Source: Dacryopinax spathularia (Eukaryota > Basidiomycota > Dacrymycetes > Dacrymycetales > Dacrymycetaceae). From it: a stretch of 64,000 nt of DNA. Under the pieces are notes generated by a model that saw only the letters and a list, made by a program, of their open reading frames with translations, was not told the origin of the DNA and did no database searches. This document shows, one piece after another, positions 1 to 64,000 of the stretch. Position numbers and translations under genes: made by a program. Within the stretch, counting starts at the first letter, position 1. Each line of letters opens with the position of its first letter. The stretch spans positions 372,001-436,000 of the forward strand of contig JBBPFI010000012.1 of NCBI GenBank assembly GCA_037974965.1. The letters run 5' to 3'.

Positions 1-258
1 AACTTCACGACTGGCAAGGTCACTACGGTAGCTCCCAAACCCGAGGATCAGAGTGGTCACGGCGGCGGAGACTGGGGTCTGATGGGAAGTTTCGTCCAAG
101 CTGTGAAGGAGAACAACCAGGAAATCCTAGGAACGACCGTCGATGAAATTCTGAAGAGTCACCTCACTGTCTTTGCGGCGGAGAAGAGCAGGAGGGATGG
201 GACCGTGATCGATGTCGAACAGTTCGAGAAGGAAGTCAGGGAGGGCATGAAGCAGTAG
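1..258 (+). CDS. 3' end of a probable Gfo/Idh/MocA-type oxidoreductase (partial)
   Basis: The frame is open from base 1 and ends at a TAG at 256-258, giving 85 C-terminal residues. The tail (FVQAVKENNQEILGTTVDEI, then SHLTVFAAEKSRR) resembles the last helix of Gfo/Idh/MocA NAD(P)-dependent dehydrogenases, which commonly end with a similar SH..AFAAE.SR stretch. The Rossmann domain and the dinucleotide motif would lie left of the window, so the family call rests only on this tail. There is no intron in the visible part. The next gene lies on the opposite strand and converges on it, with about 95 bp between the two stop codons. Confidence 0.45.
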   Translation, partial: NFTTGKVTTVAPKPEDQSGHGGGDWGLMGSFVQAVKENNQEILGTTVDEILKSHLTVFAAEKSRRDGTVIDVEQFEKEVREGMKQ

Positions 259-353
259 GATTAACCTCATCATGCTATACCCGTGTAAACCATCCGTACA
301 ATGTTGTGGATCGATACATCGCTACCTGCCTAAGAGCAGGATCTCTTGCTATG

Positions 354-1353
354 TTACCACATATTCCCGCTCACCATCTTCAAGTCCGAATTGGTGCAAT
401 AGACCACGTTCACGTCGTTCACCTTGACCATCTCCCATCTCCCCTGATCGGGATTCCAGTGGAAGATGCGTTTGATCCCAGCCCATCGACACCACTCGAT
501 GCACCGCCAACACGGGCTGGCAGGGCCGATGACGCCCGATCGCGTAACTCGGGCGACGTATAAGTCTGCCCCGTTGATGCGAGGATCGCGTCGACGTGCA
601 TCCCAGGTTGGCCGAGGGAGGCTGTCACAGCACTCCGGCTGCTGGATGGGAACAGCAAGACCCCTCTTGGTCTTCTTCGCCTCTCTTCCACACACAACAC
701 TCTGGTCACGCCTACGCCACTCGTTTGACCCGTTTGACGACCCCTTTACCGCCTTTAAGCCCCTGCCTGGCCGCGCTAACGGACGCAGAAGAACGTAAGT
801 CCCCGTCTCTCGCTGCGGCTGCCGCTGCTGCAGGCGATATTGCTCGTACTCGTGCTGCTCGTGTTGTATTCCGTGTCGATACTGTTGTTGGTGGTACTGG
901 TACCGATACTCGTCGTACCCCTCCTGCCCGTAATAAATCGCCTGATGATAATGATGATGATGATGATTGCCGTTGTAGTCGTTGTGCGCCTTGTAGCTTG
1001 TATTCTTCAAGCAGCGCGACTTCAGGTTCTCCTTCTCCTGCATCCGCCGAGCCGGCGGATTCGGTGCCAAGTTCAAAGCGCGACTCCGTAGCGGCCGTCA
1101 ACGCGGTACGCTGCGTCTTGAACGCGGGCGTGAAGCCGGTCGCCGTGTATATCGCGTGCATTTCGGCATGCATCGACATGGCCGTCTGATGAGTCTCGTT
1201 CCCGATCGAGCCGTCGTAGTGAGTGCGCCTGTGATTATGACCGCGGGAAAGGACCTTGCCGCCTTTGACGATGATAGCACCAAGCATGTAGGCCATGCTG
1301 CTCTTTTGCGCGGTGTCAAGACACTCGGACAGATAAGACTGCGACTTGTTCAT
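354..1353 (-). CDS. Cytidine/deoxycytidylate deaminase-like zinc protein
   Basis: The product is probably a zinc-dependent deaminase of the cytidine deaminase superfamily; its substrate is unknown. The N-terminal part starts at the ATG at 1353 and carries the zinc ligand and proton shuttle in SMHAEMHAI (HAE motif, around residue 62). The C-terminal part, read from a second frame down to the stop at 354-356, carries the PCxxC ligands in SPCWRCIEWCRWAGIKRIFHW. Between them is a long low-complexity linker (Ser, Arg and His-rich), a variable insert typical of the fungal members I know. The two parts are in different frames, so at least one intron lies in the linker, roughly 620-800. I could not place its borders with confidence. 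Both zinc motifs are intact, so the gene looks functional. Confidence 0.7.
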
Positions 1354-2402
1354 GGCTGATGATGAGAATGGTTTTTCGGATTAGATCCAAGTGGGTTGTT
1401 GAGCGGTAGAGTAGCTAGAGAGCTGAAAGTTGCCTAGGATAGCAAAGAATCGAAGTGGTTTACTCGATTGAAGAGGCACCCCGAGTCAGGGTTGCGCTTC
1501 TGTGTGGCCGCCCAGGCTTGATCGGGTGCAATTGGATGAAGGATCGATCGATCGTTCGCCCTAGACTCTCGGTTGCACACAATATCCTGATATCGTGAAA
1601 GTGCTGATGCAAGTCTGTTTCTTTCGTGTCCTTCTCCTGGACGGGCGAGCCGCAGCTACTCGCAAAGACAGATCTCATTGCCCAGGTGCCCACTCGAAAG
1701 CCTATTATTAAAGGTAGATGCATAAACCAATGCCGAAACTACTCTCGTGCTCTTTTGTCTGCTCCGTCCGTTACTCATTCATTCATCATGGACCAGGAGA
1801 GAAAAACGTCTCTGTCATACTGCGTGCAATTCCGGATGAAAAGGGCTTTACGCTCACCGAATTCCGTCCGTGATCAGCCAAGAGATCTCAAGCTTGGGGG
1901 GCCAACAGCAGTCTATGCAGGAAGTCTCAGAAATCGGCCCTACTATACGCCAAGCCCAGCTCATACCGCAACTGTCTGATGCTTACTAGCTTCACCACCT
2001 TCAGAACTCGAACAGGAATATGAATAAGGCAACAATCCGTACCTTCGGGATTTGTCTGTGGAGCGGACGAACGACGTCGGAAGCGCTGATGCGGTCGCGG
2101 GACTCGCGCTTCTTTCCGGGAACTTACGGACATTAGTCAGCGTCCGTGGGACGATGTTTACCACGAATCGTGGGTAATGCTTTCACAGCGAACTACACGC
2201 CAGTGCTGGTCTCCAACTATCGACTACCTTCCAGCCATGTTTCCGCCACTACTGTCTCCCCAGCAATGGGACACGCAAGGTATAAAAATCACCTTGGAAC
2301 GCTGGGCAGCCAGACAAGACCGATCAGAAAAAATATGCCTCATTCCTGATTCGCTCGAGACACAGAAAAACCTCTTACAGACGTTCACCACTTCCTTTCA
2401 AG
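1354..2402 (+). other. Intergenic region with a TATA-like box and an unresolved coding-like patch
   Basis: This is about 1.05 kb between the deaminase start (opposite strand) and the aldehyde reductase start, so it should hold both promoters. A TATA-like TATAAAA lies at 2281-2287, about 115 bp before the reductase ATG. Around 1789-2176 on the + strand there is a short coding-like patch with an ATG at 1789. It is spread over several frames with stops in between, and I could not join it into a gene. Confidence 0.4.
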
Positions 2403-3527
2403 ATGCCGATGGTAACACCTCCCGCTAAAGTGCTGGTCACTGGTGCAAACGGTTTTATCGCCGTTTGGATCGTTCGCTATCTCCTGGAACAAGGCTATTC
2501 CGTTCGTGGCACCGTGCGAACCGACTCGAAGGCAAAGTATCTCAAGGAGCGCTTTGCCCAATATGGTGACAAGCTCGAACTATCCATTATTCCCGACATG
2601 GAGCAGCCAAATGCGTTTGATGATGCCGTCAAGGGCGTGCAAGGTATTTTGCATACCGCGGCTCCCGTTCGCTATGGTGGCGACTATGAAAGTAAGTCAT
2701 CACTTTCGCACCATTGATCGCGTTCTGATAGACTCGAACAGCAATCGTGAAACCTTCCGTTTCTATGACGGAGAACATCTTGTCCAGCGCCTACAAGCAT
2801 GGTGCCGAAGTCCGTCGTGTCGTCATCACATCCTCCACAGTTGCGCTCCTCGAGCCGCATGACCCAGGTTATGTCTACAGCGACAAGGACTGGAATGATC
2901 ATGCGGTCGAGGAGCTCAAGTCCAATTTCGAGAATGCCGCCGACTACACTCCCTACTACGCTTCCAAGACGCTGGCGGAACGTGCCGCATGGAAGTTCTA
3001 CGACGCCCACAAAGCCGAGGTCAAGTGGGATATGGCGACGATCTTGTTCCCCTACGTATTTGGGCCACCGATCCACCAGGTTAGCATGTGCATTCCCCTC
3101 ATGTCGACGCACTTGCAGAAGCTTCTCACAACAGGAATATACGAACGGAAAGCCTCAAAGCTTCTTGTACGACTCGCTGCAGGAAGAGAAGCCTGCTGAC
3201 ACTCTGGGGGATAGCGTTGGTGCATGGGTCGACGTGCGGGATGTTGCATTAGCACACGTCCGTGCCCTGCAGGAGGAAGAAGCGGCGGATATTCGACTCA
3301 TCCTTTCTGCCGGACCTTTCTCCTGGCAGGACGTGTACGATGCACTGGCTACGGTTCAGCCGCCCATTGAAAGCGTGCCGAAGGGTCAGCCGGCCATCAC
3401 TCGCAAGCCTCCCCACTGGCTGTTCGACACGAGCAAGGCGGAGAGTGTTCTCGGCATCACTTACCGCTCTCTGGCAGAGTCCGCCAGAGACACGATTCTG
3501 AGCATCAAGTTCCCAGGTTCTTTCTAG
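2403..3527 (+). CDS. NAD(P)-dependent aldehyde/ketone reductase, extended SDR (GRE2/DFR-like)
   Basis: Predicted to reduce carbonyl substrates with NADPH, as do yeast Gre2 and plant dihydroflavonol reductases. Three exons fit exactly: 2403-2691, 2742-3079 and 3135-3527, giving 339 residues and short introns of 50 and 55 bp. The dinucleotide motif TGANGFIA lies near residue 14. The catalytic Ser region is VVITSSTVALL and the catalytic pair is YYASK (YxxxK). The C-terminal half (WVDVRDVALAHVRALQ) matches the extended SDR fold. The start is the first ATG after a TATA-like site at 2281. No frameshift or missing residue was seen. The substrate cannot be told from the sequence. Confidence 0.85.
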
Positions 3528-3783
3528 AAGAGCTGTAACTATAACGGTATTGTGGTCGCCTATTGTGTCACAAGCAACGTCAATTGAGTAGGATGGACGT
3601 GTACCGCCCAGCTGGCCATGGCTGGGCTGGGTCACGCGAAGGCTTGCAATGCACGTCCGAGCCTGATACATGAACAAGCCCAAACACCAAAGCGTCTCCA
3701 CTCATGATTAATACTCTCTAACCATCGTTGTATCATACCATAACAATCACTTCTATGTCCTGGCAGTATCCCGTACAGGGTCA

Positions 3784-6700
3784 TTAATCGCTCATAACAC
3801 TGTCATCGTCTGCGGCAAAAGGCGCATACTCGTCACCCCTTCTCCTCACTGCGCTCCGCATCCAGTCTTCATCCACGTCTTCCAGAGGGTATCCTTCACC
3901 GCCAGCGAAGCTGAGAATAACAGGCAGAAGGATCAGGCCGTGAAGTGCTCCGGAAACGATGAGGGTCAGCCACATGCGGAAGTAATACACCTGTGCAGCG
4001 AAGATTAGCCGTTATTTGTGAGTAAGCAACGGTTGGATGTTAACGTGCCTCAAGAAGCTTAGACCGTGTCAAGGCTAGTACCGAGATCCCGATGAGTTTC
4101 GTGAAGGTGATCCCCGATAACACCGATGGTCCAACCTCAACGAGCGCCGTCCACACCCTCTCATCCCGTTCCTTCTGACCCTCCGCTTGACTTCCGGGTA
4201 CGGCACCCATGAATGCCCGCGCAACATGAGCGTTGAATTCGACTGCGATGCCAAGCGCAATAACAAGGTTGACGAGACTGAGAGCATTGAGCGAGATGCC
4301 CCACGCGCCCATGACGCCTCCGACGTTCAAGACCGTCAGCCCCACAGTGCACGTGACTATCACACCAGTGCGAATCGAGCCTAGCGCAAGCGACGTAATA
4401 ATGAGCACGGCAAGAAGGCCAAGGGAAATCGTCTCTTCCGTCATGGAGCCCAGATGCGCGTATTGGTCGAAGAAGACATAGTGGATCGAATAAGGGAAAA
4501 CGGCTGTTCGCGTCCGTTGGGCGATGTCGTCCGCAATTCTATGCGCAGCTGCGAATGAGTTGATGAAGTCTTGTTGAGTCTTCAGCGGGATATGGGAGGT
4601 ACGGAAGCTCGAGGCGGTGATGCTCTTCCCGTCATCGGAGAAGGATAAGGCGCCACCATATGCGGACTGGCCACCGAGCGGGCAGTCCTCGTTGGTCGGG
4701 GAGATTAGCCATTGCTTGACGTACCGCATGAATTCGTCGCCCTGCGGAAGACCGTCCATGGTGATGTTCCAAGGCGGGATATGGTCCTCGAAACACGGCT
4801 TGCATCTTCGCTCGGCATCCCTTGGCGAGCAGAAGACGTCGGGATCATCCTTCCTCACTCGGCAGCACGACGTAAACTGTGGGTTGAGCCAGCGTAGGAA
4901 GTCGTCGATCCAGCTTGCGGCGGGCTCGGCGATGTATGAGCTGTCTGACCTCTGCCGCTCAGCCTCAAGAACGTTAACAAGGCTGAACTCGTCACAGGTC
5001 GTAAAGCGGCCGCAAAGATGTTGCTGATCGCGCCGTATCGTCACATTCGCGGAAGAAGAGACGAAGTAGACCGGTGGACCAACATCGTAGTAGTTATCGA
5101 TCGCGTTGAACCAGTCGATGAGGTATGAGTCTGAGGGCAGTGCTAAACGCTGGTCCAGTCCCATATGCACGTGTTGCACACCGATCAAGGAGAGTACGGT
5201 CAAACCCGCGAAAGTGGCCAGAACGCAGGCCTTGACTTCTTTCTTCAGCAGGAAGGGCGCATATCGCTTCTTTACGAATCGAGTAATAGCGCTACCTTCG
5301 GGATTGGATGCACCGTCGACCAAGGCGATACGCTGAGGCAGCCTGATACAAGGCGCACAGTCAACCCTGTTCGACTAGCAGGATGTTAGCAGATATTAGA
5401 AATCGGTCTGGTGTTCTGCTCACCTCGACTCGTCGCAGATCCAGAGTCATCGCGCTGACGAACACCGTCATCTGGAGTAGTCCATCCAGAAGCACGCTTC
5501 CAGCTGCATACAGCGCAAAATTCCGGACCGCAGGCATGGGCACTAGAGCGCCCAGCCCGAATGCAACAACCTCCGTTACTGTACTAAGAAAGATGGATGG
5601 TCCCATCTTGGCCAGCGCACGGGCTACCCTGTCTTCCGCAGGTAGCTGCGTCGGTACTGAATCATCTAGTGATGGCGAATGAATGGAGGGTGACATTGCA
5701 GTGCCGTTATTGCCGTTCGAGGTAGGTGCGATCGATGTCGGTCCATGAAGAGTGTTCTGTTTGTCGAGCTCGTGCACCAGGATGAAGACGTTGTCCACAC
5801 CCACGGCCAAAACCAGGAATGGAATGACTTCAGCGATAATTAGGGTAGCGCGAACTCCAAGCAGGGAGAAGAATCCGACTGATGAGAGCACGGCGATGAT
5901 GACGAGTATTATGCCAACCAGTCCGAGGGTAACTTTCGACGTGACAAGGAACCTCAGGCTAGGTCGGCGGAGTCTGGAAAGATGATATCGCATCCTCGGG
6001 AAGAAGCCTTCTGGAATTTCTGCCTCGGAGTAGGTCGGAGTTAGGAACGACATTCGACTCCCGCTTCCAAGAGTGAGGGAGACGTATACGAACATGACCA
6101 GGTAGGACATGATCACGATGGGGATATCGGTGTTACTGCTCTTGTTCAATTCTTCTTCCAGACTGACACCGGTAGAGTAAGAAATCTTCATCCCATGGAG
6201 CAGTTCCGCCTGTGGAGCAACCGTATCGTGAATATACGAGCGAAGGTCTCGCTCCCACTCCTCAATCAGCGCCAAGCGTGTTGCGTTCCGCGAGTTCCGC
6301 ACGACCAGGGTCATAACGGCTGCCGAGGCGCGAGAGTACACCGGGCCATCGTCGGATTGCGGCACACCACCCAAAGCATACTTTGGTAGGAGCGGTTGAC
6401 CCCATGCGGTCAAGCAATTCGAAGGCGTCCTGGCGCAGTCATCGAGAGTCTCGCGCCATGTTGGATCTTCCTCGCTGTCAAGATCGGCGAACCAAACGAG
6501 AGGCGACTGGACCACACAGGGTGTTCCTGGTCCCGCTGGTGCAAAGCAGACATCTTCGAGCGTAAGCCCAGATGGACTCCGAATGCCGCGGATGGTCGAC
6601 AGGATCTCCTCCATGTATTTCAACCGCTCCAGAGTCAAGACGCCCAATTCGTCCCCGTTGACAGAGGTAAAGAACATCTGCTCTGTGCGGTAGAACGGAT

Positions 6701-7988
6701 CGAAATGCTCGTCGAAGTACTCTTTCTGTACTGCACTTTCACTTCCTGGTGCTACCCACAGCTTGACGGGATCGGTTTCGAAGGCGAATCGAGCCCAGCC
6801 GATGTTCATCAGCGCGATCACAGCTGCCGCAATGGCGAATGTAAGCCAGGGCTTGCTGGCGCACCAGTAGCCGAGGCGGAAATAGAACTTCCGCAGCCAT
6901 GCGTTTAGCTTGTGTTGCCGCGGTTGGGATGATTCCATGGGGTCGAGCAAAGATGCGCCGCGACCAAGGTGAGCTCGATGTAATGATAAGCCCGCGACGG
7001 ACGAGGTGGAGTCGGCGAGCTGATGTTGACTTTGAGGTGCGGTCGCTCCAATAAGGCTCTGATGCGCGGCTCCGTCCCCTGTCGACAATGCTACCCCTTC
7101 TTCTCCTTCCAATCGAATTTGGCGCCGCATGTAGAAAGCCCTGAATAGCACGAAAGCGATGAACGCAGAAAGTGCAAGGGAGTAGGTGAGGGTGAGGGTG
7201 AATGTCAGGCAAGACATCATGCCGACCCGACAGCTAGCCTCGTTGGATGGTGGTGGGACATATGGTAGCATAGGGCATACGCTTGGGCAGTCGACGCATG
7301 CACATCTGCTACCCAGATCCTCTGAAGCGCAGTTTAGCGGTGTTCGTGAGAAAGGCGTCATCGAGTCGTTCCACTGCCGTGGGAAGTCGATCTGGAACGG
7401 GCTGCCAGGCCCGAAGTCCTTCTTGTCCCCCATGAACTTCAAGAACGCATCCGCCGTCTTTGCCCCTCCTCCGATGAAGTCCATCGCAAACTGGTTCGCC
7501 GCGCCCATCTGCACATACTTGCAGGAATCGTAGAACCCCTGCTTAAACTCCTCTCCCACGGCGAAATCTACGCTCTTGACTGCGGTCTTGCCAGATGTCG
7601 TCTGTTGCGTTGATGTGACTTGGACAAACGTTCCTTGGTCTGGCGAGCAGGTGAAGGAGCAGAAGAAGTCGCGGAAGTTGTTGTAGCATGCAGGGCATGA
7701 TGAGATTATGGGTGATACAGTTCGGAGGTTCTCGGCAAGCGTATCGAGCTGTGATGGTGAGCAGCAGGCACCTCCGCTGCTGAATGATGGCCCGCAGACA
7801 GAGGATAACTGTTCCCTGAACTCATCATCGGGCTATAACACTAAGGTCAGCTTGAGATGACTAGAGTCAAACTCTTCTCGACTCACCTCCGTGGCTGGTC
7901 CACTATCCGGACAAGGCAATTCTGGCGAGAACAAGCTCGCACGACCGCAAGAACCGCGCATAGCGCAGTGCCCTGGTTGACCAAGCAT
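3784..7988 (-). CDS. NCR1: NPC1-type sterol transporter (Niemann-Pick C1 / Ncr1)
   Basis: A polytopic protein that moves sterol out of the vacuole or lysosome lumen. Exons are 7988-7887, 7832-5424, 5374-4049 and 3990-3784 (about 1347 residues). The N-terminal sterol-binding domain starts with the family hallmark HCAMRGSCG and LPCPDSGPATE, followed by many cysteines. The sterol-sensing domain, about residues 560-790, includes LAVGVDNVFILVHELDKQN. The last transmembrane set ends in SGALHGLILLPVILS. Two oddities stand out. The only in-frame ATG, at 7988, sits ten residues before the family's mature N-terminus, so no signal peptide is encoded. The last intron (3991-4048) appears to start with GC (GAG then GCACGT) rather than GT. 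An unseen upstream exon could end at the acceptor at 7973-7974 and supply the signal peptide. Confidence 0.9.
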
Positions 7989-8857
7989 TATTCGTGGAGA
8001 TATCGTTGTGTAAGATCAACCAGGGTAGGGTATATGAGATATGCGCTTGGTTGTTGGGCAAGTTGGACTGTGCACTTCGTCACCCTTTCTGGGGAACACG
8101 CCGGAGAGAGTGGCGTTTGTGCGCGTCACCCCGCCGTCTTCGATCGTCGATAGGAATTCAGTGGCTGTGAATTTAACCCGGCGGGCTCGGTTCCTCGGTC
8201 TAGTTCTTCTTCAGCGCGAGACGCGCCCGGCAGCGGATTAGGCTGTGGGTCTACTACGTATTGGAATTTGGAATATCTCGACATATTGCGGTAAAGTCCA
8301 GAAGGACGACGGGTCGAATTGGTAGCGGCAAAACGGACGGGTCCGACTGAAAGGAGATCAACCTGGGCTGCCAACTCCCCCAGTGTTGCGTTGAAGAAGC
8401 GGGGCTGTCATCGGCGGCCGGCTCTCCTCTAGGGCCAAAGCGGAGGGACGTACGTAGACCGTAATGTACGAGTGGGTGCGATCGTATTCTGCGGCAGACT
8501 GAGAGCTTTCGCCAGTAGATGTCCCCTCTTATAAGACATTTACGGTGTTCACAGGTTCGCAAAGAGATCTTCATCTCGGGATCCCTTCAGTAGATCAACG
8601 GCATCATTAACATGCTGCAATGGTATACTGGAGGGCGGGTCAGCACACATCATACTGAACTTTATACGCGAAGTGCTCACTAACGTCGTCCCACACCCAT
8701 GCCTCCTGGCTCCATCACCCTCTTCAAGCCCGCCTCTTGCGCGTGCAAGATCCACGGGCATGTCCCCAGCAATAAGCCCTGCTAATCCGTGACTCCAGAT
8801 CGCCCGTCTGTTGTGGTACGATCCGTACACGTCAACGAAAGACAAGGTATCATGAGA
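7989..8857 (-). other. Region upstream of NPC1, gene not found
   Basis: This holds the 5' flank of the NPC1-type gene and the downstream flank of secreted-protein copy A. I searched the minus strand for a signal-peptide exon ending in phase 1 that could splice to 7972 and saw none. A TATA-like TATAAAGTTCAG (minus strand, about 8650-8661) closely resembles the one before copy B, so this stretch may also be an old promoter of a decayed repeat unit. Confidence 0.3.
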
Positions 8858-9093
8858 CGCTCGCCCACATAAGTGTTTTACCAGCACGTGTCCTGTCCGT
8901 AACTGTATATGCATCCCAGGAGGCCCCGCGTATTATTGTCGATCTAGGTGACGGGGTAGCCGTACAGAGCAACGACTTGACATGTATATCGGCAGGGATT
9001 GCTAGATGACTGGCGCGATCGTATAGGTCCTGTCGGACTTCCGTTCGCTAGGAGTGATATCCAGACGAAGAGGGCAACCCAGCTGAAGAGCAT
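8858..9093 (-). pseudogene. Small secreted cysteine-rich protein, copy A (broken)
   Basis: Read on the minus strand from an ATG at 9093, the conceptual product begins with a signal-peptide-like MLFSWVALFVWISLLANGS. It keeps the same spacing of cysteines and the same block LLGCIYSYGQDTC seen in copies B and C. The frame is interrupted by about two stops, so it is probably a dead copy. Its flanks align over several hundred bases with those of copy B. The function of the family is unknown; small secreted cysteine-rich proteins in fungi are often surface or effector-type proteins, but nothing here proves that. Confidence 0.65.
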
Positions 9094-10092
9094 CGTGTGA
9101 CGTATCGACCGGGAAGAGCTGCACCGTGATATGAGGGCAAACCCGTCGACCTTTTGTCTAGTTACTCAAGAATACCGTAACATGGCCCGGACTGGGAGAA
9201 AACGCTGTGATTCCGCCCGCACCTGAAAAGACCGTGAAATTTCGAACGGCACGGGTCGCCCATCAAGTCCGCAGCCCGCATCAGCCGAACTTCGGTATCG
9301 CCAGAGCAATATTGTGGGGTCATTGTTAGCTTCGAAATAGTCACCCAGGCGGTTCAGAAATGGGTGGCCAAATGGTGTTATGCGGTCTGTCTCAGGCTTG
9401 CGCACAACGGCGCACTTGCGACAGCCTTGAGATTCGATAATCGAGGGGCGCGTGACCGCCCTGCCCAGTCACATTCCCGACATTCCATTTAGGATTGTAG
9501 ATCGGCTCGGGCGAATTGGGCGACGCAATGCCGACTCCTCATTATAGGCTTCACAGAAGTCCCTTCTGCGTTACTACTTCAGAATGCAAGCAAACAGGTA
9601 TTTCGCACCGAGATCGGTCACCGCGGGAAAGCGGCCACGTATGCAAATATTGCGACGACCTTTCGATGCTCTCGCATACAACAACCAGCTGAAGCCTGAT
9701 GCACCCTCCCGGCCTCTTGTTGAGGACAATCCGAGGCGCAAAACTTCAAAGTTGGCGCGCACCTCTATTTTGCAACATTTCGCGGATGCAGAAGGGGGTT
9801 TGCCAATTAACAGCGACATCGCTGGCTGAACGGGGTAGGATGAAATGATGCACAGTGATGGCAATCTGCAGCTCGAGTCTACTGGGCAGGTCTCAGTATC
9901 TAGGCGGCGCTTCATTCGAGATGTACTCACTAGACGCACCCACGCCCCCCGCCTACTGACTCAACCAGCCGCCTCCCTCCCGCTTCTTGCGCGTGCTGCA
10001 GACTCCACTCGGTTCCGGCCAGCAGTAATACCCGCTTAGCTGAGGTTCTAGAAGACCAGTCTGTCACGGTGTGAGGACCGACCTCATCCTAT

Positions 10093-10329
10093 TCAAAGCT
10101 CGCCTACCCAAGTGTTGTACCAGCATGTGTCCAGTCCGTTATTGTACACGCATCCCAGGAGACCCGGGGAACTATTGTCGCTGCTGGTGAGGGAGAATCC
10201 GAACAGGTCGATCCTTGGACACGTGTACGGGCAAGGGCTTGCTGACTGCCGTGGTCGCACAGGCCTTGCCGGACTTCCATCCACTAGCAGTGCAATCCAG
10301 GCGAACAGGACGAACCAGCCCAAGAGCAT
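10093..10329 (-). CDS. Small secreted cysteine-rich protein, copy B
   Basis: A single-exon frame of 78 residues from the ATG at 10329 to the TGA at 10093. The first 18 residues (MLLGWFVLFAWIALLVDG) are a clear signal peptide. The mature part has four cysteines spaced C-x3-C-x22-C-x8-C within SPCPYTCPRIDLFGFSLTSS and LLGCVYNNGLDTCWYNTWVG. A TATA box (TATAAA on the minus strand, 10402-10407) lies about 73 bp upstream. Copies A and C share the cysteine pattern and the block LGC.Y..G. I know of no family by this pattern. An apoplastic or cell-surface protein with two disulfides is the inference; an effector role is only a guess. Confidence 0.65.
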   Translation of the reverse strand: MLLGWFVLFAWIALLVDGSPARPVRPRQSASPCPYTCPRIDLFGFSLTSSDNSSPGLLGCVYNNGLDTCWYNTWVGEL

Positions 10330-10401
10330 CGTGTGGGCCGTCGAAATCTCAGGTAAGACTGACAGGGTGAGACGATAGCAACTCCCTCGAACACTCTGAA
10401 C

Positions 10402-10407
10402 TTTATA
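10402..10407 (-). promoter_or_regulatory. TATA box of secreted-protein copy B
   Basis: TATAAA on the minus strand, within ACATATAAAGTTCAG, about 73 bp upstream of the ATG at 10329. The spacing suits a fungal core promoter. Confidence 0.5.
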
Positions 10408-10735
10408 TGTATCCACTGGAGGTCGCCATATCGTGGTCCGGACTCGGCGAAAACGCCACACCGGCACTATCATCCCGCCGGTAGCTGACGAAGCCCGCGA
10501 ATTCAATTCACGGAAGGGGTCAGGCACCAGGTCGCCGGGCTTTCGCACCACCCGGACGTGGTACCGCCAGGATCATAGCGTCATCTCCAGCGCTCGGTTG
10601 TCATACAGCTGCCAGCTTCTAGACCACGAACCGCAGGGCAGATATCTTGCAAGTACCTTCAGCGAAGGAGATGGGATGGACTGCAACCAGTGGTATACTG
10701 GCCGTCGTCTCAGGCTTTCGCGAGCCAAAGCGCAC

Positions 10736-10743
10736 TCGCGCCC
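10736..10743. repeat. Left 8-bp target site duplication of the transposon
   Basis: TCGCGCCC lies directly before the left inverted repeat. The identical 8-mer lies directly after the right inverted repeat at 22316-22323. Confidence 0.85.
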
Positions 10744-10764
10744 GGAGGTAATTCCTCCGATGCC
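10744..10764 (+). repeat. Left terminal inverted repeat (21 bp)
   Basis: Begins GGAGGTAATTCCTCCG and is an exact reverse complement of 22295-22315. The outer 15 bases are themselves nearly palindromic. Inward of the 21 bp only weak similarity remains between the two ends. Confidence 0.9.
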
Positions 10765-11203
10765 CCCTCCGCGGAGGCGCGCTTCCCACAATCACCGCGT
10801 GTAGGCTGTACCTGACCGAGGGCAGGACAGGGTCTTCGAGGATGGCGGGACTAATAGAACGGGGAGGTATGTTTGATTATCTATCCTTGGCAGGGTTTTA
10901 GATTAGCTGTCACCGGGTAGAATAGAATGCCATACCTTTGTTCCAGATGACGTGAGCGACTGACCGTTCAGATAAGCTGTTGGGTCTGAAATGGGCCTAG
11001 GTACGGCCGGACGCGAAAGGGCCCCTAGGGCAGGTTATGTCATATGACCTGCCTTTGGACAAGGTTCCTTCCCGGCCAACGCTTCCGCGAGTCGTTGGTT
11101 CAGGAAAGGAGGGGAAGGAAGGGAAGGAGGGGAAGGAGGGGAAGGAGGGGTTTGAGGAGGGGATGGAGAGTGTCATAGTAGCAAATGTATTAGCATTACT
11201 TTA
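10765..11203. other. Left subterminal region of the transposon, no gene
   Basis: Non-coding. It contains an imperfect palindrome, GGCAGGT then TCATATGACCTGCC, at 11029-11054. A related palindrome, AGGTCATATGACCT, occurs at 21715-21728 near the other end, so this pair may be a subterminal protein-binding site. A G-rich stretch of aggaggggaagg repeats covers about 11103-11155. The dispersed GTGATGTGATGG motif is absent here. Confidence 0.45.
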
Positions 11204-11379
11204 AAGTGATGTGATGGTATCGGGCTGTTGTCTAACACTTCCTCACCTCTAAGTGATGTGATGGTATCGGACCAAAGTCCGAGGCCTCTGCTCTTGTAAG
11301 TGATGTGATGGTATTGGACCGAAGTCCAACACCTCTAACCCTCATGTGATGTGATGGTATTGGACCGAAGTCCAATACC
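11204..11379 (+). repeat. Cluster of four GTGATGTGATGGTATYGG motifs with hairpins
   Basis: Four copies in the same orientation at about 11204, 11251, 11298 and 11344, spaced 46-47 bp. Copies two to four run straight into an inverted repeat. The best is 11356-11379: arms GGTATTGGAC and GTCCAATACC, a perfect 10-bp stem with a CGAA loop. The third has one mismatch (arms at 11310-11319 and 11324-11333). The cluster lies just downstream of the stop codon of the 11452-13008 gene. Confidence 0.85.
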
Positions 11380-11451
11380 TCCTACCATTCGATACGGTAC
11401 TTAAACGGGGATCGCGTTACAAGCCATAACCAACCTTTATTCTCGTGGCTA

Positions 11452-13008
11452 CTAGTTGGCCTGGGACTGAGCGGCACCATCTCCTCCATCCTGCCCGCTC
11501 AACCCCACCGCGTTCATCGCCATCCCCAAGCCCAACACCTCCTTCATGACCCTCTCGGGCTCTTGGACGCCAGTATCGTCGAGGGTCTCTTTGAGTCCTA
11601 TAGCATGTAGTTAGTTTAATTTAGAAAATAGTAAGTAGAAAAAAACTTACCAAAGACGAAGGCGATCTTCAAGGCGTCCTTGCCATATGCCTTCAAGAAC
11701 TTCTTGCCGGACCCCTTCACCTTCTCCCAAGCGGCCCTCGCATTCGCCCGAAGCTGGTTGCCGTTCTCGAGGCGGAGCTGAGCGTCCGCGATCGCCTTCT
11801 TGCGCTCCTCCGCAGAACGCTCCTCCTCAGACAACTCCTCCCACTCCTTCTGCCTACCCAACATCGCCTCCGTCCACCCCTCCCTCATACCCTCTGCCCG
11901 CTTCTCCTCCAGAAAACGGGCATTAGCCCGTTTGTACGCCTCGTCGACCTTCTTATTCTCGCTGATCACAGCGAGCGTGCCGGCCACCAACCCTTCGATC
12001 TTACCGAGCGTCTTGGCGCGCTCCCCCTCGACGATGAGTTGAGCCGCGGTGGCATGACGAAGGTCGACCTTGGGCTCGCCAGACCGGTCGAACGTCTCCG
12101 GCTCCAGGCCAAGATGACGGAGGGCGTTGTCGTAGATCTCCTCCTCGGTTGGGACGTGATGGGCGGAGAGGAGCGGCCCTTCGGGGCTGACAGGGCTATC
12201 GGGAGGAGGGTCGGCCAGCGCGGGAGTGAGAGATATCTGGCCAAGAGTCAGTAAGATGACTCACCAGTCGGGCGAGGAAGGGATCCTCATCGCCCAATAC
12301 CATCACATCACTTAGATGTGAGAGGGTATTGGGTGACGACGCCCAATACCATCACATCACTTAGATGTGAGAGGGTATTGGGCGTCCAGGATGAGGGTAT
12401 TGGGCGGCTGCGCCCAATACCATCACATCACATATATGCAGCAGGTATCAGGCGAGCTCGCCCGATACCATCACATCACTCACCTGGGCAGTCTGGCCCA
12501 TCATCTCCATGAGACGCTCCTCCGTCAACGCCCCATCGCCATACCTCTCCTTGTTCGCCTTGAAGAGCATTTTGACGACATAGAGCTGCTCGTTGCTCAG
12601 GACGACATTCCCCGTCGTCTTGTCCCCCTGAGCGACACCCCCTCCCACAGCCTTCGCCCCGCTAGTCTCCCCCCCATCTCCCCCCGCCGATCCGACCACT
12701 TCGAGGCGGATCTTCTCGCCCTTCTTCTTCTTCGGGGACTTCTTCTTTTTGCCGTCGCGCTTGTTAGACGCTGGCACTTCTTTTCCTTTGCCAGAGTAAG
12801 CTGGCGGGCGCGCATTGACGTCGCTGTCCTCCTCGCCAGCGCTGGAGGACGTGGACATCTTCTCCCCCCCAAAGAGAGCGGAGAACGGCGCAGCCGCCTG
12901 CTTGGCGTCGGCGAGGAAGTTGAGGGTCGTCGTCCAGTCGCCTGCGGGCGTCAAGAGCGAGCCGTCGCTATCGTTGTCGTTATTATCGATGCTTGACGTG
13001 GTAGACAT
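11452..13008 (-). CDS. Transposon accessory protein 1, lysine-rich, unknown
   Basis: Exons 13008-12484, 12236-11651 and 11597-11452 join in frame to 418 residues. I do not recognise the family. The N-terminal third is Ser, Asp and Gly-rich. Around residues 85-100 there is a strongly basic run (KRDGKKKKSPKKKKGEKIRL) that looks like a nuclear localisation or DNA-contact region. The middle and C-terminal parts are predicted helical, with charged repeats such as EEERSAEERKKAIADAQLRL. Intron 1 (12237-12483) is unusually long for this window and holds four copies of the dispersed motif; intron 2 is short. It is divergent from the acidic gene at 13671. A role as DNA-binding partner of the transposase is only an inference from position and charge. 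Confidence 0.6.
12292..12480. repeat. Four motif copies inside intron 1 of accessory gene 1
   Basis: Copies at about 12292-12312, 12341-12360, 12412-12432 and 12460-12480, written on the + strand as CCCAATACCATCACATCAC or CCCGATACCATCACATCAC. The first two form hairpins: CCCAATACC at 12293-12301 pairs with 12325-12333 (9 bp perfect), and GCCCAATACC at 12341-12350 pairs with 12374-12383 (10 bp perfect). The host gene's 5' splice site reads CAG then GTGAGTGATGTGATGG, so the intron start overlaps a motif copy. Confidence 0.85.
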
Positions 13009-13670
13009 TCTTCTTGCTGAGGTGGTGGATGTAAATAGAGGAGAGGAGATCGCCAGCGTGACTTAACGATTTGGGTACAAGCGTTGCTACAACCGTGCAT
13101 CTGCCTCCGTCCGCAGCTTCTTCGGTTCCCGAAGTTGAGGTTCCCCTAACTTCGGGCTCGGTGGCAGCCTCGTGTTGACCTTGAGGCTCGGATTCTCGAG
13201 CGATAGAGACATTAATGAGGAGGGTTAAAGAGTGAGCATAGAGGAGGTATTGATAGAACAATAGTAGTGATGTGATGGTATCGGGTGCTCTGGAAGGTGG
13301 AGGTGAAAGTGCTATCGCCCCTGCAGGAGAGCCTTTGACTTGGAGCTGGGACTGAGACCCAGGTACCAATCGTTCTTGTCCATGAGCTTTTTCCTAGCTC
13401 CTTGTCCCAGATATAGCTGTAAATTCATTGTAGAGTCTTTTAGACAATGGAACTAACAATCACGTGATTTGCAAGACCTTGACGGATGCTGTGCTGGCAG
13501 CCCTTACGCTCGAGCTCATCGTCCGCAGTACCCCTCCTCGCCATCTCCCTGAACCACCAACTGCTGACTTGAACCGAACTCACCGAATTACCACTTCTGT
13601 AAGTATTTTTATTCATTTCTGTATTACTACATATACTGAATCATCCTAGAACTCTCGCCAGAGCGATTCG
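13009..13670. other. Divergent promoter region between two transposon genes
   Basis: Non-coding space between the starts of accessory protein 1 (minus) and accessory protein 2 (plus). It holds one motif copy at 13266-13285. I saw no clear TATA box, and I cannot exclude a small 5' exon of the plus-strand gene here. Confidence 0.4.
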
Positions 13671-14804
13671 ATGAACGAACGCCTGATAGGCAATCCGGAC
13701 CCCCCCTGGAGCGACCCAGGCGGCGACATGGAGATGGGTTGTGCTGTTATGGGTGAGCAGAACATATGCCACCGCAGTTAGAATTTCACTCACCTGCTGT
13801 CAGACGGCAATACCGACACCACAACCTATAACCATTTGGGCCCCCAGGGACAAGTAAGCGCAGTCCTTGGGGGCGAAGCCAATGTGGATGATCGCACCAA
13901 TGTCGAGGCCGAGGCTGTTTCCGACCTCGACAGCGAATCGATCCGCGCTGACGCCCGATACCATCACATCACTTTAGCGAGCGCCCGCCTGCGGGGCCTC
14001 GCGCCCGCTACCAGCCTGCGGGGTAGCGGTAGTGCTCGCCTGCGGAGCACTCCGGTCGCCGACACTGCGACCACCACTGAGCCGGCCTGTTCTGCAGGCT
14101 CAGACAACACCAACCTCACGGATCACGCCTCCATCGACCACGACGGCGCTTCCTCACTTCCTGCAGTCCCTGGGACGGAACGTGACGGGCCCGGGGCATC
14201 TGGTTTCCACCACCTCATTGCACGTAACTGTGCTGAGGTCAGCCACTTCAACGTTGGCATCCAGCCCGAGATCAGGAACAATGGATCCCTCACAGCACCT
14301 AGCTCTCCGGCACCGAGCTATCGCACATGGCCCTCCGACTCCGACCACATTGATCATCATATTGAGCAGCAGGGAAGTGAGGAAAACGAGGAGGAAGACG
14401 ATGATGGAGATGAGGACGACAGCGACGAAGACGACGAAGACGACAATGAGGAGGCAGCTCCGGACACCTGCTCAGAGGTTCTCCCGGCTTATCCTTACTA
14501 CGAGAGCCTCCCTCCGCCTTCCTACACTACTTTGGATCCCTACGCTCCCGTTCCCGCGGTCCCCACTCGTACCGTCTCCAGTGTCACCCCTAGGCCTATA
14601 TCGTCCGCGACGGCTTCTTCCCCTCAGCGTCCTTCCCTTCTTCCCTTCCCCCGTTGGAAGCCTGGCAACCAGCATCTACATCTTCCGCCTCTGACAACAC
14701 ACACGGCACCGCTCACATTTGGATGTACTGCCCACGCTACCCAGGGCACAGGAGGACTCAGGCCCTTCCACATGTCAACACGCTTTGTGGATATGCGTGC
14801 TTGA
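13671..14804 (+). CDS. Transposon accessory protein 2, acidic and proline-rich, unknown
   Basis: Exon 1 at 13671-13752 and exon 2 at 13804-14804 join in frame to 360 residues. I do not recognise a domain. A long acidic run (mostly Glu and Asp) covers about residues 210-235. It is followed by tyrosine and proline-rich motifs including LPAYPYYESLPPPSYTTL, which contains a PPxY motif that could recruit WW-domain proteins such as Rsp5-type ubiquitin ligases (inference). The rest is Ser, Thr and Pro-rich and probably disordered. A copy of the dispersed motif at 13953-13973 is read within the open frame as a YHHIT stretch, unless an unannotated intron removes it. A start further upstream is possible. 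Confidence 0.5.
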
Positions 14805-15310
14805 CCTTTGTATCCCATCATGTCAACTGAACTGGCTTGTCTCCTATGGTCTGGTGTAACTCTCCTCTCCCAACCATTTTCATCGCTCCCAACAGTCCCA
14901 TGTGCCTCATTCATTTTCTACCTAGGACGGATTACCGCTTTCTAAGTACATATCGAAAGCGTTGTAACTGTAGCTAGGAGGGACTATATGCCACTAATAA
15001 CACTCGTTCATGAATTTTGTTAACGGGATATCAATTCCTGGCATGGCCGACTCAGCTTTGCACATGTTGAGTAGAACGACAGACCTTCCTCGACCCTATA
15101 GGGGTTCCGCACCAACTCGCCAGCGTGGAGAGTACTGCGACTCTTCTGTTCTTATCAAGCAACCACATCCTATACTTGTCTTCAAGATTACCTGGGACAA
15201 TTGGAATTAGAAGGAGTGTGTCAGATTTAAAGAGTTGTGGAGTAGCAGGGGTCACGGTCAACGGGCGATAATGGTGCGCACAACTTACCTGACTTCATGT
15301 TGCGCGTACT
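14805..15310 (+). other. Space before the transposase, N-terminal exon not resolved
   Basis: Between the acidic gene and the first certain transposase codons. The transposase frame has an in-frame stop at 15290-15292 and no ATG between it and the conserved cysteine motif, so a small 5' exon probably lies here. I could not choose between several candidate ATGs. Confidence 0.35.
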
Positions 15311-18300
15311 GACATCTCGAAGCAGCGCTCTCGGTCGGCAAGTGGCAAAGTGAAGAAGCTCATCGTCCAGAAGGCAACCGAGTCCTGCATTTGTCGCCAA
15401 TGCAAGACACCAGCGAGGCCAGAAGGCCGGCTGTTCACGAAGGAGCAGCTGCGAACTCACCTTCGCTATGCTGCGTCTCGTAACGCATATCGAGCCCAGC
15501 CGTACGAAGATTCCTCCTCGCAGGGGCCTGAGATAGAACCAGAAGACCAGCAGTATACTCAGGAAGGGCATGAATACTTCGACGACGCCATGAACGCAGA
15601 TCCTTTTGAGCCAGGCTCAGAGGAATCCCGTACCGTTGGCGATTGTCGAACGAGGTCCGAGCCCTCCTTCGATGTACATCCACCGCAACTGCTTTGGCCG
15701 AACTCGAGCGAGGGGCAAGATCAGCTTGAGGATGGTGCTGGTCCTTCGCTCGATACCATCACATCACATACATGTGAGAAGATGTCCGACGAGTCGTCCG
15801 ATACCATCACATCAAGTCTCAACCTCTCAACTTCTTCTGTCACTCAGCCAACCCCACCCTCTTCCCCTCCTCCACCTCCTTCCAACCAGCCTCTCGCTCT
15901 TCCTCCTACAGAAGACAATGCTCCTGATCCCATGCAAGTGGACGGAGACTGCGAGGCATCGAGGACCTTCCAAGATACCGAGGACCCCGACTCCGGGATC
16001 TCCATCGCCGACTTGCGCATTCCCTTGTCGCCTGCTCCTCTGCCCAACACGCCAACGCAGGAGCCATGGCTCTGCTATCTAGGTGTACATGCCAATGCTG
16101 CAGTACGTGGTATTGTACTGCTCCTGCTGCATATGCACGCCCGATACCAACTACCTCACATCGCTTGCGCTTGCTTAGCAACGATGTTGTACACCCTTCT
16201 CGAGCACTGTTTCGTCTTGGCCTCGCCCAGCACCTTTACGCCTGCGACAGCTCCGCCCCGAACCCTCCGGACGATGTACAAACGGATGGGGATGTGGGAT
16301 CGTTTTGAAGTCAAAACGCTTTGCCCAGCATGCTGGGAACTACAAGCGCTGGACGAGGAAGAGCTGGACGCCGACCTCTTCGAGGACTTCGGACCTTCCG
16401 ACCAGACCAACTCCTCTCGAGACTGGCAACGCTTCTGCCGGCGATGCAAGGAACCTCTTTACGCCAAAGCAGCCAAATCTGGCTACATTCGACCTCGAAA
16501 GCAAGCCCCATACGACCTATTTTCTCTCCAGCTGACGGAATGTTTGGCACAGCCAGGATATGAAGACGCGTGCGAGAAGTATCTGGACGACAACGACACA
16601 GATGGCGTTTATACGCGCATACAGCAAGGCAGCGTTTGGAGGAACATGAAGTGCCCGGACGGCACTCGTTTCTTTCCACGTTCCCGAACAGAAGCTCTTC
16701 AACAGAGCGAGTTGCGCCTGGGAGTTCTGCTCTCCGTAGACTGGTTTAATCCGAATCAGTCCACGACGGCAGAGTCGCATTCATCAGGCCCGCTCTCCCT
16801 GTGCATTGCAAATTTACCACCTGAACTACGGTATGTTCCTAATTCGCTCCGTGCGTAACATTCGCTCAACCCCTCCAGCTTTCGTGTCCACAATCTCTCA
16901 CTTATCGGCATCCTCCCTGGGCCTCGCGAGCCAACGTGCGAGGAGCTACAACGCTTTCTCCGACCCTGCGTGGACGATCTATTACGCCTTTGGGAAGAAG
17001 GCATCGTCATCAAGACGCCCAAGCACCCACAAGGTGAGCCCTTTACCCAACACCATCACATCACACCAGACGTGTAGGTGTGTGGGCCCTTTGCCCAACA
17101 CCATCACATCACATCAGCTGACTGAAAAGAATACAGGACGCATCATTCGAGTCGCACTCTTGGCTGCGATCTGTGATCACCCCGGCCTTTGCAAGCTCTG
17201 CGGCTTCACAGATCAGCGGCACAATGCTCGGCCATGTACCCAGTGCGAAATCTCCCGCGCTGACATGTTCCAACAAGGATGGAAGGCAGAAGCATATCCT
17301 CTCAGGGACGGCGAACTGCACAAGCGCCGAGCCGCTCGAATGTACGCACTTCAGCAAAGCAACGCGCCAAAAAGCAAAATCGACGATTATTTGAAGCGAT
17401 ACGGCTGTCGGTGGTCGGAGCTTTGCCGGCTCCCCTACTTCGATCCGGTAACCATGGGTGTACTGGATCCCATGCACATGCTCTTACAAGGGTTGACGAA
17501 GACAACGTGGTACCATAACTGGGTGCAAGGCGGAAAGGAGCACGTCAAGGTATTGCGAGAGGCGACTAAGGCAGGAAAGAAGCGGGAGCTGGACGAGATC
17601 CATGAGGTTCTCAGGACGGTGCGTTCCTGGCTACATGCTTGATAGATTGGTGAAGCTAACGCTTGACTCAGTACGAAATGCCTTCTTGGTACGCCAGACT
17701 GCCCACCAAGGTCGGTTACCCCGCAGGAGGGAGCCTTACGTCTGATGAGTGGAGGGCTCTGGCTGTGGTTTACGGCCCCGCAGTGGTGCGTGAGGGAGGG
17801 TGTCGGGCTCGAAGTCCGACACCATCACATCACATCCCCTGCTCACTGCTGACTCGGCCTAGTTGCCTCCTATTCTTATCAAGGCTCATGAGCAGAGTCT
17901 GCTCGAAGATGAACGCAAGGCATTACGGGAAGAGATTTTGGAGGCGAAAAGACAGGCCAAGCAAGCACAGACGGTCCCTCTCCCGTCCAAGACAGAAGAG
18001 CATCTCCCTACGAACAGTGCCGACTCGCTCATACGCGTACACCGGGACACCGCGAAGAACTACTTGAAGCTCGCCACCGTACTGAAGATCTATATGCGCC
18101 GGGAGATCACTGAGAGAGATATCGAGCGGGCTTCCTCGGTGTACCTCGATTTCTTCGAAGAATATGTTCAGGTATGCCTTTCTGCTCGACACCATCACAT
18201 CACAGGCGCTGACGATTTCGATAGATCTATGGGCAATCCAATGTGACTCCAACTTTCCATTGGATCACCCATATGCCGGCCCAGATCCATAGATACGGCC

Positions 18301-19615
18301 CTGTCCATGGATTCTGGACCTTTCTCTTCGAAAGGTTGAACAAGGTCCTCAAGTCAATACAGACAAGCGGGCATAAAGGTGGAGTTGTGGAAGTGACTTT
18401 TGCCAGGGAATTCAAACGCGAGATCAGCTTGACCCGCATGGTAAGTTCGCGCCCACCAGGACTGTTCTCGCTCACTCTCTCCCAGTGCTCTGTGCTGGCT
18501 ATTCAGCAAAGCGACTGGCTGGCGAGATTCTTCGCCAGCCAGATCAAGAAGTACAGTCGCGACATTGCTCGAACGGGGACTCTCGCTGCTATCGCTCTTG
18601 AAGCCGAACAAGAAGCTGAAGAAGCTGGAGAAAGACGATGTGAGCGATCGCGAAATTGTATCCCTTCCGGCACCGGCAAGATGCAATTCCTCGAGGACAG
18701 TACTCAGAAGGCGCTGTTGGTCTGGTATGGCCGACAGTATCCCGATGTTCCTATACGATTTGGAGCCGACGGATCTGCGCCGTGGGGGAGTATTTTCTTG
18801 GCGAACAGAGCGAAGTATTTTCCAGAGCTGCGACTCGATGGCAAGCGCATAGTCACAGCCAACGAGGCCAAGCACAGCAAGTCGGACTCGCTCGTTTCTC
18901 ACCGAGTGTCCTCGGGTTTGCAGTGGGTGGGCGAGCTCAGAGGTTTATTTGAGCATCATCAGACAGGCATTGGGCGACCCCACACTTTCGCCGAGGTAGC
19001 TTGGCTGGTTCCTTTACAGAATACACCCAAGCACGCGGACTTGTATCGTGACTTGTGAGTACATTTCCACCAGATACCATCACATCACTGAGCCTCGAAC
19101 AGCCCAGAGCTCGAGGTCAATTTTTGGGAGTATTGCCGTTACCTTTCTTCCAGCGATGATTGGGAGCCAGACCGCCTGATTCTAGCAGAGGACATCGTGG
19201 GTCCTGCCGCGCGCTGCAAGGTAGAGATTGGCACGCAGACAATCTGGATCACTACGGGCATGAGCAAGGTGCGCATTCACGATTCCGCATTACCCAAGCT
19301 GCTTCTAACTAGTCTTGCTATGTGTAGAGCGGTCGATCATTATGAGCAAGAAGAAGGGGAGTATGAGTTTTTTTTCGATGGAACGTGTATGAAGAGTTTG
19401 AGGGGATGTTTGGATAGGTCTGCCTGTAGGGAGTTGAAGGACAATGAATGGGTGAGTGGTAATCCACGTGCCATAACTTGATGGTGCTTACTGGCGCCTG
19501 ATACCATCACATCACTAACATCATTGGGTAGATTCGTGCATCTCTCGCAGCGACGGGCGAATCATGCGAGCCACCCGCATGTCGACTCCTGGAGGCAGGC
19601 TGTCTACAACCCTGA
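15311..19615 (+). CDS. Tnp2-like transposase
   Basis: Large multi-exon transposase. The N-terminus has a cysteine knuckle (SCICRQCK), an acidic Pro/Ser-rich linker and two further zinc-type pairs (CPACWELQ, CRRCKEPLY). The core carries basidiomycete Tnp2 landmarks in order: LGVLLSVDWFNP, LPPELRFRVHNL then GILPGPREPT, the conserved acid in MGVLDPMHMLLQGLTKTTWY, and the DUF4218-like YGPVHGFWTFLFERLNKVLK. Introns that keep the frame: 16830-16878, 17034-17136, 17619-17671, 17786-17862, 18172-18224, 18441-18506, 19055-19102 and 19452-19531; five of these contain the dispersed motif. The stop is at 19613-19615. The start is uncertain, since no ATG lies in frame before the knuckle. No break was found, so it looks active. 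Its last exon overlaps the tail of the opposing gene. Confidence 0.85.
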
Positions 19616-21315
19616 AGTCTGGCGCGGTAGGGAGCTCGTTCGCCATCCACTTATCGTCGAGCATGAAAGCCCATACCGGCGTCGCCGTGAGAAGGGAGGA
19701 GGTCCGACCAATATCGACGCATTTACCTGCTCGAGTTCCGGCTCTCGATTTCAGGGCTGCCTTCTTCATGTGCTTCGCATGAACGTCCTGATACCACTGC
19801 CATACCTGCGGATGAAAGTAAGTGATCGGCATATATCTGATATATGGCTGACGCACCTCCAGGTCCATCCATTCGGGCCTCTTGATCTCTAGGACGCCGA
19901 ACGGCTCCTCGTCCCTCTCCTCCGTAGTTAACTTACCTGATTTGAACAGACTCTCTCTCCAGGCCGCGTTCTTCGTGTCGTCCTCGTCGCACGACCATTC
20001 ATCACCGACCCAGTCCTCATGCACAAGCGAATCGGCGATTGACTTGTCCAGCTTGTGTGTTTCGCAGAAGCTATCGATCGCTGTTTCCATCTGCTTGGCG
20101 CGCTATGGAAAGGTCAGCCTGCGATCGATACCATCGCATCACAGAAGACGTAGCAAGGTGTTGGACGACTGGGACCCGACACCATCACATCACAGCAGAT
20201 GTGCGAGGTTGCCCCACTAAAGGGGCTCGACACCATCACATCACAGGATGTGATGCTTCGGTGGGCGCGACTGGCATGGAGACAACACTCACTGTAAAGC
20301 GCTTCTGCGACCGACGCTGGGCGCTAGCCTTCCTCTTCTTCGACTCCCCGCCATCCTGCTCCGCCTTGGCCTGGTCGGTCCAAACGGATTTCAGATGCGG
20401 CCAAGTAGCGCGAGCGAGCTCCAACAGAACCGCGGGCTGGAGCCAGCGTTCTCGGTATTCCGCTGGGACATTATTCGGATGGAGCTGGACGAGCAGTAAG
20501 TGATGTGATGGTATCCGGCGCAATGTAGCTCACCTTTTCGTGGTCTAGGACCATCAAGACCGCCCTGGTTTGCAGCAACCGATTGGGAGCCGCGTTGATA
20601 TCGTCGTTGAAGTCCGGCCACAGGAGGTTGGGATCTGCCGGCTTCTGTCCGTAACCCAGGCAAGGCATCCTCTGGTTGACTTCATACCGCATGGCCTTGT
20701 ACATTTGGCTGCGGACTTGGCCCTATTTGTGAGGGTAAGCATCCGTATCTTGCGAACTGCTTGCTCACGTACCTGCAGATATGGCTTGATGGTCACCTCA
20801 TTGACGTCCAACTCGTCTTTCTTCAGCTTTGCTGGATTCGCGACGGTTGAGGAGGGCTGGACAGGGAGCATTGCTGGGTCAGGGTTTGTAACCGTGACCT
20901 TGACAGGTCTCTTCTGTCTCTTGGCCGGACGCTCGTGGACGATGGCTTCGACTAGCTTTAGTCGACGTTCCAGATCGCGAATGTCGGGCTCTGGGGTCGG
21001 ATCCGCCTGGGGATCTTGGGGCCGAGAGGATCTAGGATGGGAGAGGGCGGATGGGTGCGGAGAGGGACGCACAGTGGGTTCGAGTTGGTGGGGAGTGAGA
21101 GCGAGTTTGCTAGAGGGAGGATGGCATGGAGATAAGTGATGTGATGGTATCGGGACGCTGAAGACTCACTCAGTTGCAGGATCTTGACTGCCAGGCGTCG
21201 CGCGACCCGAAGAGAAGCTGTTCACCATGTCTCGGATCCTGGACCTATGCGGCTCTGGGAGACTTTCGATTGAGTCGAGCAACTCCGTTGCTTGGAGGTG
21301 CCTTTCCTCGGACAT
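19521..21315 (-). CDS. Transposon accessory protein 3, unknown
   Basis: Five exons (21315-21170, 21109-20773, 20722-20534, 20484-20293 and 20102-19521) join exactly to 481 residues. I do not recognise the family. There is a basic, Lys/Arg-rich patch near residues 100-125 (RPAKRQKRPVKVTV) and another around residue 275 (SKKRKASAQRRSQKRF), both nuclear-signal-like. A C-terminal globular part contains FGVLEIKRPEW; the E-x-K could fit a PD-(D/E)XK nuclease core, but I see no convincing partner Asp, so this is weak. Introns 1, 3 and 4 carry one, one and three copies of the dispersed motif. A TATA-like TATATAA lies about 60 bp upstream. The 3' end overlaps the transposase gene tail to tail by 95 bp. 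Confidence 0.65.
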
Positions 21316-22294
21316 GGCGAGCGGGGCGACACGAGAGAAAGGGATGACGGGCGTTGGGGGTGAATGGGGGCTTGGTTATATATGAGGTCGCCCGGGAAAA
21401 AAAAGGACTGGGTGGTGGCTTAAAGTAGGGCGCGGTCAGATGAACTGTACATACCTGAAAAGACGGAAATTTAGGTCAATCACACGGGGATTTTACACGG
21501 GCCGAGGAGACCATCAAAGATGGGCTGCGCTAGGGACGTAAAATCCCACTCTGTCGGAACTAGCCTGAGAAAAATATATATTAGGTGCAAAAGCCTATCC
21601 TACGAGGCTATAGTCAGGGCATCTGGCCTATGCCTTAGGATAGTAATAAAAACATCGTTTAAAACTACCTTAAATGTCCCAGGAGAGAAGTCCTGGGAAG
21701 CCTGCCCTGAGCCCAGGTCATATGACCTAGACCCGCCCTTTCAGGCCCTGGGGCAGCGAGACCCTACACGCGGTGAATGCCCCCTCCGGGGTCTATTTCC
21801 TCGGCTGCCCTTCGGCATCCCTATTTGGGACTTATTTCTAGGTAGTTCCCGGCCCATAAGTCTGCATTTATAAATTGAGTTTCTTTAAAAACAACAATAT
21901 CAGCATGCTCAGCCAGAGGAACTCTGTATCAACCAATAATGGGTGCTGCGGCAATCTGTGCTCCTCCGGCACTGTGGCTTGTTGAGAAGAAATGAGTTAG
22001 AGCTTAATTTCTGGGGCATTTTGCAGCTGGGAGTAAGCATCGGCAACCCCCAGCTTGATATTGGTACAGATCCTAAAATCACAAGTTCAGCATTGAGGTA
22101 CCTCTTAACTCAGCAAGTTTTATTTTAGAGCAGGGCACTTCGATTTAAGAACACCATTAGTTGCTATTATAATTGTTTTTGACTATCACTTATTGATGCT
22201 TACACACATTCTCAAGCTCCTTAACTGCGACGCGAGGGGCATTCTAGGCAAAAAGACCCCGGGAGGGCATTCTAGGAATTGCGCTCCCGAGAGA
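21316..22294. other. Right subterminal region of the transposon, no gene
   Basis: Holds the promoter of accessory gene 3 (TATATAA on the minus strand near 21372-21380) and then about 900 bp of AT-richer non-coding DNA. The palindrome AGGTCATATGACCT at 21715-21728 mirrors one near the left end. Two ATTCTAGG-type repeats flank the inner side of the inverted repeat (22250 and 22269). No dispersed motif copies were seen. Confidence 0.45.
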
Positions 22295-22315
22295 GGCATC
22301 GGAGGAATTACCTCC
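22295..22315 (-). repeat. Right terminal inverted repeat (21 bp)
   Basis: Exact reverse complement of 10744-10764, ending in GGAATTACCTCC at the outer edge. Confidence 0.9.
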
Positions 22316-22323
22316 TCGCGCCC
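22316..22323. repeat. Right 8-bp target site duplication
   Basis: TCGCGCCC, identical to 10736-10743 and directly abutting the right inverted repeat. Confidence 0.85.
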
Positions 22324-22662
22324 GCTTCAAATTCTTAAATTTGAGGACACGTGACCGCGTCACATTCCAGACATTCCATGTGGAATTCCTGGACGGCCCG
22401 AGCGGATCGACGCCGTACTTGAGAAGTGGGAGCTCGAAACGTACAGAGTGACTACATTCTTGCTGGCATCATCTTAGGTCTACGATGAAGGATATGTCAG
22501 TGACACGAACTGGATTTCTTGCACTGACTGCGCTCGCACATACCTACATGGATATCCTTACTGGCTCAACCATCCTAACCCCCTCCTTCGATAGCATACT
22601 TGAATAGCCTGTGGGTAGCAGTTACTGCCCCCGATGTTCTCTTCGGTCTAGTTGGACGACAG

Positions 22663-22920
22663 TCAGAGGTTACGCGGGCGCTCTGATGAGCTGCTCACGG
22701 TATAGCTGTACCCGCAGATATGGCCGCCCCTGCCGTCATTATACAGGCAACCCAAGCTCCCTCCAGTATAAGAGGGAAAGACGAGCGGATAGCCGTTCGT
22801 ATCGGTCGGAGGACACGTCCATGTGCAGGTGGATGATTGGCGCGCTGCGAGCGGTCTTGTCGGACTGGCGGTCGCGGCGACGACCATGGAGCCAAATAGC
22901 AACATGCAGCTGAACAACAT
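22663..22920 (-). CDS. Small secreted cysteine-rich protein, copy C
   Basis: An 85-residue frame from the ATG at 22920 to the stop at 22663. A signal peptide (MLFSCMLLFGSMVVAATASP) precedes a mature part with cysteines spaced C-x3-C-x21-C-x9-C, in TCTWTCPPTDTNGYPL and SLGCLYNDGRGGHICGYSY. It is the third member of the array, cut off from copies A and B by the transposon. The last dozen residues do not match copy B, so the true 3' end may use a short intron starting at the GTGAGC just after the final tyrosine codon. The target and function are unknown. Confidence 0.6.
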   Translation of the reverse strand: MLFSCMLLFGSMVVAATASPTRPLAARQSSTCTWTCPPTDTNGYPLVFPSYTGGSLGCLYNDGRGGHICGYSYTVSSSSERPRNL

Positions 22921-23194
22921 GACGAATTAGCCTCGGCAACAACGGAGGGAGTTCAACTTTGGGCAGACCATCAAGGAAGGGTTAAGAATTCCAGCTTTCT
23001 ATTCCGAAATCTCTATGATGCCCAATCGTCTGCGGCGGCGCCGCGGCAAGCGCCACAGTTGCCCCATAACGCCGGTACGTGAGGACAAAGGATGATTACG
23101 CATATTACAACATATATTACAGCGCTAGGCCGATTAATCGTAACTACCCATAATGACGTCTATGTGATATTTTACAAGAGTGACGAGAGGCTAC

Positions 23195-26102
23195 TCAATC
23201 CTCTTCGCCTTCCAGGACCTCATACCCGGTCGACTTGCCGCTACGCCGCCACCAGTAGCTAATGCCACCCCAGAAAAGGACGATCAGGAGTCCAGCGACA
23301 ACCCCGAACACGACAGGCGGTCCCATCCGTTCCCACCAAGTAAGTTCATATGGCTCGAGGACACGATCGATGAGTAGCACGCCTCCACCGGTGGTAGCTG
23401 AGCGACCCCATCGAAGCACACGGGCGGGCTTCTTCGCCCGGGTCTTGACGAGCCAGCCTGACTCCTCAGATGGTTGCTCCCGTCTACTCGACGGCGACTT
23501 TCCGGAAGACTCGAACGTCACCGACCCGTACTTGAAGGAAGACGATAGCAAAGTACGATACTGAGCGTTGTCGGTGAGCACGATCGGAGGTCCGCCAAGG
23601 ACGGGCGGAGGCGGCGTCGGAACGGGGATGAGGTGCTGCTGGACAAGTCTAGTCAGGAGTCGACGATTGGACTGCAGTGTGCTGAGGTTGAAAGAGGAGA
23701 ATGCCGAGTCCGTCGGCAGCAAGAGCGTGTATGGTACATCAGGCGGCTGTTTGGGGCCGTCTTCGTCGTCGTCGTCATCGTCGCCGTCTGAACCCCAAGG
23801 CGGTAGTGGGAAGGGCAGCGGCATAGACGCATTCTCAAGAGGCGGAGCATCACCATCCAACACCCAGCTGAAGCCAGCCTTTGCCATAAGTCGGATCATG
23901 ACTTCGGCCCTTGCACCTTTTGCCATCTTGCCGAGTGTTACATCCACACTCTTCGGCATGAGTAAGGTATCGATCTCGTGAACGACGCCGGTGCGACTGA
24001 GGCCGTCTCTGCCGATATCTTGCTCGCCTTCGCGAAGGACCAGCCTGCCTTCTTCGCCGTTGACCTCGGGGACGTGAACACCGATAGAGTTGCCCTTGCC
24101 GATCCTCCCTACGCCGACCAAGCCGCCTTCAAGTGTCTGATGGGGCTTCTCAGACTTGATGTCGGAGGTGTATAGGACATCTGCAAGGATATGTCCCCGG
24201 ACCACTTTCATCAGATCGTCCCTGGCAGCCTTCGTACCGCTGAGAAGCCAGTCACCAACGAGACCAGCAGTCTCCCAAGCAGAATTGAGCGGTGCAAGGA
24301 GCGTTGTGGAAGCCGTTCGTGAGAGAACTGCATCGGTCTTGGTGGAATACAGAGCGGTCGTGAACGTCGACAAATGAGGTCTCGAGGTTGCCAAGAACAG
24401 CGAGGAAGGCGGTGGCTGCAGGAGATGGGCGATGAAGTAAATGAGCACATTGTCGACCTCGTGCGGTTCGCCCAGCGCTCTGGCATCTCCGAATGTCAAA
24501 CCGACATTGGCCACACCAACGTGCATCCGTTGCCGGTTGTACCCCAAGCCTTCCTCCCGCAGCTCGGTCTTGACCAGCATCCCGTCCGTTAAGTCCTGCC
24601 TCCATAGCTTGCCGCTCAAGATATGGTATGCAGCTTGCTTGGCAAGCGTACGGTTATGGTTACCAGGCGTGTCGGGATCTTCGTCTTCCGGAGGATAGCC
24701 ATCATGATTCTCGAAGTCATCGTCCTTCATGGCAAGAATGGTGTAGTTCTGGCCATCTGAGGCACCAGATCCGTTGATGTAGCTCGACAGATTGGCTCGA
24801 CGCAGCATGCGAACGAAGGATGTAGCGTTCAGGGCAACTAGCGTCTTCTCAGGTGTGAGAGAGAGGCGGTCGGTTGGGAAGAGGAAAGTAGGTACGGTGT
24901 GGAGGACTCCTGGACCGGGTTATGAGTCTTCATTGCCCCCCATTATAATCGGAGATAACGCACCGTTTGAGGCATATATGTCGCGATCCTCCAGTGGCAC
25001 CCCATTCACCTTGACCTCGTCACTCTCCCGCTTTATGGTAACATCGCTCCCGTCAGCAGCTTTACCAGTGATCGTCTTTCCATCCTCCAATTCATCGACC
25101 CAGCCGACACCCTTGCCGAGGTTCTGCGCTCTATGCGCATCCAGAATGACGGCCCAGTCGTCTTCCGCTAGTCCGGACTGCAACCATCCTCGCTCGAGAT
25201 CCGTCAGAGCAGAGAAGGCTGAAGATGTTGGGAGGAACAGAGTCGCGTTCTCGGTATGACTGAGGGATTGAAGAAGGGACTCAGGAAGGTTGGAAGTAAG
25301 ATACTGAAGCGAGGGGTTTGATGTGACGACGACGTCTATTTGGAAAGTAAGCGATATTGTCATCGGCGCCAGCGGGAGCGGGCGTACCTAAAGAGGGCGG
25401 AAGAGGGATCACTGTGTCCACACTCCAGACTTCACCATTCGTTCCATCTCTCAACGCTGTCAGGGATATCCCGCCCTCTCCTTTCCAGTTGACTGCGCTG
25501 AGTTTTGTCCCGTCTTTCTCGACTACCCTAAGCTTCTGCGGCATCTTGGCTAACGTTCCACCAGCCTTTGGCATCCATGGTGATCCCGGGGGCGGCGACG
25601 GAGAAGGGCCTTGGATAGGCTTGTGGGGATAATGGAGGGTGAAATGAGACTTGGGTACTGAGGCGAAGTCCAATGGTGGTCGTGGTTCCACAGACACGTT
25701 ATAGTCTTGTAACGGAACAAGGTGGTAGAGGATGTGCTGGCGGAGTTCATATTGGATATTGTCTTGTCCTCCACCACTGCCATCATCCTCACCCCACAGG
25801 GCATCCTTCCACAACGAGGGCTCAGCACCTTCGATCTGCTTTTGTATAGCGTCATCATCGGGTGCGAAGAAGGCGCTATTGTTCAGATTGTTCAGTGTCG
25901 GGATCAGCTTCGTACGCTGGAGTAGCCGCATAAGCAGCTGGTGCTTGGGTGACTGCGAGACGATGTCGATGAGCGTGATCGGTACTTGCTGGGCTGTCTC
26001 ATCGTGTACGGACAACTCGAGTAGCGGTGCCTGGTCAGCGAACGTTGGGGTAGCATATACGAGACAAAGCAGCGAGAGTGGCAAGGCAAATGGCAGATAC
26101 AT
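23195..26102 (-). CDS. Four-fasciclin-domain type I membrane protein (Fsc1-like)
   Basis: Exons 26102-25388, 25335-24964 and 24909-23195 give 933 residues in one frame. The signal peptide is MYLPFALPLSLLCLVYATP. Four FAS1 (fasciclin) modules follow; recognisable cores include NNSAFFAPDDDAI in the first, ENATLFLPTSSAF in the second, VVHEIDTLLMP closing the third, and PYTLLLPTDSAF in the fourth. A single transmembrane helix near the C-terminus (VVFGVVAGLLIVLFWGGISY) is followed by a short basic and acidic tail. The layout matches fission yeast Fsc1, a vacuole-membrane FAS1 protein needed for autophagosome-vacuole fusion. Whether this protein sits at the vacuole or the cell surface cannot be told here. 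Confidence 0.85.
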
Positions 26103-28812
26103 AGTAGTCAAGCAAGAATTCAGTATGGTCGACCAACGCCCGCCAGCGACGTGCTTGTCGTCGTCGACAAGAAAGCCAGCTCAACGTTGTTGGATGTCGA
26201 CGACTGCGCGATAGTCGTTTGTCGTGCGATGGGTGCGTGTATGCGGAAGGTGCTGCGTCGGTCGTGCGCGTCCGACCGCGCAATGACCGACTGAGAACGT
26301 CATGATTGATTCCGCTTCCCGCCACTCAGCACAGCCAATCACGACGCGCAATTTGGCCCATACCGAAGTCGCGTTTCAAGGCAGTTCTACTGCTCTTGCG
26401 CGTCGACTTATTGGCTCAAGTCGCATAGACACGCGGACCATTGTCTTTAACGATGCTACTTTCTTCCTGAAGAGTCGAATGCCTATGAGAACGTGCTCAA
26501 GCTATGTCGCTGCGGCGCCATAATTTTCTCAACGTCGATCAACGATCAACGAGCTTAAGGGCATACTGGCAGTGCCTGCTCATCGTGGTTGTCGGAGCGT
26601 ATGAGAGCCTGTTCGCTGCTGACTTCCAACCGGTCGCCATCTTGAGGTTGCTTCATCTAAGACGTCGACGTTGCGCTGAGTGGTCGGATCGACCCTGTCA
26701 GACGAAGAGAACAGGAGTCCTCGTCTTCTTGCAAGTAATCTATGTTCCTCTGATGGACTTGTTCCTGCTCCGCGCACGCTTGACAGGTATGTTCTCATAG
26801 CTGCATTCACTATATGTGTATTGATACTACTAGAGCGGTCACTAGATCAACACGATTGCGACGCATGCGCATGGTGCGGAACAAGAATACATTCAACCGT
26901 CGTGGCCTGTCAGAAGACGTCTACAGTACTTCGTGTCATTTTCTGCGCCCACAATATTCCCGCTTAACCATATATTTCGGCGCCCGTGTGCGAAGAAGCG
27001 TAGCAAGCCTGTATGGGCCTAGCAACAAGCGCCGCGCTCGGCATCAGAAGGCAATATACAGCGGTTGTATAGTGCCGTAAGGGCTGCAGGACCTGGCCTG
27101 GCGGCCCCATGGCACGGGGATTTATTATTTGTGTTGTTCCTAACGGAGACCGGAATAGGCTTGCAAAGTCGGTGCGTACCCAGCCGACGCAAAGGGGCTG
27201 CCCCTCGGATCAATGTATATGCTAAGATGCTGCCGTCAGACTCCCTTTCAGCGGCAGCGGATGCCTATCGTTATGGAAAATGCTAGCCCTGCAATCACGG
27301 ATTCTTCTCATGCACAGCCATTCAACACCAAGTGGTGAATCACCTTCCGCACCAACCGTGAATCTCTTGGGCCGATCCGGAGAATGGATGGAGAACAGGA
27401 GGAAGAGAGCAAGGGTGTGAAGATTTTGGGTGCCTGGCGTCAGTGCTCGACAGGGTGATCCTGCAGTGCCTGACCTCGGAGCATTCAATGCAAGGATCGC
27501 CCCTCTTCTGAGGTAATCATCTGCTGCTTGGACGGAACGACGTCACTCTCGACCTCGGCGGTTGAGTAGCAAAGCCTGGACCGATGTTTGGCAAACAATT
27601 GGTCAGCAACCATCATGAGAAGGATTATCGCATCCATGGATACTGACAATTAGCGCCAAGTACCATGCGTCACTGAAGAACCATTCAATCATCTGCATCC
27701 TGGGCACAATATGAAGAAGACAACGACGGGTGCGACACAATATCCTGGGTCGGCTCTTCTGATTGATGCGCTCCGGGATCCACGATGTCCACCTTGCAGA
27801 GGGCCTTCGTCGTTCTGGGTTATTCCATGGTAGCAATGAAAGAGGGCTCTCAGGCGACGGTGTCTTCAGAACTGAATAAATGCTATCTTCAGATGCTGCA
27901 CGTCGCCTTCTACAGTGATGTCGACCCTGTCGATGCCGGAATGCCGTTCTTCAGCAGACCCAACAACTACTGCGACGGGGTGGAACGAGCGGTCCACAAC
28001 ATATGGACGAGAATATAATGCCCTCCACGCTGAAGGGACCCTCTGCGAGACAGACTAGCGCGTTCCAAAATCGCACCCTCGGTTTTCCAGTCGTTACGGG
28101 TTTCGCTCCGGGCCTAGACGGGTCGCCCTTGATGTTCCATACCCGCGGAAGGTGTTGTTGGTCCGCGCCGTCACGCGCTATAAGGGACTCCCGCATGCGG
28201 CCCGTACGGTAACACATGGATGCATTCCAGTCCAAGGGTTCCTTTCAAATGTCTCCCGAGCCGAACAGCGGCGGTATCAATTCATTCATCGATGGCTCCG
28301 AATAGTGTCTGGTGGAGATGCTGAGCGAAAGAACGTCAGTGTCTTTCTTTGAGACCGAGCTTGAGAATGTCGGACTCATCAATCTTTCAAGGGGAATGTG
28401 TGCGCAAACTTCAGCAAAATATTCCTCTGACGTTGGGATGATACCGGCGGCGCCGCAAGGAATGTCTCAGTGCCTCCCCCGAGGTGCCCCGGATTGCGGA
28501 TGAATTTACCTAATATAGGAAGCGTTCGCGAATTTCCGCCGTGAAAAGAAGAAAGAAACGTCCGTCCGTTCCGTTCGTCGAAGCAAAGGGACCTTCCCTT
28601 CTTCAAAATCAAGGGTCCCTGCTCCCGTTTATCCATATCCAGGAACTATTCAATACCGGTCACCTTCATGTCGATCCCGGCGCCCAGAAACGGGAGCATC
28701 GAAACGGCTGCAGGAGCATTCCCAAGATACCGTTCCCCCGTTCCTTGACAGTCCTAACCCTGACTAGTTTCTTCGTCCTACCATAACCCTCGTCTTATAA
28801 TCCTGGGTCAAC
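26103..28812. other. 2.7-kb intergenic region without a supported gene
   Basis: It separates two divergent genes and must contain both promoters, but it is far longer than other promoters here. I looked on both strands for splicable frames and found only short ones. The best is a 77-codon + strand frame at 27785-28018, which resembles nothing I know. No transposon ends, tRNA or tandem repeats were recognised. Confidence 0.4.
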
Positions 28813-30593
28813 ATGCCGTCGAAGCAGGATGGAAGCCCTGACTCCCCTTTTTCCAACCTGCCGCTCCCCTTCCTTCCCGCCGACATGTCCAAGCCCAAGG
28901 AGATCTCCTTCCTCGACGTTGACCGGATCGAGCTGAAGGCGATTGCTGACGGCGGGCCCAACAACAAGGAGCTCGAGGACGACGATGATACCTCCATAGA
29001 CCTTGAGGGCGAGAAGAACCTGGTCAAGAAATTCGACCGGGTCATCATGCCTTTGCTCATGATGGTCTACCTTCTGGGCTACCTGGATCGAGCAAACGTT
29101 GGTAATGCTCGACTAATGGGTCTGCCGAACGATATTCTCGGCGGAGACCCGACAGGTCAGCTATACGCATGGCTGAACTCCTCTTTCTTCTTGTGAGTTG
29201 CCCGCCCTTTGTATGTCGCGGCCCTGCCTGACCAACGTGTAGCGCCTACATCATCTTCCAATTTCCGGGAACAATATTAGGGAAGAAGTTCTCGCAGAAC
29301 TTCTGGCTCGGTGTCGCCGCAACCGGATGGGGTTTCTGCTCGTAAGGGTTCCCATTAGCCAGAGTATCGTCAAGGTCGCTCACTGGATTCTTCTCGCAGT
29401 GCACTGCAAGCGTTGTCGTACAACTTTGCAAATGCGTTTATCTGTCGTTTTGGCGTCGGCTTCTTCGAATCCATGTTCTCGCCCAACATTTCCCTCTACT
29501 TCAGTACGTCCCGGCCCACCCCTTTTCTACACATGCTGACTCCATTGCCCCAGCATTCTTCTATACTCGCAAGGAGATCGGCTCCCGGCTCGGCACATGG
29601 TTCGCCTGCGCCTCGCTAGCCGGTGCATTTGGCGGCCTCATCGCCTTCGGCGTCCAACACATCCAATCCCGTATCGCCGACTGGCGCTTGCTGTTCATCA
29701 TCGAAGGCTTCCCCGCCGTCGTCGTCGGCCTTCTCTGTATGAAAGTCCTTCCCGATCGACCAGACACTATGACATGGCTCTCGCCCGAAGAGAAACGGCT
29801 CGCGATCAGGCGGATGAACCGGGGCGGCAAGAAGGAACGCGCACATACGCTGAATATGAAGCATGTGTGGCGGGCGGCGAGGGATATCAAGATTTACTTG
29901 TATGGTATCATCTATTTCGGAGCGAACGCACAGGCTGCGTCGTTGAACGGGTTCTTGCCAACCATCGTCTCCGACATGGGGTATACGGGTGCCAATGCGC
30001 AGATCTTCAGTACGTACCCTCCTTTCCAAATATGCAGTGCCAACAGGCTGACCCCCTTCCTCGCAGCTGTGCCACCGTACGCCGTCGCAGCCGCCACCCT
30101 CGTCGTCACCTCCTTCCTCTCCGACCGCTTCCAATCCCGCGGCATCCCCATGTTCCTCGCCGCCCTCGTGGGGGGCACGGGCTACCTCCTCCTGATAGTA
30201 GACGTCTCCGTCCACGTCAAATACTTCGCCACCTTCCTCGTAACCACCGCCACCTACACAGTGATCGGGATGGCCATCTCCTGGTTCCCGTACAACATGG
30301 GTTCAGAGTCGAAGCGCGCCGCCGGGATCCCGATCTTCCAGGGTATCGGGCAGTGCGGGTCGATCCTAGGGTCGAATATCTACCCGCTGGCGGACGCGCC
30401 GAGGTACATAAAGGGATTCGGCATCTCCTGTGGCTTTGCGTACCTGTCAGCGCTTATTGCGTTGGGACTGACAGCGTACTTCCGGTATGAGAATGTGAGA
30501 AGGGATAGGCTCTATGGAGTCGTGGATAGGAATGCGCCGGTGGATACGAGCGAGTTGGCGGATGATGCGCATGCGTTTAGGTATACGCCTTGA
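28813..30593 (+). CDS. MFS permease of the anion:cation symporter type (Dal5/allantoate-like)
   Basis: Five exons (28813-29192, 29243-29341, 29400-29503, 29554-30009 and 30067-30593) join exactly to 521 residues. The acidic cytosolic N-terminus leads into twelve predicted membrane spans. Family landmarks are MVYLLGYLDRANVGNARLMG in span 1, YIIFQFPGTILGKKF, and the central loop RPDTMTWLSPEEKRLAIRRM, which is typical of the Dal5/Tna1 (ACS) family. Members import organic anions such as allantoate, nicotinate or vitamins with protons; the substrate here is unknown. It stands alone between two large intergenic gaps. Confidence 0.85.
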
Positions 30594-32546
30594 GCGGCGG
30601 TCATGCCTCTACGCTTGCTGCGACTGGGACGCGGACGTGGAATGGAGCGACGGGAGGCAAGGCAGGTGGTATCTTCTTGACGATCGACGACCGTTGCGGT
30701 CCTTCAGCTGGTCCTGGGACACTTTCCAACATTCCAATCGAAGGGCTCAGCGACGGATTTCTCAAAACCTGCTTTGAACGGCGCTTGCAAAGCGCCTACA
30801 ACCAACAACAAACGATATCTGTCTCTATGAAACCCTCTCTCGCTTCGCAATTCCGATTCGTTTTTCTGGTCAATAATGTTTTCGTTTCGGTTTGGATTGT
30901 TGTGCTCTCCTTTTTCGTTGGGTTTGGAATTTGATCGCTGGTGATATAGGACGGAAGGAGCGTTGGGATATGTGTTCGAATGCATGTTAATTAGCTGGTA
31001 ACAACACCTTCAATTGTTGTCTTCCCAAACCCTTCCCTCCAAAAAGTGTATTCCGAACTAGTGCGAATTTGTGGACGTCCGTTGTGGTGGTATGAGTCAG
31101 CCTTTCACCCACGCTCATCGCGCCCTAGCAACAGACGCCCCAAAGCGCCGGATCCCTGTGCGCGGGTTCCTGGCATCAAACAAGTCAGGTTTAGGGCTCA
31201 CGTGCCCTGAGCAGGGAGAGTGGAGCGCGTCGCGCCTCCTTGTGTTTGTGTCTCACCGCCAGAGGTGGGAGGCGTCATGTAAGACTGGCATGCACCTTCG
31301 AGTACATTACACTCGAAAAGGAAACCACAAAGGTTTTTATCATACCGCTGTGCTGGCCCGACCCCTATTTACTATTTGGGGAACCACAGTCTTCTGCGAA
31401 CAGAAGCAGAATCACGCCGAAGATTACAGTCGTACCCCCGATTAACAATGGGGTTCCGTCCGACCATAAGTGATTGCTATTGGGGGGCAATTTTTATGAA
31501 GGGGTTACCTCGGAGCCGACAGTTTTTCCAACTGGATGAAATTGTAGTCAAGAGCACGTGAGATTGTCTAGAGATCCATGTTTTGCGAGCATAAAAGGTT
31601 TTATTGCAAACATAGGCTGATCGGAAGACTTATCTGCAGAAAGTGCCGCTTGCTAAGCGCACAGGGGACTTAACATAGCCAGGATTGCTCCCGAAATTAC
31701 CATATTAAGCAGACTTTGGGAAGCAAAAGCACCCCTTGATAGCAATCTTGGGTGGGGACTTTCGCAGGATAGTGATGGTTTATGGTTATCAAGGGGTGAT
31801 TGTTATCATCATAGGGACTTTACTATGTACCGACTGGGGCCGGCTCAAATCCGATGTTAAAGCAGGGGTGATGCTTAATTGGCGGTATAGTTAACGGGGG
31901 GCGCGACTGTATCACAGCGCTGTGGCCTGACCCTTTCCGGCCCTTCAGAGGACGACGTCAGGGTCTCATCGCAACTCCGTGTTCGGGAAAGCCAGCAGGC
32001 CACAGCATCCACTTCATCAGCCAGCATTCACCTGCACGGGTCAGGGCAGGGCACAGCTGTCCTTATCCTGTCCTTCACGCTCGTCGCTTCATCTACTGCT
32101 GGGGAGACAGCACACGCCTAGCCAACAGCGCAGCAGCTACCCGACGACGATATCCGACAGCGGCACAGCAACACAGCGACCAGCAGCGACGCGCATCAGC
32201 CCACCACCTCGGTTCGGAAATTCCAGACGCTTTCAGACGCCGCGGGAATTACAGCTCATAGCTTGAGCTGCGACTGAGACTGCCAGTACGGTTCCTCCGA
32301 GTGGACCTCCTAATAGTGTGGATCTGCAAGTACTTGCTGCTGGACGATCTCTTGCTCTCTCATCTCTAATTGCTGTCGAGGACAACACGACGACCAAGAT
32401 CTGCTCTCTGTGGGGGCTGGACCACAACAGACGACGATAGACGCTTGACTGGCTACAACACTTACAACCCACACCCACAGCATACAGCTACACGACACTC
32501 TCACCCACAGTCTCGCCACACGAACCTCCAGCATCGTTAAGCAACG
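30594..32546. other. 1.95-kb intergenic region, partly AT-rich, with a hairpin
   Basis: Contains the 3' flank of the permease and the 5' region of the KRE6-type gene. The part from about 31.3 to 31.9 kb is AT-richer than its surroundings and holds a perfect 12-bp inverted repeat. The last 500 bp before the KRE6 ATG are rich in CA and CAG-like repeats, as expected of a long leader. No coding frame is supported. Confidence 0.4.
31730..31798. repeat. 12-bp perfect inverted repeat, 45-bp loop
   Basis: CACCCCTTGATA at 31730-31741 and TATCAAGGGGTG at 31787-31798. It may be a relic of a small inverted-repeat element or a regulatory hairpin. No target duplication was found. Confidence 0.5.
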
Positions 32547-35074
32547 ATGTCCCACTCCCGCCCCACATCCTCAACGCCCTCCGTTCCCTCCCCTCGCTCT
32601 TCCGTCTACCCCTTCGCACAACAACGTGTCCCACCACCCCAAGCTGTCCCCCCCTCCCTTCCACCACGCCCGCCCGTCCAGCCCGCACTCCAACCCCAAC
32701 AACTCCTAAGACCAGACCAGCAAGTCTGGCAATCCCGCTCCACCTCTCCTCGGTCCACTTCTCCAGCTTCGACCTCGCCTGAACTGGTACAGCCAACGCC
32801 GCAGCAGTATACTTCCCAGTACCTACCACAACTCCAACCGAGCCCTGCGCCGAGCGTGTCTGTTACCCGGGCACCAAGTATGGTCAGCATGACGCCCAGC
32901 TCAGCACCATACGGCCAAGGGCTAGGCGGAAGCGCGCAGAACTCGACTGCCGAGCTCTTGCCCACAACTGCACGACCACGCCTCTCACCTCCTAGCATCG
33001 CAAGTGGCAGCGGGACGAGGGACTCGGCATATACGTCGAGGAGTTCGGCGTATTCCCAGAATACGGCTGTTAGTGCTGGTTCGGCGGCGGAGATGGGCAA
33101 GGCTGGCGTTGGGGTCGTGTATGGACACAGGCCGGTGAGCAGCGTGAGCGAGAGTGATTCAGGGCGAAGCAGCGCCGATGTCCCCCTTGTCGTACGTGCC
33201 CCCGTCTCTCCCTCTCCTTGGCAAATTACTGACGCATATATGCAGCCCGGAGCGCCAGGCGGCACCCACTCACGCGCAACGTCTATCACTTCCCGGTTCT
33301 CGCTTGCGCCTGACCCGAATAGCTGGGGAACGCAGTTCCCCGACCGGGAAGAGCCGGACGATTTCCTGCATACGCCAGACCCGAAGCGGGATTATAGGAA
33401 GGACCGAGGGGGGAATCCATTCACTCTCAGGGGTTTGCAGAATATTGGGTGTTTGGTCATTCTTTGTGCTGGGTTCATTGTACTCTTGTGAGTCCACTCG
33501 TTGGAGGTAAGTGCTAAAAGGGGTGCTGATGAGGAACAGTGGCGGCTACCCAATCATCTCCTATTTCCAGCAACATCAGCAAGCAACGAATGGGGGGTAC
33601 AACATTGGCGGGATCAACAGTACCGGCCAAGTCCCGCAGCTCATCTCGAACGTCGGGGTGATCGACGTCGCCACGCCCACCTCTGCAATGTCCAGGACCG
33701 GGATCGCAGATGGGTCGCAATATGACCTTGTCTTCTCCGACGAGTTCGAAGTCGAGGGCCGGTCGTTCTACCCCGGAGATGACCCGTACTGGGAAGCGGT
33801 CAACCTGCATTACTGGCAGACGGGGAACTTGGAGTGGTACGACCCCCGTGCTGTCGTTACTTCCGGCGGAGCACTCAAGATCTGGCTGAACAATACTCCC
33901 GAGCACGGGCTGGACTATACGGGCGGGATGGTCTCCTCCTGGAACAAATTCTGCTTCACCGGGGGTTACATCGAAGTTTCCGTCTCTTTGCCGGGCAAAT
34001 CAAGCGTGTACGGGCTCTGGCCGGCAGTATGGACGATGGGCAACCTCGGCCGCGCCGGCTATGGTGGGAGCCTGGACGGGATGTGGCCCTACACGTATGG
34101 GAGCTGTGACGTCGGCACTCTCCCGAACCAAACGATGAACGGCGGCCCGCAAGCAGCTCTAACGACTGGCGACCCAGCCTGGGGCGGGGAACTCAGTTTC
34201 CTCCCCGGGCAGAGGGTGAGTGCGTGTACGTGTCCGGGTGAGGATCATCCGGGGCCTATGAATGGGGATGGGACTTTCCCCGGTAGGAGCGCGCCGGAAG
34301 TGGATATTCTGGAGGCGCAGGTGGACGATGGGAGCCGGATTGGGTATGTGAGCCAGAGTGCGCAGTTGGCGCCGTTTGACGCTTGGTGGATGGTGCGTCT
34401 CCTATCCTCTCACCTCCCTCCTTGCGCAAGAAACATCAGGCTGATGCGGGTGTGAATAGATACATAACACCTCGGACGCCGATTTTCAGCTGTATGACAC
34501 CGCCATCTCCGAAGTGAACTCGTACCACGGTGGCGTGTACCAAGAAGCAGCCTCCGTGCTCACCCAGACAGACCAGAATTGCTACACCGGCGAGTCCGGG
34601 TGTTTCTCAACGTACGGATTCGAATACGAGACCGGTCCAAACGGGTACATAACCTGGGTGGCGAACGGCAAGCCCGCGTGGACATTACACGCCGCCGCCC
34701 TTGGGCCTAATCAGCTGACGGGGGTCGGGCAGAGGTTGATCCCGGAGGAACCGATGTACATCATCATGAACCTGGGCATTTCCCCAAGCTTTGGGGCGAT
34801 CGATTTTCAAGAACTGGTATTCCCGACCTGGATGCTGGTCGATTATGTAAGGGTGTATCAGAAGTCCGGCCAGAAGAATATAGGGTGCGACCCGGCGGAT
34901 CATCCGACTGCTCAGTATATTGCCGAGTGCGTTCTCTCTTCTCTCCTTGCCTCCTCTCCAGATCGCTACTGATGCGAGGATAGGCATGCGGAGGTTTATA
35001 ATAACCCCAATATTACGACTTGGGCGCAGGCGGGGCAGAAGTTCCCGAAGAACAGGCTTGTGGATCAATGCTAG
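32547..35074 (+). CDS. KRE6: Beta-1,6-glucan synthesis protein, GH16-like (KRE6/SKN1)
   Basis: A Golgi/ER type II membrane protein needed for beta-1,6-glucan in the cell wall. Exons 32547-33191, 33246-33487, 33540-34392, 34460-34926 and 34984-35074 give 765 residues. A long Ser/Pro-rich cytosolic tail (about 275 residues) is followed by one membrane anchor (GCLVILCAGFIVLLFGGYP) and a lumenal GH16-like domain. Within it, the catalytic-type signature EVDILE lies near residue 550, preceded by SSVYGLWPAVWTMGNLGRAG. The end (FPTWMLVDYVRVYQ) is also characteristic. The second intron boundary lies at the membrane anchor. The intron at 33192-33245 keeps the frame either way, but it has good donor, branch and acceptor sequences. 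Confidence 0.93.
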
Positions 35075-35617
35075 ACTTCCTCTTTTCCTCTCTCTCTCTT
35101 GATCCCGCTCGTCTCCGTAGAACGGGAGTTGAACAGGACGGACGATATCCTCATTTCATACCTTTCACTTCACTCATCATCACTTGTAATTGTATTTCTA
35201 GCATGACAGTACCCGTGATCCGGGGAGCAGTACAGGGAAGCGGAAAGGGGGAGGATGGACACTGTTGTATGCATTTTCAGCTGCTTCGTCTTTCTGTTGT
35301 CTCCTTTGAGTGCAGGGATACGATTGGAGCGGTTTGTTGGCGGCAGGGGATGGAGTTGGACAGTATCGTTAGTAATCATGAGACATTTCAACAAGTTCTC
35401 AAAGGAACCTTGCGCGGGGATGGTTGCAAGAGACACTCTCCGGCCAATCCTGGAGGTTTCCAATGTGATGGACGAATGAAGGTGAGATCAAGGAGAAGCT
35501 CAGGATAGGCGCCCAGCTTAGTGGCAGTGCTCTCACTCTTCGGTTTTCGAGCGCTCTCCCTCAAGGGTCGTCTCCCAACATTTTGCCCCTCATCTGTCCC
35601 TTCCCTTACCTCGCACC
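35075..35617. other. Intergenic, no gene seen
   Basis: The 3' flank of the KRE6-type gene and promoter of UTP11. No TATA box or repeat stands out. Confidence 0.35.
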
Positions 35618-36811
35618 ATGTCATCCCTACGAAACGCCGCCCCTCGGCGAAACCACAAAGAGCGTGGCCAGCTTGCAAACCGGAAGAAACTCGGCCTGCT
35701 CGAGAAGCATAAAGACTATGTCCTCCGTGCGAGGGACTATCATGCCAAGCAAGAACGGCTCACGCGGCTGAGGGTGAAGGCGAGCGAGAGGAATAAGGAT
35801 GAGTTTTATTTTGGGATGGTTAGGGGGAGGACGGAGGTTCGTTATGACTTGGTTTGTTTGTCTGGAAATGAAGCTGATGGGTGATCGTGCAGGGCGGAGT
35901 GCATGTACAGGGAAGGGGAAATCCGGAGCTGCCTCCGGATGTGGTCAAGGTGCTGAAGACGCAGGACGCGAACTACATCCGGACTCAAAAGACGGCCAAC
36001 TTGCGGGTATGTCGTGTGTTCAAGTGATTATGGCGAAATGGCTGATGGGCTGTAACAGAGGATTGAGACGCTCAAAGCGCAACTCACACTGCTGGCCGAC
36101 CTCCTGCCGTCAATAACAGACTTGACTCCGGAACAAGTTCATACCCTTCGGAAGGCTGGGCTTGTTGGCGAGGTTTCTGCTGGGAAGGGAAAAGGGAAGA
36201 AGCCCATAGTGAGGAGGAAGAGCACAGGTCATGTGGTGTTTGCGGACAATGAGGATGAAGGTGCGAAAACTGGCTACGTTGTTGGAGTATGATGCTGACA
36301 AGTTGGTATAGCGAATACATATCAACCACCATCAGGCCACGTCCCACAGGAGCAGGAGGATGAAGACGGCTCCGATGAGTTCAAGCTTGACATACCTCCA
36401 GTGGACCTGGAGTCTCTCGGCTGGCTCCCTCCCACACCGTCAAAGACGAAACGGCGAAAGTCGTCCGGAGCGCCCTCAGTCGATGAGTCAGGTATAGAGG
36501 TCACAGGAGAAGGCATGCCCTCAACAGATGAAGAGCGCAAAGCACATCGTTCAACCCTCATTGCTGAGCTCGCCGCCCGCCAGCTGCGGGATACGCAGTT
36601 GCGCTACGCGCTTGCGGAGCTCGAGCTGCAGAAGGTGCTCCTTGGCAAAGGCGGGCGGAAGAAGCTGAAAGAAGCAGAAGAGGTTAAGCTGGACGACGAG
36701 AAGGACGGGAAAGAAGATGAGAGTGAGGATGAGGATGTGAAGCAGAAGGCGAAGGAGGAGAAGTTGTGGCGGCCGAGAGTCTTCAAGTGGAAGTTTGTGA
36801 GGAGGAAGTGA
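35618..36811 (+). CDS. UTP11: U3 snoRNP / small-subunit processome protein UTP11
   Basis: A nucleolar protein required for 18S rRNA processing. Exons 35618-35836, 35893-36006, 36059-36260 and 36312-36811 join to 344 residues. The start is the hallmark [18 protein letters not shown], followed by [18 protein letters not shown] and KDEFYFGM, all strongly conserved in UTP11. The acidic and Lys-rich tail ([20 protein letters not shown]) ends in the conserved [14 protein letters not shown]. The central part after [15 protein letters not shown] is longer and more acidic than in yeast. No anomaly was seen. Confidence 0.95.
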
Positions 36812-37606
36812 GAGCGTCAGGCTGAGAGGACACTGTCGATCGTTCACCCCACATCTGGATGTCATGGCGGCATTTCATCAGAATATACCCTCTGCACGAC
36901 AACTTGCCTCCATCATGCACGAAACTTCGTCTACGGTTCTCTCCGAACAGATGTTCTTCGCACGTTGGTGATTCCGATGTTGGCTCGAGTCTCGTAGTCA
37001 CTCGTAACTTCCTTGACCTTCCGTCCGTAATCGTACTGGGAGTCATCACTGGGCAATTATGATTTTTGTGGCACGAGCTGAACCCCGAAAGCAGTGCAAT
37101 CCTTCCGCTCGCTTCGCACTTCTTCCCCGCTCTTCCGTTGCGGCGCAGCAACCCTCGCGCGTCGGTAGGGGTCCACCGAGCCGGAAGACGCTGACGACGC
37201 GCAGCGGCCATCACCATGTCCGTCGACTGTTGGCACTGTTCCCAACTCTCTCTGGAAGGACTGCGGTGCACTGCTCGCAGATAGTCTCTTGCTGGGTCGG
37301 CTGGGGCGTACGAGCGGTCGCGGCCGGGAGGCACTTGCCGCGATCAACAATGGCCGGAAGCGGAGCATGCGCAGGTTGAACATGGCGATAAATGACTCGG
37401 ATGGACGGAGCGTCCTCGCTGATGAGCTCGTTAGCTGGCGGCATGAGCAGACTATAAAGCTTAGCTGAGTAGGCCGGCCTATTGACATATCATCCACTTC
37501 ATTCAACTCAACCTCAGGCCACTGAGAACGACTCGATTACCCACCGACCGTATACTTGGCTTTCTTCAAAATTGACAAGACGCTTCACTTCTACATCGGT
37601 TCGCCT
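36812..37606. other. Intergenic region with TATA box before the monooxygenase gene
   Basis: A TATAAAG lies at 37453-37459, about 150 bp upstream of the monooxygenase ATG. A minus-strand open frame runs from 37334 down to 36783, but it has an unstructured, Arg/Ser-biased composition and overlaps the UTP11 stop, so I do not call it a gene. Confidence 0.4.
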
Positions 37607-38968
37607 ATGCCGGTCTCCTACCTCTCTCGTCCGCCGCGAATCGCCATCATCGGCGCCGGCCCCGCAGGGCTCACGCTCGCCTCCGTCCTGCATCATCAAC
37701 TCAATAACGCACCCGGCAATGTCATCCGACCCGAAATCACGATCTTTGAGCGGGACAGCGCCCGTGCGTCACGCGACCAAGGTGGGACGCTGGACATGCA
37801 CGGCCCCACGGGCCAGCGCGCTCTGAAGCTGGCGGGCCTGTGGGCCGAGTTCCAGAAAGTCGCTAGGGCGGAGGGGGACACATTCAAGATCCTCGACAAG
37901 GACGGCAAGGTCTGGATGTCCGATACGGAGGACGAGGGCGCGCCTGAGCCGGTAGAGGAAGGGATGGTGAGAGGAGCAGAGATGCACGAGCCTGACGGCA
38001 GGCCCGAAATCGACAGAGGACTGCTCAACGGGCTGCTTATCGACTCCCTCCCTGCGGGCTGGATCCAGTGGGGCAGAGCTGTCGCTGCCGTCACGCCGCA
38101 AGAAGACGGCACACACCAACTCACCTTCGCCGACGGCCAAACCCAGACATTCGACCTAGTGATAGGCGCCGACGGAGCCTGGTCGCGCGTCCGCCGGCTC
38201 CTCACCAATATAAAACCACAATACTCCGGTATCCAGTGCGTCGAAGTCCGGCTCTCGGACGTCGATGCGCGCTATCCCCAGATCGCGAGCCTCGTAGGGC
38301 CGGGAATGATAATGGCTCTGGGGGACAATAAGTGCATATCCGCACAACGGAATTCCGGCTCTCGCGTACGAGTATACCTGTTCCTTCGCGCTCCGGAGAG
38401 CTGGGCGAAAGACAGCGGGATCGACTGGACTTCTTTACGCGCTGCCAAGCCTGCCTTGAAGCAGATCTTTGAAGGATGGAACGAAGACGTCCTCCAGCTG
38501 CTCGACCTAGCCGACGAACCCGAGAACGCACCGGGAGTGATTGTGAGAGGGCTGTATATGCTCCCTCCTGATCAGTTTCGGTGGGCGCATAGGAGGGGCG
38601 TGACGCTGCTCGGGGACGCGGCGCACTTGATGACGCCGTTCGCGGGTGAAGGCGCGAATATGGCTATGGCTGACGGGGCCGAGCTGGCCGAGTCGCTCGT
38701 TCGGGCGTTCACCTCCATCCCCTCCTCCACGGACGCCGACAACACCGACGAGCACGCGGATGACCTGCTGCAAAAGCTGGACGCCGCCGTACGAGAATAC
38801 GAAGCAAACATGTTCCCCCGTGCGGAACACGCGATGCGGGATACGTACGCCAGCCTGCAGGCGTTCATGAACCCCCATGCGCCCGAGACGGCCGTGAAGT
38901 TCTTTAGGGAGAGCATGCAAGCCGCTATGGAGGCTACGGCGGCCGGTGGAGCGCCGGGGGGACGTTGA
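37607..38968 (+). CDS. FAD-dependent monooxygenase, TetX-like
   Basis: A flavoprotein hydroxylase of the class A (PHBH-like) group. Single exon, 453 residues, starting at the ATG at 37607. The FAD-binding motif is IAIIGAGPAGLTLASVL near residue 12, the DG motif is VIGADGAWSRVR near residue 185, and the second FAD motif is LLGDAAHLMTPFAGEGANMAM near residue 333. The last two, and RDQGGTLDMHGPTGQRAL, closely follow the bacterial tetracycline-inactivating TetX family, though many fungal homologs have no drug role. It is the only large gene of this region without an intron, which could reflect transfer from bacteria or intron loss. The substrate is unknown; neighbours give no hint of a pathway. 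Confidence 0.87.
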   Translation: MPVSYLSRPPRIAIIGAGPAGLTLASVLHHQLNNAPGNVIRPEITIFERDSARASRDQGGTLDMHGPTGQRALKLAGLWAEFQKVARAEGDTFKILDKDGKVWMSDTEDEGAPEPVEEGMVRGAEMHEPDGRPEIDRGLLNGLLIDSLPAGWIQWGRAVAAVTPQEDGTHQLTFADGQTQTFDLVIGADGAWSRVRRLLTNIKPQYSGIQCVEVRLSDVDARYPQIASLVGPGMIMALGDNKCISAQRNSGSRVRVYLFLRAPESWAKDSGIDWTSLRAAKPALKQIFEGWNEDVLQLLDLADEPENAPGVIVRGLYMLPPDQFRWAHRRGVTLLGDAAHLMTPFAGEGANMAMADGAELAESLVRAFTSIPSSTDADNTDEHADDLLQKLDAAVREYEANMFPRAEHAMRDTYASLQAFMNPHAPETAVKFFRESMQAAMEATAAGGAPGGR

Positions 38969-39265
38969 TTGAGCGCGCAAAGCGGTGCGCGCAGAGGAGG
39001 GGAGGGGCGGGGTTGCCTCACTTTGGGGGTTTCTCTTTGGGGTCATGAATTGTCAGGTATATATTCTTTGGACGTAAAAGCGCAGAATCGCGCGTATTAG
39101 GTAGTTTTCCTTCTTTTTTTTTGGTCTGAGTTAGTAGCTATAGATAGTAAGAATCCGCGTACATAGCAAAAGAAAAAAGTGACACGCAACATGTCCGATC
39201 TCTCTCCAACTCCCGCTCCGGAAGGCCTGCGCATCACTCGTACTCGTCCTAATTACTAGTTAGTG

Positions 39266-40075
39266 CTATAAGACGACCCATCCCCTGCCCAACTCCACCA
39301 CTCTCACCCCGACCGTATCCCTCACAGCTGGCCAAAGCCCAAACCAGCCCCACGCGCACGCCAGCCCGACCACAGCTCCCCCCAGCACTTGAAGGGGCGT
39401 ATGATGTCCCAGACTCACCCTACACCATGCGACCCCCACAGCATACGGGACATACACCCCCACTACTGCCCATCTCACCCAGCTTGGCGGGTCGGCGGAG
39501 GATGGGATGTGAAGGGCACGGAGTAGGGGCAGGAGGGGGGAGAATGAGAGTGTGAGGGAGGAGAGGGTGAGGTAGAGGGACTGGAATGCTATAGCGGAGG
39601 TGTGGGTGGAGGGCATGCCGTATGTGGTTGGCTGGCGGGAACCGGGAGGTCGGGGGTGGCGGAGGAGATGTTTGATTAGTTTCGCTGGGTTTGGGGTTGG
39701 ATGTGAGCATGAGCGCGAGCTTGGATGGTGATGACTTGGAAGGAGGAGGGATATTGAAAGGAGGGATGAATGGATGGGTGTACGCACCGGTTAGGGAGCA
39801 CACGACTGTACCTAGCCCGAAGTAGGCCGCATGGACCGATCGGGTGAGGAGGATGAACAGTGCCGTCCCTCCCGTGACGAAGAGATTAGCCTGTACGCCG
39901 ATTCCAAAAGTGGGTCCGCAGATCCGTCAACGATACAGACAGAGCAGAACAGCAGCAAAGCATATCAATAGTCAGGCAAGAGAGCGAGAGATCCATGAGC
40001 CAAAGAACCAGACAAGGAGGACAAAGAAAGCACCTTTGCGAGTGGCAAGAGATACCATGATCGCATGCCGACCAT
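39266..40075 (-). CDS. PAP2-family membrane phosphatase
   Basis: Removes phosphate from a lipid phosphate or pyrophosphate in a membrane. Exons 40075-40034, 39890-39788 and 39684-39266 join to 187 residues from an ATG at 40075. The three PAP2 catalytic motifs are present: KLIKHLLRHPRP (KxxxxxxRP), YGMPSTHTS (in place of PSGH) and RVSLGHHTPLQVLGG (RxxxxxH; the usual final Asp is a Gln). Four to five hydrophobic spans surround them. In the other frame just upstream (40075-40250), LDLDTRVSLGVNHSINNWIA looks like coding sequence of the same family and may be a real N-terminal exon that I could not splice on. The dolichyldiphosphatase group is one possibility. Confidence 0.7.
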
Positions 40076-40909
40076 TATGCCTGCGTTGCCCGATGCAGGG
40101 GTACGGGTAGGGGTGGGTCGTCAAGGCGAAGAGGGCGGTTGCAATCCAATTATTGATGGAATGATTGACGCCGAGCGAGACCCTGGTGTCCAAATCCAGA
40201 ATCCGACAGTACCAGTTCAGCTCAAGCAAAACGTGTGCGCCGTTGTCTTGTATAATGCGATGCTCCAGTCGGAGCAAAGAACGTGCAACTTCGACTTCCC
40301 AAGTTGATGACGTTTTTACACCCACTTCACGCGTTACCTCACCCTCAGCTTCTTGCGTTGCCAAGAATAGACCCTTATTTTCGCGCCAAGGTACTCCGGA
40401 CCCCTTCTCGGCAGACTGCGCATCGTTACGCGATTTCCCGGCCTCGAGGTTTTACGCGTAACGGATGTCTTTTCACGATGGATGTGAAGAGTAAGATGCG
40501 ATCATCGGCATGTCATCACACACACTTGCCGTGATTCAAGGGCGCCGGCTGGGCTATGGCTGGGCGGCGGGCGTTGAGGAAAGGCTGGGGCTGACCGTTG
40601 GCCTCGCGCTCATCGGTTGCTGCGAGGAAGGACCTCAAGGTTCTGACGTACTCGCGGGCCTTACACCCGTTTACACCAAGGCTACACGGCCTCCTCCCTT
40701 TCGTCAGCGTCTCTTACTCTTGCTTGCTTGTCCGTCTTACTTCAGTCCTGTGCACTTGGCTGGTCCGGGTCAACAGCAGACTACATCGCAGCACTTGGAT
40801 CATCTACATCTCCTTCACCCCCCTACTTCACTGTCGAGGTAGGGAATCACGACCTACACCCTCTTCAACCTCTGTCGTTTCCCTTCCCCAACTTTACAAC
40901 CAACCCAAA
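40076..40909. other. Intergenic between divergent PAP2 and PLC-like genes
   Basis: About 830 bp. It holds the uncertain upstream coding of the PAP2 gene (to about 40250) and a pyrimidine-rich leader before the PLC-like start. No clear TATA box was found. Confidence 0.35.
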
Positions 40910-42156
40910 ATGAAACGACCAACCCTCACACGTGCTCTCGCTGCTCTCCTCACCCTCCCCTTCGTCTTTGCCCTCCCGCAACAACGAGCAACAACATGCA
41001 ACGGTTCACCATCCGTACGCCCCCTCCCTCCCCCCTCCCCTCCCAAGTACCTCACTAACCCCGCCTCATACAGCTCTGCAGCAAAAGCTACGGCAACGTC
41101 ACCTTCGTCGGCGCGCACGACTCCTTCGCCGTCTCCTCCACCTCCTCCGCGGGCAACCAGGACTACGACGTGACCCAACAGCTCACCGACGGGATCCGGA
41201 TGCTGCAAAACCAAGCGCACAACTCGAACAACACGATCGAGCTCTGCCACACCTCTTGCTCTCTTCTCGACGGCGGCTCGCTACAGGACTACTTGGCAAA
41301 AGTCAAGTCCTGGGCAGACGCGAACCCGACCGAGGTGATCACCTTACTACTGGTGAATAGCGATAATATTGCCGTGGCGGAGTTTGGACAGGCGTATGAG
41401 GCCGTGGGGCTGGATGGGATTAGTTATTCCCCTACTGCCGCGGCGACTGCGTTGAGTCAGTGGCCGACGCTGGGGGAGATGGTCGATAGTGGGAAGAGGG
41501 TGGTGACGTTCATGGACACGGGGGCGGACTTTACGACTGTGCCGTACATAATCGATGGTGCGCATTCGTTTCTCCTTACTCTCCTCTTCCCGTCGATGAG
41601 TGAGAGCCGATGCTGATGATGATGCTGGTTGGTAGAGTTCTCGAACATGTGGGAAACAGCGTACGACGTAACGACCTCCTTCGACTGCGCCGTCAACCGC
41701 ACGCACGGCGACGCCTCCACGCAACTAATGACCATCAACCATTTCCTCGACACAGCCTCCTCAATCGGCTCCGTCTCCCTCAGCACGCCCAACAAGTCCG
41801 CCCTGCCCACCACGAACGCCGCCTCCGGCTCTGGCTCTCTCGGGGATCAGGCGGGACAATGTGTTGCGCAGTGGGGCCGCGCACCCAATTTCATGCTGGT
41901 GGACTTTTATGAGGTGGGCGGGGGGAGCGTGTTTGAGGTCGCGGCTGGGCTTAATGGGGTGGCGTATGATCCCGCTACGCCTATTGCGAGTGCGCCCGCG
42001 AGCGCTACTCAGTCGGGAGCGAGCGGGAACGCGCAGGAGACGAGTGTGCCGCTTAGCGCTGGGGTGACGCTCCGGTCGGGCAGTGGGTGGAGTGTGCCTG
42101 GCGCGCTGGTGCTCGTGACGCTGGGTTTGGCGGTCGGGGGTGGGATCATCCTGTGA
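40910..42156 (+). CDS. Secreted, probably GPI-anchored PLC-like phosphodiesterase
   Basis: Belongs to the PLC-like TIM-barrel phosphodiesterases. Exons 40910-41014, 41074-41557 and 41636-42156 join to 369 residues. A signal peptide (MKRPTLTRALAALLTLPFVFA) is followed by the first catalytic histidine region FVGAHDSFAV near residue 49, then QLTDGIRMLQNQ and the second histidine in IELCHTSC near residue 92. The C-terminus is Ser/Ala/Gly-rich and ends in a hydrophobic helix (VPGALVLVTLGLAVGGGIIL), the layout of a GPI-anchor signal. It lacks the Y and C2 domains of signalling PLCs, so it is likely a cell-surface enzyme. The substrate is unknown. Confidence 0.85.
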
Positions 42157-42735
42157 GATGAGGGGATGAGATGGAGGGGAGATGGACTGGACTACTTGGA
42201 CTCTTGCTGGCTTAGAGCGGATATGGTAGGGGCACGATGTATCTATACATTACCATTTATGACAGAGCGGACATGTAGTGGTGATGCTCGCGCGGCTGCT
42301 CGCGCGGCCTGTGGACGTATGGACAGTGCCCCCAGTGGAGAAACTCGATTCGTAGGTTTGGTCATATCGTCTCCGCCCATTCGTCCAGTTCTATCTCCTT
42401 CAAGCACTTATCTTAGTCTCGTTTGTGGGGAAGGGATGGCGATCGCTGACCGAAAGATATGGGCGGCGGTACCGACCCAGTGAGATTACAAGTGGAGAAG
42501 AGGCGTCGCCTCGGATGAATTGCACGTGCCTGGTGATTCGGCCCCGGCCCACGGACCCTTTGTCTTCGTGCCTTTCCCCGCCTTCTTCGCCCCGCCCGGT
42601 CCCGTCCCCTTCTCCTCAGTTTGCGTCGACGCCTCTCCTCCCTCCTCGTCCATATCTCCCCCTCCTCCCCTCCTCCCTTCCCCATCTCTCTCTTCTACAT
42701 CTCTACCTCTCTGCAGGACGAAGCAAAAGTGAAGG
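42157..42735. other. Intergenic with a long pyrimidine tract before ERG26
   Basis: About 42540-42720 on the + strand is strongly C/T-rich, the usual look of a fungal core promoter and leader lacking a TATA box. It ends 15 bp before the ERG26 ATG. Confidence 0.45.
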
Positions 42736-44184
42736 ATGCCCGAATCGTACCTCGTCATAGGCGGCAGCGGTTTCCTCGGCTCGCACATCGTGGATGGCCT
42801 GCTCAACCGGGGAGAGCAAAATGTCGCCGTGTTCGATATCGTCCAGCGGGTGTTTGACGACAGGATCACTTTCTTCAACGGGGACATATGTAATGAGCGG
42901 CAGGTGTCGGACGCTATCCAGAAGGTGCGCTGCTCTCTCTCTCTCTCTCTCTGTCCCCGCTCCCGGGTGTACGGGATGATGACGGTGGAGGTGGTTTGAG
43001 CAATGGCCTGATGGTGTGTGGGACAGTGTCAAGCATCAGTGATCATCCATACCGCTTCCCCCGCCCCCGATGCACCGAAGGAGATCCACCAGCGCGTCAA
43101 CGTCGAAGGTACCCGTACGATCATCGCCGCAGCAGTAGCGAACGCCGTCCCCAAGCTCGTGTACACGTCCTCCGCAGGAGTCGTGTTCAACAAGAACAAC
43201 ATCGTTGATGCCGATGAGAGGATGCCGTTCCCGCAGACGGACGAGTCGTATAATACCACGAAGCAGGCGGCGGAGGATATTGTGCTTGCTGCGAATGGGA
43301 AGGATGGGCTGGCGACGTGCGCTCTGCGGCCGGCGGGGATCTTCGGGTGCGCACACACCCTCCTGCTTTTGCCTTTGGCAGTTCATACTGACGATGGAGA
43401 CGACAGGCCCAGGGACCGCCAGATGATGCCCGCTGCCGCGCAGGTTGTCGCTCGTGGACAATGGACGATCCAGATTGGGAAGAACGAGAATATCTTCGAC
43501 TGGACATATGTCGACAATGTCGTTGCTGCCCATCTGCTCGCATGCGACAAGCTCTCCCTTACCGCTCCTCCCATCTCGAACGAAGCGCTTGGCGTCGCCC
43601 TGCCCCAGATCACGCTGACCACCGGCTTCCGCCGGATCCCAACTTCTGCTGCTAAGCCCGTTGGTCCAAGCCCGAACCCGGACGAGGAAGAGCTCGCGCA
43701 GGAAAAAGCGTTCCGCGATCCTTCTACTCAACAGCTCCGCCCTGTTCTTCGCACCAAATTCGACGCTCTCTCCCCTACAGCGCTCTCGATCGACTACGAC
43801 GAAGGCAAGTCCCCGCTCAAAGTTGCCGGCAACGCATTCTTCATCACCGGCGGCGAGCCGCTCTACCAATGGGATTTCTTCCGCGCGATCTGGACCGCCC
43901 TGGGCGCAGACATAAACATGGACAAGATGTGGCATATCCCCAAGTCGCTCGGCGGGCTGCTTGCGGGCCTGGCGGAGACTTGGGGCTGGCTGACGGGCAA
44001 GCCGACGAACTTCACTGCGTGGAGGGTGCATTATTTGACCGCGGAGAGGTGGCATAATATCGAGAAAGCGCGGAGGGTGCTGGGGTACGAGCCGGTCGTC
44101 GGTGTGGAGGAGGGGATCAAGCGTACCGTTGCTTGGTGGTTGGCTGAGCAGGCTGCGGCTTCGAATCTGTCGGAGAAGCAGTAG
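42736..44184 (+). CDS. ERG26: Sterol-4-alpha-carboxylate 3-dehydrogenase (ERG26)
   Basis: An ER enzyme of ergosterol synthesis that oxidises the 3-hydroxyl and decarboxylates C4 during 4-demethylation. Exons 42736-42924, 43027-43346 and 43407-44184 join to 428 residues. The dinucleotide motif is GGSGFLGSHIV near residue 9. Substrate-pocket and catalytic features include KLVYTSSAGVVF and YNTTKQAAE (YxxxK) near residue 137, and WTYVDNVVAAHLLA, all as in 3-beta-HSD family members. The C-terminal part (WRVHYLTAERWHNIEKARRV) is typical of the fungal enzyme. The intron at 43347-43406 is a multiple of three but has standard borders, and its translation breaks the conserved GIFGPRDRQM. Confidence 0.92.
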
Positions 44185-44301
44185 TTCTACGATTACAAAA
44201 TACGCTCGTCTTGCTACGTATATGCGCATGTACAGGACAAGCAGAGGATGGGGTCTTCTTGGTATGCTAGAGTGGGTATATATCATGACTAGGTTATCTT
44301 C

Positions 44302-45349
44302 TCACTCCTCGTCTGTCCCCTCTGCGTCTTCTCCTGCGTCTTCGTCACTCTCGCTAGCACCACCGACCAACTCAAGCCCAATAGGCTTCCCCTCCCAGTC
44401 ATACCCCTCGACAGCCTTCCCTTCCCTCAGCGCCCAAGCCTCGATCTCCTTCATCCTTCTCTCAGTCTTGAGCGTCCCCTCCCTCAGCGCACGCATGCCC
44501 TCGTCGTCCTCCGCAAGAGCAGCCACCAGCTCCTCCTTCGTCCTCACGTACTCGTCCGCGCTCGGCAGGCTTACACCGTCCTTTCTCTCTGCTCTATGCC
44601 CATCCGTCCGATCGGCACCATCTCTGGAAGAGGAGCGAGCAATAGCGTTCAACTCGTCCACCTCCCGCGTCAGCCTCCTGAGCCCAATCACGTAGTTCTC
44701 CCTCCGGCTCTTGACCGTCAGCCGTCCCTGATTAAGCACCTGCGGCCTCGGAGCGCGGGTAACGACCGCATACGGCAGGGGCGGTAAGAGCGTGCTAGCC
44801 GGTGTAAGGCGAAATGAGGGGGAGAGCCGGCGAAGGATGAAGGCTGTTTGTATTTGGAGTTTGCCTGAAAGGAGAGCGGGGAGAGAGCGGAGGGCTGAGT
44901 GGATGTCGAGCGGGAGGTCGATGGAGGAGGTCGTGAAGAGGGAAGAGGGCTGGGTAGTGTGGAATGTGTATAGGGCGAAGATGGCGCCGGCTGAGCGGAT
45001 GGGTTCATCTACGCTCACTACCTCTGCCCAACCGTCAGCGGACAAGCACAGCCGATGATGCAAGTATCTCACCGAGCAAACAGCGCTCGACAACTTCTAG
45101 GAACGCCTTCCTCCCTCTTTCCTCCATAGCTAACAGATGTACCCATCTCCATCCGCTTTCCATCCACTGCTTCTTGAACAGCTGGAAGGGCGTGTCCGCT
45201 CTTGGCTGAGACTGGAGGACATCCTTGAAGCCATTAAGCAAGTCGCTGATATCTTCTCGCAGAGGCTCGACGAAGAGTGAAGAGGTGAAGTAGTGCGGCT
45301 GGAGGGCGGGCGGTGCGCCTCGGACTACCGTTGTGGGTAGGAGGGACAT
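44302..45349 (-). CDS. SNAPC1-like snRNA-activating complex subunit
   Basis: A probable nuclear factor for snRNA gene transcription. Two exons (45349-45073 and 45023-44302) join to 332 residues. The N-terminal half follows the SNAP43/SNAPC1 pattern: REDISDLLNGFKDVLQ, then LFKKQWMESGWRWVHLL, then a helix-rich region SAGAIFALYTFHTTQPSSLF and LQIQTAFILRRLSPSFRLTP. The C-terminal half is charged and ends in an acidic tail (ESDEDAGEDAEGTDEE). The similarity is in pattern rather than long identical blocks, so I rate it below the housekeeping enzymes. Its 3' end converges on that of ERG26, with about 120 bp between the stop codons. Confidence 0.7.
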
Positions 45350-45491
45350 GAGATGATGGACATTGTTTGAGGTGAGTGATGGACGCGTTGTGAGCCGGTT
45401 AGGCGCGTCACTAAGTCGGCGCGTTAGGGCGCCCTAGGAGGAGATGATCATGCCTAATCTTTGCGGCGACTACGGCGCTATGACTACAGCT

Positions 45492-46851
45492 TTACTTATC
45501 TAACTCCTGTAAGCCGAACAACTCCACCGTGTTCTTCCAAGCATGCTCGGCGACCTCCTCTAGTGAAATTCCTTTCACCTGCGCAATGACCCACGCAACT
45601 GCCCCAACAGCACACGGCTCATTCCGCCCCTTGACCGTCTTCCCCATCACGAACTTCTCCTTCTTGCACGAATCGGGAAGATAAAGCTCACGCAGCTCGG
45701 CAGGGAGCGTCTGCAGGTGGCGGTGGGACGCGTGAGTGGTCGTGATCGAGCACCATGGTGCGTCTGACGAAGGCAGGATCAGTAACCTCGCCGCTGTGCG
45801 GACATCGGGAAAAGGCTCGGACCGGTTTCTAGCATTAGGCGATCTAATGGGACTGCTTTAGCGACTGCAAGATTCTCGTCCGTCTTCAGCGAGCAGCCGT
45901 TGAGCCCGATATAGAACCCCATGTCCGCCTGGGCTCTTGTCAGTGTTTAGGGGTGGGGGGTGGGAGTGTGGGCGGAACAAACCAGCTCATTCATCTCGTC
46001 CACTGTTCCGGTGAAGCTGCAATACGTCAGCTGAGTAACCTGGCCGGAATGAATGCCAGCAGCACCTATGTACAACTCCTCCCTTTCCTCCACTTGCTCG
46101 TCCGCCTTCCTTGTCATAGCCAGCTTCTTGGCAGATAGAGACGAAGTCTCGGTGTGCAGCTCGAGAATGCAGGAATAACGGCAGACCATGCTTCTGGGCA
46201 AGCTTGAGCTGCGCTGCAAAGTGCTTCTTCTGTGTCTCCACGTCCGAGAAATGCAGGCGGTCGTAATCTAAGATCAGTCAACATCATGCGTTTCCGGAGT
46301 TGACTGATTTGATGTTACCAAGTCCGCATTCGCCGAAGGCAACGACTTTGCCTTTCCCGTTCGGCTTGGAGTTCTCCTCGATGAGTTTTTCGAGAAGACA
46401 GAAGTACTCTGCAGCCCCAGCTCGATACTTCTCCAGCTCCGATGTACGAGTGGGGTGCACTCCGACGGTTGCATACAGGCCTACGAATCATTGATGACTA
46501 GTTCGCCGTGCAACAAGCGAGAGAAAGCACCTTCGCCCGAGCTATTCGCCAGCCTGATCGCTTCTCGAGATTCATGCAAGCTTCCGCCGGTAATTAGCAT
46601 TCCCTTGACGCCGGCGGCATCTGCTCGGGAAAGTACAGCAGCGAAATCATCTGACAAGCATCGCCAACCGCGTGAGAGATCAGAGATCGCGGGAGTGGCA
46701 GGGTCTGTGTACCTGGATGAGCTTGCTTGCCACGGTACAGTCCGCGGAATATGGGGTCGGTCAGGTTCACGCCGATATCTGTCAACCAGCCTGAGTGAAA
46801 GCGGACGGGTCGATGTCAGGAGGCATGACCTATGTAGTGCGGGCCCGGCAT
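45492..46851 (-). CDS. TatD-family DNase (TATDN1-like), carries an apparent frameshift
   Basis: A metal-dependent 3'-5' nuclease. Eight exons are recognisable: 46851-46830, 46790-46713, 46650-46531, 46480-46319, 46267-46066, 46016-45983, 45929-45823 and 45763-45492. Landmarks in order: [94 protein letters not shown] and [14 protein letters not shown]. All intron phases agree except within exon 7, where the text CTCAAACGG needs one A fewer to continue from YIGL into [10 protein letters not shown]. As written the frame would stop soon after and lose the DAPWC metal ligand. A sequencing error at the base run or a real recent mutation are both possible. The first small exon is inferred. Confidence 0.8.
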
Positions 46852-47431
46852 TGTATCTCCTTTCGAAGACTGGGAAAACCCGCAGAGAGCGCCAGCACGA
46901 GGACGATAGCCCCAAAGGAGAGTTCGGCCCGATCGGCTTGCCACAGATCGCCAAGTGATTGACGGAGACGACGAGCGTGTAGCTGGCCAAAAGGACGCCA
47001 CGTTAGTACAGTGTATTGACTGTGAGAAAAGGTTAATCTGCAGCGTCGAGTAGAACCGGAGACGAGCGGCGTTTACAACAGCGCCAGAAGTGGCTGTGAC
47101 GTGACAATAGTCAAATTCCGTCCAGCCGCATGGATTCGTTTTGTTCGTCGTCGACCAACCTGCAAGGGATGGGTTCATCGCATACAAACTCAGCTAGTTG
47201 CTTCTGATGAAGAAGAAATCCTGTGTATCTTCTTCGGGATTTGCATATCGTATCTTGGGGGAGGAGTCCCGAATCTCCATGCTCTTCGGACACTGGACTA
47301 CCATATGGATCTCTGATCGTGGACCCCTGCACGCGCTACCATGGACGACATCCGCGTAAAAGACCTGTATCTGGCGACACAAGCATATAAACCCAGTCTT
47401 GTTGACCTATAGCTGAGACATCTGTTTCACC
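46852..47431. other. Divergent promoter between TatD and the first O-methyltransferase
   Basis: TATAAA at 47386-47391 lies about 41 bp before the methyltransferase ATG. No other feature was seen. Confidence 0.45.
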
Positions 47432-49065
47432 ATGGTCTCCACAGCAGTCCCTGAAATCGACCTCCTCCTGGCGTCGTTGACGACGTCCATCGCGGCGCTC
47501 AAAGAGTCGATCGACGCGCAAGGCTTGCCGCACTTCCGCAGCGACGACTTAGCGCCTCATCCTCTGGATACGAAGATACCTGATCCTGTCAGCTTCTATG
47601 CTCGTCGCTCTATTGTGGGCCTCTGCCAACAGATCATCGCATTGGTTCAAGATCCCGTAGAGCGCTCTTCTGTCGATATCTTTGGCGGCCTCTTGCCCGC
47701 CTGCTTGACCGCAGCGGCAGAGACGAAACCCTCCATCGCAGAAGTCATCTTGTCAGCTGGACCCGGAGGAATCGATCTCACGGAAGTAGCGGAGAAGACC
47801 GGTGTGAATGGAATTAAGCTTCGTAGGTCGTGTCGCCGCACCCATGTCATCGTGCTAATCAGGTATACAGGGTCAATCGCGCGGATGCTTGGAACCGCCG
47901 GCTACCTCAAGGAGCTCGCGGTAAACCACTTTGCTCCCACTCGGTCCACTCCTGTTCTGGTGCCTGGTGGCGGACCGCTCCCAGAAGTGGGTCTGATCGA
48001 TTTCGCCTCGTCAGCGGCCGCTTTGCGAGACGTGTTGCATATGCCCTCCGATTCCAAGACGCCCGTATGTGATCGCGACTTCATCTCTTCATTCCAAGCT
48101 TATGATCCACGCAGACTCCGTTTGAGGTCCAATACAAGATGCCATTCTATCAGTGGTTGCAACAGAGGCCCGACCTGCTGAAGCGCTTCCACCGAGGCAT
48201 GACCTCCATCGAGGATCACCTGGACAAAGGCATCACGGAAGACGTTCACTTGACCGACCTCGGTCCATCCGTCACGCTGGTTGATATCGGAGCTGGACAT
48301 GGAGGTCTAGTGATGCGCTTCCTCAAGCGCTATCCCGGATGGAAAGCCATATTGCAGGACCGGCATGAGGTGATACCTCAATCCCGGCAGGTAAGATATC
48401 ATGGCACATATGCAAGAATGTACACTGACATATACCAGTTTTGGATGGATAATATGCCGGAAGCAGTCGAGACTGGAAGAATCTCTTTCCTCGCTCACAG
48501 CTTCCTGGAACCAAGCCCTCTGCCGCCAGCTCCAGAGAGCCATCCCTATGTCTTCATGATCAAGAGCGTCCTTCATAACTGGCCCGACGACACGGTCAAG
48601 TTGATGTTGGAGGTAGGCGGTCCTTGTCTGAAAAAGTCGAGTAGTCATTGACCATACCAATAGAATCTGCTGCCCGCAGCTCCTGTCGGAACGAAGCTGT
48701 TGATTGTCAACTATACGCCGTCCATTCCAGAACCAGCCAAGAAGTTGACCGTAGAAGCATTCTTCGACCAGATCAAGGGTAAGACGATGGAGGAGGTTCA
48801 GGCCTTGAATCTGCCGGTTCCTACTCCGTTGGATGTTGGGTTTGGAGCGGGAACCGAATATGGTAAGTCGTACAGACCACCTTCGAGCGCTGCCGTCTAA
48901 TGCATGATAGTATCGGATCTTGACGTTCTCATGATGCTCCTCTTCAACTCCCGTGCCCGCACGACTGAAGATTTCAAGCAGTTGTTGGAAAGCACCCCCT
49001 GGGTCCTGGACGGTTTGACGCAGTTGCGAGGAGCCTCTTCCGTCCTTCGAGCACATAGGATTTGA
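47432..49065 (+). CDS. SAM-dependent O-methyltransferase, paralog 1
   Basis: A class I, plant/fungal caffeate-type (methyltransf_2) O-methyltransferase that methylates hydroxyls of small molecules. Six exons (47432-47822, 47871-48064, 48115-48390, 48439-48612, 48664-48862 and 48911-49065) join to 462 residues. The N-terminal dimerisation part includes IKLRSIARMLGTAGYLKELA (winged helix). The SAM-binding loop is VTLVDIGAGHGGLVMRF near residue 249, and the catalytic-base region is IKSVLHNWPDD near residue 331. A TATA box lies 41 bp upstream. The two following genes are paralogs with introns at the same places. The substrate is unknown; no polyketide synthase or terpene synthase is nearby. Confidence 0.9.
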
Positions 49066-49862
49066 GGCGTATTCGTCGCCTGATTTAGGTCACACACACT
49101 CGGTCTCCGCTGTGCGGAGAGTGTTATACTGGCTCAAAGTGGCAATTTTCGCCTCGTTTGATGGCCTACCGAATATACTCAAATTCCAAGTCTACGGCTC
49201 GTCGCTCGCACATGCGCCGGTTCGGTATGCACTTGAACTGTGCCTGCGAGTTCGTCTTTGAACTGCGCATGCATTCTAAAGAATTCTACGGCGACGGGTG
49301 CCCTAGAGCGTGCACTACTCTGCCCTCACTTCGTGCGATAAGCCGACGATAGAGTTGGCTCTCATCTCAGGATATCCGACCTGCGACAATGACGACCTTC
49401 TGGACACGGAAGAGCTGTTTTTCCACCAGGGACGGCCGGATACACGCAGCTTGGACGCACTAGTGAATTCTGCCGCGTTCCAACGAGTGGCGAAGCCGGC
49501 TGCCACGTCAACAGGAATGTTCCTCCTCAGGAAGTGATGTGGACGATTGTCATGTCATGCGCGCGGGCACGTACTTCGCTGAACGTGCCAACCGCGGTCG
49601 TGAACATGACTTCAGGCTGCTTCAGTAACTCAGAGTCTTCGGAATGTCTGCCTACTGAGCACGAGCTTGACGCGTTAATCGCCCACGAAGCGCCCATTCT
49701 TAACGCAAGCGATATATGCTTCCTCGTTGGAAGCCGCCAGGCCGCAGTCGATATATCCTTCTTTGGGAAGCTCGGGAAATCAGTTTTTCTGTCGACTGGG
49801 GACCGCGATCCTATTAAAGGTAGTCGCAAGCCGCAGGCAAGTGGACAACTCGACAGTGTACA
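49066..49862. other. Spacer between O-methyltransferase paralogs 1 and 2
   Basis: Non-coding as far as I can see. A TATA-like TATTAAAG at 49812-49819 precedes the paralog 2 ATG by about 45 bp. No obvious copy of the upstream paralog's promoter apart from this placement. Confidence 0.4.
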
Positions 49863-51509
49863 ATGGAGCAACAAACTATCCCTGAAATCGATACTCTTCT
49901 AGCCTCCTTAACCGCCTCGATCGACGCCCTCAAAGGCTCTCTCGTCGCGCAGGGTTTACCCCACTTCCGGTCTGATGATCTCACACCCCATCCTTTGGAT
50001 ACGACCATACCGGACCCTGTCAGCTTCTATGCTCGCCGCGCTATCGTCGGCCTTTGCAAACAGATCATTTCTCTTGTGCAAGATCCTGCTGAGCGCTCAA
50101 CGACAGACATTTTCGTAGGACTGCTGCCGGGATGTTTGCGGGCGGCCGTAGCGACCGAGCCTTCTATTGCAACGGTTATTTTGGAGGCTGGGCCAAAGGG
50201 AATCACTGTTGATGAGGTAGCAGAAAGAACTGGTGTCGATCCGATCAAGCTGAGTAAGCTATCCCTGCATCGCTAGAATCTGCGCTGAATGGTTGCTTAA
50301 CGATCAGGGTCAATCGCCCGATTGCTGGGTACAGCCGGGTATATCAAGGAACTGTCCGTGAACTGCTATGTACCAACGCATTCGACCTTGGCCCTTTGCC
50401 CTGGTGGTGGACCTATGGCAGACCTTGCCGTGGCTGACTTCGCGTCATCGGCAGCTGTTCTACATGAGACTATGCATATGCCTTCCGACTCTAAGACCCC
50501 GGTAGGTGTTTTTGCCTCTGCCGCTTGTCTACACCACTCATGCCGCGAGGAAGCCTCCTTTCGAGGTCCAATTCAAGATGCCATTTTACCAGTGGCTGGC
50601 TCAAAATCCCAATGTATTGAAACGCTTTCATGATGGCCTCACTGGCATCGAAGAGCACCTCGATCGGGGCATAGGCGAAGATGTTCATTTAGACGACCTA
50701 GGTCCTTCTGTCACTCTAGTTGACCTTGGAACGGGACATGGCAGCATCCCCATGCGTTTCCTTAAGCGCTACCCTGAATGGAGCGCGATCTTACAAGACA
50801 CAGCCGAGATTATTCCCCAGGCCCGCCAGGTTGAACTTCCCTACCACCTTATACTAGAAAGGAGCTGAAACGCAAACTCAGTTCTGGATTGACAATATGC
50901 CGGAAGCCGTCCAGAGCGGAAGGGTGTCCTTCCTTGCCCATAACTTCTTTGAGCCCAGTCCTCTTCCACCCGCTCCAGAAGGCCGACCATACGTGTTCAT
51001 GATGAAGAGCGTACTCCATAACTGGCCTGATGATGCGGTCAAGATCATTCTCGAGGTGCGTGCTCCTATTTTCCGTCGAATCCGTATCAACCCTTTCGTA
51101 GAATCTCCTCCCCGCTGCCCCAGTTGGTACGAAACTGTTGATCATCAATTACACACCGTCCATTCCGGAGACTAGTGATGGTTTGGATGTGGACGAATTC
51201 TTCTCCCGAATCAAGGGGAAGACGATGCAAGAGGTCCAAGCCTTGGATCTTTCTGCGCCGTATCCGCTCACAGTGGGCTTCGGGGCGGGAAACGAATACG
51301 GTAAGCTGTGCCATTGTCCAGACATCGGTGTTGTCTCTTGACCCCTTGAGGTAGTGTCGCAAATTGACGTTATGATGATGCTCCTCTTTAATTCACGTTC
51401 CCGCACGACTGTGGACTTTAAGCAAGTTCTGGCCGGCACATCGTGGGCGTTAGACGGACGTACACAGCTGCGAGGTGCATCATCAGTTCTTAGGGCCCAC
51501 AGGGTTTGA
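49863..51509 (+). CDS. SAM-dependent O-methyltransferase, paralog 2
   Basis: Closest relative of paralog 1. It has exactly the same six exon lengths (391, 194, 276, 174, 199 and 155 bp), the same 462-residue length and long identical stretches such as FRSDDL.PHPLDT.IPDPVSFYARR. Exons are 49863-50253, 50308-50501, 50554-50829, 50882-51055, 51102-51300 and 51355-51509. The SAM loop is LVDLGTGHGSIPMRFLKRYP and the catalytic region is KSVLHNWPDD. Intron 3 begins GTTGAA, a weaker donor than the GTAAGA of paralog 1, and the acceptor of intron 2 (after GGAAG) is also weak, so splicing may be less efficient. A recent tandem duplication is the simplest history. Confidence 0.88.
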
Positions 51510-51863
51510 AACGCGTACGTAGAAGGGATTAAGCAGTGGTGTTAATGAGATCCGTATGGTACACTCGGCATCCAGAGGTACGTAAGCGTATTATCACGTG
51601 CGCAGCCGTGTGCGCGGAAGGAAGAAGCAGAACGATGTCCAAGCCGAACATCACCGCAACCCGTCACTCGTCTTTCGGCCAGATCCTCGGGCGCTCGATA
51701 TGGACAAGCTTACGAATTATCTCGGCTTGGTTGCCCCATCATTCTCCGCAAGACTGATGTGACGCCGAGACAACACATTTATACCAGTTTAACTTGTTGC
51801 CATTCCCCAAGCCCCTAACGCTTCCCATTATCAGTTGAGACACCGGACATCTCTCTACTCTAC
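51510..51863. other. Spacer between O-methyltransferase paralogs 2 and 3
   Basis: About 350 bp, with a weak TATA-like TTTATA at 51778-51783, about 80 bp before the next ATG. Nothing else was seen. Confidence 0.35.
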
Positions 51864-53487
51864 ATGGCGACAGAGCTTGACAACCTGATTGCTGCTTTGG
51901 GCATCTCAGCCTCAGCGCTGCAAGCGTCCCTGGCGCAAGACGGGCTACCATCTTTTCGCAGCGACGATCCTAGCCCGCACCCTTGGGACAGCCGAGCGCC
52001 GAATCCGCAAGGGTGGTATGCGAGGAAGGCTGTTATAGGCATTTGCCACCAAATCATTGCCCTCGTCCAAAACCCCATGGAGCGCGGTATCGTCGACTAT
52101 CTCGGCTTTCTCTTGACTGGAGCGATGAATGTTGCCGTCCAGACGCGTCCACGTGTGGCAACAGTTCTGCTGGAAGCCGGGGCGGAGGGTATCAGCAAGC
52201 AGGAGCTATCTCAGAAGACTTCCCTTGACGAAACGAAGCTGGGTGAGTGGCTATTGATAACCGTAATTTCAATGCTGAGATAGGAGACGTAGGGAGTGTT
52301 CTTCATGTCTTGGGTTCCTGGAACTACGTGAAGGAAGTAGACCTTGGCCGCATCGTTGCAACTCGATCAACAAGAGCTTTGGCCGAAGAGACGCTTTGTG
52401 ACTTGCATTGCGTCGCGGATCCCTCCATCGAGGCTTCCACTCAGCTGCCGAAGGCTGCTAGACTGCCGTCCGACAGTACCCAACCCGTAAGCAGTACAGC
52501 AGGTCATCAGAGTAGAAAACTCAACGAGCACACCAAAAGACACCTTTCGAGTTCTACCACCACGTTGGCGTGTACGATTGGTTGAAGAACCACCCTGAAT
52601 TGATGGGCCCCTTTAGTCGCGCTATGAATGCGGCGGAGAACATTTTGGATCCCGGCCTCGTCGCTGACCTCCCTGTCGAAGATCTTGGCTCGAACATTAC
52701 GTTGGTTGACGTGGGATCTGGAGTGGGTGGTCTAACGATGCAGTTCTTGAAGCGATATTCGGGATGGAACGCGGTGTTGCAAGATCAGGCACCCGTTATG
52801 GCTCAAGCGAAAGTGGCAAGTTATAGGTTTCTCTCCTCCCCCCTTTCTCATCTTCTTCCACATAGTTCTGGAACAAGGAAGCTCCAGACCTCATCAAAGA
52901 GGGCAGGGTTACCTTCCTCAGCCATAACTTCTTTGACCCGACACCGCTGCCACCCGCACCGACCGGCAAGCCATATGTCTTCATGATTAAGAGCGTCCTG
53001 CACAACTGGCCAGATGACCTCGCTAGGAAGATTCTCAACGTGAGCCTTAGCTCCTCTGACCATCCGCTGCTTACCACTAGCAGAACCTCTGTCCGGCTGC
53101 TCCTCCGGGAACCAAGTTGATGATTGTCAATTATACCCCTGCAGAGCCGGGACCTACAACGGCAACTGCTCAAGAATTCTTTAGCCGCATTGCCGGCCAT
53201 AGCATGCTGGAAATCCAGAACGCCGCCATTCCGCCGCCTGCAATCATGGGCGTTGGCTGGGGGCATGGGGATGCTCACAGTGCGTTTTGACCGTCCAGTC
53301 CATCAGCCTGGACAATGCTGACGTTGCGATAGTTTCCTTGTTCGACCTCTTCATGATGCTGATAGTTGGGTCGCGGTGCCGCACCGTCAGCGAAATAAAG
53401 AACCTCCTTCGCGAGACGTCCTGGGAATTCGAGAGCAAGATGGACTATCGCGGAGCGACGTCGGTAACGAAGGCGAGGCGAGTTTGA
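51864..53487 (+). CDS. SAM-dependent O-methyltransferase, paralog 3 (diverged)
   Basis: Third tandem member, 456 residues. Exons 51864-52242, 52293-52486, 52540-52812, 52866-53039, 53084-53279 and 53333-53487 keep the intron positions of paralogs 1 and 2, but the protein is clearly more diverged. The SAM loop is LVDVGSGVGGLTMQFLKRY and the catalytic His region is IKSVLHNWPDD, so activity is likely. The substrate-facing region after the winged helix (GSWNYVKEVDLGRIVATRS) and the C-terminal cap (GVGWGHGDAH) differ most, which suggests a different acceptor. It lies tail to tail with the seryl-tRNA synthetase gene. Confidence 0.85.
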
Positions 53488-53692
53488 ACCGGGCACACAC
53501 CCAAGTGGTAGTCACAGCTGTGCCATAGCATAGGCTATGGGGACAATTGAATCCTTTGGAACCGTTGAAGGGTGATCAGATTGACGCTCCTACTTTCAAC
53601 TGCGAAAATCGGCGGTACATAGCTATCCCTTTCGGGCCCTGGAGATAACAGGCGCACTCGATTCATGACCTCCGCAATGAGCATCGTTGAGC

Positions 53693-55417
53693 TCAAATCC
53701 ATCGAATACGATCTTCCGCTCCAAACCAGAAACGACGTAAGGCCTGCGGCAAGCGGAGCGCGACAGCTTTTCCTTCGTCGACGATTGCTCCATTCTCCAG
53801 GAGAGCGATGATCAACCGCGGAACGGCTACCGCCGTCCCATTGAGGGTGTGGGCGAATTCTTTCCATTTTTTCTTTCGCTCAGAGGCGCCATTTGCAGGC
53901 GCGCCTGGCTCCGCATCCTCGGTCGGATTCGGGTTCTCAACATAATCAATGTTCAGTCGCCGTGACTGGTAATCCGTGCAATTCGACAGGGAACAGATCT
54001 AACATTGGTCAGAAACTGTCAGCCACAAAGTTGTCTATCTCACCTCGCCCCATTCACCTCGTCCGGGCATCCATGCCTCGATGTCATACTTCCGCCATGC
54101 AGACGCTCCTAGCTCCTCAGTGGGCATGTCGAGAACACTGGCAAAACATCAATTCGAGGCAAATGAGAAGTTCATCGCTAGCTACGTACCGATAGGGGAT
54201 GTTCAAGCCATCAATTATGCGTCTCTGCAAGGACAGCATTCTCTCCATCATGCTCTCGCTTGCATCGGCGTGCGTGATAGCAAATAACTCGACCTTCGTA
54301 AACTGGTGCACACGGTATATGCCTTTAGTATCCCTACCGCGCGCGCCGGCTTCTGCTCGGAAGGCTCTTCCTAAACCGACCACGTTGATGGGAAGGCCTT
54401 CTTTTTTGAAAGTGTGAAAAGCGAACAATCCCGCGAGAGGGATTTCAGCGGTGCCGGCAAGGACGAGCTCCGGCTCAACTTCTGAGGAAGACAGCTTGCG
54501 AGTCAATTCATCCACGGTTCTTCGGCGCTTTTTGGCTCGCATGGATGAGGATTCGACGAAAAATGTCTGTCCTGCATCGTCTTCTCTTGGCTGGAAACCG
54601 CATCGCCAAGCGAGATCGGATTTGACAACATCGGGGGTTGTTACCATCTTCCAGCCATCAGCAGCCGCTACGGAGAACGCATAGTTGACGAGAGCTTGTT
54701 CAAGGGCGACAGCTTCGTTCGTAAGATAGTACCATGAGTTGCCAGTTGTGATGGCCGCGGAGCTTAGATCCACGAGATTCAGGTCGGAAGCGATATCCGT
54801 GTGTGATCGTGTGCTATCATTTTCTCCAGGGTCGGGGCCGCCTCGAGCGATCTCCCTAAAATGATCGTAGCCACCAACAGGGACGTCTGGATGCGACCAA
54901 TTTGGGATCGCCATCGCTATGCGTCGCACATGTTCGTCCTGCTCCTCGTGCATCCTGTTGGCCGCTTGCACCTGATCGCGAATGTTCCGGGCCTCCTCAA
55001 TAGCGCGCTGCTTTGCAGCTTTGCCTTCTTCCGAGCGATCTCTCAACAGGGAGTGTACTCGTTCGGTGAGCCTGTTCCGCTTCCAAGTCAAACTCTCGAC
55101 CTTCTCTCGTAATTTCTTCTCCTCTCTGTAGAGTGAAGGTAACTGGTCAAGTTCCGGTATAGGGACTTTCCGCGCATCTGCGTTTTTGGCGACCTCATCG
55201 ATGTTCTCGACGATATCGTTTAGGGGGAGCCTTGGAGGTTCATAGGCTGATCACCATTCGCATTCAGAACAAACCCGCCCGACGGAGAGATTTTCTTACG
55301 AGTATCGGCAAAGTAATAGCTGTCCGGGTGCAGGAAGGACATCCCGCGGGAGCCGCACCATCCCGAACATCGTATTCGGCGCTGGGCGTGCCGGATACCT
55401 TGCAGACTTCGCTGCAT
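53693..55417 (-). CDS. DIA4: Seryl-tRNA synthetase, probably mitochondrial
   Basis: Charges tRNA-Ser. Exons 55417-55300, 55246-54190, 54137-54044 and 53998-53693 join to 524 residues. The N-terminus ([20 protein letters not shown]) is basic and lacks acids, as in mitochondrial presequences. The coiled-coil arm runs from [20 protein letters not shown] to about residue 120. Class II motifs follow: motif 2 around [19 protein letters not shown] with [13 protein letters not shown], and motif 3 around [20 protein letters not shown]. The end [16 protein letters not shown] is typical of the family. An unusual insert, [16 protein letters not shown], interrupts the catalytic domain and is basic. It is divergent from the RFC gene with 173 bp between start codons. 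Confidence 0.9.
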
Positions 55418-55590
55418 GCGTATGGAAGGCGAAACCACCACGGTAATCTCGGCGGAAAGGTTGGGGAGATTTGAGAGGAGTGAGTCGGCGCCGAAAGCTT
55501 CCGAAGATTCTCAATGTCCTGATCAGACGCGTCGACGCGTCGACCCTGAATGAATTCGCTGCTAGATATTCCTTCAACGACCTCAACGAC
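55418..55590. promoter_or_regulatory. Short bidirectional promoter, SerRS / RFC subunit
   Basis: Only 173 bp separate the two divergent start codons, so both promoters must overlap. No TATA box was seen. The minus-strand frame of the synthetase stays open for some codons upstream of 55417. Confidence 0.45.
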
Positions 55591-57025
55591 ATGTTCACAT
55601 CGAGCAAGGGAAAGGAGGTCGCTAATGGCAAGGCGCCAGAACCCGCCTACGAGATGCCCTGGTATGCCCGACTAACCATCGAAGCTGAACGATATTGACG
55701 CCTGCGCAGGGTCGAGAAGTACCGCCCAAAGGTGCTGGACGATGTGGTGGGGAATGTGGACACGATAGAACGGCTCAAGGTCATTGCAAGGGATGGAAAC
55801 TGTCCACACATTATAATATCTGTGAGCTCTCTGCTGGAGATACAAGGGCTTGTCTTTGACCAAACCACAGGGCATGCCAGGTATTGGGAAAACAACCAGC
55901 ATACATTGTCTAGCCCATGCCCTACTGGGAGACGCATACAAGGAGGGGGTCTTGGAGCTCAATGCCTCTGACGAGCGGTATGTCCCTTTCTGTACGGCGT
56001 CATTATCTGATCTGACCCTGGAGCAAAAGTGGCATAGATGTCGTACGAAACAAGATCAAACAGTTCGCGCAGAAGAAGGTGACCTTACCGCCTGGAAGAC
56101 ATAAGATGATCATCCTTGATGAAGCGGACAGGTGAGTGCTGAGTGATATCACCCGACAACGAAGTATATGCTGACCTTGCAATAGTATGACAGCGGGCGC
56201 ACAACAAGCGCTACGACGAACAATGGAGATCTACTCGAGTACCACACGTTTCGCCCTGGCTTGCAACCAATCGAACAAGATCATCGAGCCGATCCAAAGT
56301 CGATGCGCAATACTACGATATACCAAGCTGCGGGATCAGGAAGTATTGAAGAGATTGCTGGAAATATGCGCGGCGGAGAACGTGCGTCCTGGCCCTCGCC
56401 TTCCATGAAGTAGCTGACAAGGGGCGACAGGTGAAATACAACGACGAAGGGCTGACAGCGCTCATATTCACGGCCGAGGGAGATATGCGGCAAGCGATCA
56501 ACAACCTGCAGTCAACATGGTCCGGGTTCGGCTTCGTGAACGGCGACAACGTGTTCAAAGTCTGCGACCAGCCACATCCCGTCCTCATACAGGGAATGCT
56601 GCGTAACTGCCATAAAGGCGATATTGGGCAGGCGATGGAGAAGCTGGACGAGCTGTGGGATCAGGGATATAGCGCGGTGGATATCGTTGTGACGCTGTTC
56701 AGGGTGACGAAGACGTTCAATGAGTGAGCGGGACGCGCTCTTATCCAGTTGACTCAGCTCATGTCGCCGTAGGCTGCCGGAGTATACAAAACTGGAGTAT
56801 ATCCGGGTTAGTCCTCTTGCGTTACTATCTCTCTCAGCCATTGACCCTTGCGTTAGGAGATTGGATGGACGCATATGCGTGTGCTAGAGGGTGTAGGGAC
56901 GAAGATGCAGCTCGCCGGGTTAGTCGCGAGGTTGTGTAAGATGGTAAGCCCCATCCTCCCATCCAGGCAAGCCCATATGCTGACATCCCTCCCAGAATAT
57001 GAAGCCGGAGTTGTTCAAGCTGTAA
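55591..57025 (+). CDS. RFC4: Replication factor C small subunit (yeast RFC4, human RFC2 type)
   Basis: An AAA+ subunit of the clamp loader that puts PCNA on DNA. Nine exons (55591-55661, 55710-55821, 55871-55977, 56030-56131, 56186-56381, 56431-56723, 56773-56806, 56857-56943 and 56996-57025) join to 343 residues. The Walker A motif is [10 protein letters not shown] near residue 62, the form found in human RFC2 and yeast Rfc4. Walker B is MIILDEAD, followed by [18 protein letters not shown], and the Ser-Arg-Cys sensor is [17 protein letters not shown]. The collar part [19 protein letters not shown] matches closely. The last exons are tiny (30-90 bp). No anomaly was seen. Confidence 0.95.
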
Positions 57026-57187
57026 TGTTACACAATGACAAGCTTTCCGTTGGCACTCGCGCATGCACGCGAAGCTTGACCGGGTCTGCCATCATGAGAT
57101 CCATTCTCTACGAGGATGTCTATTTTACAGTGCCAATAAGGACCATGACTGATGACACGCCGCTGTGTCGTGCATGCAATTTTGCGT

Positions 57188-58968
57188 CTACTGCGCCTCC
57201 TCCCTCGGCGCCTCCTCATCCCTCTTCTTCTGCACCGGTCTCCCCTCCGCCTTCTCCGGCAGCCAACGCAGGATGACGATGAACCCAATAGCAGTAAGCG
57301 TGAGCACCGTGAACCCCAGCTGGCCCCAGAGGATATGCCGTTTTACGCCGACTGCGAATATGGTCGTGTAGAGTGCTGGTGCTGTGCCTCGGACGGCGGA
57401 CTGGAGGGACATGGCGATTCCATTTAGGGTGCCGAGGGCGAAGGGGGTGGGGGAGATGTCGTTTAGCGCTAATTGGACCGCGGCTACATGTCTGTCAGTA
57501 ACGTGCGGAAGGATGTTTAAAAGGGAGAAGGAGACGCACTGAAAGCCATGCTCACACCCGCACTGGGAATGATAATGAACGGCAGTATGACAAGGAAAGC
57601 CGTCCACTGCCCGTGGCGCAGGAGGATGTTCATCATAGGCATCAAGACGAACCCGACCGGCCAACACCACGCGCAAACCCTCAACAAATTCCCCGTCCCG
57701 ATCCTATTAACCAGCGGCGGGAAGACAAGCAGCAGCCAAACGGCCTGCGACACCCCCGCCGCCGCGAGGTAGAGCGAGATCTGGGGCGGCGTGAACCCGT
57801 ACCCTCCCAGCTCGATAGGCGTGTAGAAGAATACGGGGCAGATGGCTGTGAATGCTACGCCGAGGAGGAGGGCGTATTCGAATATGCACAGGACGGGGAT
57901 TACCCCGGGGGCGCGGAGGACTTCGCGCATCGATGGGGGCTGGATCACGACTGCGTGGTGATGTTTTTGGAGTTTGCGGGTCTACTCTCTTTATTAGCTT
58001 CTCCCTCCTATCCTGCTGTGAGAACGGACGCACCTCTTTGAGCCAGATGAGGTTGACCAGCGCTGCAATAGCGGCCAGTCCACCCGAGATCAGACAGGGC
58101 AGGAGATAGGGATATTCCTCCAACAGCCAGATCCCGCCGAATACCCGGGGGTACTCTTCTGCCGGGTGGATGAGGAACCCGCCGATGACGGGACCCATGA
58201 AGATCCCGAGGTTGCCGGCGAAGGCGAAGAAGCTGAATGCGCGGGCTTGGGTCTTGTGCGTGGAGAGTTCGGTGATCATCGTCCGGACGGTGCTGGGAAG
58301 CGTGTTAGCATGGATCCTTCAGATGATACTAGGGCGCTGGAAGGGGAGGATGGGGCTTACACAATCGTACCGGCGAACACGCCAGCCAGGGAACGGAGTG
58401 CGATCATCTGCCATACGCTTCTCGAGATCCCGAACAGCACCGAAGCGACCGCAACACCCGAGAGAGAGGCGATAAGGATCGGTTTCCGGCCGTACTTGTC
58501 GGATGCACGGCCCCAGAAGAGCATGCATACCATCTGCGTCAACGAGAAGCAGCTTTCCTACCCCACAATTTAGTGGCCCAGCATATGGAGGGACAAGTAA
58601 GGGGAACGCACGATCCACCCTGACCAGAATCCCACCTCCGCATCAGGCACGCTCCCGCTCTCATGTATCATCTCGTTCACGAACGGGAAGATACTGAAGA
58701 ACGCGATGGGCTCTATGAGCCTCGCGAAGCACAGCAGGACCATCTGGAATATGGGTAGAGGGCGATCTTCGTCCTCCGCCCCAGGGGAGGGAGGGTCGAG
58801 CTCGTCATCGTTCGCAGCGGTAGCAGTGACGTTCGTTGGGTCGTGCAGGGTTGTAGAGGATGAGGAAGCGGTCAGCTTCGCTCCTCCTGCCGGGGATGTC
58901 TCCCTCTCGGTGGAGACCAGGAGCGGGGTGCGCTCGTCGTGTGCTGCTGCGTCCTTCACCGCGGCCAT
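57188..58968 (-). CDS. MFS transporter, ZIFL/drug:H+ antiporter-like
   Basis: Five exons (58968-58612, 58557-58361, 58292-58034, 57981-57540 and 57483-57188) join to 516 residues. A polar N-terminus is followed by twelve predicted spans. The loop 2-3 signature is WGRASDKYGRKPILI and the motif after span 5 is GFLIHPAEEYP; the latter, with FPFVNEMI in span 1, points to the fungal and plant ZIFL1/multidrug group rather than sugar porters. Such proteins usually export organic compounds or metal complexes with protons at the plasma membrane or vacuole. Substrate unknown. It converges on RFC (162 bp between stops) and is divergent from the BCL7-like gene. Confidence 0.82.
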
Positions 58969-59410
58969 GTTGAGCAAGCAAGGTGGTAGTCGTGGTCAGA
59001 GCAGGCAAACGTGTTCGTCCGCCCACCCTCGTCCGTAAAAGCTTTATCCCCCGCACCGCCAATCACCGGATCCCAGCAGCCCGATAATGAACTCGCACCG
59101 GCCACCGGCACTCGGGATCCAAAAGCCAGAAGCAGTCAGCGGGGAACTATGCCGGAACCGCTCTAGCAGACGATAATGTGAACCGATTGGCCACCGACTC
59201 CAAGCACATTTGGGGCAAGCGGATCCCTGATCAATCCCGACCGCTGGGACGTTGCACCATCAACGAGCCCGATCACGATTATGGGCGATCAGGTGCTGGC
59301 TTCTGCATAGCCACTTAGCACCGTCACGTGCAGAGCGGTTTTCGTCCCTGATTCCCGCCACCCATCAAGCGCGTACCAACTAAAAGCGCGCCGCCATATA
59401 AAAAGGCAAG
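58969..59410. promoter_or_regulatory. Divergent promoter, MFS transporter / BCL7-like gene
   Basis: 442 bp between two divergent start codons. A TATAAAAA-like stretch at 59397-59404 is only about 7 bp before the BCL7-like ATG, too close to act as a TATA box for that start. Confidence 0.4.
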
Positions 59411-60301
59411 ATGTCGCGTCCTAATCGCCGGCCAGCGCAGGCATCTGCGAATGAAGCATATCGACGAGCACTGTTATTGCCGGTCCAGCCGTGGAAGCGA
59501 GAATGGGTCGCCCCGGTCGGTGGGAGTCCAGGGTTGAAGTTGATGAAGTGGGTGAAGAGTGATGAGAAGCTCGTACGTCCTCCTCCACCTCTTCATGCTT
59601 TCCAAGGTTGGGATGTACTTACGCGTGGCGGCTAGCAATGGAGCGACGACGAAGATGATGGTGCGCTTGAACAAGCCCTTGGCGCAGCAGGCGAACATGC
59701 CACAACAGGAGAAGGAGAGGGCGAAGAGGGTGAAGCTGGTTCGGACGAGGATGAGGACGAGGGAAGGCAACACGAGGAGGGCGATGTGACGCCCGTCGAT
59801 GGAGGAAGCTTTCCAGCTAGTGGGGTGCAGACGCCTCGGGAGCCGGAGGGGGCAAAGCCGCATCCTTTACGGACGGAGGTGAAGATGGACGAAGATGAGG
59901 AGGGTGAGGAAGGTGATGAGGAAGGTGAAGAGGGTGAGGAAGGCGAGGAAGGTGAGAAGGACGGAGCGGACAAGGATGGAGAGCGGGACGAGAACGAAGA
60001 AGGCGAGGAAGACGCCGACCTACATGTGCCTGCCAACCCGGAGTCCTTCCCCGACAGCAGCGACCAACACGGCCACGGCCCCGGTTTCCCGGGCCAGCAT
60101 ACGAGCGAATCAGGGGAGATGATAGGCCAAGACGGGTACAACGACAGCTCGTTCGACGCTATGTCGCTCGACCAGATTGCGGATAAGGCGCTGATTGAGG
60201 GCGAGGAGGTGTTTGACCATGAGGGCGGGATGGAGGAGGCGTTGGGACAGGAACCGTTAGGGCTCGTGAATGCTGATAATCCTGATGAGTCGTATGTGTA
60301 G
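59411..60301 (+). CDS. BCL7-like protein with long acidic tail
   Basis: Two exons (59411-59572 and 59636-60301) join to 275 residues. The first 55 residues (PVQPWKREWVAPVGGSP then LKLMKWVKSDEK) follow the BCL7 N-terminal pattern, in which a W..KWV segment is followed by a K..KWV segment. In animals BCL7 proteins are accessory subunits of the BAF (SWI/SNF) chromatin remodeller. The remainder is strongly acidic, with a Glu-rich run of GEEGDEEGEEG-type repeats near residues 135-165, and is probably disordered. The conserved block lies entirely in exon 1. A chromatin-remodeller role is inferred only from this short block; otherwise it would be just an acidic low-complexity protein. Confidence 0.6.
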
Positions 60302-60431
60302 CCCTTTACCATCTTTGTATCTGTATTTTCTTATTGTGCGTGGGGTAATGTATGATGATGATGATATCATTAAACTACATATGTGCAACCTGATCCAAGT
60401 ATTGTGCGAAGAAGAAAGAGAACGTGAAAGT

Positions 60432-62123
60432 TCAGAGGTCATCCAAATCAAGCTCAGCATCCCCCTTCCACCCATCCGGCTCTTCTTCCCAGTCCTCCGC
60501 CTTCTCCTCAAGCTCCTCTTCCTCCCACTCGCCAGCAGCGAACACGAGCTGCCGCTCACTCGTCTTTCTCCTGGGGTCGAATATCCGCTGCACGAGCCGC
60601 TCGTCTTCCTCTCTCCTTTTGACGGGCGACTCCAGGTCGAGCAAGTCGAACATCTCCGTAGGGAGCTTCATCGTTATCTCCTCTTCTGCCTCCTCCGCCA
60701 CTGCCGGGTCCTGTGAGAGCGCGGGCGCAGGCCGAAGGACATCAAAGTCCCAGATCTCGTCGTCTTCCTCTTCTGGCACCTTTGGCTGTCGGCGAGTAGC
60801 GTGCAAGCCGCCCCAGCGAGAATAAGGGATCTCGCGGATCTGGAGTTCATGGTCGCTCGAGGACGCTTCTTCTTCCGACGCGGGCTTGTCTTGCGTCTTT
60901 TTGGTCTTCTTCGGCTTCTTGCGCGATTTGAAGCGGTTTTGTCCGGCTGCTGGTGGGGAGGGCGGTATCAGACCTCTCGAGGTAGATGGTTGGGATGCAC
61001 GGGCCTCGGGTGAGGCGGGTCTCTTCGCCGACGTGGAGGGCTGGGATGACTCGCCCGGCTGAGCCGAGCCCTCTCGACTGCAAGACGAAGCAATAGCATT
61101 GAACGAGACCATACGCTTCGCGAAGATCCCCTTCGCCTTCGTATCTTGTTTGACAGGGGAGTCAAATATTGGCTTGAATCGTTTCGGCAGGTCGGCCTTC
61201 TTGGGCGTCGGACCAAACTCGTCGACCTCCATCTCCGCTTCCTCATCGTGTACCACTGCTGCGTCACCACCGTCCGCCTCGCTGCTCGCAGCTTTCACAG
61301 CTGCCAGACTGCTCAGTCTCCTTCGCTTGTCCGACTTGATAGGAGAGAAGTCCTCTTCTCCTGCCAGCCGCTTGCGTGCTTTTGTGCGCGGTGTATCGGC
61401 GGTTTTTGTCGAGTTGATAAGCGCGCGAAGTTTGGCAGGCGAAGGAGCGGAGACGTATTTCGAAGATGACATAACGACGTTCGGCTGAACGTCCGTGAGA
61501 GCCGTTGTCGTCGTTGATGCCTTCAAGACAGACTTGGACGGCGTAACCGGCAAAGGCGGCTCAGCAGCGCCCATGAACAAGGGCCTCTTCTTAGGGCTGC
61601 CGAAGGGGTTGTTGGCTGGAGAAGAACTCTTCAGCTTGGCGAAGAGCGATGGTGTAGGGGGGTCGTGACTCTCGTCGGCGGCGAAGGGGTCTTCGTCCGT
61701 GAAGCTACTGGATTTTCGCTTGACGGGAGACTTGCCGGAGGAAGGACCGCCTTTTCGTGGGGACCGGAAGGGGTTGAACGTCTCCTCGGCGTTGGCATCG
61801 ACTGCCGTCGCGCTTGATGCGGTGGGCGAGGGTCGGTTGGAAGAACGTTCGGTGTGTCCCTGTTTTGTGGAGACAACAGGCTGGGATGGACGTCCAGAGT
61901 CTTTCGTCGACTTCCGAGCTCTATTGTAGACCTTGTACTTCGTATCTACGCGCGCATTAGTGACTGGTGTCATGTACGGCGCGTCGTGCATACCGATCGT
62001 TGGGACCTTCTTGATATCCTCTCTCGTCGGTTCCCTCCCTTTCCTCTCCTTAAACTCACGCTCCCATGTCTTCAGCTCCGCTCGTAGCTGCGTTAGGTCA
62101 ACGGTAGAGGTGTCGTTATCCAT
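60432..62123 (-). CDS. SLD2: DNA replication initiation regulator SLD2
   Basis: Links Dpb11 to the origin in a CDK-dependent way at replication start. The frame from the ATG at 62123 to 60432 reads 563 codons, but 61946-61993 has good intron borders (GTATG, CTAAT branch, TAG) and removing it joins KKVPTI directly to DTKYKVYNRARK, as in other Sld2 proteins; the product is then 547 residues. The N-terminal signature is LRAELKTWEREFKER with REPTREDIKK. The middle has many Ser/Thr-Pro sites of the CDK type (for example TPSKS, SPVKR, SPRK). The C-terminal part YSRWGGL and the acidic end are weaker matches. Confidence 0.85.
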   Translation of the reverse strand: MDNDTSTVDLTQLRAELKTWEREFKERKGREPTREDIKKVPTIGMHDAPYMTPVTNARVDTKYKVYNRARKSTKDSGRPSQPVVSTKQGHTERSSNRPSPTASSATAVDANAEETFNPFRSPRKGGPSSGKSPVKRKSSSFTDEDPFAADESHDPPTPSLFAKLKSSSPANNPFGSPKKRPLFMGAAEPPLPVTPSKSVLKASTTTTALTDVQPNVVMSSSKYVSAPSPAKLRALINSTKTADTPRTKARKRLAGEEDFSPIKSDKRRRLSSLAAVKAASSEADGGDAAVVHDEEAEMEVDEFGPTPKKADLPKRFKPIFDSPVKQDTKAKGIFAKRMVSFNAIASSCSREGSAQPGESSQPSTSAKRPASPEARASQPSTSRGLIPPSPPAAGQNRFKSRKKPKKTKKTQDKPASEEEASSSDHELQIREIPYSRWGGLHATRRQPKVPEEEDDEIWDFDVLRPAPALSQDPAVAEEAEEEITMKLPTEMFDLLDLESPVKRREEDERLVQRIFDPRRKTSERQLVFAAGEWEEEELEEKAEDWEEEPDGWKGDAELDLDDL

Positions 62124-63029
62124 AGCGCTTTTCGTTGTCTTTGTGCTGTCGCTGTTCGACGCGTTCGAATTGGTTATGGAACGCGCGCGTTTGACGCGTC
62201 ACGGGAACAGCGGAATACAGAAATTGAGTCCGGGATGCCAATTATAGTAAGGGGCAAACAACCCATCTGCCTCCGCTGCTTCTCTGGAGGTCTCGGAAAG
62301 CTCGTACGGTCGGCTGGCGTCGCTCTACTATTCACTCTTTGCATCAAACAGCGGTCAGTGACAATGTCAAGTCAGGACTGATGGCGAGGCACTGCGACGG
62401 GCTCCAACGAGACGGGCATTAAGGTTGATTGTCTTGTTTGGGTGGTTCCCACGAGGCAAACAAGCATGCAACGCGACTCGGTGGCGAAATGGGTCAAACA
62501 ACGACCGTCTTCTCTCTATCTTCTTTTGGAAGGGCGCCGCTGGCTTCGCTGCCTCCGCTCAGCCAAACAACCCCTTTTTTCCGGGACCAAAGTGGATTGA
62601 GCTCCGACTTGCCCCCGTGCGGGCGCAAACAACTATGAACCAAACCTGGACGCACCTAATAAGGCGACGTCCTCAAGCTCACCTTTTGTTCGTTGTTTGA
62701 CTCTGACCGCGTGGTTTGGCTGTTTGACCGCGGACACAAAATGGAAGAAAACCAACGTCCGCTGGTCTCTATAAGGCCGCGCCAGCGGGAGCCCGTTCCA
62801 TCGAAATCCCCCCGTTCTTCCCTCGCAGACTTGCCCCCGCAAACGTCCCTCGTCGCCCTCCCTCACCACCCTCGACATTGCACCCGCCTCAACAACTCGG
62901 CTCTCACAACTCGGCTCTCAACATCGACAACTGTATCACACCTCAACACCTCGAATCTATCGTCTACGTCGCCAACATACTGAGGTCACCACTATAATCG
63001 CCCGTCCGGTTTCGTACCACGCTAAAACC
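62124..63029. promoter_or_regulatory. Divergent promoter region, SLD2 / epimerase-like gene
   Basis: About 900 bp. A C-rich and CAAC-repeat leader covers roughly 62800-62980 before the right-hand gene. A TATAAGG lies near 62770. No repeat or gene was recognised. Confidence 0.4.
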
Positions 63030-64000
63030 ATGAAGGTTCTTGTACTTGGGTAAGTGTTGCTCCCGTTCGTAGGCTCATCGTTCTGAGGCTCGGCTCAGAG
63101 GAAATGGCTATATCGGTTGCGAGGTTGCCTGCGCTTTCTCCAGAGCTGGTATGTCGTCGGTTCTGACAAGTCCATTCCGCTCATTCCTTTCCCAGGGCAT
63201 GAGACTGCAGTGACCGTGCGCGGCACCTCCTGCAATGCTTTCTTTGCAGCTGAAGAGATCGCTCCCCTTCCTTGGGATGGCTGGGGAGAATGCGCCTCTA
63301 GTTTCGACGTAATCGTCGACTGTGTCGGCAATTCCGAAATGACGCCCTGGATTCTCCTGAAGGTGGTCGAGGCGAGCAAAAACCCTCAACGGAAGCTGCA
63401 TCCTATCACGTACATTTTCACCAGCGGCATATGGGTACATGGTAGCCGCACTCGTGTGCTGGAGAATGGAATTCTCGAAGTGTACGATGAGCGGGGCGTA
63501 TTGCCTGCCCAGTGTCCCCCATGGGTATGTCGCCAACTTTCTCTTCGGGTATCATACGGTGCTGATAGCAGGTTTCCCCAGTATCAATGGAAAGCCAATA
63601 TGGAAGCTCTCGTTCTCCAAACCGATGGCATCATTCCCATCATCATTCGTCCCGGTATCGTCTATGGGCGCTCGGGAGGGATCATGAACAAACTATTCTG
63701 GCAAGCCCACGACGGCCAGGGCTTATTCCCGCCCTGCCATTACTCCATCAGATGGTCCACGGTCCATGTGGACGACCTTGCTCGGCTGTACGTCCTTGCT
63801 GCGCAATCGGTACGTCTCTCATCCCTTTCCTGGTCTGTTCAACAAGCTGACCTCCGTACAGGCTCCCCTTTGCAAGGGTCTGTGCTTCGATGCGTGTAAT
63901 ACGCATTCTGAGCCTGTCAGTGAAGTGCTTCTGTCCTTGAGGCGGGCCACTGGCGGTCCCGAGATTTTCTGGTCGCAACCCGTGAAGGACCAAATCGACA
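63030..64000 (+). CDS. NAD-dependent epimerase/dehydratase-like protein (partial, 5' part)
   Basis: The gene runs off the right edge. Visible exons are 63030-63049, 63099-63148, 63196-63524, 63582-63809 and 63862 onward, all in frame. The dinucleotide motif is split by the first intron: MKVLVLGGNGYIGCEVACAF. Later features are FDVIVDCVGNSEM, ITYIFTSGIWVHG, YQWKANMEALVLQ (the YxxxxK-type position is not clear), IIRPGIVYGRSGG and WSTVHVDDLARLYVLAA, which is the extended SDR/NmrA-like pattern. It starts with a very short exon of 20 bases. The substrate is unknown and the C-terminus is missing. Confidence 0.75.

Follow-up and report, generated by a model that had tools for sequence, protein, structure and literature searches.

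What is a short sequence doing twenty-three times over in a single transposon, and mainly in its introns? In the window (by which we mean the whole stretch analysed here, 64 kb of Dacryopinax spathularia DNA), 23 copies of one motif are found at three mismatches or fewer, all at 11206-21153, where 0.07 would be expected in 64 kb; none of 100 shuffles attains 23, and at the same limit the remainder of the 64 kb holds no copy. The first-pass annotation of this DNA had reported a motif with more than 20 copies in about 10 kb of one transposon and absent from the rest of the window, and both statements stand. We favour, without quite betting on it, the reading that the copies are putative operator sites for a protein encoded by gene A or gene B of the element, whose role would most likely be anti-silencing. 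Here we infer three things, namely that a protein binds, which of A and B it would be, and that the outcome is anti-silencing.

The transposon itself is of the CACTA/EnSpm class by its Tnp2-type transposase, its CAC...GTG termini and its 2-3 bp target duplication (here AAT, at 10790-10792 and 21776-21778). The spliced window model of gene C matches Transposase_21 (PF02992) in Pfam at E 5.1e-17, with 62.2 bits against a cut-off of 28.6; the available part of one account of the class also lists DDE catalytic residues with C(2)C and H(3-4)H motifs (PMC12730594). CACCGC termini paired with a perfect 3-bp duplication bound 10 of the 11 regions tested, the window element among them, and the other region, the partial C17_355, shows no terminal pair with such a duplication. 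One terminal 14-mer has eight matches in the genome, seven at ends of known elements and one isolated, with no relative in the 10-kb stretch ending just past it, in a genome-wide search made with this single 14-mer, which short non-autonomous relatives could escape. The parts of the element, by position in the window, are these:

10793..21775, plus strand: complete CACTA/EnSpm-like transposon, 10,983 bp, with CACCGC...GCGGTG ends and AAT target duplication
11206..11363, plus: four tandem motif copies, non-coding, 3' of gene A (starts 11206, 11253, 11300, 11346; spacing 46-47)
11452..13008, minus: gene A, 418-aa model (exons 12484-13008, 11651-12236, 11452-11597)
12237..12483, minus: gene A intron 1, four motif copies (12294, 12343, 12414, 12462, minus)
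13267..13284, plus: motif copy in the interval separating the divergent genes A and B (motif scan)
13447..14804, plus: gene B (main exon 13804-14804), modelled weakly; a candidate for the reader of the motif or for its partner
13955..13972, minus: motif copy inside the gene B open frame (motif scan)
15293..19615, plus: gene C, Tnp2-type transposase (PF02992), 5' end uncertain
15750..15815, minus: two motif copies within the low-complexity N-terminal stretch of the transposase reading frame (motif scan)
17034..17136, plus: intron of gene C at aa 565, holding motif copies at 17047 and 17095 (both minus)
17786..17862, plus: intron of gene C at aa 764, holding a single motif copy at 17816 (minus)
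18172..18224, plus: intron of gene C at aa 867, 53 nt long, holding a single motif copy at 18186 (minus)
19055..19102, plus: intron of gene C at aa 1120, 48 nt long, holding a single motif copy at 19071 (minus)
19452..19531, plus: gene C, final intron or 3' region, holding a single motif copy at 19498 (minus)
19521..21315, minus: gene D, 461-aa model, six exons (gene models and cross-family similarity)
20103..20292, minus: gene D intron, three motif copies (20125, 20176, 20227, minus)
20485..20533, minus: 49-nt gene D intron, one motif copy (20500, plus)
21110..21169, minus: first intron of gene D, one motif copy (21136, plus)

These introns come from splice-site and coding models, joined for the transposase and gene D by protein similarity across families, and not from RNA. 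The gene finder was run per strand and region and cannot cross stops, so that a broken frame would appear as an intron; some modelled introns are doubtful, among them ones in the C1_1213 and C5_1567 transposases, and so is 16083-16178 in gene C of the window, because frame and similarity continue across it uninterrupted. By these models 15 copies lie in introns, 4 past the stop of gene A, 1 between the divergent A and B and 3 in open frames, close to the earlier tally of about 14, 4, 1 and 3, and at least one copy sits in 9 of the 20 modelled introns (8 of 16 had been claimed). From the left end to the first copy is 413 bp, and from the last copy to the right end 622 bp, which agrees with the reported absence from both termini. 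On a reading of the sequence, the last three tandem copies (11253, 11300, 11346) extend into short inverted repeats.

How private is this motif? The first-pass annotation had named commonness outside the element family as the outcome that would count against it; all 11 exact matches of the 18-mer in the 29.2-Mb genome fall in the window element. The 12-mer core GTGATGTGATGG has 37 genome matches (21 in the window element, 7 in the partial C17 relative, 1 in a C10 relative, 8 elsewhere), and the variant pattern GTGATGTGATGGTGYYGG, at two mismatches or fewer, has 52 (22 in the window element, 11 in C17, 6 in C10, 13 elsewhere), none of the 13 elsewhere being near a transposase match. Two of those 13 stray matches lie 3 kb apart on C2. 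Related elements have motifs of their own: exact genome matches for five motif types number 11, 36, 30, 23 and 15, every one inside its own elements, and a cross-matrix of motif types against elements is diagonal except for 3 window-motif matches (two mismatches or fewer) in C10_933.

The genome holds ten full-length elements, the window element included, with six motif types of 18-24 bp in 14-23 copies each; among them are two pairs of 99%-identical copies, which suggests recent activity. Seven representative elements give a count of 138 copies, with the near-duplicates C3_2360, C3_380 and C17_612 and the partial C17_355 excluded, mismatch limits varied between families, and extra inverted copies in C10_933 left outside. 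The copies fall, by hand assignment, into ten site groups, nine of them present in 7/7 representatives and one in 6/7. Comparing positions between element copies, as had been proposed, thus yields conserved placement: copies stand at homologous places, with orientation largely kept and the sequence of the motif differing between families. The modelled introns hold 75 of the 138 (21.7 expected) and the exons 31 (87.6 expected). In C5_1521 the finder gave no gene B, and five copies there, first taken as intergenic, become exonic in a recount with that gene (75 intron, 36 exon with 89.8 expected, 27 intergenic). The motif is family-private in non-coding parts, yet 31 to 36 of the 138 copies lie in modelled or open coding frames. 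A palindromic extension is present in 43/138 (1-5% expected), as would be the case for a dimeric reader.

The letters of the motif are strongly conserved as well. Between C12_886 and C3_380, which are 91% identical, motif copies outside exons differ at 1 of 180 positions (0.6%), other intron sequence at 168 of 1551 (11%) and exons at 494 of 7049 (7%); for motif against intron p is 2e-7. The comparison carries a mild bias, since its sites had first been picked out by their likeness to the family motif. C3_380 lacks one motif copy that C12_886 has in an exon.

A CACTA transposon invites comparison with the plant TnpA systems, and it is possible, if unlikely, that the motif is a transposition site of that kind, on which an accessory protein helps to build the transposition complex, here spread over the whole element. 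The Tnp2-type transposase and the CACTA-like termini fit. So do the 12-20 bp subterminal repeats of plant CACTA elements, which, in the parts of the literature at hand, are often palindromic and subfamily-divergent with poorly conserved binding proteins (PMC2613891); in En/Spm and Tgm, as here, the repeats are subfamily-specific and the readers (putative in our case) have little mutual similarity (PMC2613891, PMC1636069). In the representative elements the outermost copies stand 239-422 bp in from the left end and 599-767 bp in from the right one; these distances fall partly within the subterminal span of soybean Tgmt*, which reaches up to 732 bp, and taken alone these copies would fit. However, the plant repeats are described as clustered near the ends (PMC2613891), whereas here (seven elements) the outer 800 bp at the two ends hold only 24/138 copies and the outer 239 bp none, and the rest are spread over the element at matching places, most of them deeper, in introns and between genes. 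Subterminal clustering of the TnpA sort is thus not found, and the first-pass annotation was right that ordinary subterminal sites do not fit.

An outgroup element speaks to the same point: it has C and D, ends of the same type together with a 3-bp duplication, and no comparable array, in one whole element and one 9-kb stretch examined from four outgroup loci of a transposase search. Dispersed similar 16-mers number 6 at most there, slightly more than the 5, 5 and 3 of three control stretches; C17_355, the partial element, likewise scores 6. Neither A nor B is found by similarity in the outgroup element, and their absence together with that of the array is a weak argument for tying the array to A and B, because similarity also misses A and B in C5_1567, which has the array. 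Leave-one-out profiles recover A at E below 0.01 in 5/7 families and B in 5/7; in C5_1567 they find neither, and its A and B are named by position only.

What then goes with the motif? C2_741 and C12_886, which have the same motif, are 94% identical in A, 90% in B, 58% in C and 39% in D, and the window element and C10_933, with different motifs, are 27%, 33%, 66% and 45% identical in the same order. In the partial C17_355, A and B are accompanied by a motif that is nearly the window's, and neither C nor D is clear. Motif type would then track the accessory genes A and B rather than the transposase or D; the evidence is not conclusive, coming mainly from one informative comparison pair in which A and B are inseparable.

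If an element-encoded reader does bind, it need not defend the element from silencing. It might simply repress or activate the element's own genes, in copy-number control or as an enhancer or boundary; this transcriptional or chromatin control draws on the same evidence of binding as the operator reading, and the copy between A and B, present in 7/7 representative elements, suits it. We think it unlikely all the same: simple promoter control would not need some ten conserved sites over introns and 3' regions. A signal in RNA, motif or hairpin, steering splicing, export or escape from small RNAs, is much less probable still. The intronic majority and the 43 copies able to form stems with flanking sequence speak for it, and against it stand a transcript orientation that is mixed (sense in the gene A intron, antisense in the transposase introns, both in the gene D introns), the copies in open frames and between genes, and the lack of any Rfam match at gathering scores in the window element. 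As a splicing signal in particular, the motif is unlikely on the first two of these grounds. To a small parasitic repeat, spreading within the element and surviving best in introns, we give almost no credence: close copies (often 41-53 bp apart) do occur at some sites in most elements, but the idea is contradicted by a motif that evolves more slowly than exons between C12_886 and C3_380, and by the way in which families with different motifs have their sites in corresponding positions and mostly in the same orientation. Among the three options first offered, then, binding sites for an accessory protein (A or B, not conclusively) are the best supported, and we set the parasite and the splicing signal aside.

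Who might the reader be? Gene A, which diverges rapidly, is a candidate. Window A has no Pfam match up to E 1, A of C2_741 has a sub-threshold match to PD-(D/E)XK (E 0.023), and Pfam finds no recognised DNA-binding domain in either; with A exon 2, a PDB profile search gives a best match of just E 0.28, and an AlphaFold model has two long helices at pTM 0.43. Gene B of the window element is acidic, with LPxY/PPxY motifs towards its C-terminus, and such motifs occur in B models or frames of every family. PY motifs are linked with ubiquitin ligases of the NEDD4/Rsp5 type. Gene D is recognisable in 7/7 representative elements and one outgroup element; window D matches nothing up to E 1 in Pfam or in a PDB profile search, and one of five D members has a sub-threshold DUF3884 match (Pfam, E 0.084).

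VANDALs are Mutator-like plant elements, unlike the element here, which is CACTA-like with a Tnp2-type gene C. They are nonetheless a close parallel, and the first-pass remark that it knew of no described family with this pattern needs some qualifying in their light: as far as the available portions of the reports go, Arabidopsis VANDAL/VANC likewise has a family-enriched short motif in introns and other non-coding parts together with a fast-evolving accessory protein (PMC5735166, PMC10398659), VANC21 binds such a motif in its own family, and related families have different motifs whose copies change in concert throughout an element, as we find here (PMC5735166). The VANC21 motif, however, is 9 bp and mainly in tandem (PMC5735166), and ours is 18-24 bp, partly palindromic and mostly dispersed, closely spaced at some sites and with many single copies. 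VANC-type domains (DUF1985, DUF287) are found neither in A or D (Pfam) nor in B scanned as one open frame. TnpA, too, is described in part of its literature as activating a methylated promoter (PMC1636069, PMC10398659). Also comparable are fungal EnSpm/Plavaka elements with CAC...GTG ends and 3-bp duplications, for which escape from methylation-based silencing has been proposed; unlike ours they carry a TET/JBP enzyme, and the available part of that report makes no mention of a private motif array (PMC12730594). Pfam scans find no TET/JBP domain in A, C or D here.

In the operator reading, each family would have its own site sequence and a matching reader that recognises that family only, bound at about ten conserved places across all four genes. 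The bound reader would most likely keep the element unsilenced and expressed, much as VANC does on VANDAL and TnpA at the Spm promoter; the cost of a fixed sequence of 18-24 bp would be lowest in introns and between genes, which would explain why most sites are there. C5 DNA methylase and Piwi domains are found in the genome. A bolder version, which we put forward as a long shot, is a self-licensing code evolved independently outside plants, in which a CACTA clade carries family operators at some ten ancestral sites, switched in step with A and B, and B would bring in a ubiquitin ligase of the host, of the NEDD4/Rsp5 type, along the marked element so that silencing factors are removed.

A DNA-binding protein and some fifteen dispersed sites that change together would make an unusually clean system, and, with site positions matching between families, each family would offer its own reader and operator for comparison; the readers could become family-specific chromatin tools. 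If the operator reading is true, sequence-specific anti-silencing by transposons arose at least twice, in the VANDALs of plants and in these CACTA elements, and would be a general strategy.

Within the window, GTGATGTGATGGTATYGG occurs 23 times at up to 3 mismatches, always within 11206-21153 and against a chance expectation of 0.07, and the exact 18-mer has 11 matches in the 29.2-Mb assembly (G000), every one inside a single CACTA/EnSpm-like transposon, which we call the window element:

10793-21775: window element, 10,983 bp, CACCGC...GCGGTG ends, AAT target duplication

The first-pass annotation had distributed the copies among introns, places just past stop codons, a gap between genes and open frames; our counts (15, 4, 1 and 3) match it closely. 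Gene models place A (minus) first, followed by B (plus), the transposase gene C (plus) and D (minus); C matches Pfam Transposase_21 (E 5.1e-17), and neither A nor D has a Pfam match up to E 1. With that domain, CAC...GTG ends and a 3-bp duplication, the element fits fungal EnSpm as the accessible part of PMC12730594 presents it, and CACTA elements are already known from another basidiomycete, Cryptococcus neoformans (PMC12810828, accessible part). Outside the element, a 27-bp inverted repeat (93%) flanks it at 10738-10764 and 22295-22321, perhaps as the trace of an older insertion.

A genome-wide transposase search turned up further loci, and from 11 regions tested for ends and duplication came ten elements (the window one included) that are full-length by their ends, 10.3-11.7 kb long, each with a perfect 3-bp duplication; identity is ~99% within two element pairs. 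Compared with the window proteins, all ten elements show similarity that supports C and D; for A such support, weak in several elements, extends to every element except C5_1567 and C17_612. Leave-one-family-out profiles detected C and D always, A (at E below 0.01) in five of seven and B in five of seven; they found neither A nor B in C5_1567, where both are named from position only. Gene A is also matched weakly (E 0.009) at C3:1604275-1604688, away from any transposase match. Close to the aa 513 intron of the transposase, C5_1567 and C17_612 (L031, L033; 99.5% identical) differ in a long G run beside a motif copy. One further relative is partial:

C17:351000-360999 (L009): C17_355, ten good motif copies; A and B present, no clear C or D

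Each element proved, by a blind tally of repeated 10-mers, to have a motif of its own.

Motifs and the elements that carry them
GTGATGTGATGGTRTYGG: window element, C17_355
GTGATGTGAATACCGGACGA-like: C10_933
TGTGTAGTTGTACCGACCG: C1_1213
GTGATGTAGTTGTGCTGGACG: C2_741, C12_886, C3_380
TGATGTTGTTGTGTTGACCGG: C5_1521, C3_2360
GGTGAAGTATTATGTTGGCGC: C5_1567, C17_612

The cores of four other motif types have 36, 30, 23 and 15 exact matches genome-wide, none outside their own elements (the C10 type was counted locally only), and a matrix of motifs against elements is diagonal, save for three window-motif matches in C10_933 at up to 2 mismatches. By eye the types are alike, with a GTGATGT-like left part and a right part containing GG.

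Where do the copies lie? Of 138 copies from seven representatives of the ten elements, modelled introns hold 75 (21.7 expected by length), exons 31 (87.6 expected) and intergenic sequence 32; adding gene B of C5_1521 as an open frame gives 75 intronic, 36 exonic (89.8 expected) and 27 intergenic (26.5 expected). Ten site groups, tabulated by hand, recur across the seven.

Recurrent site groups and motif orientation
Left non-coding: plus
Gene A intron: minus
Between A and B: plus
Gene B: minus
Transposase N-terminal part: minus
Transposase intron at aa 565: minus, in six of seven elements
Transposase intron at aa 867: minus
C/D junction: minus
Gene D introns (two groups): plus, plus

The exceptions in orientation are inverted pairs at the left site (C1_1213, C2_741, C12_886), at the gene A intron and aa 867 in C10_933 and at aa 867 in C1_1213, together with one additional minus copy at a gene D site in C10_933. 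C5_1567 lacks the aa 565 site and has many copies around the aa 513 intron. Matching orientation shows that the sites were inherited in place, which alone is no proof of function.

The letters of the motif are conserved as well. Between C12_886 and C3_380 (overall identity 91%), copies of the motif that lie outside exons have 1 mismatch in 180 bases, against 168 in 1551 in other intron (p 2e-7), 157 in 1491 in intergenic and 494 in 7049 in exon sequence; the exonic copies have 1 in 100 aligned bases, and one of them is missing in C3_380. Between C12_886 and C2_741 the differences are 12/180 in motif, 417/1363 in intron and 1926/6797 in exon. At six paired sites of that second comparison, a small sample, a mean of 3.5 of 28 letters differ, versus 6.1 between non-paired sites, which speaks for sites inherited in place rather than often copied from one another.

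Which protein goes with the motif? C2_741 and C12_886, which have a motif in common, are 94% identical in A, 90% in B, 58% in C and 39% in D; the window element and C10_933, whose motifs are unlike, are 27%, 33%, 66% and 45% identical. Because the same-motif pair is alike in A and B and the different-motif pair diverges there, the motif goes with A/B in the compared pairs. By halves, C2_741 (C2:735000-754999; L021, L022) and C12_886 (C12:880000-899999; L027, L028) share 92% identity over A/B and ~67% over the transposase, which suggests that the accessory module has been exchanged between elements. An outgroup was compared as well:

C2:727236-739398 (L020, L021): outgroup CACTA element, CACTGC/CACCGC ends, AGT duplication, C and D present

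Profile search gave no A or B in it, and we found no array to match those above: its similar 16-mers are dispersed and number 6 at most, versus 12-15 in six array elements (three control stretches gave 5, 5 and 3; C17_355 scores 6, with few separate places). Another outgroup stretch, 9 kb on C13, contains C; profiles did not find A or B there, and its 16-mer score was 5. Since the profiles miss A and B in C5_1567 too, both genes may have been overlooked in the outgroups, which back the motif-A/B link weakly. On its left side the first outgroup also has a long open frame, of 597 codons, unmatched by A and B profiles.

LPxY/PPxY motifs, which can bind WW domains of NEDD4/Rsp5 ligases, number 10 in 2267 aa of B (six models), 1 in 2615 of A, 2 in 7854 of C and 2 in 3449 of D; they also occur in the C5_1521 gene B frame and in C17_355, and gene B has them in every family examined. 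In most families gene B (window 13804-14804 and counterparts) has an LRGSPVADT-like peptide, and short GC-rich hairpins, seen by eye, precede its motif copies. The proteins of gene D (window 19521-21315 and homologues) form a conserved family that one outgroup element has as well; no Pfam match exceeded the cut-off, and a PDB search up to E 1 turned up no relative.

Is the motif read as DNA or as RNA? Of the 138 copies, 43 run into an inverted repeat of score at least 7 (shuffled flanks, 1-5%). This palindromic extension, with the mixed orientation relative to transcripts, speaks for a DNA site read by a dimeric protein rather than for an RNA signal, and the two long helices predicted for gene A exon 2 (pLDDT 76, pTM 0.43) are compatible with a dimer. 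In the same genome, C5 DNA methylase domains are matched at C7:158-164 kb and Piwi domains at four loci, some of which contain in-frame stops that could be due to introns or decay; given these matches, the host probably has silencing machinery.

Two plant systems bear comparison, as the accessible parts of the cited papers describe them. In Arabidopsis, the protein VANC21 of VANDAL21 binds a motif of 9 bases that its own family carries in excess in non-coding parts, introns included, and related families have other motifs, evolving together (PMC5735166, PMC10398659). Plant CACTA subterminal repeats are 12-20 bp, often palindromic and divergent by subfamily, and are bound by TnpA-like proteins with little mutual similarity (PMC2613891); TnpA also activates a methylated promoter (PMC1636069, PMC10398659). 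Our system is like VANC in the location of its sites, and like TnpA in the type of transposon and the type of site. It is unlike VANC in that no VANC-type domain was found (Pfam, gene B scanned as one open frame), and unlike TnpA subterminal repeats in that just 24 of 138 copies lie within 800 bp of an end.

In the open-licence literature, as far as its accessible parts go, we found no report of fungal anti-silencing motifs or of internal repeats in fungal CACTA elements, and no earlier description of such arrays. Arrays of private motifs that look like operators, at corresponding internal positions, are a real feature of a CACTA clade, one that a single informative comparison links with the accessory module A/B. 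By analogy with the plant systems, their role is most likely anti-silencing, via putative binding.
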